This document shows positions 1-64,000 of a stretch of 64,000 bases of DNA, one piece after another; position 1 is the stretch's first letter; the number at the start of each line of letters is the position of its first letter. Below the pieces are notes generated by a model. The model was not told the DNA's origin. It saw only the letters and a list, made by a program, of their open reading frames with translations, and searched no databases. The translations under genes were made by a program, and so were the position numbers. Location of the stretch: the NCBI GenBank assembly GCA_024244705.1, contig JAAEOK010000075.1, positions 93,320-157,319 of the forward strand. Reading direction: 5' to 3'. The stretch comes from Alphaproteobacteria bacterium. Lineage in GTDB: Bacteria; Pseudomonadota; Alphaproteobacteria; JAAEOK01.

Positions 1-1
1 C

Positions 2-739
2 ACGATGCCGGTGATCGATGCGAGTTGGCGCAATGTCATCGCCGGCGATCGCGCCACGGTACTCGGTGCGGGCGGGGACAAGCGCGTTTCGACCGTCGAG
101 CACCTGCTTGCCGCTCTCGCCGTCTGTGGCGTCGACAACGCGGTCATCGATATCGACGGCCCCGAGCCGCCGGCGCTTGACGGCAGCGCGGCGCCTATCG
201 TGGCGGCGATAGACAGCGCCGGGCTCGAACCACAAGCGGCACTCCGGCGCATGATCGAGGTCCTCAAACCGGTCGCCGTCAGCGACGGCGATCGCAGTGC
301 CCGGCTCGAACCGATGGACGGGTTTTCGGTCGCCTTCACCATCGACTATCCGGGGACGGCGATCGGCAGTCAGAGTTTCGACGCGGCGGCCCAGGATATC
401 AATTTCCGCACCGAGATATGTCCGGCTCGCACGTTCTGTCTCGGCTCCGAGATCGATAGCCTGCGCGACCGCGGGCTGGGCCTCGGCGGGACTATCGAAA
501 ACACGGTGGTGGTCGAACCCGATGGCCTGAGGCCGGGCACCCGCCTGCGCTTCGCCGACGAGTTCGTCCGCCACAAAATTCTCGATTGTCTGGGCGATCT
601 GAGCTTGCTCGGGCATCCCTTGGCAGGCCGCTTCGAGGGCCTGCGATCCGGTCACGATTTGACACATTCGGTCATATCGAAATTGATGGCGGACCGGTCC
701 GCGTGGCGGGTGGTTGCAATCGACCGCCCGTCGTTCTAG
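2..739 (+). CDS. lpxC: UDP-3-O-acyl-N-acetylglucosamine deacetylase, 5' end outside window
   Basis: C-terminal part of the zinc deacetylase that commits lipid A synthesis in the cytoplasm. The frame is open at the left edge, so the N-terminal residues lie outside. The visible part has STVEHLLAAL, which holds the first zinc histidine, then VRHKILDCLGDLSLLGH with the second zinc His and the metal Asp, and SGHDL with the histidine thought to act as general acid. The motifs are in family order and spacing. It is followed on the same strand by bamD, recN and ligA, the usual alphaproteobacterial arrangement. The true start cannot be placed from this window. Confidence 0.95.
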   Translation, partial: TMPVIDASWRNVIAGDRATVLGAGGDKRVSTVEHLLAALAVCGVDNAVIDIDGPEPPALDGSAAPIVAAIDSAGLEPQAALRRMIEVLKPVAVSDGDRSARLEPMDGFSVAFTIDYPGTAIGSQSFDAAAQDINFRTEICPARTFCLGSEIDSLRDRGLGLGGTIENTVVVEPDGLRPGTRLRFADEFVRHKILDCLGDLSLLGHPLAGRFEGLRSGHDLTHSVISKLMADRSAWRVVAIDRPSF

Positions 740-832
740 CAAGGCGCTGAACGATCTTTTATTTCGGCTATTTTCGGCTATTGTTTCGACCACGAAACAG
801 GCTCTTTTCGAACGCTGAAAGGCGGAACCAAA

Positions 833-1666
833 TTGGCTGAATGCGAACGACTTGTGGTGCGTCTGATCGCGACGGCGATCTTATTTCTCGGGCTCACCGC
901 TTGCGGATCCGACGAGACCGCCGAGGAAGAAGATGCGATCCCCAGCGAGCCTCCGGTCGAGCAGTTGTATAACAACGCCATGGACAGCTTGATCTCGGGC
1001 GAGCGGCAAATCGCGGCGCAGCAATTCGAAGAAGTCGAACGCCAACATCCCTATTCGGTGTGGGCGACTAAGGCGCAATTGATGACCGCCTATGCGAACT
1101 ATCAGAACGGCGACTATGGCGATGCCATCATCGCCCTCGACAGGTTCATCCAGCTGCACCCGGGCAACCGCGACGTCAGCTATGCGTACTACCTCAAGGC
1201 GCTGTCCTACTATCGTCAGATCACCGACGTCGGGCGCGATCAACGGACGTCGGAGGAAGCGTTGGTTGCCTTTCAAGACCTGGTTCGGCGCTTTCCGGCA
1301 AGCCGGTATGCGCGCGACGGGCGCCACAAGATCGATCTCATCGTCGACCACCTAGCCGGCAAGGAGATGGAGGTCGGGCGCTTTTATCAGAAGCGCGGCG
1401 ACTACCTGGCGGCAATCAATCGGTTCAAGATCGTGGTCGACAAGTACGACACCACCACCCATGTCCCGGAGGCCCTGCATCGCCTTGGTGAAAGCTACAC
1501 CGCGCTCGGCCTCAATGAGAACGCGCGGCGTGTCGCCGCGGTCCTGGGCTACAATTACCCGGGCAGCACGTGGTATTTCGACACCTACGAACTGGTCGAA
1601 GGCGTCGAAGTCGAAGGCAAACCGGAAGAAATCGACAACGCGGGCGCCCTCGACTGGCTGTATTGA
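833..1666 (+). CDS. bamD: Outer membrane assembly lipoprotein BamD
   Basis: Periplasm-facing lipoprotein of the Bam complex, which inserts beta-barrel proteins into the outer membrane. A short signal peptide ends in the lipobox LTAC, so the mature protein would start at that cysteine. Tetratricopeptide-like helices follow, beginning VEQLYNNAMDSLISGE, with the conserved YSVWATKAQLMTAYANYQ and DVSYAYYLKALSYY stretches of the family. Length (277 residues) is normal. I chose the TTG at 833 because GAAAGGCGG lies at good distance upstream; GTG codons at 854 and 857 are alternatives that keep the signal peptide. recN starts 17 bases downstream. Confidence 0.93.
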   Translation: MAECERLVVRLIATAILFLGLTACGSDETAEEEDAIPSEPPVEQLYNNAMDSLISGERQIAAQQFEEVERQHPYSVWATKAQLMTAYANYQNGDYGDAIIALDRFIQLHPGNRDVSYAYYLKALSYYRQITDVGRDQRTSEEALVAFQDLVRRFPASRYARDGRHKIDLIVDHLAGKEMEVGRFYQKRGDYLAAINRFKIVVDKYDTTTHVPEALHRLGESYTALGLNENARRVAAVLGYNYPGSTWYFDTYELVEGVEVEGKPEEIDNAGALDWLY

Positions 1667-1682
1667 ACCCGCCGAACGTGAG

Positions 1683-5437
<3,755 letters not shown>

Positions 5438-5741
5438 GCCTTTCCGGCAATCCCGCCGCGACCCATTCGCTGGGCGTCATACATGATTCGTAGCCCGTTC
5501 CGTGGATTCAGGCGGTTGAATTGGGCGCGTTAACGATATTGCTCGGCGATCCGTTAACGATCGATCCTAGCCATTGGTAAACACTGTTCGCCTATCTTGG
5601 CACCGGTCAGTGGACGGCTTGGAAACCTTGGGGTTTTCATCAAATGCCGGACATCGCGCGCCGGAATGGTTCGGCGCAAGGAACAACGAATTGGTGCGGT
5701 GCTCTAGTCACCCACCGGTCGAAAATGGATGAGGTGCCAAG
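5438..5741. promoter_or_regulatory. Intergenic region with twin CGTTAACG palindromes
   Basis: About 300 bases without a gene between ligA and the ELWxxDGT-repeat gene. Two identical 8-bp palindromes CGTTAACG lie at 5528-5535 and 5552-5559, 24 bp apart centre to centre, and both continue as GAT. They could be a paired operator or an upstream element of the next gene. A ribosome-binding-like GAGGTG (5731-5736) precedes the ATG at 5742. No clear terminator for ligA was seen. Confidence 0.35.
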
Positions 5742-7595
5742 ATGGCAATGCCGGTCGATCACCCCGCCGATACCAAGAGCACCCAGGTAACGGGGCTTGA
5801 AAACACGAACCTGTTGGATGATGAAGGCGAGGTCCAACTCGCCGCCATCGGTTAGGGCAACGGGCCGCCTACGACTGGCGATTCCACCGAAGGACCGGGA
5901 AATTCCGGCACCGCGCTGGCCATGGCCGGCGGCAAAGGCAAGAAGAACAATGAAGACGACGAGACCGAAGACTCCAGCGGCGGCGGCAACGGCAATCCGA
6001 ATATCGATCCGACGGCGTCGGCCTATTCGTCGGGCCACCCGGTGTTCAACGACGACCTCGAGGGCCCACCCTTCGGCCCGCCCGGTCCCGACGGGGGCGC
6101 CACGCTGGGCGGTCTCGGTCAAGGCAACGGCCCGCAGGGCGTCGCCAACGCGGCGCGCGAAAACATCCTCGAGATCATCAACAAACTGCCGCCGCCGGCG
6201 CAAGCCAACCTCGAGGACTTGCTCGATCAAGGCAGCCCGGTCCCGGGCGAGGACCCGCCCGTCGAGCCGCCGGAAGCAAACAGGATCGGTCTGTTCGACG
6301 GTCCCGCCGGCGCCGCCGGCAACGAGTTGTGGGCCTATGACGGGACGACGGCGTTTCGTGTCGTCGGGCCGGACGGCACCAGCGTCATCGAGAATCCGAC
6401 CAATTTCTTTGAATTCGGCGGCGATATCTACTTTTCCGGCGACACCGACGCCACCGGCCGCGAGCTTTACAAGATCGACGGTGCGACCGGCGCGATCACC
6501 CTCTTCGACATCAATACCGATGCCAGCAATTCGAATCCCTCGAACTTCTTCGTCTTCGACGGCGACCTCTATTTCAGTGCCTTCGACCCGGTAAACGGGA
6601 CTGAACTCAGATAAATCGACGGCACTACCGGCGCGGTTAGCGTCATCGACATCAATCCCGACGCCGCCAGCTCAAACCCATCGAATTTCGCCGTCTTCGA
6701 CGGGTCGCTCTATTTCAGGGCGACCAACGCCGTCAATGGAACCGAGCTATTCAAGCTCGACGCCGGCAGCGCGGTGCCCACGGTGATCGGTATTCGTGAT
6801 GTACCCGCAGTGTCGTCCGCTTCGAGCCCGACCGATCTCATCGAATTCGACGGCGGCCTGTATTTCACTGCCTTTACCGACGCCGGGACCAAGGAACTGC
6901 ATCGCCTGGAAAGCGACGGAACCCTTAGCACGGTTCAAGTCAATCCGGACGGCAGCCCGTCCGGTGCGGGCGATTTCTTCGTCCTTGGCGATGACCTTTA
7001 TTTCGTCGCCTCGCGGCCGGCGATTGCGCCCGATCCGGCGACCGGGACCGAGCTTTTCCGCCTCAACGGCGAGGACGGCACCTTCGACGTCATCGACATC
7101 AATCCCGGCGCGACATCCTCCGGCCCAAAGGATTTCGTCGAGTTCAACGGCGACGTCTATTTTCTCGCCGACACGCCAGACGGCGACAACCTTCTCAAGC
7201 TTGACGGCGACACCGGTCTCGTCACCGTCGTCGACATCGGTCCGCCCCTCTCGGCAGACCCTCTACCAGATCCCGATCCCGACGACCTCACGGTCGCCGG
7301 CGACAGCCTCTATTTCGCGGTCGACCATCCGACCGCCGGCGGCGACGGCCTGTACCAGCTCGACGCGGATGGCGCGGTGCCGATCTTCATCGGCGACGTG
7401 CTGGAAGCCGAGACCGACTACGAGAATTTCTCGATCGCCGGCACGTTCGGCGACCAACTGATCCTCGAGGCCCGGCACGAAACTACCGGTGAGGACGGTC
7501 TCTTCACTTATGATGGCGCATCGGTCGCGTTCATCCAGGACGAGCTCTTCGCCAACAACTTCGCCTCGTTCGAGGGCGACTTCGCCGTCGTCTGA
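5742..7595 (+). pseudogene. ELWxxDGT-repeat (beta-propeller-like) protein interrupted by two in-frame stops
   Basis: One continuous reading frame of 618 codons is interrupted only by a TAG at 5853 and a TAA at 6612. After a Gly/Asn-rich, acidic N-terminal part with no export signal, at least seven repeats of about 45 residues follow, each with a variant of NPSNFFVFDGDLYF...GTELYKIDG. This matches ELWxxDGT/hyalin-like repeats of large secreted or surface proteins. The repeats continue in frame across the second stop. Both stops would become glutamine codons (CAG, CAA) by one T-to-C change, giving IGQGNG (compare LGQGNG at 6113) and ELRQIDG. A recent pseudogene, or a sequencing artefact, is likelier than recoding. 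The protein's function is unknown. Confidence 0.75.
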
Positions 7596-7715
7596 CCATC
7601 ACCGCCGCGGCGGCTGGTTTGCGCCGCCGGACCTCCGCCCCTATGCTGCGGTCGAGTTGGATCGTTGCAGATGGCGCGATCTTCGCATCGCTTCAACCTA
7701 GGACGAGTCTGGATC

Positions 7716-8183
7716 ATGTGGACGCGACGGGTGTGGCTTTTGGGCTCGGTGGCGATCGGGACGGTGCTCGCCGCCGGCGTTCGACGTGGCGCCAATGCCA
7801 GCGATGGAAAAAATTCTCCAATCCCGCAGCCGGCGAAGCCCTCGCCCCAGGCCTTCATCGACCGGGCCTTCGCCATGCGGCGGCGGGCGGTCGACGAGGG
7901 CGGCCAACCCTATGGTGCGGTCATCGTCCGCGACGGCATCATTGTCGGTGAAGCGCCGAGCCGTGTCGTAACCCACGGTGATCCCACCGCGCACGCCGAG
8001 ATGGAGACGATACGCGACGCCGTGCGCCGCTTGGGGTCGCGCAACCTCGGCGGTTGCGTCATGTATTCGTCGTCGCCGCCCTGTCCGATGTGTGAGGCGG
8101 CGGCCTATTGGGCCGGGATCGATCGGCTCTATTACCGCGCGGGAATCGTCGATGGCGGCGCGCCGCGCCTGGCGCGGTGTTAG
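7716..8183 (+). CDS. Cytidine/guanine deaminase-like zinc enzyme with a Tat-like leader
   Basis: CDA-fold deaminase of the guanine/tRNA-adenosine branch. Zinc and catalytic motifs are intact: HAEMETI (His ligand and catalytic Glu) and PCPMC (two Cys ligands). What is odd is the N-terminus, MWTRRVWLLGSVAIGTVLAAG, a twin arginine followed by a hydrophobic stretch, which resembles a Tat signal and would send the folded zinc enzyme to the periplasm. I chose the ATG at 7716, just before the twin arginine; a start 17 codons earlier is possible. The C-terminus (DGGAPRLARC) is short for the family. The stop overlaps that of the convergent cupin gene. Substrate unknown. Confidence 0.8.
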   Translation: MWTRRVWLLGSVAIGTVLAAGVRRGANASDGKNSPIPQPAKPSPQAFIDRAFAMRRRAVDEGGQPYGAVIVRDGIIVGEAPSRVVTHGDPTAHAEMETIRDAVRRLGSRNLGGCVMYSSSPPCPMCEAAAYWAGIDRLYYRAGIVDGGAPRLARC

Positions 8184-8716
8184 CCCGGTTCGTCCTCGGT
8201 TCGTCCCGCGTCGATCCATTCGGCCACCGACATGACGCTCGCCCTATCGTCGTCGACGACGGTGACCTTGCCCTCGGCCATCGTGGCGCCGGCCTCGAAG
8301 ATCACCCGCTTGCCGAGACGCGGAAACGTGCCGACTTCCAATGCCGTGCGTTCCCCGCCCATGAGATAAACCAGATCTTCGCTGCCCGTGTTGAGCAGAT
8401 GATGACCGACGCCATCGGTGGGAAAGCCCATGAAATCCCCGGGACCGACCTCCAATCGCTGATCGCCGATCTCGGCCGTGCCGTGGCCGCTGAGGATGTA
8501 GACAAACTCCTCCTGCACGCTGTGGGCGTGATAGATGAAGCTTTCTTTTCCCGGCGGGACGCGCGCCAGCCACAGGTGGGCGCGCCGCATGCCGGCGCGG
8601 TCGCTCAGCGGCGTCATGAATATCTCCGCATTCGGATTGAGCGGGTGGTGCATGCAATGGGCGTCCTCGGGCCGATGAGCGGACGCGCGGACGAGATGGG
8701 GTGGGTCTTGTGACAC
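8180..8716 (-). CDS. Cupin-domain protein
   Basis: Small beta-barrel cupin of 178 residues. Cupin motif 1 is visible as FIYHAHSVQEEFVYILSG, with metal-binding His and Glu, and motif 2 as GPGDFMGFPTDGVGHHLLN. The C-terminal part repeats a cupin-like strand pattern (LVYLMGGERTALEVGTFPRLGK). Such proteins often bind a divalent metal and act as dioxygenases, isomerases or sugar-binding proteins, and the sequence alone does not say which. I prefer the GTG at 8716 because GGGAG lies 7 bases upstream; an ATG at 8746 is the alternative. It is read after pepP on the same strand and may be cotranscribed. Confidence 0.75.
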   Translation of the reverse strand: MSQDPPHLVRASAHRPEDAHCMHHPLNPNAEIFMTPLSDRAGMRRAHLWLARVPPGKESFIYHAHSVQEEFVYILSGHGTAEIGDQRLEVGPGDFMGFPTDGVGHHLLNTGSEDLVYLMGGERTALEVGTFPRLGKRVIFEAGATMAEGKVTVVDDDRASVMSVAEWIDAGRTEDEPG

Positions 8717-8778
8717 GGTGAATCTCCCGGATCGGAATGGGACCATCGTACCGCCGTATAGCGGCGTAGCGGCGCGGT

Positions 8779-10605
8779 CTATAGCGGCGCCGTGGCCTGC
8801 CCAAGCCACGCCGCGGTTGCGCCGTCGACGCGCGGCGCGATAACCTCGCGGACCAGGGCGTGGTAGGCGTCGACCCAAGCGCGATCCTCCGGGGTCAGCA
8901 GCGTGGTATCGATCAGATTGCGATCGATCGGCGCCAAGGTCAGGGTTTCGAAGGCGCGCATGTCGCGTTCCGTCTCCGCGGTTTCGTCGGCGACGACGAC
9001 GACCAGGTTTTCGATCCGGATGCCGTAGGCGCCGGTCCGGTAATAGCCGGGCTCGTTTGACAGGATCATGCCCGGCGCCAGCGGCGTCGCATTGGGGCGC
9101 GTCGCGATGTTCTGTGGGCCCTCGTGAACGCGGAGAAAGCTGCCGACCCCATGGCCCGTCCCGTGGTCGTAATCGACGCCGTCACGCCACAGGAACTGCC
9201 GGGCCAGGATATCGAGCTGCGACCCGGTGGTGCCCGCCGGAAACCACACCGTTGCCAGGGCGATGTGGCCCCGCAAAACCTGGGTGAAGCGGCGGCGCTC
9301 CTCCGCGCCCGGCGTTCCGATGGCCACGGTCCGCGTGACGTCGGTGGTGCCGTCGAGATATTGCGCGCCGGAATCGACGAGATACAGCGATCCCGGTTCG
9401 AGGGACCGGTTGGTTTTCTGCGTGACCCGGTAGTGAACGATGGCGCCATTGGCGCCGGCGCCGGAAATCGTATCGAAGCTGGGCCCGACATAATGCTCTC
9501 CCCCGGCGCGGAATTCGGCGAGGCGCGCGGCGGCGGCGATTTCGGTCACATCGCCGGCCGCGGCGGCCTCGTCGAGCCAGGCCAGGAACCGGCACAGCGC
9601 GGCCCCGTCGCGCTCATGGGCATGACGCGCACCGGCGAGTTCGACCTCATTCTTGATCGCCCGCGGCAACGCGCAGGGGTCTTGACCGCGAACGATCTCG
9701 GCCCCCGCCGCCGATAGTCGGCGTCGCACCCAATCGGGAGTCAGCGCTGAATCGACCAGGACCTTCTGCTTTTTTCGACCGAGATCATCGAGCAACGAGC
9801 CGAAGGAATCCTGGCCGCCAACCCGAACGTCATCGCCGAGATCGGCGCGCAGCGCGTCGCCGACCTTGGCCCGGTCGATGAGGAGATCGACTGTTCCGTC
9901 AGCGTGGACGATCGAGAAAGCGAGAGTGACCGGGACACAAGGAACGTCGCGCCCACGAATGTTCAGCAGCCAAGCCGTCGATTCGGTGGGGGTCAAAATG
10001 GCCGCGTCGACCGCCTGGCGAACCAACGCGGCGGCAACCGCCTCGCGCTTTTCGGCGGCGCTCTTGCCGGCAAACTCGATGCCATGGGGCCGCGCCGGCG
10101 ATGTCGGCGGCAGCGGCTGGTCGAGCCAGATCGCGTCGATAGGGTTGGTGTCGACCGCAACCAACGTGGCACCGGCCGCGGTGCATGCTTTCTCCAGCTG
10201 TTCCGCGCCCTCGATGCCGTGAAGCCAGGGATCGAAGCCGAGCCGAGCGCCGCTGTCGAGGTTTTGGCGCAGCCAATCGGTCGCCGGCTCGCGGACCAGA
10301 TGGCGGAACTCATAGAGCGACCCGTCGACCTGGGCTTCGGCTTGCAGGGTGTAGCGCCCATCGACGAAAATCGCCGCCTTCGCGCGCAGCACGACGGCCA
10401 GGCCCGCCGAACCGGTAAACCCGGTGAGCCAGGCCAGACGCTCGTCGCGCGGCGGCATCCATTCGCCCTGGTGGGCGTCGGCATGAGGCACGACAAAGCC
10501 ATCGACGGACAGGCGATCGAACTCCCCGCGAAGGGCCGCGATCCGGTCCGACGGCGTCATCGCCGCGGCGCATTTCGCAACTTGCTGCATCGCCCTGTTC
10601 CTCAT
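8779..10605 (-). CDS. pepP: Xaa-Pro aminopeptidase (aminopeptidase P, M24B)
   Basis: Cytoplasmic dinuclear metal peptidase that removes an N-terminal residue before proline. It has the three-domain layout of the roughly 600-residue aminopeptidase P group: two creatinase-like N-terminal domains and a C-terminal pita-bread domain. Metal ligands are visible: the two Asp of DSGAQYLDGTTDVTRT, the His of GTGHGVGSF, and the Glu residues in NEPGYYRTGAYGIRIENL. The start was set at the ATG at 10605, preceded by GAGGAG; further ATG codons lie downstream at 10590 and later. The gene is divergent from the DUF1127 gene. Confidence 0.93.
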   Translation of the reverse strand: MRNRAMQQVAKCAAAMTPSDRIAALRGEFDRLSVDGFVVPHADAHQGEWMPPRDERLAWLTGFTGSAGLAVVLRAKAAIFVDGRYTLQAEAQVDGSLYEFRHLVREPATDWLRQNLDSGARLGFDPWLHGIEGAEQLEKACTAAGATLVAVDTNPIDAIWLDQPLPPTSPARPHGIEFAGKSAAEKREAVAAALVRQAVDAAILTPTESTAWLLNIRGRDVPCVPVTLAFSIVHADGTVDLLIDRAKVGDALRADLGDDVRVGGQDSFGSLLDDLGRKKQKVLVDSALTPDWVRRRLSAAGAEIVRGQDPCALPRAIKNEVELAGARHAHERDGAALCRFLAWLDEAAAAGDVTEIAAAARLAEFRAGGEHYVGPSFDTISGAGANGAIVHYRVTQKTNRSLEPGSLYLVDSGAQYLDGTTDVTRTVAIGTPGAEERRRFTQVLRGHIALATVWFPAGTTGSQLDILARQFLWRDGVDYDHGTGHGVGSFLRVHEGPQNIATRPNATPLAPGMILSNEPGYYRTGAYGIRIENLVVVVADETAETERDMRAFETLTLAPIDRNLIDTTLLTPEDRAWVDAYHALVREVIAPRVDGATAAWLGQATAPL

Positions 10606-10817
10606 TCCGTCTCTCCTCGAACCTAGGCATGAGGCGGTGCCCAAGCAACCCCGGCAACGCGCCTCGCAGCCGCGACCCGCATGCAAAAGCAGCAATGCTG
10701 CAATGCAATATCTACTCTAGAGAACGGCCTATCGACAGCTTACGTTCAACATTGTGCAGCGCACAAATGCGTTGCTTTGTTAACAATTTCAATTTCTTAC
10801 GGACCAGAGGTGCGACC
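10606..10817. promoter_or_regulatory. Divergent intergenic region pepP / DUF1127
   Basis: About 210 bases between two outward-reading genes, so promoters in both directions are expected. The half nearer the DUF1127 gene is AT-rich (GTTAACAATTTCAATTTC) in contrast to the GC-rich surroundings. No operator palindrome stood out. Confidence 0.4.
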
Positions 10818-11258
10818 ATGTACCAAGAACTCAATTCGACCGCGAGGCGAGTGACTACCGATGCGCGCCGGTCCGTCGGCGCGATCGATCATATCGTAGC
10901 GGCGGAAGTGCTTCGGGCGGAGGCCACCGTGTATTGGTTTTCGACCATCGGCACCGCGCTCGACGAGATCGTCGAGCGCCTGCGGAACAAATTCGGCGCT
11001 TGGAGACGACGCCGGGCGACCTACCGTGAGCTGCTGCGTTTGGATGACCGAACGCTGGCCGACATCGGCCTGACCCGGTACGACATCGAGCTGATGGCCG
11101 CGGGCCACGAACCGAGGTCGGACGACACTGCTTATGAAGCGGCTGGCGGCAGGCCGAAGGCAGCCGTCGTCACTTTCGAACGGCCGGTTTTGCCGACTTC
11201 GTCTGGCGCCGCCTTACCGGAAGCCCATGGCCCGGCCGCGGAGCGGCATGCCGCCTAG
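10818..11258 (+). CDS. DUF1127 domain protein
   Basis: Protein of 146 residues with the arginine-rich DUF1127 signature WRRRRATYRELLRLDDRTLADIG followed by LTRYDIE, at about residues 60-95. DUF1127 proteins are typical of alphaproteobacteria. Short members have been linked to RNA turnover and to phosphate and carbon metabolism, but longer ones such as this, with an extra 60 residues before the motif and a low-complexity tail, are largely uncharacterised. The start was set at the ATG at 10818 with AGAGG upstream. An open frame reaches back to 10629 but contains no convincing protein. Confidence 0.8.
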   Translation: MYQELNSTARRVTTDARRSVGAIDHIVAAEVLRAEATVYWFSTIGTALDEIVERLRNKFGAWRRRRATYRELLRLDDRTLADIGLTRYDIELMAAGHEPRSDDTAYEAAGGRPKAAVVTFERPVLPTSSGAALPEAHGPAAERHAA

Positions 11259-11284
11259 CGGGGTCGCAATGAGCTGATCGACGC

Positions 11285-11318
11285 GCGGCGGTTCCTTCGG
11301 GGACCGCCGCCGTCTTTT
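11285..11318 (+). terminator. Rho-independent terminator with UUCG loop
   Basis: An 11-bp stem (11285-11295 with 11300-11310, one G-U pair) closed by a TTCG tetraloop and followed by TCTTTT. It sits directly after the DUF1127 gene and just before the end of convergent prmA, so it should stop rightward transcription and could act in both directions. Confidence 0.8.
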
Positions 11319-12169
11319 CAGCGGTAGAACACCAGTGCCACCCACCCGTCGCGTCCACGGCGCGCGCGAAGCGTGAAACCGAGACTGCGATAGCGCGAGA
11401 TTACCGCCGTCGCCTGATGGTCAAGCAGACCCGATAGGACGACGACGCCACCCCGTTCGGTGACGCCCGCGACGTCCCGGGCCAGTTTGAGCAGAGGGCC
11501 GGCGAGGATATTGGCGACAACGAGGTCGAATTTTCCCCCAACCCCTTTGAGCCCATCACGGCGCACCACCTCGACACGCCCCGCGACACCGTTCGCGCGC
11601 ATATTGTCGCGGGCGACCGAAACCGCCACCGGATCGATATCGGTGGCCAACACACGCCCCGGCCACAGACGGGCAGCGGCGATGGCGAGCAGCCCGGCCC
11701 CGGTACCGAGGTCGATCGCCCGGTGGAATCGGCGGCGGCGGGCCAGCCCGGCCATGATCTCGAGGCACAGCGCCGTCGTCGCGTGACGGCCGGTGCCGAA
11801 GGCGAGGCCGGCATCGAGCGCAACCGCCATACAGCCGGCGGGTACCGAGACCGGCTCCAGCGTCCCATGGATAAAGAAACGGCCGATCCGCAGCGGCGCC
11901 AGTTGGCGCCGATTCTCGGCCAGCCAGTCGATATCGGAAACCGGCTCGAGCCGCACATCGCCGGCGGCGCCCGCGGCGCGCGCCAGCCGCTCGAATTCGG
12001 CCGTGTCGCGCGCTGTCGGGAGACCGTGGCACAGGATTTCGACCCGCCACAGGCCGCCGCAATCGTAATAGGAAACCGGCGACGGCCCGGCCGCGTCCAG
12101 AAGGTCGGCCAATTCGTTCGCCTGGGCCTCGGAGACGTCGACGACGAGCCGGTGCAATTCGATGTTCAC
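11318..12169 (-). CDS. prmA: Ribosomal protein L11 methyltransferase
   Basis: SAM-dependent methyltransferase that trimethylates lysines of ribosomal protein L11. The N-terminal substrate-recognition domain is followed by the Rossmann domain with AFGTGRHATTALCLE, the SAM-binding DLGTGAGLLAIAA, ATDIDPVAV, and the substrate motif VVANILAGPL. Length (283 residues) is typical. It starts 5 bases after the end of uvrD on the same strand and is probably the second gene of that operon. Confidence 0.93.
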   Translation of the reverse strand: MNIELHRLVVDVSEAQANELADLLDAAGPSPVSYYDCGGLWRVEILCHGLPTARDTAEFERLARAAGAAGDVRLEPVSDIDWLAENRRQLAPLRIGRFFIHGTLEPVSVPAGCMAVALDAGLAFGTGRHATTALCLEIMAGLARRRRFHRAIDLGTGAGLLAIAAARLWPGRVLATDIDPVAVSVARDNMRANGVAGRVEVVRRDGLKGVGGKFDLVVANILAGPLLKLARDVAGVTERGGVVVLSGLLDHQATAVISRYRSLGFTLRARRGRDGWVALVFYR

Positions 12170-12174
12170 ACCGC

Positions 12175-14442
12175 TCAGGCCGGCTGGACGAAACTGTCGA
12201 TGACCTTCTTTTCGCCGGTATGGTCGAAATCGATCCCCAGCTTGTCGCCATCGACCGAGGTGACGGTGCCATAGCCAAACTTGCGGTGAAATACCCGCGC
12301 GCCGATAGCGAAATCCCTGTCGGCGGTGGACGGCAGGATGTCGGTGCCATCGTCGGCGACCACCCCGTCGCGGCGCGAACGGCGCGACCGGCCGCCAAAG
12401 CCGGTGCGGGGAACGGCCTCGCTCAGCCCGCCATACGGATTGCTCTCGAATCCGACGATTTGGGTGTCACTTTCGACATGGTCGGCGGGCAGCTCGTCGA
12501 CGAAGCGGGACGGGATCGCGCTTTGCCAGAGATTGTGTATCCGCCGGTTGGCGGCATGGAAAATCCGCACCCGGCGCCGGGCCCGCGTCAGCCCGACATA
12601 GGCTAGCCGGCGTTCCTCCTCCAACGACGCGATGCCGCCCTCGTCGAGCGCACGCTGGTGAGGAAACAACCCCTCCTCCCAGCCGGGCAGGAAGACGGTT
12701 TCGAACTCCAATCCCTTCGCGCTATGGAGCGTCATCAGATTGATCATGTCGCCCTGAGCGGCCTCGGTGTTCTCCATGACTAGGCTGACATGCTCGAGAA
12801 AGCCTTGCAAATTCTCGAAATCGGCTGTCGCGACGATCAACTCCTTGAGATTTTCGAGGCGGCCCGGCGCGTCCGGCGCCTTGTCGCGCTGCCACATTTC
12901 GGTGTACCCCGATTCGTCGAGCACGGTTTCCGCCAACTCCGGATGCGGCATTGTCTCGATCAGGCTTCGCCAGCGCGCGAAATCCTCGATCAGGCCGCCG
13001 AGCGCGCGGCGCGCCTGGGGCTTGAGTTCGTCGGTTTCGATCAATCGCGCTGCCGCCATCAGCAACGGCATTCCCTGGATGCGCGCCAGATGATGAACCG
13101 CCTGCAGGGTGGCATTTCCGATTCCGCGACGGGGGACGTTGACGATTCGCTCGAAGGCGAGGTCGTCGTCGGGCTGATTGATGATCCGCAAATAGGCCAT
13201 GGCGTCGCGGATCTCGCGCCGTTCGTAGAACCTTGGCCCACCGATGACGCGGTAGGGCAGTCCCAAGGTGATGAAGCGTTCCTCGAATTCCCGGGTCTGA
13301 AAGCTGGCCCGCACCAGGATGGCCATATCGTCGAGCGGGTGACCCTTGCGCTGTAGGTCCTCGACCAGGTCGCCGACCTGTCGCGCCTCCTCCTCGCCGT
13401 CCCAGACCCCATGGACGACCACCTTCTCGCCTTCCTCGCCCTCGGTCCACAGAGTCTTGCCGAGGCGGCCGTCGTTGCAGGCGATCAGGCCCGAGGCGGC
13501 GGCCAGGATATGGCCGGTCGAGCGGTAATTGCGCTCGAGGCGGATGATCCGCGCGCCCGGGAAATCGCTTTCGAATTTCAGAATGTTGCCGATCTCCGCC
13601 CCGCGCCAGCCATAGATCGATTGGTCGTCGTCGCCGACACAGCAAATGTTGCGCCGCTTCTGGGCGAGCAGGCGGAGCCACAGATACTGGGCGACGTTAG
13701 TGTCCTGGTATTCGTCGACGAGAAGGTATTTGAACCTCTCCTGATAGCTCGCGAGGACATCGGGGTGGCCGGTGAAAATTTTCAGGCAATGGAGAATTAG
13801 GTCGCCGAAATCGGTCGCGTTGAGGGTCGTCAGGCGCTCCTGGTAAATGGCGTAGAGCGCGAGCACGCGTCCGTCGGCGAAGTCCGTCCGCTGGCCCTCC
13901 GGCACGTCCCCCGGCGCGAGACCACGGTCCTTCCAGCGATCGATGATGGCGAGCAGGGTTCGCGGCGGCCACCGCTTGGTATCGATGTCCTCGGCCGCCA
14001 TCACCTGCTTGAGCAGGCGGATCTGATCGTCGGTGTCGAGGATGGTGAAATTCGAGCGCAAACCCACCAGTTCCGCATGGCGCCGCAGAATGCGGACACA
14101 CAGCGAATGGAACGTGTTGAGCCACAAGGACTCGGCCGGATATCCAATCAGGGCGTCGACCCGTGCTTTCATCTCCCGCGCCGCCTTGTTGGTGAAGGTG
14201 ACGGCCAGGATTTCATGGGGACGGGCGCGACCGGTGGCAAGGATGTGGACCAAGCGGGTGGTCAGCGCCCTTGTCTTACCGGTCCCGGCACCGGCCAGAA
14301 CCAGAACCGGGCCTTCGGTGGCCGCGACGGCCTCGCGCTGCGATTCGTTGAGACCCTCGAGGTAGGTGGGCGGCGGCGCAACCGCGCCGCGGGAGTGCTC
14401 GGGCGTTGCTATTTCATCGTCAAATTCGAAGGACTCAACCAT
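12175..14442 (-). CDS. uvrD: ATP-dependent DNA helicase UvrD/PcrA
   Basis: Superfamily 1A 3'-5' helicase of nucleotide excision and mismatch repair. Motifs run in order: the Q motif region LNESQREAVAA, Walker A AGAGTGKT, motif Ia AVTFTNKAAREMK, the Walker B VDEYQDTN, GDDDQSIYGWRGA (motif III), LERNYRS (IV), LMTLHSAKGLEF (V) and YVGLTRARRR (VI). The C-terminal tail, GARVFHRKFGYGTVTSVDGD, is the RNA-polymerase-binding Tudor-like domain of this family. The start at 14442 gives 755 residues; the upstream extension to 15483 is antisense to a real gene and is rejected. No strong ribosome-binding site was seen. Confidence 0.95.
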   Translation of the reverse strand: MVESFEFDDEIATPEHSRGAVAPPPTYLEGLNESQREAVAATEGPVLVLAGAGTGKTRALTTRLVHILATGRARPHEILAVTFTNKAAREMKARVDALIGYPAESLWLNTFHSLCVRILRRHAELVGLRSNFTILDTDDQIRLLKQVMAAEDIDTKRWPPRTLLAIIDRWKDRGLAPGDVPEGQRTDFADGRVLALYAIYQERLTTLNATDFGDLILHCLKIFTGHPDVLASYQERFKYLLVDEYQDTNVAQYLWLRLLAQKRRNICCVGDDDQSIYGWRGAEIGNILKFESDFPGARIIRLERNYRSTGHILAAASGLIACNDGRLGKTLWTEGEEGEKVVVHGVWDGEEEARQVGDLVEDLQRKGHPLDDMAILVRASFQTREFEERFITLGLPYRVIGGPRFYERREIRDAMAYLRIINQPDDDLAFERIVNVPRRGIGNATLQAVHHLARIQGMPLLMAAARLIETDELKPQARRALGGLIEDFARWRSLIETMPHPELAETVLDESGYTEMWQRDKAPDAPGRLENLKELIVATADFENLQGFLEHVSLVMENTEAAQGDMINLMTLHSAKGLEFETVFLPGWEEGLFPHQRALDEGGIASLEEERRLAYVGLTRARRRVRIFHAANRRIHNLWQSAIPSRFVDELPADHVESDTQIVGFESNPYGGLSEAVPRTGFGGRSRRSRRDGVVADDGTDILPSTADRDFAIGARVFHRKFGYGTVTSVDGDKLGIDFDHTGEKKVIDSFVQPA

Positions 14443-14550
14443 GGCGGCCCGACTATATCGCAGCGCCGCGCGGCGTTCGACGCTCAAATACAGGGGCTGG
14501 AAATCGCCCCCCAACAGGACCATCATTATGGCAAGGAAGGGAGATGAGAT

Positions 14551-15543
14551 ATGGTCGTTTTCCGCCGGCAACGGATCGCCCTGTTCGTGCTTTGCCTGTG
14601 CTGCGCCGCGGCACCAGCGGCCAAAGCCCAAGACCTGGCCGAAATCTTCGATGCCGTGGTCGGCATCGAGGCGACCATTCCCAGCGATGCCCGGACCGCG
14701 GGAACGCTCGGCACCGAACGAGCCGGCAGCGGCGTGGTCATTGACGACAATGGCTTGGTGCTGACCATCGGCTATCTCATTCTGGAGGCAGACCAGGTCG
14801 CGCTCACCACCGCCGGCGGCAACACCGTCGCCGCCGACATCATCGCCTACGATTATGACACCGGGTTCGGCCTGCTCCGCGCTCTGCAGCCGCTGGATGC
14901 GAAGCCGATCCGGCTCGGGCGCTCCGACGATCTGCGCATCGACGAACACGCGCTCGTCCTCAGCCGTGGTGCGGCGCCATCCGCGCAAGGCGTAATCGTC
15001 GCGGAGCGACGCCGCTTCGCCGGATATTGGGAGTACCTGCTGGAAGATGCCATTTTCACGTTGCCGCCGCATCGCGAATATGGCGGCGCGGCGCTGATCG
15101 GCGCCGACGGCACCTTGCGCGGCATCGGTTCGCTTTTTGTCGGCGACGTCTACGGCGGCGACGATGGCGCCCCCGGCAATATGTTCGTGCCCGTTGACGC
15201 GCTCAAACCGGTGCTCGCCGACTTGCTGACCCAGGGGCGGTCGGCGTCGCCGCCGAAGCCATGGCTCGGCATATTTGCCGAGGAGGATCGCGGCCATCTT
15301 TTCGTCGTCAGGGTTGCCGGCGCCGGACCGGCGGCCGAGGCCGGGATCGAGGCCGATGACATCATTCTGCGTGTCGGTGAGGTGGCGGTGCCGACCCTGG
15401 CGGATTTCTATCTGGCGGTGTGGGCGCTGGGCGAGGCAGGTGTCGACGTGCCCCTCACCGTCCTCCGCGGCGTTGCGCTTCACGACGTCACCATCGGCTC
15501 GCGTGATCGGTACACCTATTTGCGGCTACGCTCCTCCTATTAG
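14551..15543 (+). CDS. Exported DegP/HtrA-like pseudoprotease with PDZ domain
   Basis: Exported protein of 330 residues with a signal peptide ending near AAKAQ, a trypsin-like fold (about 30-235) and a PDZ domain (about 245-320, starting PWLGIFAEED). The fold is clearly S1C: SGVVIDDNGLVLTIGYLI aligns with the SGVII..G.ILTxxHVI region of HtrA. However, all three catalytic positions are changed: His to Tyr75, Asp to Gly105 (DYDTGFGLL in place of DPxTDLAVL) and Ser to Tyr177 (REYGGAAL in place of GNSGGAL). It should therefore not cleave peptides and may be a periplasmic scaffold or sensor. The gene is divergent from uvrD. Confidence 0.8.
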   Translation: MVVFRRQRIALFVLCLCCAAAPAAKAQDLAEIFDAVVGIEATIPSDARTAGTLGTERAGSGVVIDDNGLVLTIGYLILEADQVALTTAGGNTVAADIIAYDYDTGFGLLRALQPLDAKPIRLGRSDDLRIDEHALVLSRGAAPSAQGVIVAERRRFAGYWEYLLEDAIFTLPPHREYGGAALIGADGTLRGIGSLFVGDVYGGDDGAPGNMFVPVDALKPVLADLLTQGRSASPPKPWLGIFAEEDRGHLFVVRVAGAGPAAEAGIEADDIILRVGEVAVPTLADFYLAVWALGEAGVDVPLTVLRGVALHDVTIGSRDRYTYLRLRSSY

Positions 15544-15550
15544 CCCGGTG

Positions 15551-17347
15551 TTAGCGGGCGCCGTGGGCGTGCGACGATAAATCGTTGCCGGCGATCGCGC
15601 GATTGAGACGAAGGATGACATCGCGTTCGTGGACCAATCCAAGAAATTTCATGCTCTGTTTGGAATCGACGACCGGGATGTGGGGATCGTCTTGATTCTC
15701 GAAGATTTGCAGGGCCCGGCCGAGGTCGTCCGAAACGATCAACACCTTCGGATGGAGGTCGGCGAGATCGCCCGCCTTGATGGTGTCGTCCAACCCGGTG
15801 TCGAAGGCCGCCTCTCGCAGATCCTGGAAAGTGATCGTGCCGATCAGGGTCTCGGCCTCGTCAACGACGAAGAGCTCGCCATGGGGCGCCTTTTGAAGCA
15901 GGCGGCGCACCTCCTTGACCCCGGCGTCGGGAGAAATGGCGGCGAAATCCACATCCATCACATCGTCAACGCGATAGTGGCGAAGAAGACGCGTGTGTCT
16001 GCTGCCGGTGACATCGATGCCACGACGGCGCAATTGCCAATCGAAGAACGACCCGCCAATAACCTGGTGCGTGATGACCGAAGCGATGACGACCGCAACC
16101 ATGACTGCGATCGTCGCGGCGTAGTCGCCGGTCAATTCGAACACGATCAAGATCGTCGACATCGGCGCATTGAGGACCGCCGCCGCGACCGCCCCCATGC
16201 CGATCAATGCATAGGCGCCATGCCCCGACGACAGGTGGGGAAACAGACCGCTGGCGAGAAAACCGAAGGCGCCGCCGGTCATCGCCCCGATGAACAGCGC
16301 GGGGCTGAACACCCCGCCACCGAAGCCTCCGCCCAACGACGCCGCGGTGGCAATGATCTTGGCCGGGATCAGCGCCAGCAACAGCCACAACGGCAGCAGC
16401 TGGTTGAGCGCCGCATTGGTCGAGGAATACCCGACCCCGAGAATTTGTGGGAATGCCAGCGCGATCAGCCCGACCAACAGACCGGCTATCGCCGGGCGCA
16501 GCCATGGCGGAACGGGGATTTTTTCGGTGATGTTCTGCGCTGTCATGAGGCTCCACATGAAGACCAGGGCGACCCCGGCGCTGACCACCCCGAGCAGGGC
16601 AAAGGCGGGGAACTCCCATAACGAGGCAACAATGTATTCCGGTTTCACGAAGGCCGGTTGGTTGCCCAGATGCAGCCGGTAGATCAGTGTCCCGGTCACC
16701 GAGGCGATGACGACAGGCGCGAACGAACGCAGGGCATAGTGGCCGAGCACGACTTCCAAGGCGAAAAAGGCGCCGGCGATGGGGGCGTTGAACGACGCCG
16801 CGACACCGGCGGCGGTGCCACATCCGAGCAGGGTTTGCAACATCGTCGCGTTGAGCTTGAGCCGGGCCGATATCCACGAGCCGATCGTCGCGCACAGATG
16901 CACGATGGGGCCCTCGCGGCCGACCGAAGCGCCGACCCCGATCGATGCGGCGCTGACGATGGCGGCGCCCAGGCCGGCGCGCAGGGACAGCCGCCCATCG
17001 CGGGTCGCCACCGCCTCGATCACATCGGCGAGCGCGTGGGGCCGTCGGTCCGGAAGCAGGTAATAAACGAAAAGGCCGATGCAAAGACCGCCGACGGAAG
17101 GTACCAAGAGTATCAACCACCACGGGGTCGTCGTGGAATCGACCAGCGCGATTTCCGAAGGCGTCCCGAACGTCAGCTCGCGGATCGCGTCGAACAGTTC
17201 CCAGAACAGGATCGCGGCGTACGAGGACACGACCCCGACTACGACCGCCAGGATCAGAAGGCGGGTGTCGTCGTGGCGACCCAACCGCAGCAACCGGGCC
17301 AAAACATTGCGTCGCGCCTTGCGGATTTGAAAGCCTTCTTTCACCAT
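15551..17347 (-). CDS. CLC-family chloride channel/antiporter with CBS domains
   Basis: Inner-membrane CLC protein of 598 residues, with ten or more hydrophobic helices followed by a pair of C-terminal CBS domains (about 455-590, beginning YRVDDVMDVDFAAIS). The anion-path motif GREGPIVH keeps the gating glutamate, and GGGFGGGVFSPALFIGA matches the second conserved loop. The first GSGIP motif of E. coli ClcA is not recognisable (PDRRPHALADVI stands there), as in many bacterial CLC-CBS proteins. It may be a channel or a proton-coupled antiporter. CBS domains suggest regulation by adenine nucleotides. It is convergent with the pseudoprotease gene, 7 bases apart. Confidence 0.9.
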   Translation of the reverse strand: MVKEGFQIRKARRNVLARLLRLGRHDDTRLLILAVVVGVVSSYAAILFWELFDAIRELTFGTPSEIALVDSTTTPWWLILLVPSVGGLCIGLFVYYLLPDRRPHALADVIEAVATRDGRLSLRAGLGAAIVSAASIGVGASVGREGPIVHLCATIGSWISARLKLNATMLQTLLGCGTAAGVAASFNAPIAGAFFALEVVLGHYALRSFAPVVIASVTGTLIYRLHLGNQPAFVKPEYIVASLWEFPAFALLGVVSAGVALVFMWSLMTAQNITEKIPVPPWLRPAIAGLLVGLIALAFPQILGVGYSSTNAALNQLLPLWLLLALIPAKIIATAASLGGGFGGGVFSPALFIGAMTGGAFGFLASGLFPHLSSGHGAYALIGMGAVAAAVLNAPMSTILIVFELTGDYAATIAVMVAVVIASVITHQVIGGSFFDWQLRRRGIDVTGSRHTRLLRHYRVDDVMDVDFAAISPDAGVKEVRRLLQKAPHGELFVVDEAETLIGTITFQDLREAAFDTGLDDTIKAGDLADLHPKVLIVSDDLGRALQIFENQDDPHIPVVDSKQSMKFLGLVHERDVILRLNRAIAGNDLSSHAHGAR

Positions 17348-17436
17348 GGCCGCCGCGTCCCGGAGATCCCCTCGTTATGGCGTTTGATCGCCGCGCCTAA
17401 TGGCGCCAAATCGTGTCCCCCTCGCACCCTTTGGGG

Positions 17437-17916
17437 TCACGGTCGTATGCCGATCACGCTGCCGACCTCGGCCGGGATCGGCAGATCCTTATGCGCCTCG
17501 GTCAGCGCAACGAGCCGCCGTTGAACCTCCGTCGGCATCGCGCTGGACCGCTTTCGGTCAAGGTCGACGTGGAGCGACAGGTGTTCGCGGGTCGCCGCCT
17601 GAAACCCGCTAACCGCGTGGTACATGGTGTGAATGTAGTGCAGGCGCTTGGCGTCGTGACCCAGCAATTGCGTCGTCACCCGCAAGGGATCGCCTTCGCG
17701 CACCTCACGCTGGTAGCCGATATGCATTTCAAGGGCAAATAAAGACCGGTTCGTCCGCGTCCGATAGTCCTCACCGGTACCAATGGTATCGAACAGAACA
17801 TCGGTCGCATGGTCGAAGACCATGACGTAATAGGCGACGTTCATGTGACCGTTGTAGTCGATCCATTCCGGTCGAACGGTTTCGCGATGGCTGTCAATGG
17901 GCGCGGCGAATGTCAT
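17437..17916 (-). CDS. Hotdog-fold thioesterase (4HBT-like)
   Basis: Acyl-CoA thioesterase-like protein of 159 residues. It has the family motif WIDYNGHMNVAYYVMVFD, where the Asp is the usual catalytic residue and HMN is characteristic, and a beta-strand pattern that includes FALEMHIGYQREVREGDPL. Relatives include YbgC-type and betainyl-CoA thioesterases; the substrate cannot be read from sequence. It stands alone, on the same strand as the CLC gene but about 90 bases away. Confidence 0.82.
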   Translation of the reverse strand: MTFAAPIDSHRETVRPEWIDYNGHMNVAYYVMVFDHATDVLFDTIGTGEDYRTRTNRSLFALEMHIGYQREVREGDPLRVTTQLLGHDAKRLHYIHTMYHAVSGFQAATREHLSLHVDLDRKRSSAMPTEVQRRLVALTEAHKDLPIPAEVGSVIGIRP

Positions 17917-17991
17917 CGCGCCTCACCATAATGCCTTGGTTGGACGGATCAAACCATTCTGGTTCCGCGGTCCGGAGAGCCACCAGACCAG

Positions 17992-18348
17992 CTAATCCGC
18001 GACATCGATCGAAGTTTTGGTTGCCTCTTTGAGATAGGCGATCAAGTCGGCGCGCTCGATCGGATCGTCGATGCCGTCATACGTCATCTTGGTGCCGGGC
18101 ACGAATTCGCGTGGCGAAGCGAGGAACGAATCGAGCGTTTCCACACCCCATACGATGCCCGATTCACGCATCGCCGCCGAATCGCAACTGCCCCGGTCCA
18201 TACCCATTTCGAAGTGTCGTCGGCCTGCCGATCCGACAGGGAATCGAGGCACGCCATTGGCGGCGCGTTCGAAAGCGGATAGCGTCATTGCCGGATCCCG
18301 CTGGCAGGAATGATGATCGACCGCTTTCTGATACTCCTTGCCCGTCAC
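17992..18348 (-). pseudogene. Remnant of a class I cytochrome c lacking the heme-attachment site
   Basis: The last 60 or so residues match cytochrome c2: SGIVWGVETLDSFLASPREF, then VPGTKMTYDGIDDP with the axial-ligand Met, and DRADLIAYLKEAT-like ERADLIAYLKEAT at the end. Upstream the similarity decays (NGVPRFPVGSAG is a worn form of the loop after the heme), and no CxxCH or signal peptide is present in any frame. The 5' end overlaps the start of the transporter gene on the other strand, which suggests truncation followed by decay. A functional cytochrome is very unlikely. Confidence 0.65.
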
Positions 18349-19269
18349 GCGACAACGGTCCTCGCGACCGGTGTCTTTGTCGGGCTTATGCTGCCGCCGC
18401 TGGCTGCCGCCATGCGCCCCCTACTCGTGCCCAGCGTGTTCGTCCTTCTCTGTGCCGCCTTCTATCGACTCGACTGGGGTGCGGTCGCCGGCCATGTTCA
18501 GAGGCCCATACTGATCGCGGTCGTCGCTGTTTGGCTGCTTGGCATAATGCCGATCGCCATGTGGCTGGTCGTCGACGCACTCGGCGTGTCCCCGGCGCTC
18601 GCCTCGGCATTGGTGCTGATGGCGTCGGCGCCGCCGATTATCTCGTCGATGCCCTTCGCTCAGCTCCTGCGCCTCGACGTCCCGTTGGCCGCGGTCGCGG
18701 TCTTCGTCGGAACGCTTATCGTGCCGATTACGATTCCAATCATGGCGCTCAACCTGCTTGGCCTCGAGATCGATATTGGCAGCTTGGAGCTCATGCTGCG
18801 GCTCGTGCTTCTCGCCGGCGGTGCGGTCGCCGTCGCGACCACGCTTCGGGTGGCGGTCCCCGCCGCACGCCGAGAGCCGGTCGGTCGCGGGGTCGACGCT
18901 TTGCTGGTCGTGTTCATGGTCGTCTTCGCCATCGCCATCATGGACGGCGTCACCGCGACTCTTCTTGCGCGCCCGGCTTTCGTATTCGCCATGATTGGCT
19001 CCGCGTTCATCGCCAATCTCGGTCTTCAGGCCGTCGGCGCCTGCGTGTTCGCCGCCCTCGGCGCACGCCAAGCGCTGACCGTCGGCCTGATCAATGGAAA
19101 TCGCAACATGGCGCTCATACTGGCCGCCCTGGCGGGATCGACCGAGTACGACATGTTGCTGTTCTTCGCCGTTGGACAGATTCCGATCTACGTGCTGCCC
19201 GCGCTTCTGGGGCCACTTTATCGATGGCTCTGCGAGCGCGCGGATCGACGTTTTTCAAATCGAGAATGA
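18310..19269 (+). CDS. BASS-family (bile acid:sodium symporter-like) transporter
   Basis: Integral membrane protein of 319 residues with about nine to ten hydrophobic helices. The conserved helix-break motif GNRNMALILAAL and the paired repeats (LVLMASAPPIISSMPFA in the first half) point to the BASS/AEC-like superfamily of sodium-coupled organic anion carriers. The substrate is unknown. The ATG at 18310 is followed by a second ATG; AGGA precedes both. The gene overlaps the 5' end of the cytochrome c remnant on the other strand. Confidence 0.75.
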   Translation: MMIDRFLILLARHATTVLATGVFVGLMLPPLAAAMRPLLVPSVFVLLCAAFYRLDWGAVAGHVQRPILIAVVAVWLLGIMPIAMWLVVDALGVSPALASALVLMASAPPIISSMPFAQLLRLDVPLAAVAVFVGTLIVPITIPIMALNLLGLEIDIGSLELMLRLVLLAGGAVAVATTLRVAVPAARREPVGRGVDALLVVFMVVFAIAIMDGVTATLLARPAFVFAMIGSAFIANLGLQAVGACVFAALGARQALTVGLINGNRNMALILAALAGSTEYDMLLFFAVGQIPIYVLPALLGPLYRWLCERADRRFSNRE

Positions 19270-19296
19270 TCGCCGGGCCGACGATCGCCGGGTCCC

Positions 19297-20016
19297 TCAG
19301 GGGCGAATTCGCTTTTCGAACCCGGGGTGAGTTTCGATGAAGGCCCGGACATCGGCGTTGCCAACCCCCAATTCGTCGTCGCTCATGGCCTGACCGGTTA
19401 AAATGCGGTTCTTGGTCGCCTGTTCATGCCCGCCCATCGCGGCAAGCGTAAACCATTTGTAGGCGGTCACCAGATCGCGCCGCACGCCCAGCCCCTTCAC
19501 ATATAAAAATCCGAGATTGAACATGGCCTTCTCGGAGCCTTGGTCGGCCGCCTTTCCGTACCACTCGAGCGCCTTCTCGTAATCCTGTTCGACGCCTTGG
19601 CCGGACTCGTAGAATACGGCGAGATTGGTCTGGGCCTGCGGAAGACCGTTTTCCGCCGCGCGGCGATACCATTCCGCCGCCTGGGCGACATCCTTGTCGA
19701 CGCCGCGGCCGAGATAGTGCATGACGCCGATATTGTACTCGGCTTCCGGCAGACCTTGGGCGGCGGCAAGGCTATACCAATTGAAAGCGGCGTAGTAATC
19801 CTGCTCCGTACCGAGGCCCAAATCATAGAAGAAGCCGAGATTATACTGCGCGCCCGCGTGGCCTTGCTGGGCGAGGATGCGTAGCCGCGATGCCGCTTCG
19901 GCGTATTTGCCCTGTTCGGCCAGCCCGACGGCGGCGCTGAAGTCGGCATCCTGGTCGGCCCGGGCGGCACCGAGCCCAAGCATTATCGCAAACACGGTCG
20001 CGAGCAATAGTTTCAC
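19297..20016 (-). CDS. Secreted Sel1-repeat protein
   Basis: Protein of 239 residues with an N-terminal signal peptide (cleavage near GAARA-DQD) and about five Sel1-like TPR repeats of 36 residues, for example AQYNLGFFYDLGLGTEQDY and AEYNIGVMHYLGRGVDKD. Sel1 proteins usually mediate protein-protein contacts in the periplasm or envelope. The last 40 residues (MSDDELGVGNADVRAFIETH) are not repetitive. The gene is convergent with the BASS transporter. No enzymatic role is indicated. Confidence 0.85.
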   Translation of the reverse strand: MKLLLATVFAIMLGLGAARADQDADFSAAVGLAEQGKYAEAASRLRILAQQGHAGAQYNLGFFYDLGLGTEQDYYAAFNWYSLAAAQGLPEAEYNIGVMHYLGRGVDKDVAQAAEWYRRAAENGLPQAQTNLAVFYESGQGVEQDYEKALEWYGKAADQGSEKAMFNLGFLYVKGLGVRRDLVTAYKWFTLAAMGGHEQATKNRILTGQAMSDDELGVGNADVRAFIETHPGFEKRIRP

Positions 20017-20120
20017 GGGATCCTCGAGAAAAATCTGACGGCCTTGGACGGTGATACTCCGATTCCAAATTTTGGGCCAGTGTCCAACTTGGCCCCCAAT
20101 CGGCCGCTGTCGCCGCCGAC

Positions 20121-23100
20121 TTATACTGAAAAATATTTTGCCTGGGGATGGCTGACCACGATCGCCGAAGTCGATTGCTCGGGATGGAGTTGGTCCTCGT
20201 CGGACAGGTCAACGCCGATCTGACCGGCATCGAGAAGCGTCAGCAATTGGCGCTGATCGTGCAAATTCGGGCATGCCGGATAGCCAAAGGAATAGCGCGA
20301 ACCGCGATAGTTCTGCTGCAACAGCTTGTCGATGTCGCGCGCGTCGTCGGCACCGAAGCCGAGTTCCGACCGGACCGTCTTGTGAACATATTCAGCCATC
20401 GCCTCGGCGAGCTCGACACCCAGACCGTGCAAGTAAAGGTAATCCTGATAGCGATCGTCGGCGAACCATTGCCGCGCCACATCGGAAGCCTTCTGTCCGA
20501 TGGTCACGACCTGCAAGGCGATCACGTCGCGCTCGCCCGAATCCGCCTCGCGAAAGAAATCGGCAATGCACAGGCCGCCTTCGCGGGCCTGACGCGGCAG
20601 CGAAAAACGCGCGCGTTCGGTGTCGCCGTCGGCGTCGAACAGCACAAGATCGTCGCCGTCGGCGGCGGCCTTCCAGTAGCCATAGGCGGCACGCGGCTGG
20701 ATCGCGTCTTCGTCGGTGCACTGGTCGAGGACGCGCCGCATGATCGGTCGCAATTCATTCCGCGCCCAATCCATATATTCGCCCAACTCGCGGCCGTTCT
20801 TCTGATACCCCCAATGGAATTGATAGAGCATGCGTTCGTTGAGGTAGGGCAGTAAGGCCTGCGGATTTACGCTCTCAATGATCTTCGCGCCCCAGAACGG
20901 TGGTGTCGGGGCCTCGTATTCGGCCCGCAGCTCGGCCCGCCGCAGCCGAATCTCCTCGCTATCGACCGGACGCAGCGGGCGACTCTCGCCGGGAGCGCCG
21001 AGCTTTCGCTTGGTGTTGACCGGGCGCTTCTTGCGGCGTTCGGCCGCCGCGTTCAGGTGATCGTCGAAGCCGCCGGCTTTGATCGCATCGCACAGCTTGA
21101 GCCCATCGAACGCGTCACGCGCATAGGCCACGCGGCCACAATCGTAGGACGACCGGCAATCCTCTTCGACATAGCGGCGGGTGAGCGCGGCACCGCCCAG
21201 CAGCACCGGAATATCCAATTCCTGGCGACTCATTTCGGCCAGGTTTTGGCGCATGACGACCGTCGACTTGACGAGCAGTCCCGACATACCGATGGCGTCG
21301 GCGTCGTGTTCGCGTGCCGCCTCGAGGATATTTGCGATCGGCTGCTTTATCCCCAGGTTGACAACATTGTAGCCATTGTTGGTGAGGATGATGTCGACCA
21401 GGTTCTTGCCAATGTCGTGAACGTCGCCCTTGACCGTCGCCAACACGACCGTGCCCTTGTGCTGACCCTCGACACGATCCATGAACGGCTCGAGATGGGA
21501 CACCGCCCGCTTCATCGTTTCCGCCGACTGCAGAACGAAGGGCAATTGCTTTTGGCCCGAGCCGAATAAGTCGCCGACGACCTTCATGCCATCGAGCAGG
21601 AAGGTGTTGATGATATCGAGCGGCGGATATTGCTTCATCGCGTCGTCGAGCTCGGCCTCGAGGCCTTGCTTGTCGCCGTCGATGATACGGTCCTTGAGCC
21701 GGTCCTCGATCTTCTCGGCACGCTGTTTGGCCACCTTGGCCTGGGCCTTGCGATCCTGGAACAGGCCCATGAACGCCTGCAACGGGTCGTAGCCGGGACC
21801 GCTCCGATCGTAGATCAGGTCCTCGGCGATCTTGGCTTCCTCTTCCGCGATCTTGTGGAGCGGCATGATCTTGCTGAAATGAACGATCGCGCCGGTCATG
21901 CCGCGGCGCAACGCGTGATCGAGAAACACCGAGTTGAGGACCTCGCGGGCCGCCGGATTGATGCCGAATGAAATATTCGACAGGCCGAGGATGATCTGGC
22001 ATTCGGGCAACTCGCTGCCGATTCGCTCGATCGCCTCCAGGGTCTCCAGTCCGAGCCGCCGATCGTCCTCGTTGCCGGTGCATATGGTGAAGGTCAGCGG
22101 ATCGATCAGCAGGTCCGACGGCGGCAGACCGAACCGGCCGCAGGCGAAATCGTAGAGCCGTTTCGCGACCTCGACCTTGGCCGCCGCGGTCTTGGCCATG
22201 CCGGTCTCGTCGATGGTCAGCGCGATCACCGCGGCCCCGAAACGTCGGGCCAGGATCAGACGCTCGCTCGCCGCCGCCTCTCCGTCCTCGAAATTGATCG
22301 AGTTGAGCACCGGCTTTCCGCCATAGAGCTCGAAGGCCTTCTCGAGCACTTCGAACTCGGTGCTGTCGATGACCAGCGGCGCCTTGACGCTGCCACGCAT
22401 CCGCGTCACCACTTCCTTCATCTCCGCGTTCTCATCGCGACCGACGAACGCGGTGCACAAGTCGAGCGCATGCGACCCTTCGCGCACCTGCTCGCGGCCC
22501 ATTTCGACGCAGCCGTCCCAGTCGCCCGAGGCCTGCAGTTCGCGGAACTTCCGGCTGCCATTCGCGTTGCAACGCTCGCCGATCGACAGATAGGCATTCT
22601 CCTGGCGCAGCGGCACGGCGGCATAAAGCGAAGCCAGCGACGACACCCAAACACTGTTGCGCCGCACGGGTCGTGGTCGGGTCCCGTCCTTAGCCCGGCG
22701 CCGCAACATGGCATCAAGCGCTGCGATATGCGCCGGACCGGTCCCGCAACAGCCGCCGATGATGGCGACGCCGTCTTCCTCGACGAAGCGTTCCTGCCAT
22801 TGGGCCAAGCCGTCGGCGCTCAACGGATAGCGCGCCTGACCATCGACCAGTTCCGGCAACCCGGCATTGGGTAGGATCGAGATCGGCCCCGGCCAATTTT
22901 CGCCCAGCCATTTGACGTGTTCGGCCATCTCCTGCGGGCCGGTCGCGCAATTGAGCCCGATGACCGGAACGTCGAGCGCATCGACCACCGTCGCCGCCGC
23001 CGCGATGTCGGCGCCGACGAGAAGCGTCCCGGTCATCTCGACGGTGACCTGCACCAGGAGCGGGATATCGACGCCGGCGGCTTCGCGCGCGCGTTTCGCG

Positions 23101-23615
23101 CCATTGACGGCGGCCTTGACCTGCAGCGTATCCTGGCAGGTCTCGATGAGCAGGGCGTCGACGGCGCCGGCGATCAACCCGGACGCCTGGATAGCGATCG
23201 CCTCCTCGACCTCGCGATAGGAAATGTGGCCGAGGCTGGGCAGCTTGGTGCCCGGCCCTATGGCGCCGAAAACAAACCTCTCGCGGCCGTCGCGGGCGCA
23301 TTCCGCGATCGCCTCCCGCGCCAGTTCGGCGGCCCGTTGGTTGAGCGCGAAGGCGTCCTCGGCGAGGCCGAATTCGCCGAGCGTAGTCGGCGAGCCGCCG
23401 AAGGTATTGGTCTCGACCGCGTCGGCACCGGCTTCGAGGTAGGCGAGATGGATATCGCGCACCAGATCGGGCCGGCTCTTGGTTAGAATCTCCGTGCAGT
23501 TCTCATGACCGAGATAATCGCGGTCCACGTCGAGGTCGCGGTCCTGCACCTCGGAACCGATGGCGCCGTCGAGCAGCAACACGCGATCGCGCAAGTAATC
23601 GAGGAGGTGAGCCAT
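20121..23615 (-). CDS. metH: Cobalamin-dependent methionine synthase MetH
   Basis: Full-length 1164-residue enzyme that transfers a methyl group from methyltetrahydrofolate to homocysteine. Modules in order: a homocysteine-binding barrel starting RVLLLDGAIGSEVQ, with the zinc cysteines in GLNCATGP and GGCCGTGPAHI; a pterin-binding barrel (SIGERCNANGSRKFR); a cap; a B12 domain with the cobalt-ligand His in DVHDIGKN and SGLLVKSTVVM; and a C-terminal reactivation domain (PAYGYW-like AAYGYWKA and SFGYPACPNLHDQ). It lies 12 bases after metF in the arsR-type regulator/metF/metH operon. Confidence 0.96.
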   Translation of the reverse strand: MAHLLDYLRDRVLLLDGAIGSEVQDRDLDVDRDYLGHENCTEILTKSRPDLVRDIHLAYLEAGADAVETNTFGGSPTTLGEFGLAEDAFALNQRAAELAREAIAECARDGRERFVFGAIGPGTKLPSLGHISYREVEEAIAIQASGLIAGAVDALLIETCQDTLQVKAAVNGAKRAREAAGVDIPLLVQVTVEMTGTLLVGADIAAAATVVDALDVPVIGLNCATGPQEMAEHVKWLGENWPGPISILPNAGLPELVDGQARYPLSADGLAQWQERFVEEDGVAIIGGCCGTGPAHIAALDAMLRRRAKDGTRPRPVRRNSVWVSSLASLYAAVPLRQENAYLSIGERCNANGSRKFRELQASGDWDGCVEMGREQVREGSHALDLCTAFVGRDENAEMKEVVTRMRGSVKAPLVIDSTEFEVLEKAFELYGGKPVLNSINFEDGEAAASERLILARRFGAAVIALTIDETGMAKTAAAKVEVAKRLYDFACGRFGLPPSDLLIDPLTFTICTGNEDDRRLGLETLEAIERIGSELPECQIILGLSNISFGINPAAREVLNSVFLDHALRRGMTGAIVHFSKIMPLHKIAEEEAKIAEDLIYDRSGPGYDPLQAFMGLFQDRKAQAKVAKQRAEKIEDRLKDRIIDGDKQGLEAELDDAMKQYPPLDIINTFLLDGMKVVGDLFGSGQKQLPFVLQSAETMKRAVSHLEPFMDRVEGQHKGTVVLATVKGDVHDIGKNLVDIILTNNGYNVVNLGIKQPIANILEAAREHDADAIGMSGLLVKSTVVMRQNLAEMSRQELDIPVLLGGAALTRRYVEEDCRSSYDCGRVAYARDAFDGLKLCDAIKAGGFDDHLNAAAERRKKRPVNTKRKLGAPGESRPLRPVDSEEIRLRRAELRAEYEAPTPPFWGAKIIESVNPQALLPYLNERMLYQFHWGYQKNGRELGEYMDWARNELRPIMRRVLDQCTDEDAIQPRAAYGYWKAAADGDDLVLFDADGDTERARFSLPRQAREGGLCIADFFREADSGERDVIALQVVTIGQKASDVARQWFADDRYQDYLYLHGLGVELAEAMAEYVHKTVRSELGFGADDARDIDKLLQQNYRGSRYSFGYPACPNLHDQRQLLTLLDAGQIGVDLSDEDQLHPEQSTSAIVVSHPQAKYFSV

Positions 23616-23627
23616 CGCCGTCCGTCC

Positions 23628-24554
23628 CTAGGCCGCGCCCCTGGCCAATTCCGGCCGCGGCCTGAGGCCCAGCATGTGGCAGATCGCATAGGTCAGCTCG
23701 GCCCGGTTCAAGGTATAGAAGTGAAATTCGTCGACGCCGCCGGCGCGCAACCGCCGGCATTGATCGAAGGCCGTCGACATGGCCACGAGCTGTCGCGTTT
23801 CCGGGTCGTCATCGAGGCCGTCGAAGGCCATCGCCAGCCACGGCGGAACCGACGCCCCGCACATGTCGGCGAACCGGGTCATTTGCGCAAAATTTGTCAC
23901 CGGCAGGATGCCGGGAACGATCGGCACCGCAATGCCCTTCGCCCGCGCCCGGTCGACGAACCGAAAGTAGACATCGGCGTCGAAGAAGAATTGTGTAATG
24001 GCACGATTCGCGCCGGCATCGATCTTGCGTTTGAGATTGTCGATATCGTCTTCCGGGCTCATCGCTTCGGGGTGGGATTCGGGATAGGCGGCGACGCTGA
24101 GGTCGAAATCGTGGCGCGCCCGCAGGCCTGCAACGAGATCCGAGGCAAAGGCATAACCGCCGGGATGTGGCCTGTACGTGTCCTCCCCTTCCTGTGGATC
24201 GCCGCGCAGGGCGACGACATGTTTCACACCGGCTTGCCGGTAAGCATCGGCGACGTCGTCGATCTCCGCACAATCGGCGCCGACGCAGGTCAGATGCGCC
24301 GCCGGTTCGAGTCCGGTTTCCGTACGCAGCCGGCTCACCGTCCGGTGGGTCCGTTCGCGCGTGCTGCCGGCGGCGCCATAGGTGACCGAAACGAATCTTG
24401 GCGCCAGCGGTTCGAGGCGCCGGATCGCTTTCCACAACTGCAGTTCCATGGCCTCGTTCTTGGGCGGGAATAACTCGAACGATACCCGGGGCGGCCGCGC
24501 CGGCGATTGGGGCGGTTCGGTTGGCGACTTTTCTGTCTTGGCGCGAAGATTCAC
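23628..24554 (-). CDS. metF: 5,10-methylenetetrahydrofolate reductase
   Basis: Flavoenzyme that makes the methyltetrahydrofolate used by MetH. It is a TIM barrel of 308 residues with FELFPPK near the start (the Glu is catalytic), SVTYGAAGSTRERT, HVVALRGDP, and the FAD/folate region QFFFDADVYFRFVDRARAKG. The first 25 residues are Pro-rich and not conserved. The start overlaps the end of the upstream ArsR-methyltransferase gene as ATGA, so the two are translationally coupled. Confidence 0.95.
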   Translation of the reverse strand: MNLRAKTEKSPTEPPQSPARPPRVSFELFPPKNEAMELQLWKAIRRLEPLAPRFVSVTYGAAGSTRERTHRTVSRLRTETGLEPAAHLTCVGADCAEIDDVADAYRQAGVKHVVALRGDPQEGEDTYRPHPGGYAFASDLVAGLRARHDFDLSVAAYPESHPEAMSPEDDIDNLKRKIDAGANRAITQFFFDADVYFRFVDRARAKGIAVPIVPGILPVTNFAQMTRFADMCGASVPPWLAMAFDGLDDDPETRQLVAMSTAFDQCRRLRAGGVDEFHFYTLNRAELTYAICHMLGLRPRPELARGAA

Positions 24555-25534
24555 CGCCGGCCTCCTTCGGCGGCACGCAGAGCGACGACGGAAGCTCTAT
24601 CGGCGGCCCAAATCTTGACCGTCAGCGGCTTGCCGGGAAGGACTTTCGGTGCGATCGGTTCCAGCCCCGACTCCGAAAACCAAGCGGCGATCTCGTCGTC
24701 GCCCAGGCCAAGACGGCAATGGGCATGTTCGGTGCGCAGGAAATCGAGATCGTGGGGCGCGAAATCGGCGACGATCACCCGGCCGCCGGGGCCGGTAACA
24801 CGTGCCGCTTCGGCGATCGCCGCACCCGGGTCTTCGGCGTAGTGCAGGACGAGATGAAAGGTAACCAGGTCGAAGCTGCCGTCCGGCCACGGCAGGCGGT
24901 ACATGTCGCCGTAATGCAGGCGGCACGAAGCCATCTCCGACGGCTCCAAGCGGATGCGCGCAATGGCCAACATATCGCGCGAGAGATCGATGCCGGTGCC
25001 GCGACCGACGTGGGGCGAGAGGAGTTCGAGTATGCGGCCGGTCCCGGTGCCGATATCGAGATGGTTTTCAGCCCCGCGCGCGGCGACGAGGTCGAGCAGA
25101 GCGTCTTCGACTTCGGCCTCATCGACATAGAGGGAACGAATCTTGTCCCACTGGGCGGCGTTTTTTCGAAAGTAAGTCGCGGCCGTCTCGGCGCGACGCG
25201 TACGTATCAGACCAAGCCGAGAAAGGTCTTCGGCCAGGGTCCGGTCATCGGCATCGAGAGCGGCTATCAGATAGGCGACGAGATCACCCGCCGCCCCGTC
25301 GGTGGCGACACGGAAGAACGCGTTGGTGCCTTCCCGCGCCTTTACCAATAGACCGGCCTCGCACAGCAAGCGGAGGTGGCGGGAGACGCGCGGCTGGCTC
25401 TGCCCGAGAATCTCAACCAGCTCGCTCACCGTGAGTTCGGTGCGCGAACAGAGGACGAGCAAACGGAGCCGCGTGGGTTCGGCCGCCGCGCGCAAGCTGC
25501 CGACCCAGGAATCCAAACCGGCTCTCATCGCCAT
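24551..25534 (-). CDS. ArsR-family regulator fused to a SAM methyltransferase domain (SahR-like)
   Basis: Protein of 327 residues with an N-terminal ArsR winged helix (about 10-95; TRLRLLVLCSRTELTVSELV and QSQPRVSRHLRLL) and a C-terminal class I methyltransferase fold (about 150-310; HLDIGTGTGRILELL, GIDLSRDMLAIA). No metal-binding cysteine pair is visible in the HTH. Proteins of this layout next to metF/metH resemble SahR, a regulator that responds to S-adenosylhomocysteine. I infer that the methyltransferase domain serves as the ligand sensor. A palindromic operator candidate lies 27 bases upstream of the start. It is the first gene of the metF-metH operon. Confidence 0.85.
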   Translation of the reverse strand: MAMRAGLDSWVGSLRAAAEPTRLRLLVLCSRTELTVSELVEILGQSQPRVSRHLRLLCEAGLLVKAREGTNAFFRVATDGAAGDLVAYLIAALDADDRTLAEDLSRLGLIRTRRAETAATYFRKNAAQWDKIRSLYVDEAEVEDALLDLVAARGAENHLDIGTGTGRILELLSPHVGRGTGIDLSRDMLAIARIRLEPSEMASCRLHYGDMYRLPWPDGSFDLVTFHLVLHYAEDPGAAIAEAARVTGPGGRVIVADFAPHDLDFLRTEHAHCRLGLGDDEIAAWFSESGLEPIAPKVLPGKPLTVKIWAADRASVVALRAAEGGRR

Positions 25535-25560
25535 GGTGAGGTGCGATCAATCTCCATAAC

Positions 25561-25582
25561 AATATAAAGATATTTTTATATT
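25561..25582. promoter_or_regulatory. AT-rich 22-bp palindrome, candidate operator of the ArsR-type regulator
   Basis: AATATAAA-GATATT-TTTATATT is a near-perfect inverted repeat with one mismatched pair in the centre. It sits about 27 bases upstream of the ArsR-methyltransferase start in otherwise GC-rich DNA. Length, AT content and the central GATAT resemble ArsR/SahR-type operators, so autoregulation of the methionine operon is likely. Confidence 0.65.
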
Positions 25583-25973
25583 AGTTGCTTTGTCAAGCTT
25601 TTCGGGACTCGCTTCCAGCCGGCGATTCGCCGCCCCGCCGATATGTGCCAAGAACCCGCGGACCGGCGGTTGTCGGCGTTCCCGGCCAGCCGAGACATTT
25701 TTGCAACAGTGTCGGCCAAACACGCAAAACTACCCCTCTCGCGACTGGTCTTTTCTAAAAAGTTGTGTTAACGAAATCCGTTAAGGAATGCGAAAAGACT
25801 AGCGAGTAGGAGTATCTGGGCGGGTTCGATTGAGGTAACTCATGAGCGTTTGGCAAAGGCGCTCGAATCTGCAAAGATGCGGCACGTCATTCACCGGAGG
25901 GGAACTGTTACGACCGGGGAACGATGTTAGAAGAAGAAGCATTTGGTTAGGGCAACGGATATCCTGCGTTCGA
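25583..25973. other. Intergenic region between the methionine operon and mlaA
   Basis: About 390 bases with no supported gene. It should hold the promoters of both flanking transcripts. An inverted repeat TTAACG-N5-CGTTAA lies at 25768-25784 and is related in sequence to the CGTTAACG boxes at 5528 and 5552. Nothing else stood out, and no riboswitch-like fold was recognised. Confidence 0.3.
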
Positions 25974-26765
25974 ATGATGACTCACACACTCACCAAAAGC
26001 CTCTCGCGTTTCCTTGGCGCGGCCATCATTGTCGGATTTGTCGCCGGTTGCGCGACGCCGCCGGAGGACCCGGAAGAGCGCGCCGAGTACGAAGCGGCCA
26101 ACGATCCGCTCGAGCCGCTCAATCGCGAAGTCTTCGATTTCAACAATTGGCTCGATCGCAACGCCATCAAGCCGGCGGCGATCGCCTATCGCGACACCGT
26201 GCCGGAAGGCATCCGCGACAGCACCCAGAATTTCTTCAACAACGTCGCCTCTCCGGTGACCTTCGCCAACGACATACTGCAGGGCGAATCCGGCCGCGCG
26301 GCCGAGACCCTGATGCGGTTCGTCGTCAATTCGACCGCCGGCATGGCCGGCTTCTTCGATGCCGCCGGCGAGATGGGCCTCGAACGGCATGAGGAAGATT
26401 TCGGCCAGACGCTTGCGGTTTGGGGTGTTCCCGACGGACCCTATTTGATGCTGCCCTTGCTCGGCCCGTCCTCGGTCCGCGATGCCAGCGGCCGGGTCGT
26501 CGACCGCTTCATCAACCCGCTATTCTGGGTCGGACAGGAAATTAATCCGGTCGAACTCGATTACTACGGCTATGCGTCGACGCCGATCGAGGGCCTCAAC
26601 AGGCGGGTCGCCGTACTCGGTGTCCTCGATGAGATCGAGCGCACGTCGATCGACTACTATGCCGCCATTCGCAGCCTCTATCGCCAGCAGCGGGCCAACG
26701 ACATCCGCAACGACCGTCCGGCGACCGAGGACCTGCCGGCACCATCGATTTCAGAGCTCGACTAG
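25974..26765 (+). CDS. mlaA: Phospholipid-trafficking lipoprotein MlaA (VacJ)
   Basis: Outer-membrane lipoprotein of the Mla system, which removes mislocalised phospholipids from the outer leaflet. A signal peptide ends in the lipobox VAGC. Family motifs are NDPLEPLNREVFDFN, VASPVTFANDILQG, the F-N-S region VNSTAGMAGFFDAA and LPLLGPSSVRDASG. Length is 263 residues. ATG codons at 25974 and 25977 are both possible, with no strong ribosome-binding site; an open frame further upstream lacks a signal peptide at its start. mlaC follows after 122 bases. Confidence 0.92.
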   Translation: MMTHTLTKSLSRFLGAAIIVGFVAGCATPPEDPEERAEYEAANDPLEPLNREVFDFNNWLDRNAIKPAAIAYRDTVPEGIRDSTQNFFNNVASPVTFANDILQGESGRAAETLMRFVVNSTAGMAGFFDAAGEMGLERHEEDFGQTLAVWGVPDGPYLMLPLLGPSSVRDASGRVVDRFINPLFWVGQEINPVELDYYGYASTPIEGLNRRVAVLGVLDEIERTSIDYYAAIRSLYRQQRANDIRNDRPATEDLPAPSISELD

Positions 26766-26807
26766 CAGCAACAGGCTGGACCTCCCGGCCCTGCCGTGGC
26801 AAGAATT

Positions 26808-26836
26808 GAAACGGGATTGCTCTGCAATCCCGTTTC
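26808..26836 (+). terminator. Strong intercistronic hairpin between mlaA and mlaC
   Basis: A perfect 13-bp stem (GAAACGGGATTGC with its complement) and a 3-base loop, flanked by a second short pair (TGGCA/TGCCA). There is no T-run after the stem, so it is not a classical terminator. It could be an attenuator, an RNA processing or stability element, or part of a dispersed repeat. Confidence 0.5.
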
Positions 26837-26887
26837 CACGTGCCAATACAAAAACAACGCCGGCCACGGCGTGCCTGAGGGAGGAAA

Positions 26888-27523
26888 ATGAAAAACGCCA
26901 CACCGTTCGTTTCGGCGGCGATAGTCGCCATTGTCGTGTTCGCCGCATTCGGCAGGCCGGCCGATGCCACGCTGAAGGAAACCGCGGCACCCTTCGTTGA
27001 TAGTTTCGGCAAGCGGGTGATCGCGGTCTTCACCGATGTAAGCGTTCCGCGCAAGGAGAAGGCAGCACAATTTCTCGACCTGTTCCGCGAAGGTTTTGCG
27101 GTCAAGGCGTTGGCGGTATTCACCCTGGGCAATTACTACGGCGATACCGACAAGGAATTCATCGACGAATACATCGACGTGTTCAACGAGTATATCTCGC
27201 TGAGCTATTCGGCGCGTTTCTCGCTCGATGTCGACCCCATCTTCGAGGTTGTCGAAGTGGTGCCCGACCGGGACGCCAACGGCAAGGAAGTCGGCGTGCG
27301 GGTGGAAACGCATTTGTCGACCCCGGGAGGCGAGCCGGCATTGGTAACGTGGCGAGTTCGCGAGTATCGCGGCAATCCGATCATCGTCGATGTAGTGTCC
27401 AAGGGCATCAGCCTCGCCCTGACCCAGCAGAAGGAGTTTACCGCGGTCATCGGCAGCAACGGCGGTGACGTACGCGCCCTGCTCGACGTCCTGCGCCGGA
27501 AGAACGACGAATTGCGCGAATAG
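26888..27523 (+). CDS. mlaC: Periplasmic phospholipid-binding protein MlaC
   Basis: Soluble lipid shuttle between MlaA and the inner-membrane Mla transporter. A signal peptide (ending near PADA-TLKE) is followed by the MlaC/Ttg2D fold, with FLDLFREGFAVKALAVFTLG, YIDVFNEYISLSY and WRVREYRGNPIIVDVVSKGISL. Length of 211 residues is normal. A GAGGGAGGAAA box precedes the ATG. The inner-membrane components (MlaD, E, F) are not in this window. Confidence 0.92.
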   Translation: MKNATPFVSAAIVAIVVFAAFGRPADATLKETAAPFVDSFGKRVIAVFTDVSVPRKEKAAQFLDLFREGFAVKALAVFTLGNYYGDTDKEFIDEYIDVFNEYISLSYSARFSLDVDPIFEVVEVVPDRDANGKEVGVRVETHLSTPGGEPALVTWRVREYRGNPIIVDVVSKGISLALTQQKEFTAVIGSNGGDVRALLDVLRRKNDELRE

Positions 27524-29212
27524 CTAGCGCCGCGTCAGCGGCTTGTACTTGATGCGATGGGGTTGGTTGGCGGCCTCGCCAAGTCGCTTGCGCCGGTCCT
27601 CTTCGTAGTCGGCATAGTTGCCTTCGAACCAGACCACCTGGCTATCGCCTTCGAACGCCAAAATATGCGTCGCGATGCGATCGAGAAACCAGCGGTCGTG
27701 GCTGATGATGAAGGCGGAGCCGGCGAAATCGAGGAGCGCGTCTTCCAGTCCGCGCAGGGTGTCGACATCGAGATCGTTGGTCGGCTCGTCGAGCAGCAAG
27801 AGATTGGCGCCGGACTTGACGATTTTCGCCAAATGGACGCGATTGCGCTCGCCTCCCGACAATTGTCCGACTTTTTTCTGCTGATCCGAGCCGCGAAAAT
27901 TGAAGCTGCCGACGTAGGCCCGGCTGTTGACCTTGCGCTTGCCGAGCTCGATTTCAGCCATGCCGTCGGAGATTTCCTCCCACACCGTCCGGTCGCCATC
28001 GAGACGGTCCCGGGACTGATCGACGTAGCCAAACTTGACGGTGTCTCCGAGACGAAGCGTACCGCCGTCAGGCTGCTCATCGCCGACGATCAATCGAGAG
28101 AACGTCGTCTTTCCGGCACCGTTGGGACCGATAACGCCAACGATACCGCCCGGCGGCAATCGCAAACTGAGATCCTCGATCAGCAACCGGTCGCCGAAGC
28201 CTTTGCGCAGGTGGTCGGCTTCGACCACGAGATCGCCGAGGCGCGGGCCCGGTGGAATGACGATGCGGCCCGATTCGACGTCGCGATCGACCGAGCGCGA
28301 TTCGGAGAGCAATGATTCGTAAGCGCTGAGGCGCGCTTTGCTCTTTGCCTGTCTCGCTCGCGGCGATTGCCTGATCCATTCCAATTCCCGTTCCAGGGTC
28401 TTGTGCCGGGCGCTGTCCTGCTTTGCTTCCTGGATCAGGCGGGTTCGTTTCTGGTCGAGCCAGGATGAATAGTTACCCTCCCACGGGATGCCGTGACCGC
28501 GGTCGAGCTCGAGGATCCAGCCGGCGACGTTATCCAGGAAATAGCGATCATGGGTAACCGCTACGACGGTCCCCGGATAGTCGTGGAGAAACCGTTCGAG
28601 CCAGGCCACCGACTCCGCGTCCAGGTGGTTCGTCGGTTCGTCAAGAAGCAGCAAATCGGGATGCTGCAAAAGCAGGCGGCAAAGCGCGACGCGGCGCCGT
28701 TCGCCACCCGAAAGCGTCGTCACGTCGGCGCCGCCCGGTGGGCACCGCAGGGCATCCATCGCGATTTCGATCCGGCGGTCGAGGTCCCAAGCGTCCGCCG
28801 CGTCGATCTTTTCCTGGAGCTCGGCCTGTTCGGCGATGAGCGCATCCATCTCGGCGTCGTCCAGCGCCTCGCCAAAGCGCATACTGACGGCCTCGAAGCG
28901 GTCGACGAGCGCCTTGAGATGAGCCAACCCTTCGAGGACGTTCTCCTGCACGCTCTTGGCCGGGTCCAACTCGGGCTCTTGCGGCAAATAACCGACGCTG
29001 GCGCCATCGGCAGGCCACGCCTCACCGACAAATTCGGTCTCGATACCAGCCATGATCCGGAGCAAAGTCGATTTCCCGGCTCCGTTGAGGCCGAGCACTC
29101 CGATCTTGGCGCCCGGGAAGAACGACAGCCAAATATCCCGCAATACCTGACGGCCGCCGGGATAGGTCTTGGCCAACCCCTTCATGACATAGATGTACTG
29201 GTACGAAGCCAT
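27524..29212 (-). CDS. ettA: Energy-dependent translational throttle protein EttA (ABC-F)
   Basis: Cytoplasmic ABC-F ATPase that binds the ribosomal E site and adjusts elongation to energy state. It has two ABC cassettes: [24 protein letters not shown] and [10 protein letters not shown] in the first; [25 protein letters not shown] and [10 protein letters not shown] in the second. The linker and arm between them ([20 protein letters not shown]) are typical of EttA. I place the start at [10 protein letters not shown] (562 residues), preceded by TTGGAGC. Its stop abuts that of convergent mlaC with no gap. Confidence 0.95.
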
Positions 29213-29387
29213 AGCCAATTGCTCCAACGGTGGCGGCCGCGCTTTCTAGCGCACGCAGACGCGCAATTGCAACGGTTCCCAGGGCATCTCGAAGCGCGTG
29301 TAGGCCCCCTCGACCGCCTACCGCGCTTCATACGAATGTCATTGCGCGGTATGGTTAGCCGGCGGCGGGGTATACTGGATCGGACAG

Positions 29388-31499
29388 ATGCGCAGCTCCC
29401 TGACTCGTTTTTATGCACTGGTATTCGCGGCCCTAATCGGCGGCGCGATCGTCCTTGCCCTGATCGAGGCGTGGCTTCTTGAGAAAAGTGAGGTCTTCGA
29501 CGGTGGCTCGGCCGGCGTCCTGTACTGGTCCTATCTAGTCCTGGCCGCCGTGTTGATCGTCGTCTGCGGGTTGGTCGGCTGGATGTTGTTGCGGCAGTGG
29601 CTGCTCGTACCCCTGCGGCGGCTCGCTCAGCAGACGCAGCACGCCGTCTATTCGGATGCCGATCATTTGGTCGAATTCGACGTCAGCCGGCGGCTGGGCG
29701 AGCTCGGCGAGGCGGTCTCGGCGATGGCCGAGTCGCTGGTCGGCGAACGCCGCGACTTGGTCCGCGCCATGGCCGCCGCAACCGATCGGCTCGAAGCGCA
29801 GAAGAGCTATTTGGAGCGCATCATCCGTGATCTCAACGACGCGGTGATCGTATGCAACCTCGATCATCAGATTCTGCTCTACAATCCGACGGCGCAAAGG
29901 CTGGTCGGCGAGAACGATCGGCTGGGGCTGGGACGGACGGTCACCGATATCGTATCGCAGGCACCGTTGGTCCATGCCTTCGAATTTCTGACCGGTCCGC
30001 GCCAAAACCGGTCCGGCGCTCATGGCGGCGGTACATCGACCTTCGTGGCCGAGGTCGGGCATCCGGCGCGACCGGCGCTGGTCCGCATGTCGCTGGTTAC
30101 CGGCCATGATGGGGTGCCGGTGGGTTATCTGCTGTCGATGAGCGATGGCGCCGGCCGATTGACCCAATTGGGCCAACGCGACATTGGGCTGCGCCGAATG
30201 GTCGAAGCGCTGCGCGCACCGGCCGCCAACTTGAGAGCGGCGGCGGAAACGATCGCCAACCATCCGGAGATATCGGCCGACGAAAAGGCGCAATTTCACC
30301 GGGTGCTTAGTGAGGAGACCGTCAGGCTGACCCATGTCGTGGAAGATTTGGCGTCGTATTATCGTGCCGTCGTGGTCACGACCTGGCCCAGCGAGGATTT
30401 CGATTCCGGCGACCTCTTCGATGCCCTGGCACGCCGGCTCGAATATGGCAAGACCATCGAACTGATCCAAACCGGAATGCCGCATCGCCTGCACGGCGAC
30501 ATGTTTCTGCTTGTCCTTGCCCTCGCCCATATAGTCCGCGGATCGGCCGCGGCTACCGACACCGCGAAATTCGAAATCTCGGCCGAAGGCGAACATGAGC
30601 CGGCGGTACGTATATCCTGGGACGGCCCGCCGGTGGCGATTGACGCGATCGATGGCTGGCTCGACCAGACGATCGAATCGGCGCCAGGTGAGATGACCTT
30701 GCGCGACATCCTCGACCATCATGGCTCCGATCTATGGCAGGAGGCCGAGAGCGGCGACGCCGCCGCACTGCGTCTGCCGGTGCCGGCGGCGACCCGCGGC
30801 GAAGCCACCGCGGCCGTGCCGCTGCCGCCGCGTCCGGAATTTTACGACTTTGACCTGTTCGACCGCGGGACACCGGACGCGAACCTTCTAAACCGCAATC
30901 TTCGTGACCTGAGCTATGTGGTGTTCGACACCGAGACCACTGGCCTCAAGCCTTCGGAAGGAGACGAGATTATTTCGATCGCCGGCGTCCGCATCGTCAA
31001 CAAGCGCATCCTAACCGGGGAGGCGTTCGACAAGCTGGTCAATCCGGAACGACCGATACCCCGGCAATCGATACGCTTCCACGGCATCGACGATTCCATG
31101 GTGGCTGGAAAGCCCAGCGCCCGAGACGTATTGCCGGAGTTTCGGGGTTTTATCGACGGTTCGGTGCTCGTCGCCCACAACGCCGCGTTCGACATGAAGT
31201 TCTTGAGGCTGAAGGAGGCCGAGTGCGGAGTCGTCTTCGACAATCCGGTTCTGGATACGCTGCTGCTGTCGGTCGTTCTCGACAGCGAGACGCCCTATCA
31301 CACCCTAGACGCAATATGCGAGCGCTTCGGCATCGACATCGCCGGCCGACACACGGCGATCGGCGACGCGGTGGCGACGGCGGCGGTCTTTCTAAAGATG
31401 CTCGACAGGCTCGAAGGGCAGGGCATCACGACTCTGGCCGAGGCAATCGGTGTTTCCGAAACCGCGGTCGAGGTGCGGCGTCGACAAGCCGAGTTCTGA
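29388..31499 (+). CDS. Membrane HAMP/PAS degenerate-kinase protein fused to a DEDDh exonuclease
   Basis: Protein of 703 residues. Two membrane helices (about 10-31, 45-68) are followed by a HAMP-like segment (about 70-125), a PAS-like domain (about 140-255, [20 protein letters not shown]), a DHp-like helix pair in which the phospho-His is replaced ([17 protein letters not shown], about 270-330), and a worn ATPase-like stretch with no G boxes. The C-terminus (from about 505) is a DnaQ-type 3'-5' exonuclease with all acidic residues: D514 and E516 (FDTETTG), D602 (HNAAFD), H655 and D660 (GRHTAIGD). Kinase activity is unlikely; nuclease activity is likely. It is convergent with the DUF294 protein, a frequent neighbour of such exonucleases. 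Confidence 0.85.
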
Positions 31500-31516
31500 C
31501 CATAAATGCGGCGCCG

Positions 31517-32986
31517 TCAGAATATGTCCCCGGTGAAATCGGTGCGAACCCGATCCCTCAGATTTGCGATCGCCTTGAATGCGTCGATCAACCGGTCGCG
31601 CTCGCGCGTCGAGAGACTTTGCGGCGCGACATAGTTGTTGACCGGCCGGCCGGCCTTGAAGTCGGCGACCTGCTGGCGCAGCAGCAATCCGGAGATCTGC
31701 CGGAAGGCGCCGTGAAGGTAGTCCAATTCGTCACCGTCCAAATAGCCGGATTGATAGAGCGCCGTCAGCCTTCGCATGGTTGACGTTTCGGCGATGCCCC
31801 CTTTCAGGCACAGCAGCCGGACCGCCTCGACCAGCGGCAGGGTGCCGGAGTGCTTGAGATTGATTTCGCCGCGATGCTCCTCAACGTCCTTCTCGGTAAT
31901 AAAACGGCCGAACCATCCGAGTGCGACACCATGATCCTCACCGTCCTTGAACATGGCGTTGAGATAAACTGGGCTGTTTTGCGTCAAACGGGTGATGTGT
32001 TCGCGCAGGGCCGAAGCCAGCGCGCGATTCCCGTAGACCGGCTGAAAATCGTAAAATATGCCCGACAGGCGCAGCGCGACGATGCCGCGGCGCTTGGCCC
32101 ATAATGTCGTCTGCTGGCGCCATTGCGACAAGGTCTTCCGCCACAACGGGTTGATCGCCATGACGTAGCCCTTGCAGAACGGAAAGCCGATCGAGTCGAG
32201 GGTTTTCGTCATGCGCTCGGCCAACTCGACGAAGAACGCGTCGATTCGTGTGTGGTCCGAATCCGGATAATCATCGAGAATGAATCCGTTGTCCTGGTCC
32301 GGATAGACATAATTCTCGCCGCGCCCCCCGGAGCCCATGATGATGGCCGCGAAGTCGACCGGCGGCTCGCCCCACTCGCCGGCGGCCATATCTTGCAGGC
32401 AGATATCGATCACCCGACGGTGGATGTCGCGGTTGATATGGGTCAGCAGGCTCTGGATATCCGGCTTGGGCACATCGTCGACAATCATCTCGTCGGCGAC
32501 CTCGACCTGTGCCCGCTTGATGCGGGCCATGCCCTCGATGCTGCCCTCATGGGCGAGCAGGTCGATACGCTCGACGGTTCGGGTGGCGGCGATGCCCATG
32601 GCCACATGAAGGTGGAGAATGCCGACCACGCGGCCGCGGCCGTCATCGACCGGCATGTGCCGGAGTCCGTGCCGCCGCATCTGGGCAATGGCTTGGAACA
32701 GATACTCGTCAGCGCCGATCGTCCGGCATGGATTGGTCATCACACGCTCGACCGGCGTCTCCGGCGACTCGCGAAAGGTGATCCGCTGCAGTACATCGCG
32801 CTCGGTGACAATACCCACGGCGACGCCATCGCCGTCGACGACGACCGCGCTCGTCGCATCGCCATCGACGATCCGCTCGATGACCTCGCTCACCGGCGTT
32901 TCGCACGGCACCAAGGGCGGTGGCGGCGCCATATGATCGCGCGCGATTTGGGTGAATATCCGCGTGTGTACGCCCAGGCTTTTCAA
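31517..32986 (-). CDS. CBS-pair and DUF294 putative nucleotidyltransferase
   Basis: Cytoplasmic signalling protein with an N-terminal CBS pair (about 15-135, with VSEVIERIVDGDATSAVVVD and a second repeat ending in GRVVGILHLH) and then the DUF294 nucleotidyltransferase-like domain with IIMGSGGRGENYVYPDQDNG (the G-S-GR-E and D-x-D pattern of GlnD/GlnB-uridylyltransferase relatives). A DUF294_C helical domain completes the protein. The start is uncertain: a TTG at 32986 keeps the first CBS strand and has a G-rich box upstream, while the ATG at 32932 would clip it. It follows the symporter-kinase gene on the same strand, as in acetate-sensing loci. Confidence 0.8.
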   Translation of the reverse strand: MKSLGVHTRIFTQIARDHMAPPPPLVPCETPVSEVIERIVDGDATSAVVVDGDGVAVGIVTERDVLQRITFRESPETPVERVMTNPCRTIGADEYLFQAIAQMRRHGLRHMPVDDGRGRVVGILHLHVAMGIAATRTVERIDLLAHEGSIEGMARIKRAQVEVADEMIVDDVPKPDIQSLLTHINRDIHRRVIDICLQDMAAGEWGEPPVDFAAIIMGSGGRGENYVYPDQDNGFILDDYPDSDHTRIDAFFVELAERMTKTLDSIGFPFCKGYVMAINPLWRKTLSQWRQQTTLWAKRRGIVALRLSGIFYDFQPVYGNRALASALREHITRLTQNSPVYLNAMFKDGEDHGVALGWFGRFITEKDVEEHRGEINLKHSGTLPLVEAVRLLCLKGGIAETSTMRRLTALYQSGYLDGDELDYLHGAFRQISGLLLRQQVADFKAGRPVNNYVAPQSLSTRERDRLIDAFKAIANLRDRVRTDFTGDIF

Positions 32987-33059
32987 CCGAACCGACCCCC
33001 CGACCTGCTGTTCGCGATGTCTAACATGGATACCGGCGAGTCGAAAGCGGCTGCGGTCA

Positions 33060-35810
33060 TTATTGCGCGGCCTGGACCGCCTCCGTGGCGTAGGGTATCG
33101 CGACCGTAAATCGGCTGCCCTGGCCGGGCCGGCTTTCGACCCAGATGCGTCCGCCGAAATGCTGGACGATTTGACGGCAAATAGGCAGGCCGAGGCCAGT
33201 CCCGAACGGTTTGTCGCCGAGGGTGTCGCCAACCTGCTGGAATTTTTCGAAGATCATTTCCTGGGCCTCGCGAGGAATACCGACCCCATTGTCCTCAACC
33301 GCGATCCGCAATTCCGCCGGCAGCTCCTGAGCGGAAATAGTGACCTTTGGGCCGGCACCGTCGCAGAACTTGACGGCGTTCGACAACAGGTTGACGACGA
33401 CTTGGAACAAGCGGTCGCGGTCGGCATGGACCGAGCGCATACCCTCGGGCATTTGCACGTCCAGCGCGATCGACTTCTCCTTGAACAGGTTGCGGGTTAT
33501 CGCCACCGCCTCCTCGACCACCGCCCGCGGATCGACATCGGCGAAATGCCATTCCATTCGCCCGGCTTCCATCTTCGCCAGATCCAGCACTTCATTGATC
33601 AGGCGGGTCAACCGTTCGCTCTCGGTAATGATGATGTGGAGGTATTCCTGGCGCTCGGCTGCGTCGAGATCGGGATTGTCGTGGAGGATCTCGCCGAACG
33701 ACCGCACCGATGTCAGCGGCGTACGCAATTCGTGGCTGACGGTAGCAATGAAATCGTCCTTCAGCCGGTCGAGTTCTTTGAGCCGCTCGTTGGCGGCCCG
33801 CAATTGGGCGGTGGCCGCCTGCAACTCGCGCGATTTTTGCTCGAGCTGATGGCTATGCTCGATGACGTGGGAGGCCTCGTCGAGGATCTCCATGACCTCG
33901 TCGATGCTGACGATGTCGCCTTTCGTCACCGAAGACACCATGACCCGGGCCGAGGCCGCCCCGATGGCGCCGGCGAGAAGCCGTTCGGCGAAATTGACGA
34001 GATCGGCATCGGCCTCCTTTAGCCGCTTGAGATTGATGTTTCGGCGCCGGCCATAGGCGGCGAAAGCGCGGTCGGCCTGGGACCGCCCGACGAATCGGGT
34101 TACCAGGTTGTAGAGGTCGGCGACGGTGGCGGTGCCGCGCCAGAACCGCGCCTCGTCCGGCTCCCGCGATTGGCGGAGCACGTCGACGAAGAGGGTCGCC
34201 TGAATACGCTCGATGGCGCTCTGCCGGCTGAATAACGACACCGCGACATAGCCGCCGATATTGGCCAGCATGCTCCAGAACAGCGCATGCGACAGCCTAT
34301 CGAACCCCTGCAACGCGAACAGTTCGTAAGGCTTGAGAAGTTCGACCCCGCCCGGTCCGTGATCGATGAAATCGGTCGGCAGCCATCCCGACAGGGCGAA
34401 CGACGGCAGCAACAGGGTGTAGAACCAAACCGCGAAGCCAAGGCTGAGGCCGACCAGCGCCCCCATTCGTGTCGCCCCCTTCCAAAAAATGCCGCCGATG
34501 ATCGCCGGCGCGAACTGGGCCGCGGCGGCGAACGAGATCAGCCCGATGGTGACGAGGGCGTAGGATTCTCCGATATAGCGAAAATAGATGTAGGACAGCA
34601 GCAGGATGCCGATGATCGCCCCACGGCGAATCGCCAGCAGCAGGCCGGTGAGCTCGCCCCTTTGCGCCAGCCGCAACCAGGCGAGGCGCAGCAGTACCGG
34701 CATCACCAGATCGTTGCAGACCATGGTGCTGAGCGCGATGGTGGCGACGATGACCATACCGGTCGCCGCCGACAGACCACCGATGAAAGCGAACAGCGCC
34801 AGCCCCTCCTGGCCATGGGCCATCGGAATGGTCAGCACGAACGTATCGGCATCGACCATCCCGGCGGGAAATTGCAGCAGGCCGGCCAGTGCAATCGGCA
34901 GGACGAAAATATTGATCACCAGCAAGTAGAGCGGAAACAGCCAGATCGCCTTCTTGAGGTGCGATTCGTCGAGGTTCTCGACGACCGTGACCTGAAACTG
35001 CCGGGGCAGACACAAGATCGCCGCCATCGACAAAATGATCAGCGTCACCCAACGAGCGTAATCGCTCCCGCCGCCGACCACGAACAGTCGTTCGGCGGCC
35101 GGAACGGCGGCGGCCTTGGTGAACAGGTCACCGAACCCGTTGTAAAGCCCGAAGGTGACGAAGATGCCGATGGCGAGAAAGGCCACCAGCTTGACCACCG
35201 ATTCGAAGGCGACCGCGACCACCATGCCTTCATGGTGTTCGCTGGCGTCGATATGACGGGTGCCGAACAGGATCGCGAACACGCCCAGGACCAAGGCTAC
35301 CAGAAGCGCGGTATCCTGGAACACCGGGACGCTGTCCAAGGCGCTCGGCATGACGATTTCGGGGTAGCTCAGAAGCACGGTGAAACTGGTCGAGACAGCT
35401 TTCAGCTGGAGCGAGATGTAAGGCAGGATGCCGACCACCGCGATGACCGTTACCAATCCGCTCAGTTGGGTACTCTTGCCGTAGCGCGAGGACAGGAAAT
35501 CGGCGATCGAGGTGATACGGTTGATCTTGGTGATCCGGATGATCTTGACCAGGACGAACCACCACAGCGCGAAGGTCAGCGTCGGGCCGAGATAGATGGG
35601 CAGGAAATCGACGCCGCTCGATGCCGCCCGGCCGACACTCCCGTAGAACGTCCACGAGGTGCAGTAGACGGCGATCGACAGCGCGTAGATATAGGGATTG
35701 TTGGCGAGGCTACGCCGCTCGTCGGCCCGCTTGTCGCCGTAATAGGCAATGGCGAACAGCAGGCACAAATAGGCAAAAGAAACGAAAAGGATGAACCAGC
35801 CGTCGAGCAT
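33060..35810 (-). CDS. Sodium:solute symporter-like sensor histidine kinase (CrbS/MctS type)
   Basis: Protein of 916 residues joining a 13-helix SLC5-type transporter module (about 1-500; FWKGATRMGALVGLSLGFAV) to a cytoplasmic linker, a coiled coil (about 625-670) and a complete kinase: DHp with the phospho-His in SHELRTPLTS, ATPase motifs NLLSNAVKF (N box), EDNGVGIP (G1), FEKFQQ (F) and GTGLGLPI (G2). Such kinases sense acetate or other short organic acids, probably through the transporter-like part, and control acetyl-CoA synthetase and uptake genes. A small membrane gene and a response regulator precede it in the same direction. Confidence 0.92.
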   Translation of the reverse strand: MLDGWFILFVSFAYLCLLFAIAYYGDKRADERRSLANNPYIYALSIAVYCTSWTFYGSVGRAASSGVDFLPIYLGPTLTFALWWFVLVKIIRITKINRITSIADFLSSRYGKSTQLSGLVTVIAVVGILPYISLQLKAVSTSFTVLLSYPEIVMPSALDSVPVFQDTALLVALVLGVFAILFGTRHIDASEHHEGMVVAVAFESVVKLVAFLAIGIFVTFGLYNGFGDLFTKAAAVPAAERLFVVGGGSDYARWVTLIILSMAAILCLPRQFQVTVVENLDESHLKKAIWLFPLYLLVINIFVLPIALAGLLQFPAGMVDADTFVLTIPMAHGQEGLALFAFIGGLSAATGMVIVATIALSTMVCNDLVMPVLLRLAWLRLAQRGELTGLLLAIRRGAIIGILLLSYIYFRYIGESYALVTIGLISFAAAAQFAPAIIGGIFWKGATRMGALVGLSLGFAVWFYTLLLPSFALSGWLPTDFIDHGPGGVELLKPYELFALQGFDRLSHALFWSMLANIGGYVAVSLFSRQSAIERIQATLFVDVLRQSREPDEARFWRGTATVADLYNLVTRFVGRSQADRAFAAYGRRRNINLKRLKEADADLVNFAERLLAGAIGAASARVMVSSVTKGDIVSIDEVMEILDEASHVIEHSHQLEQKSRELQAATAQLRAANERLKELDRLKDDFIATVSHELRTPLTSVRSFGEILHDNPDLDAAERQEYLHIIITESERLTRLINEVLDLAKMEAGRMEWHFADVDPRAVVEEAVAITRNLFKEKSIALDVQMPEGMRSVHADRDRLFQVVVNLLSNAVKFCDGAGPKVTISAQELPAELRIAVEDNGVGIPREAQEMIFEKFQQVGDTLGDKPFGTGLGLPICRQIVQHFGGRIWVESRPGQGSRFTVAIPYATEAVQAAQ

Positions 35811-35812
35811 GG

Positions 35813-36064
35813 CTATAGGCCCATATCGTCGCCGGCGCGCGCGTCCCTGGCACGCTGCCGGCGGACAGCGGTGCGCCATCCGGCGCTGAGGAACAGCAGG
35901 ACGATGAACGCCGCCCAGGCGGAAAACAGGTAGAAGTAGAGAATCGGAAAATCGCCGATAAACCCGTCCGTGCTGAACAGCGACAAGAGCGGCGGATTGA
36001 ATATCAACAGGCCGAGCGCGAACAGGGCCAGCGAACGTTCGCGAGTGGTACCCCGTCGCGTCAT
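35813..36064 (-). CDS. Small two-helix membrane protein upstream of the symporter-kinase
   Basis: Protein of 83 residues with two predicted membrane helices (LALFALGLLIFNPPLLSL and FYLFSAWAAFIVLLFLSAGW) and a basic C-terminus. It lies 2 bases from the kinase start and 9 bases after the response regulator, so it is part of that operon. Small membrane proteins in this place are common beside CrbS-type kinases, but I know of no assigned function. It might modulate the transporter-like sensor. Confidence 0.7.
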   Translation of the reverse strand: MTRRGTTRERSLALFALGLLIFNPPLLSLFSTDGFIGDFPILYFYLFSAWAAFIVLLFLSAGWRTAVRRQRARDARAGDDMGL

Positions 36065-36073
36065 TGGGGCATC

Positions 36074-36460
36074 CTATTGGTCTCGGTTCGCCCCGCCATC
36101 GAGGAGCTGCTTGACCTTGTCGACCACCTCGCGGGTCGAGAACGGTTTGGTGATGTATTCGTCGGCGCCCAGGGCGATCCCCTTGTCACGTTCCGCATCG
36201 CGCCCCTTGGCGGTAAGCATGATGATCTTGACGGACGCCAGGTCCGGATTTTTCCGGATCGATTCACACACTTGATACCCGTTACGCTTGGGCAGCATGA
36301 CATCGAGCAGGACCAGGTCCGGCGCCGATTCAGCCAGCGCCGCCAGGGCGGCGTCGCCGTCCCGCGCCACGGTGACCGTATAGCCGGCCTTTTTCATGAG
36401 AAACTCGAGCGACAGGACGATGTTCGGCTCATCCTCGACGATAAGGATCGACTCCACCAT
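36074..36460 (-). CDS. Single-domain response regulator (CheY-like)
   Basis: Receiver domain of 128 residues with acidic pocket VEDEPN, the phosphoacceptor Asp in LVLLDVMLPKRNG, the switch Thr in IIMLTAKG and the Lys in EYITKPFS. There is no output domain, so it must act by protein contact or as a phosphotransfer intermediate. The start at MVESILIVEDE is preceded by TTGGAG; a 16-codon extension upstream looks non-conserved. First gene of the operon that contains the symporter-kinase, its likely phosphodonor. Confidence 0.9.
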   Translation of the reverse strand: MVESILIVEDEPNIVLSLEFLMKKAGYTVTVARDGDAALAALAESAPDLVLLDVMLPKRNGYQVCESIRKNPDLASVKIIMLTAKGRDAERDKGIALGADEYITKPFSTREVVDKVKQLLDGGANRDQ

Positions 36461-36968
36461 CCGCCACGCTCCAACATCCGAGGGCAGCAGCATTCCCGTC
36501 CTGGCCATAACGAGGCGCGCTGCGCCGGTTCACCTCCCTGCCGCCGGGATCGTCCCGAACAGCAGACCGGATGAATTCTACCCCTTTCGTACGCGGCTTG
36601 CCATGCATGTAACGAACGCGGCCCATTCGATGGGACCCCGTCTACCGGCGGGGTTGCGCACGACGGGCCAAGCCACGGCCCACTGGTGGCGGCCGTCGGC
36701 GCGTCGGGGTCCTGATCGACCACCGCTCGCCTGTCCGCGAGAGCAACCGTTTGACGCATCGATGCGACAAACCGGACTGGGATCAGTACCTGAGAAAATT
36801 TACAATATTAACAGATTTGCAGAATATTTTGCAAAGTATATTTCGTTATAACACAATTGCTTAAGTAATAACATTGACAATTATCACATATTGTGAAATT
36901 TTCACACTACGCTCGAAATCGGTTTCCGACGCGCACGCCGTGAGACCACTGAACAAGGGAGACCCGAA
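36461..36968. promoter_or_regulatory. 508-bp divergent control region with ScfR/PccR-like box and a palindrome
   Basis: Unusually AT-rich on its right half. Two candidate operators are visible: TTTGCAGA-ATAT-TTTGCAAA at 36816-36835, a direct repeat of the 8-mer TTTGCAAA with one mismatch and a 4-base gap; and the 15-bp palindrome TGTGAAA-T-TTTCACA at 36892-36906. A TTGACA lies at 36874-36879. Both boxes face the 32-residue membrane protein gene at 36969, and the region also contains the promoter of the response-regulator operon. No other coding sequence was found here. Confidence 0.55.
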
Positions 36969-37067
36969 ATGACCCAGCTCGCAGCCACGATCAACAATAA
37001 CAAGAGTGTAGTGCTTTTGATCGCAGGCCTCACCGCACTCGTGGTGATTGGCATTCTGACCAGCTAA
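36969..37067 (+). CDS. 32-residue single-helix membrane protein
   Basis: A complete small gene: AAGGGAG box, ATG, a polar N-terminus (MTQLAATINNNKS), one hydrophobic helix of about 18 residues (VVLLIAGLTALVVIGILT), TAA, then a strong terminator at 37106. It has its own promoter region with two operator-like sites, and it lies between the acetate-type two-component operon and the ScfR-like regulator. The combination of signals makes it a credible gene despite its size. It may modulate a transporter or kinase; the function is unknown. Confidence 0.65.
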   Translation: MTQLAATINNNKSVVLLIAGLTALVVIGILTS

Positions 37068-37105
37068 CCTGATCCCAACCAAGGCGCGGTTCGCCGCATC
37101 TTGCC

Positions 37106-37130
37106 AAGCCCCGCCGCCGGCGGGGCTTTT
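37106..37130 (+). terminator. Rho-independent terminator after the 32-residue gene
   Basis: A 10-bp perfect stem AAGCCCCGCC / GGCGGGGCTT with a 3-base loop, ending in TTTT. It reads rightward and closes the short transcript begun upstream of 36969. Confidence 0.85.
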
Positions 37131-37160
37131 GATTCCAGGCCAGCGCAACAAGCGGAAGCG

Positions 37161-38756
37161 CTAATCCGGCTTGTCGGAAGCGGCCTCGCGCGGCTCCGGA
37201 AACATCGCCGGCGACACCCGCTCCGTACAATCGCTCCGGTCGCACAGGCGACAGGTGACGCCGACCGGTACGGCGGTGGCATCGGCGCCGAGGTCGAGCC
37301 CGTCGCCATAAACAATTTCGTGAGCGTAGGACAATTCGCAGCCCAAGCCGATCGCGTGCCAAGCCGGCGGATCGCCGGTACGGGCGGGCGGGCGCCGCAG
37401 CGCGCGGGCGATATTGAAGTACGTCGTCCCGTCCGGCATACGCGCGATCTGGGTATCGATGCGATCAGGCGTCAGGAACGCGGTGTGGACGTTCCACCGC
37501 GGACAAGCGCCGCCGAACCGCGCGATGTGCAGGCCCGACCCGCTGAACTGCTTGAAGACGTTGCCGGCAATATCGATGCGGAGGAAATGGAATGGCACGC
37601 CGCCGGCGCCGGGCCGGCGCAAAGCGGTCAAACGCTGGCATACCTGCTCGAAACTGGCATCGAATCGTCGGGACAGAAGATCGATGTCGTAGCGGAGCGT
37701 TTGCGCCGATTCGAGAAACGCTTCATAGGGCATCATCGCCGCGGCGGCGAAATTGCCGGCAAGGACCTGCCGCGCACGTTCGCGGGCAGCGGCACCGAGC
37801 AGGTCATTGTCGTCCAACAGCGGATCGAGAAGATCCGGCGCCGACAGCAATGCGATACGGCGCGCGATCTGAAAGTCGCGACTCGGGATCGACAACGCCT
37901 CGGAGAGCAGCAGGCGACGCCGCGCCGGATCATAGAAACTGTGGCCGGGCGCGTCCGGGCTTACCGGAACAATGCGCATGCTGACGTCGAACCGGCGTGA
38001 CAATTCCGCGGTCAGAGCCTGGGTCCGCGAACCGCCCTCGGCGTCCAACGAATCGATGAAATTCTCGGCGGCCACCTCGAGCGTGGGAAAATGATTGCCC
38101 TGTGTTTGGATGAAATCGCGCACCTCTTCGGCCGGCGATAGGGCGCCTTCTTGGCCCTCGCGACTGGCCGCATCGGCAAAGTCGAGCATGCGGTCGATGG
38201 TCGATGCCAGTTTCTCGCTTTCGTCGACCAGCACGCCGAGAAAGGCCTGCCGCTGCGACGGCTCCATATCGCTGTGGTCGTGAAGAATCTCGGAAAATGA
38301 TCTGATCGAGGTCAGGAACGTGCGCAGTTCGTGGGTCGAGGTCGACAGGAAAGTGTCGTCGGACAGACGCTCCGTCAACGATCGCACATCCTCTCGGGCC
38401 TTGCGGAAGGCGCGATAGAGGGCCAACACCTCCTGACACAGGCCGGGGGCGGCGGTGACCATGTCGAGCAGCTCGGATTGGGAAAAATCGACGTCACGGA
38501 ACAACGGGTCACCGAACAATTCGGTGAGGTCGGCGACCAGACGAGATTCTTCATCCTCGGAAAATATTTCCAGGTCGACGCCGAAAGTCTTGCCGATATT
38601 GATAAGAATCGACAGGGTCAGCGGTCGCTGGTTGTGTTCGATCAGATTCAGATAGCTCGGCGATATGCCCAGTTTTCGGGCCATGTCGACTTGGGTCATC
38701 GCCCGTTCGCGGCGCAATCGGCGGATCTTTCCACCCATCAGGACTTTCGCTGCCAT
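37161..38756 (-). CDS. ScfR/RamB-family transcription regulator with inserted histidine-kinase DHp domain
   Basis: Protein of 531 residues. It has an XRE HTH (about 10-65, GKIRRLRRERAMTQVDMA), the short-chain fatty-acid regulator core with an ImmA/IrrE-like region (from about 205, SPAEEVRDFIQTQGNHFP), and the C-terminal cysteine motif CRLCDRSDCTERV. Between HTH helices and core (about 125-200) sits an extra segment, STSTHELRTFLTSIRSFSE, which is a DHp (HisKA) domain with its phosphoacceptor-type H142. By eye it is about half identical to the DHp of the neighbouring symporter-kinase. No kinase ATPase domain is present. ScfR, PccR and RamB relatives control acetate and propionate metabolism, which fits the adjacent symporter and kinase. 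Confidence 0.85.
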   Translation of the reverse strand: MAAKVLMGGKIRRLRRERAMTQVDMARKLGISPSYLNLIEHNQRPLTLSILINIGKTFGVDLEIFSEDEESRLVADLTELFGDPLFRDVDFSQSELLDMVTAAPGLCQEVLALYRAFRKAREDVRSLTERLSDDTFLSTSTHELRTFLTSIRSFSEILHDHSDMEPSQRQAFLGVLVDESEKLASTIDRMLDFADAASREGQEGALSPAEEVRDFIQTQGNHFPTLEVAAENFIDSLDAEGGSRTQALTAELSRRFDVSMRIVPVSPDAPGHSFYDPARRRLLLSEALSIPSRDFQIARRIALLSAPDLLDPLLDDNDLLGAAARERARQVLAGNFAAAAMMPYEAFLESAQTLRYDIDLLSRRFDASFEQVCQRLTALRRPGAGGVPFHFLRIDIAGNVFKQFSGSGLHIARFGGACPRWNVHTAFLTPDRIDTQIARMPDGTTYFNIARALRRPPARTGDPPAWHAIGLGCELSYAHEIVYGDGLDLGADATAVPVGVTCRLCDRSDCTERVSPAMFPEPREAASDKPD

Positions 38757-39026
38757 CGTATCCCGCGCTGTTACATTGTTTACAAATTTACATCACGTAT
38801 CGTAAATATGTTTACTTTGAAATCATTATATTGCCAATAAATTATTGACGTGGGCGATATTTGGGTGAAGTGTTCACACAGCCTGTGGTAGGTCGCCGCC
38901 GGGTGTGCGTTTGGACCAAAAAATCGGCCTACCACGACGTGATTTTAGCCCCTCCGTTGGAGGCAAGACCTCGGCAAGAGGTGGACCCGCGACAAGGATC
39001 GGGCTTCAAAGAAAGGGAGATGCCTT
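38757..39026. promoter_or_regulatory. Divergent control region between the ScfR-like gene and the symporter
   Basis: About 270 bases. An AT-rich block just upstream of the regulator holds TTTACAAATTTACA (38779-38792) and the 14-bp near-palindrome GTAAATATGTTTAC (38802-38815). These resemble the TTTGCAAA-type boxes of ScfR/RamB regulators with one base changed, so autoregulation and control of the symporter are plausible. AAAGGGAGAT precedes the symporter ATG. Confidence 0.45.
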
Positions 39027-40997
39027 ATGGAAGCGAAGGTTATCTGGCTTTTCATCTTCGTCCTCGTTTACTGGGCCTATTGCATCACGATGGGCCTCAG
39101 AAGCGCGCGAATGGCGAAGACCGCCAGCGACTATTTCATCGCCGGGCGGCGGTTGAACATGTGGGTGTTCATCCTCGCTGCGACGGCAACATCATTCTCG
39201 GGATGGACGTTCATGGGTCATCCGGGCCTCGTCTTTCGCGACGGGTTCCAATACGCCTATGCATCGTTCTACACGATCACCATCCCCTTCACCGGCGTGC
39301 TGTTCCTGAAACGGCAGTGGATGCTGGGCAAACGCTACGGCTACGTCACGCCGGGCGAGATGCTGTCCGATTATTTCCAGGGCAATGCCATCCGCATCCT
39401 GACCGTGCTCGTGGCCCTGCTGTTCTCGATCCCTTATCTGGGTGTCCAGCTCGGTGCCTCGGGCTTCCTGTTCACCGTCCTCACCGACGGCATGATCCCC
39501 AAGGATTGGGGTATGTGGATCCTGTCGATCGTCGTCCTCGTCTACGTCGCATCGGGCGGTCTGCGGGCCGTGGCTTATGTGGACACCGCACAATGTGTTC
39601 TGCTCGCCCTCGGTATCGCGGTCGTCGGTGTGATTGCGTTGCAGGCAGCCGGCGGCTGGGATTCGCTGCAATCGGGTCTCGCCGCATTGGGCGCCTCCGA
39701 TGTCGGCAAATGGGGCACCACACAGGGCTACGGCGGCGGCGACTACAACGCCTACTTCGCCATCCCCGGTGTGATTCAGTTCACGGCCGGCTTGGGCAAG
39801 GAAACCCCGGTCGGCGGTCTGTGGACCGGCATCATGTGCCTGACCTACATGTTCGCATTGATGGGCATTCAGTCGGCACCGGCGTTCTCGATGTGGTCGT
39901 TCGCCAATAACGATCCGCGTCCGTTCGCGCCGCAACAGGTGTGGGCCTCGTCGCTGGTGATCGGCGGCATCCTGTTCTTCTTCACCGCGTTCCAGGGCAT
40001 GGGCGGCAATATCCTCGGCGCCAACCCGGCGGTGAACGAAGCAGGTTTGGCGATCGCCAACGTCCTCCCCGACACGATCGCGGCAAAGCCCGATTCGATC
40101 GTACCGCACTACATGAACCTGATGGCGACACAAGCGCCCTGGTTGGTTGGGCTATTGGCGGTCTGCGCCTTGGCCGCGATGCAGTCGACGGGTGCCGCTT
40201 ATATGTCGACGGCTGGCGCGATGCTGACCCGCGACCTCTATAAGAAGTACCTCAATCCGACCGCTTCGCACGCGACGCAGAAGCTGTGCGGCCGCGGCGG
40301 CGTAGCATTCATCGTGCTGTCGGCGTTGGCGGTGGCGACCTTCTCGGCCGATGCCCTGGTTCTGTTGGGCGGCTTGGCGGTCGCCTTCGGGTTCCAGATG
40401 TGGCCGTCCTTGGCGTCGGTTTGTTGGTTCCCGTGGCTCACCCGTCAGGGTGTGACCTGGGGTCTCGCGGGCGGCCTGATCGCCGTCATCTTTACCGAGA
40501 CCTTCGGCCAAACGATCGCCGGCTGGTTCGGCATCGACCTGCCGTGGGGCCGCTGGCCGTGGACCATCCATTCGGCCGGTTGGGGCATGCTCGTCAATCT
40601 GGCTATCGCGCTGCCGATCTCGGCCGCGACCCAGAATGCCAATGCCCTCGCCCATCGCATGACCTACCACAACTTCCTCGCCGAACATGGCAGCCTGTCG
40701 CCTGAAAAGCGCAAGCTGATCCCGGCGGCGTGGGTCATCACTCTGGCCTGGATGTTCTTCGGAATCGGTCCGGGTGCGGTGCTCGGCAACTACATCTTCG
40801 GTGCGCCGGATGCCGGCGTCGATGGCTGGACCTTCGGCATACCGTCGATCTGGGCATGGCAGATCCTGTTCTGGGTGCTCGGCGTCTTCATGATGTGGTT
40901 CTTGGCATACAAGATGGAGATGTCGACGGTTCCGGATAAGGAGGTCGAGGCGTTGGCCGAGGATATCGGCGACGTCGCACCGGAACAGCAGAGCTAA
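39027..40997 (+). CDS. Sodium:solute symporter (SSS/SLC5 family), probably for a carboxylate
   Basis: Inner-membrane symporter of 656 residues with about 13 helices. Family features include SDYFIAGRRLNMW near residue 35, the sodium-site region ATATSFSGWTFMGHPG, GYVTPGEMLSDYFQ and SGGLRAVAYVDTAQ. It stands between the ScfR-like regulator and a strong terminator, with its own promoter region and a good ribosome-binding site (AAAGGGAGATGCC). Together with the CrbS-type kinase and ScfR-like regulator this suggests uptake of acetate, propionate, pyruvate or a similar acid. The exact substrate is inferred only from context. Confidence 0.88.
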   Translation: MEAKVIWLFIFVLVYWAYCITMGLRSARMAKTASDYFIAGRRLNMWVFILAATATSFSGWTFMGHPGLVFRDGFQYAYASFYTITIPFTGVLFLKRQWMLGKRYGYVTPGEMLSDYFQGNAIRILTVLVALLFSIPYLGVQLGASGFLFTVLTDGMIPKDWGMWILSIVVLVYVASGGLRAVAYVDTAQCVLLALGIAVVGVIALQAAGGWDSLQSGLAALGASDVGKWGTTQGYGGGDYNAYFAIPGVIQFTAGLGKETPVGGLWTGIMCLTYMFALMGIQSAPAFSMWSFANNDPRPFAPQQVWASSLVIGGILFFFTAFQGMGGNILGANPAVNEAGLAIANVLPDTIAAKPDSIVPHYMNLMATQAPWLVGLLAVCALAAMQSTGAAYMSTAGAMLTRDLYKKYLNPTASHATQKLCGRGGVAFIVLSALAVATFSADALVLLGGLAVAFGFQMWPSLASVCWFPWLTRQGVTWGLAGGLIAVIFTETFGQTIAGWFGIDLPWGRWPWTIHSAGWGMLVNLAIALPISAATQNANALAHRMTYHNFLAEHGSLSPEKRKLIPAAWVITLAWMFFGIGPGAVLGNYIFGAPDAGVDGWTFGIPSIWAWQILFWVLGVFMMWFLAYKMEMSTVPDKEVEALAEDIGDVAPEQQS

Positions 40998-41020
40998 CAG
41001 CTCTACTTATCCAACTTTCG

Positions 41021-41055
41021 CGGGGGGAAGGGGTTCACCCTTCCCCCCGTTTTTA
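41021..41055 (+). terminator. Rho-independent terminator after the symporter
   Basis: A perfect 12-bp stem CGGGGGGAAGGG / CCCTTCCCCCCG with a 5-base loop and five T residues, about 25 bases after the symporter stop. Confidence 0.92.
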
Positions 41056-41091
41056 TTAGCATGCACCTCTTCGACGCCGATCACAGTGAAC

Positions 41092-41334
41092 ATGGACTAC
41101 CTGCTTTCGCCCGACAGCCGTTATCTGTGGACCGCGATTCTGGCGCTGACACTGTTCTATCCGGTCCGCCAGTTGATCTGGGTGACATCGGTGCGCCGTC
41201 TCGAGCGCCGCGAGGGCGATTCCGATGAGACCCGGCGCCAATCCCTGAAGCGCCGCGCCAATGTGACCGCTGCACTGCTCTGCTTCGTTTTCGCATTTTT
41301 CTACACCGGCTACATGCTGCAGGCCGGCCCGTGA
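41092..41334 (+). CDS. Small membrane protein
   Basis: Protein of 80 residues with two hydrophobic helices (YLWTAILALTLFYPVRQLIWV and VTAALLCFVFAFFYTGYML) separated by a charged Arg/Glu-rich loop. A GTG two codons earlier (41086) is an alternative start. Its stop overlaps the GTG start of the next gene (GTGA), so the two are coupled. I do not recognise the family. Confidence 0.7.
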   Translation: MDYLLSPDSRYLWTAILALTLFYPVRQLIWVTSVRRLERREGDSDETRRQSLKRRANVTAALLCFVFAFFYTGYMLQAGP

Positions 41335-41936
41335 ACCCGCGCGTCCTCAGGCGGTTCATCATTTTGTTGGCGGGCCTGACATTCGTCGCCTTCACGGCGT
41401 GGGTTATCCACGGCTACCTCAACCCGATCCCGGGCGACTTTCAGGTCCGGCGCGGCGATATCCATCTCGGCGTCGGCGAGTGGGATGAGGCGCTCGAGGA
41501 TTTCAACCTCGCGCTCGAGGAGCAGCCCGATCATCGCGGCGCACTCATGGGCCGGGCGATCGTCTTCGTACAGACCGGCCGCGACACCGAGGCGGAGGCC
41601 GAGCTCACCTATCTGATCAACTACCTCAACGCAAACCTGGAACCGGATGACCCGACGGGCGCCGGCACGCTGGCCGCCGCCCATGCCAATCTTGGCATTC
41701 TCTACGATCGCCAGGCCCGCTACGAGGACGCCGTCGCCCACTACATCAAGGCCCTCGAAATCGACGAAGGGGCGGTCGACGGTCCCGACATCTTCCACAA
41801 GATACTCTATGAGGCACAGCCGTCGACGATCCGGGATCGCGCGATTTACATCCTGGAGCAGCTCAAGCTGCCGGAGGACCAACGTTTGCTGCGCCTCCCG
41901 GAAAAGGACGAGCGCCAGCGGATGTACAAACCGTAG
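41331..41936 (+). CDS. Membrane-anchored TPR protein
   Basis: Protein of 201 residues with an N-terminal membrane anchor (FIILLAGLTFVAFTAWVI), then TPR-like helices: GDIHLGVGEWDEALEDFNLALEEQPDHRGALMGR split over two repeats, and LGILYDRQARYEDAVAHYIKALEID. The start is a GTG that overlaps the preceding stop. It probably acts as a periplasmic scaffold. The pair with the small membrane protein follows the symporter but beyond a terminator, so it is likely a separate unit. Confidence 0.75.
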   Translation: MNPRVLRRFIILLAGLTFVAFTAWVIHGYLNPIPGDFQVRRGDIHLGVGEWDEALEDFNLALEEQPDHRGALMGRAIVFVQTGRDTEAEAELTYLINYLNANLEPDDPTGAGTLAAAHANLGILYDRQARYEDAVAHYIKALEIDEGAVDGPDIFHKILYEAQPSTIRDRAIYILEQLKLPEDQRLLRLPEKDERQRMYKP

Positions 41937-41956
41937 CGGATGCGGGCGGCCACTCG

Positions 41957-42757
41957 ATGAGAACTCGAGTCGGCGATATCGAGGTCGACTATGCCATCGA
42001 CGGGCCGACCGGCGCGCCGGTCGTTACCCTGGTCCACTCGCTGGCCACCAGCCACCATGCTTGGGCCGAAATCGCCGCCGGTCTGCAGACCGATTTCAGG
42101 GTGCTGCGCTACAGTTTGCGTGGCCACGGCGACACCGAGGCCACTCCCGGCCCCTATTCGATCGAGCAATTGGCGGACGATCTTGCCGGCCTCCTCGATG
42201 TTCTCGATATCGGCCGCAGCCATATCGTGGGCCTGTCGATCGGCGGCATGATCGGCCAGAGCTTCGCCGTGCGGCATCCCGACCGGCTCGCGCGTCTGAT
42301 CATCTGCAGCTCCCTCGCCGAACTTCCCGATGGGGCAAGCGCGATCTGGCAGGCGCGGATCGACGCCGCGCGGGAGCAGGGAATGCAAGCCCAGGCCGCG
42401 GGCACGATCGAACGCTGGTTCACACCCGATTTTCGGACCGCCAATAAGGCAGTCCCCGACGCCGTATGCGCGATGATTGCCGCCACTTCGCTCGACGGCT
42501 ATCTCGGCTGCTGTGCGGCGATCGGCACCATGCACCTCACGCCGCACCTCGCCACCGTCACGGCGCCGACCCTGGTCCTCGTCGGGTCCGACGATGCGGG
42601 AACGCCGCCCGCCGCCGCGCGCATCATCGCCGCGGCGATCCCCGGCGCCGAGCTCGGGATCATCGAGGGCGTCTCCCATCAGATGGCGTTGCAGGAGCCG
42701 GAGATATTCACGGGATCGGTGAGGGATTTTCTGCGCGGCCCGGCGCGCATGAGCTAG
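41957..42757 (+). CDS. Alpha/beta hydrolase (enol-lactonase/PcaD-like)
   Basis: Protein of 266 residues with an alpha/beta hydrolase fold. The oxyanion region is LVHSLATSHHAW, the nucleophile elbow is GLSIGGM, the acid is in LVGSDDAGTPP, and the catalytic His is in GVSHQMALQEPE. The overall pattern (LRYSLRGHGDTEATPGPYSIEQLADDL) is that of 3-oxoadipate enol-lactonase-like enzymes, but no other aromatic-degradation genes are nearby, so the substrate is open. It starts 20 bases after the TPR gene and may be cotranscribed. Confidence 0.8.
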   Translation: MRTRVGDIEVDYAIDGPTGAPVVTLVHSLATSHHAWAEIAAGLQTDFRVLRYSLRGHGDTEATPGPYSIEQLADDLAGLLDVLDIGRSHIVGLSIGGMIGQSFAVRHPDRLARLIICSSLAELPDGASAIWQARIDAAREQGMQAQAAGTIERWFTPDFRTANKAVPDAVCAMIAATSLDGYLGCCAAIGTMHLTPHLATVTAPTLVLVGSDDAGTPPAAARIIAAAIPGAELGIIEGVSHQMALQEPEIFTGSVRDFLRGPARMS

Positions 42758-42874
42758 CCCGCTAGCCGATGCGGGCCGGCGAACGGGGAAATCGGTCAAA
42801 TCCGCCCCGCTAGGGTATGATCGGCTCACGTCGCAACGAATTAAGCCGCGAATCACACCCTAACATATTGAATT

Positions 42875-42924
42875 AGAGCAAGATTCACGTTTCAGTTCGA
42901 CTCGATCTGAAACGATCTTGCTCT
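42875..42924. terminator. Long interrupted hairpin between convergent genes
   Basis: An outer arm AGAGCAAGAT pairs with ATCTTGCTCT and an inner arm CGTTTCAG pairs with CTGAAACG, with a 3-base bulge and an 11-base loop: 18 bp in all. It lies between a rightward hydrolase gene and a leftward membrane gene. It probably works as a bidirectional terminator, or is a dispersed intergenic palindrome. Confidence 0.6.
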
Positions 42925-42931
42925 CGGGTTC

Positions 42932-43135
42932 TCAGTAGAACCGCACCACGCCGAGCACGTCCTGCATCAGAACCAGGAAAAAGAAGACCGCGGCGATGGA
43001 CCCGAAAAGCAGCTGAACCGTATCGGTATCGCCGTCTTCGTTACGGTATCGAATGCCGCGCCAGGCAATAAAACCCGTTACCGCCAGGAACAGGTAATTG
43101 ATCGGTGTTTCGAGTGCGCCGGCGAATTCAAACAT
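42932..43135 (-). CDS. Small two-helix membrane protein
   Basis: Protein of 67 residues with two membrane helices (INYLFLAVTGFIAWRGI and LLFGSIAAVFFFLVLMQDVL) flanking an acidic loop. It is read 27 bases after the next gene on the same strand and is probably in one operon with it. Family not recognised. Confidence 0.65.
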   Translation of the reverse strand: MFEFAGALETPINYLFLAVTGFIAWRGIRYRNEDGDTDTVQLLFGSIAAVFFFLVLMQDVLGVVRFY

Positions 43136-43162
43136 CGCGTTGGAACCGTTCCACCCTGGATT

Positions 43163-43675
43163 CTAGGAACCCTGGACCGGCGTCCTGGGTTTCTCGGGCG
43201 CGGCGGCGGGGCGAAGCTCGTCCTCGCTGTGGTAAGGCGGCAGGATCGACGTCGACTTGTAGCCGCTCAGATGGCCAACCAGAATGGCGCCGCCGATGAC
43301 AACAAATAGCACGCCGACGGCGATCGCGAATTTCCGTACGCCTTCCGGTTGGTAATTGTAGTAGTCGCTGTCGTAACGGTGATAGGTCGGGTCCTGATCG
43401 GTCAGCATGCCGCGTTTCTCGAGATCGACGATATGCCGGGCGTAGCGCAGGGCCCATGACGGCACATCCCCATGCAGCATATAGGCCGCGAAAAGCTGGT
43501 CGGTCAGTGAATCGTCGAGATCCTTGCCGTAGGCCTTGCGATAGGCGAGCTGCAGCACCTGGAACTCGCCGATCTGAAGCAAATTGGCGGCGTTGGCGAC
43601 CTCGCCGCGCTCGGGGTCGTCCTCCTTGCCGGGATTGGCGAAGACCTCGAGAAACTTCATGATTTGACGCTTCAT
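43163..43675 (-). CDS. Membrane-anchored protein of unknown function
   Basis: Protein of 170 residues. A soluble helical N-terminal part (about 1-115, with YRKAYGKDLDDSLTDQLFAAY and DYYNYQPEGVRKF) precedes one membrane helix (FAIAVGVLFVVIGGAILVGHL) and a short Pro-rich tail. I do not recognise a known domain. The start could be the ATG at 43675 or one at 43660. It is divergent from the DegP-like protease gene, 45 bases away. Confidence 0.65.
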   Translation of the reverse strand: MKRQIMKFLEVFANPGKEDDPERGEVANAANLLQIGEFQVLQLAYRKAYGKDLDDSLTDQLFAAYMLHGDVPSWALRYARHIVDLEKRGMLTDQDPTYHRYDSDYYNYQPEGVRKFAIAVGVLFVVIGGAILVGHLSGYKSTSILPPYHSEDELRPAAAPEKPRTPVQGS

Positions 43676-43720
43676 GAATGTACTTTATGCGTGGAGTCGG
43701 GCGCGGCACAAGGAAGAACC

Positions 43721-44722
43721 ATGGGATTCCGGAGACTTGATCGGCGCAAGACGCCCGTCCCGTCCAAACGACGCCGAGCATTATCGATCCGTGCCGTGGC
43801 GGTCTTCGCCATCTCCGCGGCGACGTCTGGGGCGTGGGCGTTGCCGCCGGAAAGCCTGGACAGCGTGGTCAGCGTCCTACCGCTGTGGCCGGGGCACGCG
43901 CGGGGCGGCACCGGCGACCCGATGGCCGATGCGCCCGAGGGCAGCGGAATCGTAATCGAGGCCGGCGGCTATATCGCAACCGCGGCCCACGTCGTCGATC
44001 GGGCAACCGACATCCAGGTGCGGCTATCCAACGGCCTAGTCCTGGCCGCCACCGCGATTGCCAGCGACCCGGCGACGGATATCGCCGTGCTCAAGATCGA
44101 TCTCGATGCACCGGTCTTCGAGCGCGCCCTGCCGCCGGCCCTCGGCGAACCGGTATGTGCGATCGCCAACCAGTTCGGCCTCGATCTTTCGGTCACCTGC
44201 GGGGTCGTGTCGGCTGTCAATCGCGCCGGAACCGGCTTCAATATCATCGAGGATTTCATTCAGACCGACGCGACGGTCAATCCCGGCGCATCCGGGGGCG
44301 CCCTGGTGGACATGGAGGGTCGCCTGGTCGGCATGCTCTCGGCCATTTTCACCCGCCAGTCGGATGCCGACATCGGGGTCAACTTCGCCGTTTCGGCGCG
44401 ACTGCTCGATCGCGTGGCGCAGGATCTGATCGCCTACGGGAAAGTGGTGCGGGGCCGTCCGGGGGTTCGCGTCGCGCCCCTCGATGAGGCGGCGCGCGGA
44501 CAATTTTCGGGCGTCCGCGTCATCGGCGTCAGCGAGAACAGCGCGGCGGCCGGGGCCGGCATCCGGTCCGGGGATATCATCACCGCTATCGACCGGCGCA
44601 AGATCCGCACCGAATCCGATATCCTATCGGCGTTCCACCTCAATCGGCCGGGACAGGCCATAACGGTTTCGCTGATTCGCGACGGCGAACTCTTCGATGC
44701 GACCTTCATCCTGGATCCATAG
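43721..44722 (+). CDS. Exported DegP/HtrA-like serine protease with PDZ domain
   Basis: Protein of 333 residues. A basic N-terminus and signal peptide (VAVFAISAATSGAWA) precede a trypsin-like domain with an intact triad: H90 in ATAAHVVD, D120 in DPATDIAVLK and S191 in NPGASGGALVD. One PDZ domain occupies about 245-330 (GVRVIGVSENSAAAGAGIRSGD). Likely periplasmic quality-control or regulatory protease. I chose the ATG at 43721 for its AAGGAAG box and for the signal peptide. The end overlaps the start of the subtilase gene by 26 bases. Confidence 0.88.
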   Translation: MGFRRLDRRKTPVPSKRRRALSIRAVAVFAISAATSGAWALPPESLDSVVSVLPLWPGHARGGTGDPMADAPEGSGIVIEAGGYIATAAHVVDRATDIQVRLSNGLVLAATAIASDPATDIAVLKIDLDAPVFERALPPALGEPVCAIANQFGLDLSVTCGVVSAVNRAGTGFNIIEDFIQTDATVNPGASGGALVDMEGRLVGMLSAIFTRQSDADIGVNFAVSARLLDRVAQDLIAYGKVVRGRPGVRVAPLDEAARGQFSGVRVIGVSENSAAAGAGIRSGDIITAIDRRKIRTESDILSAFHLNRPGQAITVSLIRDGELFDATFILDP

Positions 44723-46007
44723 AATCACGGTTGCCGGTTTGGCGCCGTTTGTCGCCGCCGCCGGTACCGGCCTCGCGGCCGCCAACCCCGCGCCCGCGGA
44801 TTTGATGAGGGATGTCCTAGAGGCGATGTGCGTGGCGCCGGAGGCCGGCCTCGAAGCGGTCGCCACGGCCATCCAGGACGCGGTTCCGAGCACGGCCGGT
44901 TCGGTCATCCCCAGCCCGCACGCATTCGGCCGCGAATCCGTTGCGCTCGACATCGACCGCGGCGGACGCATCGTCGTCGACCGCCGCCTTGTCCGCGGGC
45001 AGGTGCGGCGTTTCACAATCACCTACGACGAACCGGTTAGCGACGGAAAGATGCGCCCGGTGCTGCAGGTTGCCGCCAGCGCCGATTGCACGAATGTCGA
45101 TGGCCGTCGTCTGGTCTATGACGACAGCGACCGGCCCGCTCGTCTCGAACATCTCGATCCCGGCTTGCAAGCGGTGCTTTACGACGAGCCGCTCAACCCG
45201 CCGCCGCCGCCGGGCCCGGACCCGGACGGGGTCACGGTTGCGCTGATCGATAGCGGCGTCAACTACACCCTCCCCTTCGTCGCCGACCGTCTCGCGCGCG
45301 ACACGGCCGGACGCATCCTCGGCTACGATTACTGGGATGACGACGACCGTCCCTACGATATCGACGGCCGCGGCGGCGCCTTCTTTCCGCTTCATCACGG
45401 CACCGCGGTGGCGAGCGTGTTGCTGCGCGAGGGGCCGGACGTCAGGCTCCTGCCGTTCCGGTATCCGCGGCCGCGCATGGACCGCATGGCCGATTTGATC
45501 GCCGCCGCCGACCGCGCCGGGGCGCTCATCGTAACGGTCCCGATGAGCAGCACGAACCCCGAGGAGTGGTCCGCCTTCGTCGATGCCGCCGGCAGCCGGC
45601 CCCACATGCTGTTTATCATGGCGGCCGGCAACGAAGGCCAAGACCTCGCCCGGTCGCCGCGCTATCCGGCGGCGGCCGGCCTCGACAACGCCCTCGTCGT
45701 GACATCGTCGACGCCGTTCGGAAAGCTGGCGCCCGGCTCCAACTGGGGCGTCGACCGGGTCGATTTCATGGTGCCGGCGGAGCAGGTCGAGGCCATCGAC
45801 CATCGCGGCGCCAGGCGCAAGGCATCGGGGTCGAGCTTCGCCGTGCCCCGCGTCGCCGCCCTCGCGGCGCGGCTGCTGGCCGAAAACCCGTCTTGGCGCG
45901 CGCCCGAGCTCAAGGCCGCGATCCTAGCCCGCGCCAATCGGTCGCCCTATCAGCGGCCCGCGGTGACGCGCTTCGGTTGGATCGCCAATCCCGCCGACGA
46001 CGAATGA
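44697..46007 (+). CDS. Exported subtilisin-like serine protease (S8)
   Basis: Protein of 436 residues with a signal peptide (cleavage near LAAANPA), an uncharacterised 150-residue N-terminal region, and a subtilase domain with all catalytic residues: D185 in VALIDSGVNY, H234 in HHGTAVAS, the oxyanion N312 in AAGNEG and S380 in SGSSFAVPRVAALAA. It overlaps the upstream DegP-like gene by 26 bases, so the two proteases are probably coexpressed. Substrate unknown. Confidence 0.88.
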   Translation: MRPSSWIHRITVAGLAPFVAAAGTGLAAANPAPADLMRDVLEAMCVAPEAGLEAVATAIQDAVPSTAGSVIPSPHAFGRESVALDIDRGGRIVVDRRLVRGQVRRFTITYDEPVSDGKMRPVLQVAASADCTNVDGRRLVYDDSDRPARLEHLDPGLQAVLYDEPLNPPPPPGPDPDGVTVALIDSGVNYTLPFVADRLARDTAGRILGYDYWDDDDRPYDIDGRGGAFFPLHHGTAVASVLLREGPDVRLLPFRYPRPRMDRMADLIAAADRAGALIVTVPMSSTNPEEWSAFVDAAGSRPHMLFIMAAGNEGQDLARSPRYPAAAGLDNALVVTSSTPFGKLAPGSNWGVDRVDFMVPAEQVEAIDHRGARRKASGSSFAVPRVAALAARLLAENPSWRAPELKAAILARANRSPYQRPAVTRFGWIANPADDE

Positions 46008-46024
46008 CGGGGTTCGACCTGCGT

Positions 46025-47167
46025 TTATTGCGGGGTCAGGCGCGGCGGCGGGGCGTCGCTGTCGAGGAATCGCCGGGCGGCCGGCGCCATCTCGGCGTGA
46101 TGCGTTTCGAGCAAACGATAGGCCGCCTCGGCCAGGTCTCGATCGCCGCCCCATTTGCCGGCCTGAATCGCAAACCGCAGGACCTGGGCATCGTCGGATG
46201 CCGCCGCGATCAGGGGATCGATGTGGACCAGTTCGTCGGCGTAGCGTCCGGCGAAGTGCAAGGACACCAGAAGACTGAGCCGGGTGTTGAAGGCATGTGG
46301 GTCGAGGGACAGGGCATGCTCGAGTATTGCCACCGAGGCTTGAAGCCGGCGGCCGACGCCGAGGACCTGGCCCGCCAAGTCCATGAATTGGCGGTTTCCG
46401 GTAGCCCGACAGCGATCGGCGATGGCCGCCGCGGTCGCATCGTCGAGGTCCCCGGGGCGGCCCAACCGCGGGTCGAGGAGTTCGAAACAGGCACGGTAGG
46501 CGGCGCCCAGCGCGGCCTGGTGGTCCGCATATTGGGGACCGGTCGATGCCGTTAAATCGGCAATCGCGGCCGCCGGAATGGCCTCGTTTCGACCCTCGCC
46601 TCCCGACACCACGATCGCCACCAGCCGCCCGTCACGGTCGACCAGCGCACCGCCGCTGTTTCCCGGCTGGCTGTAGGCATCGTGATGAAGCCGCGCCAGC
46701 GGATAGCCGCTTGCCGGCAAATTCACGATCCGGCCCGGCGCATAGACTCGAACCTTGCGGTTCGCCACATCGGCGCCGACCGCAAACACGTAACTGTCGG
46801 TATCCGGCGCGGCGGGCACTAGGGTGGGCCCGGGACCGAGGCCATCGGCACGCAATAGCGCCAAGTCTCCGCCATAGGCGCTGGGAACGACCTTCCCCTC
46901 GAGAATGCCGCCATCGGGCGTCGTGATCACGGCGGTCTCACGATCGGCGACGACATGGCGGCTGGTGACCAGCAAGTCCTCGCCGATGCGAACCGCCGAA
47001 CCGAGCGGATCGAAGGCCGTGACCGCGAACACCGCCAACCGAGCGGCGCAAACCGGATCGGGCGCGCGACAGGAGGTTTCGGCCGCCGCGGCGCCAGCCC
47101 AAGTGGCAACGGCGATAGCAAGACCCGGGAGGACCGCGCGGGCGCGGCAATGAAATACCGGCGACAT
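46025..47167 (-). CDS. Exported trypsin-like serine protease with helical C-terminal half
   Basis: Protein of 380 residues with a signal peptide (WAGAAAAE), then a compact trypsin-like domain with H71 (TSRHVVAD), D101 (YGGDLALLR) and S171 (GNSGGALVD), all intact. The C-terminal half (about 210-370) is alpha-helical and TPR-like (LEHALSLDPHAFNTRLSLLVSLHFAGRY). There is no PDZ domain. It is convergent with the subtilase gene, 17 bases apart, which gives three active-looking exported serine proteases in 3.5 kb. Confidence 0.82.
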   Translation of the reverse strand: MSPVFHCRARAVLPGLAIAVATWAGAAAAETSCRAPDPVCAARLAVFAVTAFDPLGSAVRIGEDLLVTSRHVVADRETAVITTPDGGILEGKVVPSAYGGDLALLRADGLGPGPTLVPAAPDTDSYVFAVGADVANRKVRVYAPGRIVNLPASGYPLARLHHDAYSQPGNSGGALVDRDGRLVAIVVSGGEGRNEAIPAAAIADLTASTGPQYADHQAALGAAYRACFELLDPRLGRPGDLDDATAAAIADRCRATGNRQFMDLAGQVLGVGRRLQASVAILEHALSLDPHAFNTRLSLLVSLHFAGRYADELVHIDPLIAAASDDAQVLRFAIQAGKWGGDRDLAEAAYRLLETHHAEMAPAARRFLDSDAPPPRLTPQ

Positions 47168-47269
47168 GGCGCTTAGACTAGCGGAACCGGATGGCGGATG
47201 GCCATGTTGTCAGCCACCGGCGCGGCCCGGTCGAACCTGGGACCGAGATTTCGGGGTCCGGCTAGCGGA

Positions 47270-47734
47270 TTAGGATTTGAGCTCGCGCCACCACGCCTCT
47301 TCCAGCGCGTCGCGAAGCTCGATGCGATACAGCTTGGTCCAGAAATCGATATCGACGTGACCGACGTCGCCGCGGCAGCGGCCGGGATTGAACACGCAGA
47401 CCGCATGGGCCGCCTCATGGAACCTTCGTTCCGACACGCATAGAAACTGGGTCAACGGCGCGCCATTGCACCGCGAGGGATCGACATAGATGGTCCAGGT
47501 TTGGGGATCGAAACAGGCTGCGATCTGTTTGCCGCGGCGGGCGCCGCTTTGGCCGCAGAACGAGTGATCGGCCGAGACCTTGACCGCGGTCGGTAGACGC
47601 AGGTCTGTCTTCTCGGCGAACCATGCCATTTGCCCCACCACATCGGTCGGGACACCAATCGAAGGGAGCTCGCCACGGCCCGGCTGAGCAATCGTCAAGC
47701 CGAGCACCAATGCCACGATGAATGCGGGTCGCAT
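47270..47734 (-). CDS. Exported protein with an HEAAH zinc-protease-like motif
   Basis: Protein of 154 residues with a signal peptide (ALVLGLTIAQPGRG). The centre reads RRFHEAAHAVC, an HExxH motif (H106, E107, H110) as in gluzincin or metzincin metallopeptidases. Several cysteines (C60, C74, C89, C99) suggest disulfides after export. The segment IYVDPSRCN before the motif and DIDFWTKLYRIELRDALEE after it are consistent with a small peptidase, but I cannot name a family or a third zinc ligand. It is on the same strand as the neighbouring serine protease. Confidence 0.6.
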   Translation of the reverse strand: MRPAFIVALVLGLTIAQPGRGELPSIGVPTDVVGQMAWFAEKTDLRLPTAVKVSADHSFCGQSGARRGKQIAACFDPQTWTIYVDPSRCNGAPLTQFLCVSERRFHEAAHAVCVFNPGRCRGDVGHVDIDFWTKLYRIELRDALEEAWWRELKS

Positions 47735-47846
47735 CGCCTACCGTCCAACCACGTTTCGACGTCCGCAGGTATTGAACACGAACTTGATTAAGAAACCATT
47801 TGCTGCCGCGAAGTGCCGCGTAGCAGGGCTGACGGCCGATCGGGAG

Positions 47847-47863
47847 GGGAGTGTCAGAGTAAG
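47847..47863 (+). repeat. Left inverted repeat of the IS6-type element
   Basis: 17 bp beginning GGGAGTGTCAGAG. It pairs with the right repeat at 48636-48652 and lies 41 bases before the transposase start. Confidence 0.65.
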
Positions 47864-47903
47864 ACTGCTTGAGGCGGGGACGGGCGGTCCGTAGCTTGGG
47901 CGG

Positions 47904-48599
47904 ATGAAGAACCCCTTCCGCTATTTCAACAGGTCGCCGCAGGTGATCCGCCTCGCGGTGATGATGTACATCCGCTATCCGTTGTCGCTACGCCAGGTCG
48001 AAGACCTGCTGTTCGAGCGTGGTATCGACGTTTGTCACGAGACGGTGCGGTTTTGGTGGAACCGATTCGGTCCAATACTTGGCGCCGAGATCAGAAAGCG
48101 GCGCGTCGGACATCGGTGCTTTTCGCATTGGCGGTGGCACCTCGACGAAATCTTCCTGCGGATCAATGGCGAGACCCACTGCCTGTGGCGGGCCGTTGAT
48201 CAGGAAGGCGAAGTGCTCGAGGTTTTTGCGACGAAGCGACGGGATCGCAAGGCTGCGCTTACGTTTCTGAAGCGCGCAATGAAACGCTACGGTCGACCCC
48301 AGTCGATCGTGACGGATCGTCTTCTGTCATATCGCTCAGCGATGAGGATCATCGGCGTTGCTGCCGATCAGACCTGTGGTCGGTGGCTCAACGACCGCGC
48401 GGAAAACTCCCACCGGCCGATGCGACGACGAGAGGGAGCGATGGCCAAGTTCCGGGACATCAAGACCCTGCAGAAGTTTGCCTCCGCTCACGCCTCGATC
48501 CACAATCACTTCAATCTCGACCGTCACCTCAACCGCCGCGATATTTTCAAGAAGAACCGCTCCGCTGCGCTGGCCGAATGGCGTCTGCTGGCGGCCTGA
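47904..48599 (+). CDS. IS6-family transposase
   Basis: DDE transposase of 231 residues. Catalytic residues are visible: Asp in WHLDEIFLRING, Asp in SIVTDRLLSYRSAM and Glu in NDRAENSHRPMRRRE. The N-terminal HTH region is YPLSLRQVEDLLFERGIDVCHETVRFW-like, as expected. The length is normal and the frame intact, so the element may still be active. Confidence 0.93.
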   Translation: MKNPFRYFNRSPQVIRLAVMMYIRYPLSLRQVEDLLFERGIDVCHETVRFWWNRFGPILGAEIRKRRVGHRCFSHWRWHLDEIFLRINGETHCLWRAVDQEGEVLEVFATKRRDRKAALTFLKRAMKRYGRPQSIVTDRLLSYRSAMRIIGVAADQTCGRWLNDRAENSHRPMRRREGAMAKFRDIKTLQKFASAHASIHNHFNLDRHLNRRDIFKKNRSAALAEWRLLAA

Positions 48600-48635
48600 G
48601 CGCCTCGGACCGGCACCCTTTGCGGGCCGGTTCAG

Positions 48636-48652
48636 GTTTGTCTGACAGTGCC
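48636..48652 (-). repeat. Right inverted repeat of the IS6-type element
   Basis: 17 bp ending in the element's right edge, the complement of GGCACTGTCAGACAAAC. The broken gene of the neighbouring operon begins immediately outside. Confidence 0.65.
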
Positions 48653-48786
48653 GACCAGCCGGCGGTGACGCAGCCGTCCTTCCACAACACCGTCGCGACG
48701 ACGGCCTCGATCTCGTCGATGTTTTCCAGCCCACTTTCGAGAATCTCCGCCAGCGTGGTCCGGTACAGGCTTTCCACTTTGGCCAC
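48653..48786 (-). pseudogene. 5' fragment of an operon gene truncated by the IS6 element
   Basis: A GTG start at 48786 with an excellent AAGGAG box encodes MAKVESLYRTTLAEILESGL and continues NIDEIEAVVATVLWKDGCVTAG for a total of about 45 native residues before the reading frame enters the insertion sequence. It starts 20 bases after the protoporphyrinogen-oxidase-like gene, so it was the last gene of that operon. The rest of the gene is not found on the far side of the element, which implies deletion or rearrangement. Family not recognised. Confidence 0.7.
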
Positions 48787-48805
48787 AATTTCTCCTTGTG
48801 TCGTG

Positions 48806-50200
48806 CTAGGTCGCGTTCCGCCGGACGACCGCAGGAACGTCATCCCTGGTTGCGCCGAGATAGGCGCCGACGTTGGCGGCGGTCTCTCGGGCGGTCGTCA
48901 AGCAGGCGGCGACCGACGGCCCGGCCAAGTAGTTTCCGGTGACGAACAGACCTGGCCGGCGTTGGCAGACGGCGTTTAGGTCCTTAACCAGGGCGCCATG
49001 GCCGAGGCGGTATTGAGGAATCCCGACCGGCCAGTGGCGGACGCGGGCGACGGTCGGATCACCGCGGGCGCCGATCAAATCGCGGAACTCGGCACGCGCC
49101 AGAGCGATCAGGTCGGCGGCCGGCAGCCGCGCCAGGTCGGGTGCGCGGGCGCCGCCGATATAGCCGACGACGGCGACATGACCGGCCGGCGCGCGGCCGG
49201 GGAACATGGTCGACGGGAACTGGGCGCCGAGCAGGTCGCGGCCTTCGATTTCGGGGATGAGGAAGCCGAGGCCATCGAGGGGGTGGTCGACCTGGCGGCG
49301 GGCATAGCCGAGGAAGACAACGGCTAGCGGTGGCGCCTGGATCCGGCCCGCGGCGTTGGCCGCCACCGGGTCCGCGGGGAACAGTAATTGCGCCGCGACA
49401 TGGGGCTGGGTGGCGATGACGACCGCGTCGGCGTCGAGCGCCCCGGCAGCGCCCGCCTCGACCCGGAACTCGCGGCCGCGGGGAATGATCCGCCGCACCG
49501 TGACCCCGGTCCGCACCGCCGCGCCGAGACGGCCAGCGAGTGCGTCGGGCAGGGACGCCATCCCGCCTCGCCAGGAGAACAGGCGGCTCCCGGGCATGGT
49601 GCCGCCCTGACGGCGGCGGCTGAACACGGCGCGCGAGATCGATCCGTAGTCGCGTTCGAGCGCGACCAGCTTCGGGAACACCGTGGATACCGAAAGCTCG
49701 GCCGCCCGTCCGGTATAGAGCCCGCCGACCAGGGGATCGATGACCCGGCGAGCGAATTCGCCACCGAAGCGCCGGGTGCAGAAGGCCATCACCGATTCTT
49801 CCGGCCCGCCGCGTCGGGCCGGAATGGCGAATTCCGCCATCACGCGCAATCGTGCGGCGGCGGAGAGGTAGCCGGAGGTCAGGAAACCGAAGGGTCCGGT
49901 GGCGATCCCATGGAGCCTGCCGCGGCCGACGAGATAACGCCGCTGCACGCCCGCGCCGAAGTCGCAACGGGCGCCGTCAAGCTCGAGCTCCGCCGAGAAA
50001 TCGGCGCCGGCGGGCAAGGCGGCGTTCATCGTGCTCGGCCCGTGTTCGATCAGGAACCCGCCGACGCGCTCGGAGACGGCGTTGCCGCCGGCCGCGTGCT
50101 GGCGTTCGAGGACGACCACACTGTGGCCCCGGCGCTCGAGGTCATAGGCGGTGGCCAACCCGGAGACGCCGCCGCCGATGATGACCACCTTTGCCGTCAT
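48806..50200 (-). CDS. FAD-dependent protoporphyrinogen oxidase-like protein (HemY/HemG type)
   Basis: Flavoprotein of 464 residues with the dinucleotide motif VVIIGGGVSGLATAYDLERR at the N-terminus, the second conserved block GGNAVSERVGGFLIEHGPST, and a C-terminal FAD motif (PGLFVTGNYLAGPSVAACL). The pattern is that of oxygen- or quinone-dependent protoporphyrinogen oxidase and related coproporphyrinogen or phytoene oxidoreductases. It overlaps the preceding radical SAM gene by ATGA. In an operon full of cytochromes, a role in heme or modified-heme synthesis is likely, but the exact step is not shown by sequence. Confidence 0.78.
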   Translation of the reverse strand: MTAKVVIIGGGVSGLATAYDLERRGHSVVVLERQHAAGGNAVSERVGGFLIEHGPSTMNAALPAGADFSAELELDGARCDFGAGVQRRYLVGRGRLHGIATGPFGFLTSGYLSAAARLRVMAEFAIPARRGGPEESVMAFCTRRFGGEFARRVIDPLVGGLYTGRAAELSVSTVFPKLVALERDYGSISRAVFSRRRQGGTMPGSRLFSWRGGMASLPDALAGRLGAAVRTGVTVRRIIPRGREFRVEAGAAGALDADAVVIATQPHVAAQLLFPADPVAANAAGRIQAPPLAVVFLGYARRQVDHPLDGLGFLIPEIEGRDLLGAQFPSTMFPGRAPAGHVAVVGYIGGARAPDLARLPAADLIALARAEFRDLIGARGDPTVARVRHWPVGIPQYRLGHGALVKDLNAVCQRRPGLFVTGNYLAGPSVAACLTTARETAANVGAYLGATRDDVPAVVRRNAT

Positions 50201-51474
50201 CGCTCGCCCCCTCCGCCCATTGCGGCGGGTGGGAAGGAGCCCCCGGCGAAGCGGCGCCGCGCCAGTTCCGCCATCACCTCCCCGGTAACCTCGTTGCCGT
50301 GGTTGGCGCGGACATGGTCCTCTGCCTTCTGGCGTACGAAGCGGCGAACGAAGGGCGGCGCCCGGGCGAGCCACGCCTCGGCCTCGGGCGTCCACGGCAG
50401 CGAGCCGGCGACCGCGTTCAGGGGCTCGATCACCGCGCCGCCGCCGGGGCGGTAGCCGCAAAGGAAGTCCTCGCCCATCAGATTGCCGTCGCGGGCCAGC
50501 GGCCGGGCGCGGCAACCGCCGCAGACCTTGGCGTATTCGCAGGCCCCACAGCGGCCCTCCAGGACCGGCGCGCGCAGGGCCTGAAACTGAGGCGCGTCGC
50601 GCCAGATCACAGCGAAGTCGGTCTCGCGCACGGAGCCGACCTCCTCTTCTATATAAGGACATGCGGTGATCCCGCCTTCCGGCGTGACCCGGCAATAGCG
50701 GGTCCCGGCCAGACAGCCGCCGGCCTCGTAACCGTGGGCCGCGGTTATCGGCCAGGTCGGGTCGAGCTCCCAGGCCATGCGCTTGAAGTGGGGCGCGCAT
50801 TTGGCGCGCACCATCAGGCCCTCCTCGTCGCGCGCGATCTCGGTGATGCGGCGCAGCACCCGGTCGTGGGTGTCGACGGAGACGTTGGTCGCCTCCTGGC
50901 CGCGTCCAGTGCAGACGAGGAAAAAGACGTTGAGGACGAAGGCGCCGGAATCGCGGGCGAACGCGACCATGTCGTCGAGCTCGTCGGCGTTGTCGTCGTT
51001 GACCGAGAAATGGATCTGGAAGCGCAGGCCGTTGCGCCGGCAGGCGTCGATCGCCGCCATCGCCCGCGCCCACGACCCTGGCCGGCCGCGGAAGGCGTCG
51101 TGATGATCGGGGTCGAGGGAATCGACGCTGATCCCGACGCCCTGCAACCCGGCCGCGCGCAACTCCTGGGCGCGCGCGTCGTCGAGTAGCATGCCGTTGG
51201 TGCCGACCACCGCCATCAGGCCGAGGTCGGCGGCATGGGCGACGAGCGCGGTCAGGTCGCGGCGCAACATCGGCTCGCCGCCGGTGAACACGACCATCGT
51301 CTCGTCGCTGAGCGCGGCGATGTCGCCGAGCAGCGAGCGGACCTCGTCGGTGCTCAGCTCGGCGCTGCCGCCGTCGGTGCGGGTGCCGGCGTCGAGGTAG
51401 CAATGGGCGCAGCGCAGGTTGCACCGTCGGGTCAGGTTGAGAGCAACCAGGAAGGGGGGCGCCGGGTCGGTCAT
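50197..51474 (-). CDS. Radical SAM/SPASM-type enzyme with C-terminal PCP_red domain (NirJ/AhbD-like)
   Basis: Protein of 425 residues. The radical SAM cluster site is CNLRCAHC (C18, C22, C25), with GGEP-containing VVFTGGEPML. Auxiliary cluster cysteines occur late: CLAGTRYC, ACPY, CGACEYAKVCGGC and FLCGYRP. The C-terminus (about 370-420; LPWTPEAEAWLARAPPFVRR) is a PCP_red-type domain otherwise known from protochlorophyllide reductase subunits. NirJ and AhbD relatives modify heme precursors (heme d1, or siroheme-derived heme). The overlap with the HemY-like gene supports a tetrapyrrole role. The start was placed where ATG precedes the conserved fold; 8 bases separate it from the gene before. 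Confidence 0.82.
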   Translation of the reverse strand: MTDPAPPFLVALNLTRRCNLRCAHCYLDAGTRTDGGSAELSTDEVRSLLGDIAALSDETMVVFTGGEPMLRRDLTALVAHAADLGLMAVVGTNGMLLDDARAQELRAAGLQGVGISVDSLDPDHHDAFRGRPGSWARAMAAIDACRRNGLRFQIHFSVNDDNADELDDMVAFARDSGAFVLNVFFLVCTGRGQEATNVSVDTHDRVLRRITEIARDEEGLMVRAKCAPHFKRMAWELDPTWPITAAHGYEAGGCLAGTRYCRVTPEGGITACPYIEEEVGSVRETDFAVIWRDAPQFQALRAPVLEGRCGACEYAKVCGGCRARPLARDGNLMGEDFLCGYRPGGGAVIEPLNAVAGSLPWTPEAEAWLARAPPFVRRFVRQKAEDHVRANHGNEVTGEVMAELARRRFAGGSFPPAAMGGGGER

Positions 51475-51482
51475 GGCGGGCC

Positions 51483-53141
51483 TCACTCCGCCTTCTCTTC
51501 GGTGCCCGATCCGCCGCCCGGCGGCACCGGGCACATTGCCTTGCGCATCTCGGCGATGCCCGCCTCGGCGAGGTCGAGGGCGACCTCGCCGAGCTCGCGT
51601 TCGCGGGCCATGTCCTCGATCTCGGCCCTGACCGTTCCGCGCACGATCTCCGGCACCCGGGCGAGCCGGGCCAGCGCCGCCGCGCTCCACGTCGGCGCGT
51701 CGCCGTCGGCGGCGTCGAGGAACGGCCGCACATGCTTGGCCAGGACCTCGGGCGCGCGCTCGCGGCGTGCCCGCTTGACGGCGCGCAGCCGAATGTTATC
51801 GGCGACGCTCGAGTCGGGCACCGTCGCCAACAGCTTCGCTGCCGCCGCGCTCAGATCCAGGGTGCGGCCCGGGTCGGCCGCGCCGCCGCCCCCCCCCGGC
51901 ATCATCCGGGCCGTCACTTCATCGACGATATCCGAGGTGATGAAGGTATGGCCCTTGGCCTGGGCGTGGCGTAGGACCATCTTCCGCGCCATGTCGCGGA
52001 CGAATTCCGGCGCCCGATTGATCTTGGCCTCGGCCTCGACGCTCCACGACGTCGTCTCCTCGGCAATGACATCAAGGGGCGGCGTGTAGGTCGTCTGCGT
52101 CAGCCAGACATGGCAGGGCGCCAGCCGGAGCAGGTTCTCCGCATTGCCGCCGATGTCGAGTGCATCGTCGGCATGGACCCCGGTCTTGCCGAGGACGAGC
52201 AGACTGGCGCCCACTGTCTCGACGTAATCGCGCACCGCCCGATAGGGCTTGCCGTCGAGCAGCTTGGTTGTGATCTCGACGTTGAGGCCGACGGCGATGG
52301 TCGTCGAGACATCGAGGTGCGACTGGTAGATCTTGGCGATGCCGTCGTCGATCAGTTCCTCGTGGAGCGCCTCCTGCTCCTTGAAGCGGAACACCTTGCC
52401 CGCCTCCTCGCTGAGCACGGCGGCGATCTTGTTGAAGGCGACGTAGTGGTAATAGGGGTCGTAGGCGGCGACCGCATGGACCTCGGCGCCGACCCGGGCG
52501 GCGATGTCGAGGGCCGTCATCAGCGCGCCGTAGGACTGCGGCGAGCCGTCGATGCCGACGACGACCGGCCCGTCGCCGATCGCCCTTTCCGGGTCGCGGA
52601 CAACCAAGGAGTCGATCGGGCAGCGCCGAACCACCCGCTCGCAGACGGTCCCGACGAAGCCGCCCGGCACGGCGCCGAGGCCGACCGCGCCGAGGGCGAG
52701 GACGTCGAAGTCGCCGCTTCGCGCCGCCTCGACGATCCGGCGGTAGTTCTTGCCCTCCGGGCTGAGGCGGCGGAACGCCACCCCGGCGACGTCGCAGACC
52801 GCCCGACCGACGTCGTGGTAGCTGTCGCTGACAATGCCGAGGCCGCGCGTAATGAGATCGTCGTGGACCTCGCGCTGGTAGCCCATCTCCTCTTCCTCGC
52901 GGTAGCGCTCGGGCAGGCCGCCCTCCATCATCTTGAAGCGGCGGTCGTGGAGCATCGCCGCATAGGCATGGATGCCGGTGATCTCGCCGTCCACTGTCTT
53001 GGTCAGGCGGACCGCCTCCGCGAGCGCCCGGTTGGCGTGATCGGAGGCGTCGAGGGCGACCAGAATGCGCGCCAGCGAGACCGGCGCTGTGTCGACACTG
53101 TCGTCGGCCGCCGCCGCCGAAATCGCGGGTGATGAGGTCAT
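51483..53141 (-). CDS. Tandem universal-stress protein with C-terminal PCP_red-like domains
   Basis: Protein of 552 residues with two Usp domains (about 22-182, VSLARILVALDASDHANRAL; about 192-360, DGPVVVGIDGSPQSYGALMT). Then come a PCP_red-like domain (about 375-425; WSVEAEAKINRAPEFVRDMA) and a second, related segment near 485-540 (PTWSAAALARLARVPEIVRG). The Usp nucleotide loop is partly kept (LALGAVGLGAVPGGFVGTV). It shares the PCP_red domain with the next gene, a radical SAM enzyme, which suggests docking of both on the same partner. ATGA overlap with the upstream membrane gene. Confidence 0.82.
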   Translation of the reverse strand: MTSSPAISAAAADDSVDTAPVSLARILVALDASDHANRALAEAVRLTKTVDGEITGIHAYAAMLHDRRFKMMEGGLPERYREEEEMGYQREVHDDLITRGLGIVSDSYHDVGRAVCDVAGVAFRRLSPEGKNYRRIVEAARSGDFDVLALGAVGLGAVPGGFVGTVCERVVRRCPIDSLVVRDPERAIGDGPVVVGIDGSPQSYGALMTALDIAARVGAEVHAVAAYDPYYHYVAFNKIAAVLSEEAGKVFRFKEQEALHEELIDDGIAKIYQSHLDVSTTIAVGLNVEITTKLLDGKPYRAVRDYVETVGASLLVLGKTGVHADDALDIGGNAENLLRLAPCHVWLTQTTYTPPLDVIAEETTSWSVEAEAKINRAPEFVRDMARKMVLRHAQAKGHTFITSDIVDEVTARMMPGGGGGAADPGRTLDLSAAAAKLLATVPDSSVADNIRLRAVKRARRERAPEVLAKHVRPFLDAADGDAPTWSAAALARLARVPEIVRGTVRAEIEDMARERELGEVALDLAEAGIAEMRKAMCPVPPGGGSGTEEKAE

Positions 53142-53365
53142 GACAGGCTTCTCTGTTGGTGATCGGGGCGCCGCCGCGGTCCGCCTTCGCGGCGGATGGC
53201 ACCGAGGGCGTAGAACAGCACGCCGGCGCCAAACAGGAAGATGTAAAAGGAATCGACGGCGAGACCGGCGCGCCAGGACAGCATGAAGTCGAGCGCGCTG
53301 AGGAACAGCAGGACGACGCCGAACAGCCGCAATATGGCGCCCCGCTCCGGTCCCGGTGCACTCAT
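53138..53365 (-). CDS. Small two-helix membrane protein of the cytochrome operon
   Basis: Protein of 75 residues with two hydrophobic helices (ILRLFGVVLLFLSALDFML and FYIFLFGAGVLFYALGAI) and a basic tail. A clear AAGGAG box precedes the ATG. It overlaps the preceding gene by 4 bases and the next by 4 bases (ATGA at each end), so it is firmly part of the operon. No family recognised. It may be a subunit of the membrane complex. Confidence 0.75.
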   Translation of the reverse strand: MSAPGPERGAILRLFGVVLLFLSALDFMLSWRAGLAVDSFYIFLFGAGVLFYALGAIRREGGPRRRPDHQQRSLS

Positions 53366-54900
53366 GATCCGCTCCTTTTCGCCGCGCCGCGCGCCCACAG
53401 GATTAGGGCGCCCAGGATCAGCAGGGCGACGACGATGGCGGCGATGATCGGCCGCGACCCGGCGGCCGGCGCCAGCAGCAGCCAGTACCAAGTGGTCATC
53501 GTGTGCTTGGTCGCAGTCTCACCATTGCTGCCGTCCCAATTGAAGAACGCGATCGGGATGAAGCGGCCCTCGGAGAACTGCAGATCGTCGCCGATCGCGT
53601 CGGTGGTCAGCGGACGGGTCATCGCGACCCGCCAGGTGCCGTCCCGGTAGCTGCCCGTGGCGGTCAACCCGCTGGCGGAGGCGTCCCGTTCGCGCCGGTC
53701 GTTGATGCCACGGGCATCGGCCAGGGTGACGCCCTCGGACGTGTCCGTCGTGCCGCTGCTCCATTGCCACAGGTTCACCGGCCGGGTGGCATCACCCATC
53801 AGGAAGTAGGGCTTCTCCATGCCCTGCGGAACGGTCACGGGAAATTGGATGGCGACCGCGTCCTCGCCCATCCCATCCTCCGCGATTGCCTCCGCCTTGG
53901 CGTCGCCGGGGATGCTCTGGGTCCGGTCGTCCCACTCGACGAGCAGCGCGATCGCGGTGTCGTCGTAAAGCGCGCGCACGGTAATCGAGTCGTTGGCCGG
54001 GGTGAAGAAGCGTTCGCCGGCGACGATCTGCGGCACCAGGAAGAAAGTCGCTGGCGGTCCCTCGGTCCAGGCCGGATCGTCGGGCGATGACGGCAGGCCG
54101 CCATCGACCTTGGCCGCCTTGATGACCGTGTTGTCGGCCCGCACCACCCGCTCGGAATCGGCCAGCGAGGCGACGTAGTTGGCGACATGCCAGCGCTCCT
54201 CGATGCTCAGCTTCTTCTTGCTCTTGGGGTCGGCGAAGGACGGCATTTGGGTGCTTGGGATGCCGACCGAGATGCGGGTGAAGATGTCTTTGGGCGCGTT
54301 GCTGGTGCGGAAGGTCCAGCCCTTGGTCAGGTTTCGCGGCCAGGTCCGCGCGCCGTTGTCGTCCTTCAGCCGCTTGACCGCGTCGCCCTTGCCGTCGCGG
54401 CCGTGGCATTCGCTGCAGCGGTCGCTGGCGAGGAACAGGTCGCGGCCCTTGGCGATGCTGTCGGGCGAGGATTCGATCATCGTCCCATAATCGACCTGGG
54501 CGCTCGGCTGCTCCTCCTCTAGCCCGGCAAAGGTCTTGATGTAGGCGATCACGTCCCACATCTCCTGCTCCGACAGGATGTCGCCCCAGCCCGGCATGGC
54601 GGTCCCGTTCATGCCGTCGCGGACCATCCGCATGAGATCGTCGTCGTTGGGTACGAAGTCTTCGAAAGCGGTGCTCCTGAACTTGTAGTCCCCGCTGGTG
54701 AAGTCCCTCGGCGGCGGGTTCAGGCGCTCCTCCGCCGGGCTCAGGCCGTCGCCGTCCTCGCCGTGGCACTGCAGGCAGCGGGCGGCGTAGATCTCCTCCC
54801 CCCGATCCGCGTCGCCCGGTGTTGCCGCCGCTGGCGCGGCCACCATCAGCACGGCGGCGAGCACCGCCGGAAATCCACCCAGACGGGTCGGCGCGGCCAT
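53362..54900 (-). CDS. Fusion of two cytochrome c domains and an ethylbenzene-dehydrogenase-like heme-b domain
   Basis: Protein of 512 residues, exported by a signal peptide ending near APAAA. The first c-heme is at CLQCH (C42, C45, H46) with Met in GTAMPGW, the second at CSECH (C162, C165, H166) with Met in STQMPSF. From about 260 to 465 it resembles the gamma subunit of ethylbenzene/DMSO-reductase-family enzymes (PDDPAWTEG, ITVRALYDDTAIALLVEWDD, VAIQFPV), a domain that binds one heme b. A C-terminal membrane helix (IIAAIVVALLILGALILWA) anchors it on the periplasmic side. It would carry three hemes and could move electrons between c-cytochromes and the membrane. Confidence 0.87.
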   Translation of the reverse strand: MAAPTRLGGFPAVLAAVLMVAAPAAATPGDADRGEEIYAARCLQCHGEDGDGLSPAEERLNPPPRDFTSGDYKFRSTAFEDFVPNDDDLMRMVRDGMNGTAMPGWGDILSEQEMWDVIAYIKTFAGLEEEQPSAQVDYGTMIESSPDSIAKGRDLFLASDRCSECHGRDGKGDAVKRLKDDNGARTWPRNLTKGWTFRTSNAPKDIFTRISVGIPSTQMPSFADPKSKKKLSIEERWHVANYVASLADSERVVRADNTVIKAAKVDGGLPSSPDDPAWTEGPPATFFLVPQIVAGERFFTPANDSITVRALYDDTAIALLVEWDDRTQSIPGDAKAEAIAEDGMGEDAVAIQFPVTVPQGMEKPYFLMGDATRPVNLWQWSSGTTDTSEGVTLADARGINDRRERDASASGLTATGSYRDGTWRVAMTRPLTTDAIGDDLQFSEGRFIPIAFFNWDGSNGETATKHTMTTWYWLLLAPAAGSRPIIAAIVVALLILGALILWARGAAKRSGS

Positions 54901-55670
54901 CACCCGTGCTCCCACGACCGCGGCCGGTGGCCGGTATAGTCGTAGAGGAACAGGATCACTTTCCAGATCTCGTCCTCGGTCAGGAAGTCCTGCCATACCG
55001 GCATCGACGAAATCCACGGCGCGGCTTCCTTGGGCAGGCCGGGCCCGCCGGTGGCGATGCGCCAGAACAGGTAGGACTCCTGCAACTGGGCGATGGTGCC
55101 GACGTCCTGGAAATCGAGCGGCGTCGGGTTGAGGCCGGCGGCGTAAGGTCCCCTGCCGTCGAGCTTGTCGCCGTGACAGTACTGGCAATTGCGGATGTAG
55201 ATTTCGGCGCCTTCGACGACCATTTCGGCGAAGCCTTCCGGGTCGTCCTTTTCGAGCGTGCGGAAGGGGTTCTCGACTTCCAGCAGGTTGACCCGGCGGC
55301 CGAAGATCTTGGCCGTCGTCGGCGGCGCCGGGTGGATCGAGCGCAGCTCCACCGGCGCGTCGAAGCTGGGCTGCATCTGTACGAAGGTGGCGGCCCCGGC
55401 GGCCAGCGGCACGACGGTGAAGACCAGGTTGCGCAGCCAGCGCCGCGACGGGTCCTCGACCAGCGCCTTGATCGGCGCCACCAACTCGCGGGTCCGTTCG
55501 TCGTCGTAGGTGAAGGTCATGAAGACGCCGGCGGCGACGAAGAACATGTACATCGTCAGCAGGCTCGACGGAATGACCTGACCGAGGACGACATCGAACC
55601 CGACGATGAAGCCGAGATAGACCCCGACCATAACCAGGACAGCTTGGAGCAGGCGTGGAATTCTCATCAC
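54900..55670 (-). CDS. Membrane-anchored monoheme cytochrome c
   Basis: Protein of 256 residues with three hydrophobic helices in the first 100 residues (AVLVMVGVYLGFIVGFDVVL, LLTMYMFFVAAGVFMTF, LVFTVVPLAAGAATFV) and a periplasmic class I cytochrome c domain with CQYCH (C162, C165, H166) and Met in SSMPVWQD. The stop and the next start overlap (TGATG). The membrane part is unusual for a simple cytochrome and suggests a subunit of a complex. Confidence 0.85.
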   Translation of the reverse strand: MMRIPRLLQAVLVMVGVYLGFIVGFDVVLGQVIPSSLLTMYMFFVAAGVFMTFTYDDERTRELVAPIKALVEDPSRRWLRNLVFTVVPLAAGAATFVQMQPSFDAPVELRSIHPAPPTTAKIFGRRVNLLEVENPFRTLEKDDPEGFAEMVVEGAEIYIRNCQYCHGDKLDGRGPYAAGLNPTPLDFQDVGTIAQLQESYLFWRIATGGPGLPKEAAPWISSMPVWQDFLTEDEIWKVILFLYDYTGHRPRSWEHG

Positions 55671-55677
55671 CGCGTCC

Positions 55678-56505
55678 TCACTTCAACCCGCCCAGGAAGT
55701 CGACCAGGACCTCCAGTTCCTTGGCGTAGAGCTGCTCGCCCATGTCGGCGGGCATCATCTCGGCCTCGAAACCCTCGGCGATGTCGGCGTCGGGGTCGAG
55801 GATGGCGCGGCGTAGATAGGGCCGCTCGCGCCGCCCGCCAATCCCAGTGAGGTCGGGGCCGAGGTCGCCACCCTCGCCGTCGATCATGTGGCAGGCGTCG
55901 CAGGCAAATTCGGCGATCAGCGCGCGCGGGTCGTCGATGACGGCGCGCGGCTCGGCTTCCACCGTCGTCGCCGCAACCTCCTCTTCGGCGGGCTCCTCGG
56001 CGCCGCTCGGGATCTCGACCGTGATCTCGGCGCCGCCGAGATCCTGGAGATAGGCGATCACCGCCGTGATCTCGGCCTCGTTTAGGCGAATCGAGCCGGC
56101 CGATACGTCGGGCATCGGGCTCTCGCGGTCGTCGGTCCCCTTCTTGCCGAACCCGGCGACGACGTAGGCCGAGGGCGCGACCAACGATTCCAGCAGATAG
56201 CCCTCGACATCATCGGCCTCGCCCGCGTAGCGGGTATCAGCCAGGCGTTCGGCAGCAACCGCGGCGGCGCTGTCGAGCATCGGCGCCCGGCCGAGCGCAT
56301 TGTGGCAAAGCGTGCAGGTTCCCTTGCCAACGAAGATACGCTCGCCGAGGGCGGCGAACTGATCCATCGTCATCGCCTCGAGGTCGATCTCCTCATCCAC
56401 GGGCGGCGGTGCGGGTTCGATCTGCGGGATGCCGAAATTGGAATAGGCCGCGAAGAAGGCGATCATCAGCAGCGCGAAGACGATGACCAGCAGGAAAGAG
56501 CGCAT
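55678..56505 (-). CDS. Membrane-anchored diheme cytochrome c
   Basis: Protein of 275 residues with an N-terminal anchor (LLVIVFALLMIAFFAAY), a Pro/acidic linker and two cytochrome c domains: CTLCH (C64, C67, H68) and CDACH (C202, C205, H206). They are joined by an acidic Glu/Ala-rich stretch (about 165-190). Candidate axial Met residues lie in ESPMPDVSA and AEMMPADMG. It starts 6 bases after the bd-like gene. Confidence 0.87.
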   Translation of the reverse strand: MRSFLLVIVFALLMIAFFAAYSNFGIPQIEPAPPPVDEEIDLEAMTMDQFAALGERIFVGKGTCTLCHNALGRAPMLDSAAAVAAERLADTRYAGEADDVEGYLLESLVAPSAYVVAGFGKKGTDDRESPMPDVSAGSIRLNEAEITAVIAYLQDLGGAEITVEIPSGAEEPAEEEVAATTVEAEPRAVIDDPRALIAEFACDACHMIDGEGGDLGPDLTGIGGRRERPYLRRAILDPDADIAEGFEAEMMPADMGEQLYAKELEVLVDFLGGLK

Positions 56506-56511
56506 CGCCGC

Positions 56512-64000: not shown

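Follow-up and report, generated by a model that had tools for sequence, protein, structure and literature searches.

The regulator described here, encoded on the minus strand of the window (the whole 64,000-nucleotide alphaproteobacterial stretch that was analysed), is an HTH/M78-like/ScfRs protein of the RamB-PrpR type that carries a true HisKA (DHp) domain and no ATPase domain. DHp-bearing ScfR regulators of this kind are real and conserved and, as far as the open-licence literature goes, undescribed; the sequence-only reading that first singled out the gene knew of no description, and we found none in that literature. We lean, modestly, towards the view that the regulator serves a two-component system as its transcriptional output, and that the receiver of this system, itself without an output domain, docks on the regulator DHp. 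For many receiver-only response regulators no output is known, and the conserved gene partner here offers a plausible one. If true, a one-component regulator would have entered a two-component pathway by taking over a kinase's docking domain, and the three genes, with one predicted operator, make a compact system for experiment (Table 1).

Table 1. Features of the window discussed in the text.
Feature	Position	Strand	Basis
ScfR/RamB-type regulator with DHp domain	37161..38756	-	531 aa; Pfam HTH_3, HisKA, Peptidase_M78, ScfRs; same layout in 57 homologues
HTH_3 DNA-binding domain, residues 11-64	38565..38726	-	PF01381, 46.9 bits
HisKA/DHp domain of regulator, residues 135-196	38169..38354	-	Pfam, genome scan, profile comparisons
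His142 codon, phosphoacceptor position (HELRT)	38331..38333	-	Alignment columns, His in 50/57
Peptidase_M78-like (IrrE N-terminal-like) sensor part, residues 256-377	37626..37991	-	Pfam
ScfRs C-terminal domain, residues 379-518	37203..37622	-	PF09856, 189.6 bits
SLC5-type symporter-histidine kinase, 939 aa, no C-terminal receiver	33060..35879	-	HisKA 707-773, HATPase_c 820-930; symporter part by family homology
Receiver-only response regulator, 144 aa as listed	36074..36508	-	Response_reg only
Paired TGTAAA direct repeat in divergent intergenic region, probable regulator binding site	38779..38792	-	Sequence motif
Divergent sodium:solute symporter, likely target gene	39027..40997	+	SSF family

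Domain architecture of the regulator

The HisKA domain of the regulator scores 38.7 bits in Pfam (E 1e-9) against a gathering score of 26.9, contains the phosphoacceptor residue His142, and is recovered independently, above cut-off, by a genome-wide HisKA scan. The DHp segment that the sequence-only reading had seen by eye inside an ScfR/RamB-type regulator is thus backed by a profile, and the same reading was right that an ATPase domain is missing: Pfam finds no HATPase domain in the protein, which does not qualify as a histidine kinase. Both the HTH and the ScfRs C-terminal domain are present, as in the ScfR/IsaR family. So are the cysteines of that family's [4Fe4S] cluster, with the CX2CX4C motif (C502, C505 and C510) and C418 invariant in alignment A1; in MtPrpR, cysteines of the CX2CX4C type are ligands of the [4Fe4S] cluster (PMC6765138). 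Binding of a CoA thioester has been shown for MtPrpR and Paracoccus RamB only (PMC10370305, PMC6765138), and the sensor part of our regulator matches MtPrpR at E 7e-75. Against the RamB equivalog model NF038139 the protein scores 406.9 bits, below the NCBI cut-off of 700, because the DHp breaks the match.

The resemblance of the inserted domain to the DHp of the neighbouring symporter-kinase, first counted as 28 of 57 positions, was right in substance: the ungapped alignment gives 31 identities in 61, and BLASTP of the regulator against the kinase protein gives E 4e-19. A family profile of regulator DHps, from which the window's protein and all members with an acid following the His were omitted, matches the profile of the kinase DHp (hhalign probability 99.6, E 7.5e-25, 62 columns) and the solved HK853 chains (E 5.5e-7), and 20 of 26 long-form regulators taken singly match HisKA at E up to 0.1. 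The DHp of the regulator family is genuine and no chance match.

Distribution and origin

In a set of 140 ScfR homologues, whose non-carriers were best hits plus a chosen set and whose sampling was not random, 57 contain the DHp, the other 83 a short linker in its place. The stretch from HTH to sensor measures 81-90 residues in the former and 14-32 in the latter, with no intermediate lengths. Carriers span about 20 alphaproteobacterial family codes, with Thalassospira, Caenispirillum, Ferrovibrio, Kiloniellales, other Rhodospirillales records and Neorhizobium sp. SOG26 among those named. In a regulator tree computed without the DHp columns, a single branch with support of 99 splits carriers from non-carriers; in a tree of the DHp domains alone, for which 66 columns are few and the set held only seven other kinases, the regulator copies form one group (99) beside the symporter-kinases and apart from the other kinases. 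From these two trees, the DHp was most likely captured once, long ago, from the symporter-kinase lineage. Recent copying from the neighbouring kinase was rejected, since the regulator DHps form one group and score 0.37 with their own kinase against 0.36 with others, and an assembly artefact was rejected because the layout is identical at 57 loci.

Among the hits examined in the plasmid collection, the DHp form appears only in Neorhizobium sp. SOG26 (L173), and the Sinorhizobium, Ensifer and Azospirillum plasmid matches, among those listed, are too short to hold a DHp. In family f23 the operon order is unchanged and the DHp regulator is diverged and shorter; these shortened regulators (L152 9113-10453(+) and L189-L191) are frames of 434-483 aa in which the sensor part is strongly diverged.

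Linkage to a kinase and a receiver

Co-occurrence of the insertion with an SLC5-type kinase, which the sequence-only reading had raised, is borne out: such a kinase lies within about 8 kb of 46 of the 57 carriers and of none of the 83 non-carriers, counts that are not independent because the carriers are one clade. A receiver gene is found near 48 of the 57, and 47 of these receivers have no output domain; the one that does, at L144 on a short contig, probably belongs to another system. The usual order is regulator, receiver, kinase on a single strand, as in the window, where all three are on the minus strand and where comparison with homologues suggests that the receiver gene probably starts at 36460. 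When two class-wide searches were compared, G064, 68% complete, was the only genome with a full-length DHp regulator in which the non-hybrid kinase was missing. In genomes whose regulator is unlinked, a receiver-only gene still adjoins the kinase, and at L113, and less closely at L127, the receiver adjoins the regulator although the kinase is elsewhere.

The kinase-receiver pair can have another use, since four families (f52, f57, f87 and f131) combine the kinase with a receiver-only protein but lack a DHp regulator; in most of them a gap of ~2 kb separates the two genes. The loci concerned are L174, L175 and L182-L188; in Azospirillum (L174) kinase and receiver are separated by a gene for a PAS + RNase_T exonuclease, and at L175 a LuxR-type response regulator is adjacent. 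Once shared descent was taken into account, a partial-distance test gave no coevolution of the regulator DHp with the receiver (partial r 0.02, p 0.39); for the kinase DHp with the receiver the same test gave 0.31. Two further genes of the window may be recorded here. A CBS-DUF294 nucleotidyltransferase-like gene (31517-33232(-)) adjoins the kinase and occurs near the DHp regulator in four loci, the window included, and a 32-codon, membrane-helix-like ORF (36969-37067(+)), followed by a terminator-like hairpin, lies between the receiver and regulator genes.

Residue pattern of the regulator DHp

In HisKA proteins, the acid at H+1 is required for kinase but not phosphatase activity, and the T/N at H+4 for phosphatase but not kinase activity (PMC3510030). 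Across the 57 carriers, the H+1 acid is gone in 51 (the window's copy, HELRT, is among the six that keep it), and T/N is present in 47, with S in eight more. Arg at H+3 has been lost in 45 and Pro at H+5 in all 57; conserved positions include R(H+10) in 47, S(H+11) in 50, E(H+14) in 55 and I(H+15) in 57. This is the pattern of a domain that engages a receiver, and not of one to which an ATPase domain adds phosphate.

The phosphoacceptor His is retained in 50 of the 57, so that its loss in most homologues, which the sequence-only reading had named as evidence against itself, did not occur. Every one of the 43 copies linked to receiver and kinase has it, and the seven members that lack it are all in loci apart from both (7 of 14 unlinked vs 0 of 43 linked; p 1.3e-5, uncorrected for descent and reflecting two or three separate losses). 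The residue in its place is F at L114, L118, L122 and L123, Q at L138 and L140, and Y at L142. These His-less DHps may read the receiver as DivL does, or they may be decaying.

Proposed mechanism and alternatives

In the mechanism we propose, the symporter-kinase would sense an external solute and phosphorylate the receiver-only protein, which would dock on the regulator DHp as on the kinase DHp; docking, with or without phosphate exchange with His142, would alter the helical bundle between the HTH and the acyl-CoA/Fe-S sensor, and the altered bundle would change DNA binding at TTGTAAA repeats upstream of the transporter and of the regulator itself. What we infer here is that the receiver docks and exchanges phosphate, how and in which sense DNA binding responds, and what the signals are; the domains, their single origin, the gene linkage, the partner that is receiver-only, the residue pattern and the enrichment of the motif are observed. 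One protein would then combine an outside signal with an inside acyl-CoA signal. That the factor captured a kinase DHp as a socket for an outputless receiver, and so combines an extracellular signal, carried as receiver phosphate, with intracellular acyl-CoA, has in our estimate about an even chance of being right. In many alphaproteobacteria, a DHp-bearing regulator of the acetate-metabolism type probably reads both an outside signal and the internal fuel level.

Receiver docking is favoured because the DHp is genuine, has one origin and groups with this kinase lineage; because most carriers, but no non-carrier, have the regulator gene linked to those of a receiver and the kinase, the linked receivers being without output; because the His is universal when linked and only half retained when not; because the kinase-only acid is lost while the phosphatase-only T/N is kept; because the receiver can stay beside the regulator when the kinase has gone elsewhere (L113, less closely L127); and because there is the precedent of DivL and DivK, and the Cys ligands and operator-like sites are retained. 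It is weakened by the lack of coevolution between regulator DHp and receiver, by the seven His losses, by the unlinked members, by the four families that have the kinase and a receiver-only protein without the DHp regulator, and by the descent of all carriers from one clade.

An unlikely alternative reverses the flow of information, from intracellular acyl-CoA to the two-component system, and lets the regulator DHp act on the phosphorylated receiver as a phosphatase, sink or decoy. The kept T/N and lost acid are the kinase-minus, phosphatase-plus pattern of HisKA mutants, but the receiver would be left without a known output, yet the regulator retains its HTH and operator-like sites. The sequence-only reading had named competition for the response regulator as one option, and the receiver is indeed a more likely partner of the DHp than the kinase is. 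We find it similarly improbable that the DHp merely dimerises the regulator as a structural hairpin with the His as a relic. Dimerisation is the nature of DHp domains, and the members without His and the missing coevolution with the receiver fit such a role, but the His is present in all 43 linked members, S(H+11), E(H+14) and I(H+15) are nearly invariant, linkage to receiver and kinase persists over about 20 families, and 83 relatives manage without the domain. Direct action of the kinase, its ATPase domain phosphorylating the regulator His in trans or the two DHps forming a mixed dimer, is the least probable, since for all that the DHps are related and the window's copy retains HELRT, the H+1 acid needed for HisKA autophosphorylation (PMC3510030) is lost in most members, as are Arg at H+3 in 45 and Pro at H+5 in all, and a regulator DHp resembles its own kinase no more than it does other kinases; phosphorylation of the regulator by the kinase, as first suggested, is for the two losses at H+1 and H+5 less favoured than receiver docking.

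Comparison with known systems

RamB, PccR and MtPrpR (ScfR or IsaR family) share with our regulator the HTH, the M78-like and ScfRs domains, the Cys ligands and TTGTAAA-type sites; what differs here is the DHp in the linker and the linkage to a two-component system. The sequence-only reading had spoken of a repressor; the regulator may act otherwise, since one studied ScfR protein appears to be activator and repressor both (PMC10370305). An ScfR relative, Pden_1785 of P. denitrificans, clusters with a two-component system, which was left aside there (PMC10370305). The SLC5/STAC systems CrbS/CrbR and RpuS/RpuR have in common with ours the fusion of an SLC5 symporter to a histidine kinase and an acetate or pyruvate context. 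In S. fredii, however, the SLC5 kinases are hybrids with LuxR-type response regulators (PMC9100948), whereas the kinase of our system is non-hybrid, its linked receiver shows Response_reg alone and no DNA-binding output, and a DHp-bearing ScfR protein stands beside them. Identity with RpuS/R or with the S. fredii CrbS/R was rejected on receiver type.

The closest parallel to the proposed docking is DivL of Caulobacter, in which a DHp without kinase activity senses phosphorylated DivK, a receiver-only protein (PMC4211667). Among the residues with which DivL docks are R at H+3, T at H+7 and, at H+12, an aromatic residue (PMC4211667), and the window's regulator has R145, T149 and F154 at these positions. 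A non-kinase DHp reading a receiver-only protein would be common to both, and some members of the regulator family likewise lack the His. The two differ in that DivL, a membrane pseudokinase, possesses an ATPase domain and has CckA as its target, whereas the DHp of the regulator is part of a DNA-binding protein. ChpT and Spo0B are also DHp-derived, without kinase activity, and handle receiver phosphate. Both have a degenerate ATPase-like domain and pass phosphate between receivers, and neither is known to bind DNA.

Candidate DNA sites and target genes

The paired repeat of Table 1 is the only strong paired site in the 64 kb, and none was found in 20 mononucleotide shuffles. The half-site TTTGTAAA lies upstream of 36 carriers, whereas in shuffles the commonest 8-mer of any kind reached 5-7; it is also found upstream of non-carriers, and for this reason the family seems to have retained its DNA specificity. 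Eight loci have an SSF symporter adjoining the DHp regulator. What lies divergent from the regulator in most carriers, however, is a conserved five-gene ABC importer of the branched-chain/urea type (L039, L094, L138 and about 30 more loci). An acetate-CoA ligase gene is near in six carrier loci, and a role in the uptake of acetate-like acids is plausible. The exact octamer TTTGCAAA occurs once in the window (0.41 expected) and was not counted as evidence. An AT-rich stretch upstream of the receiver gene (36795-36842) contains TTTACA and one TTTGCAAA; it could be a second operator, though a third of shuffles would contain one such octamer by chance.
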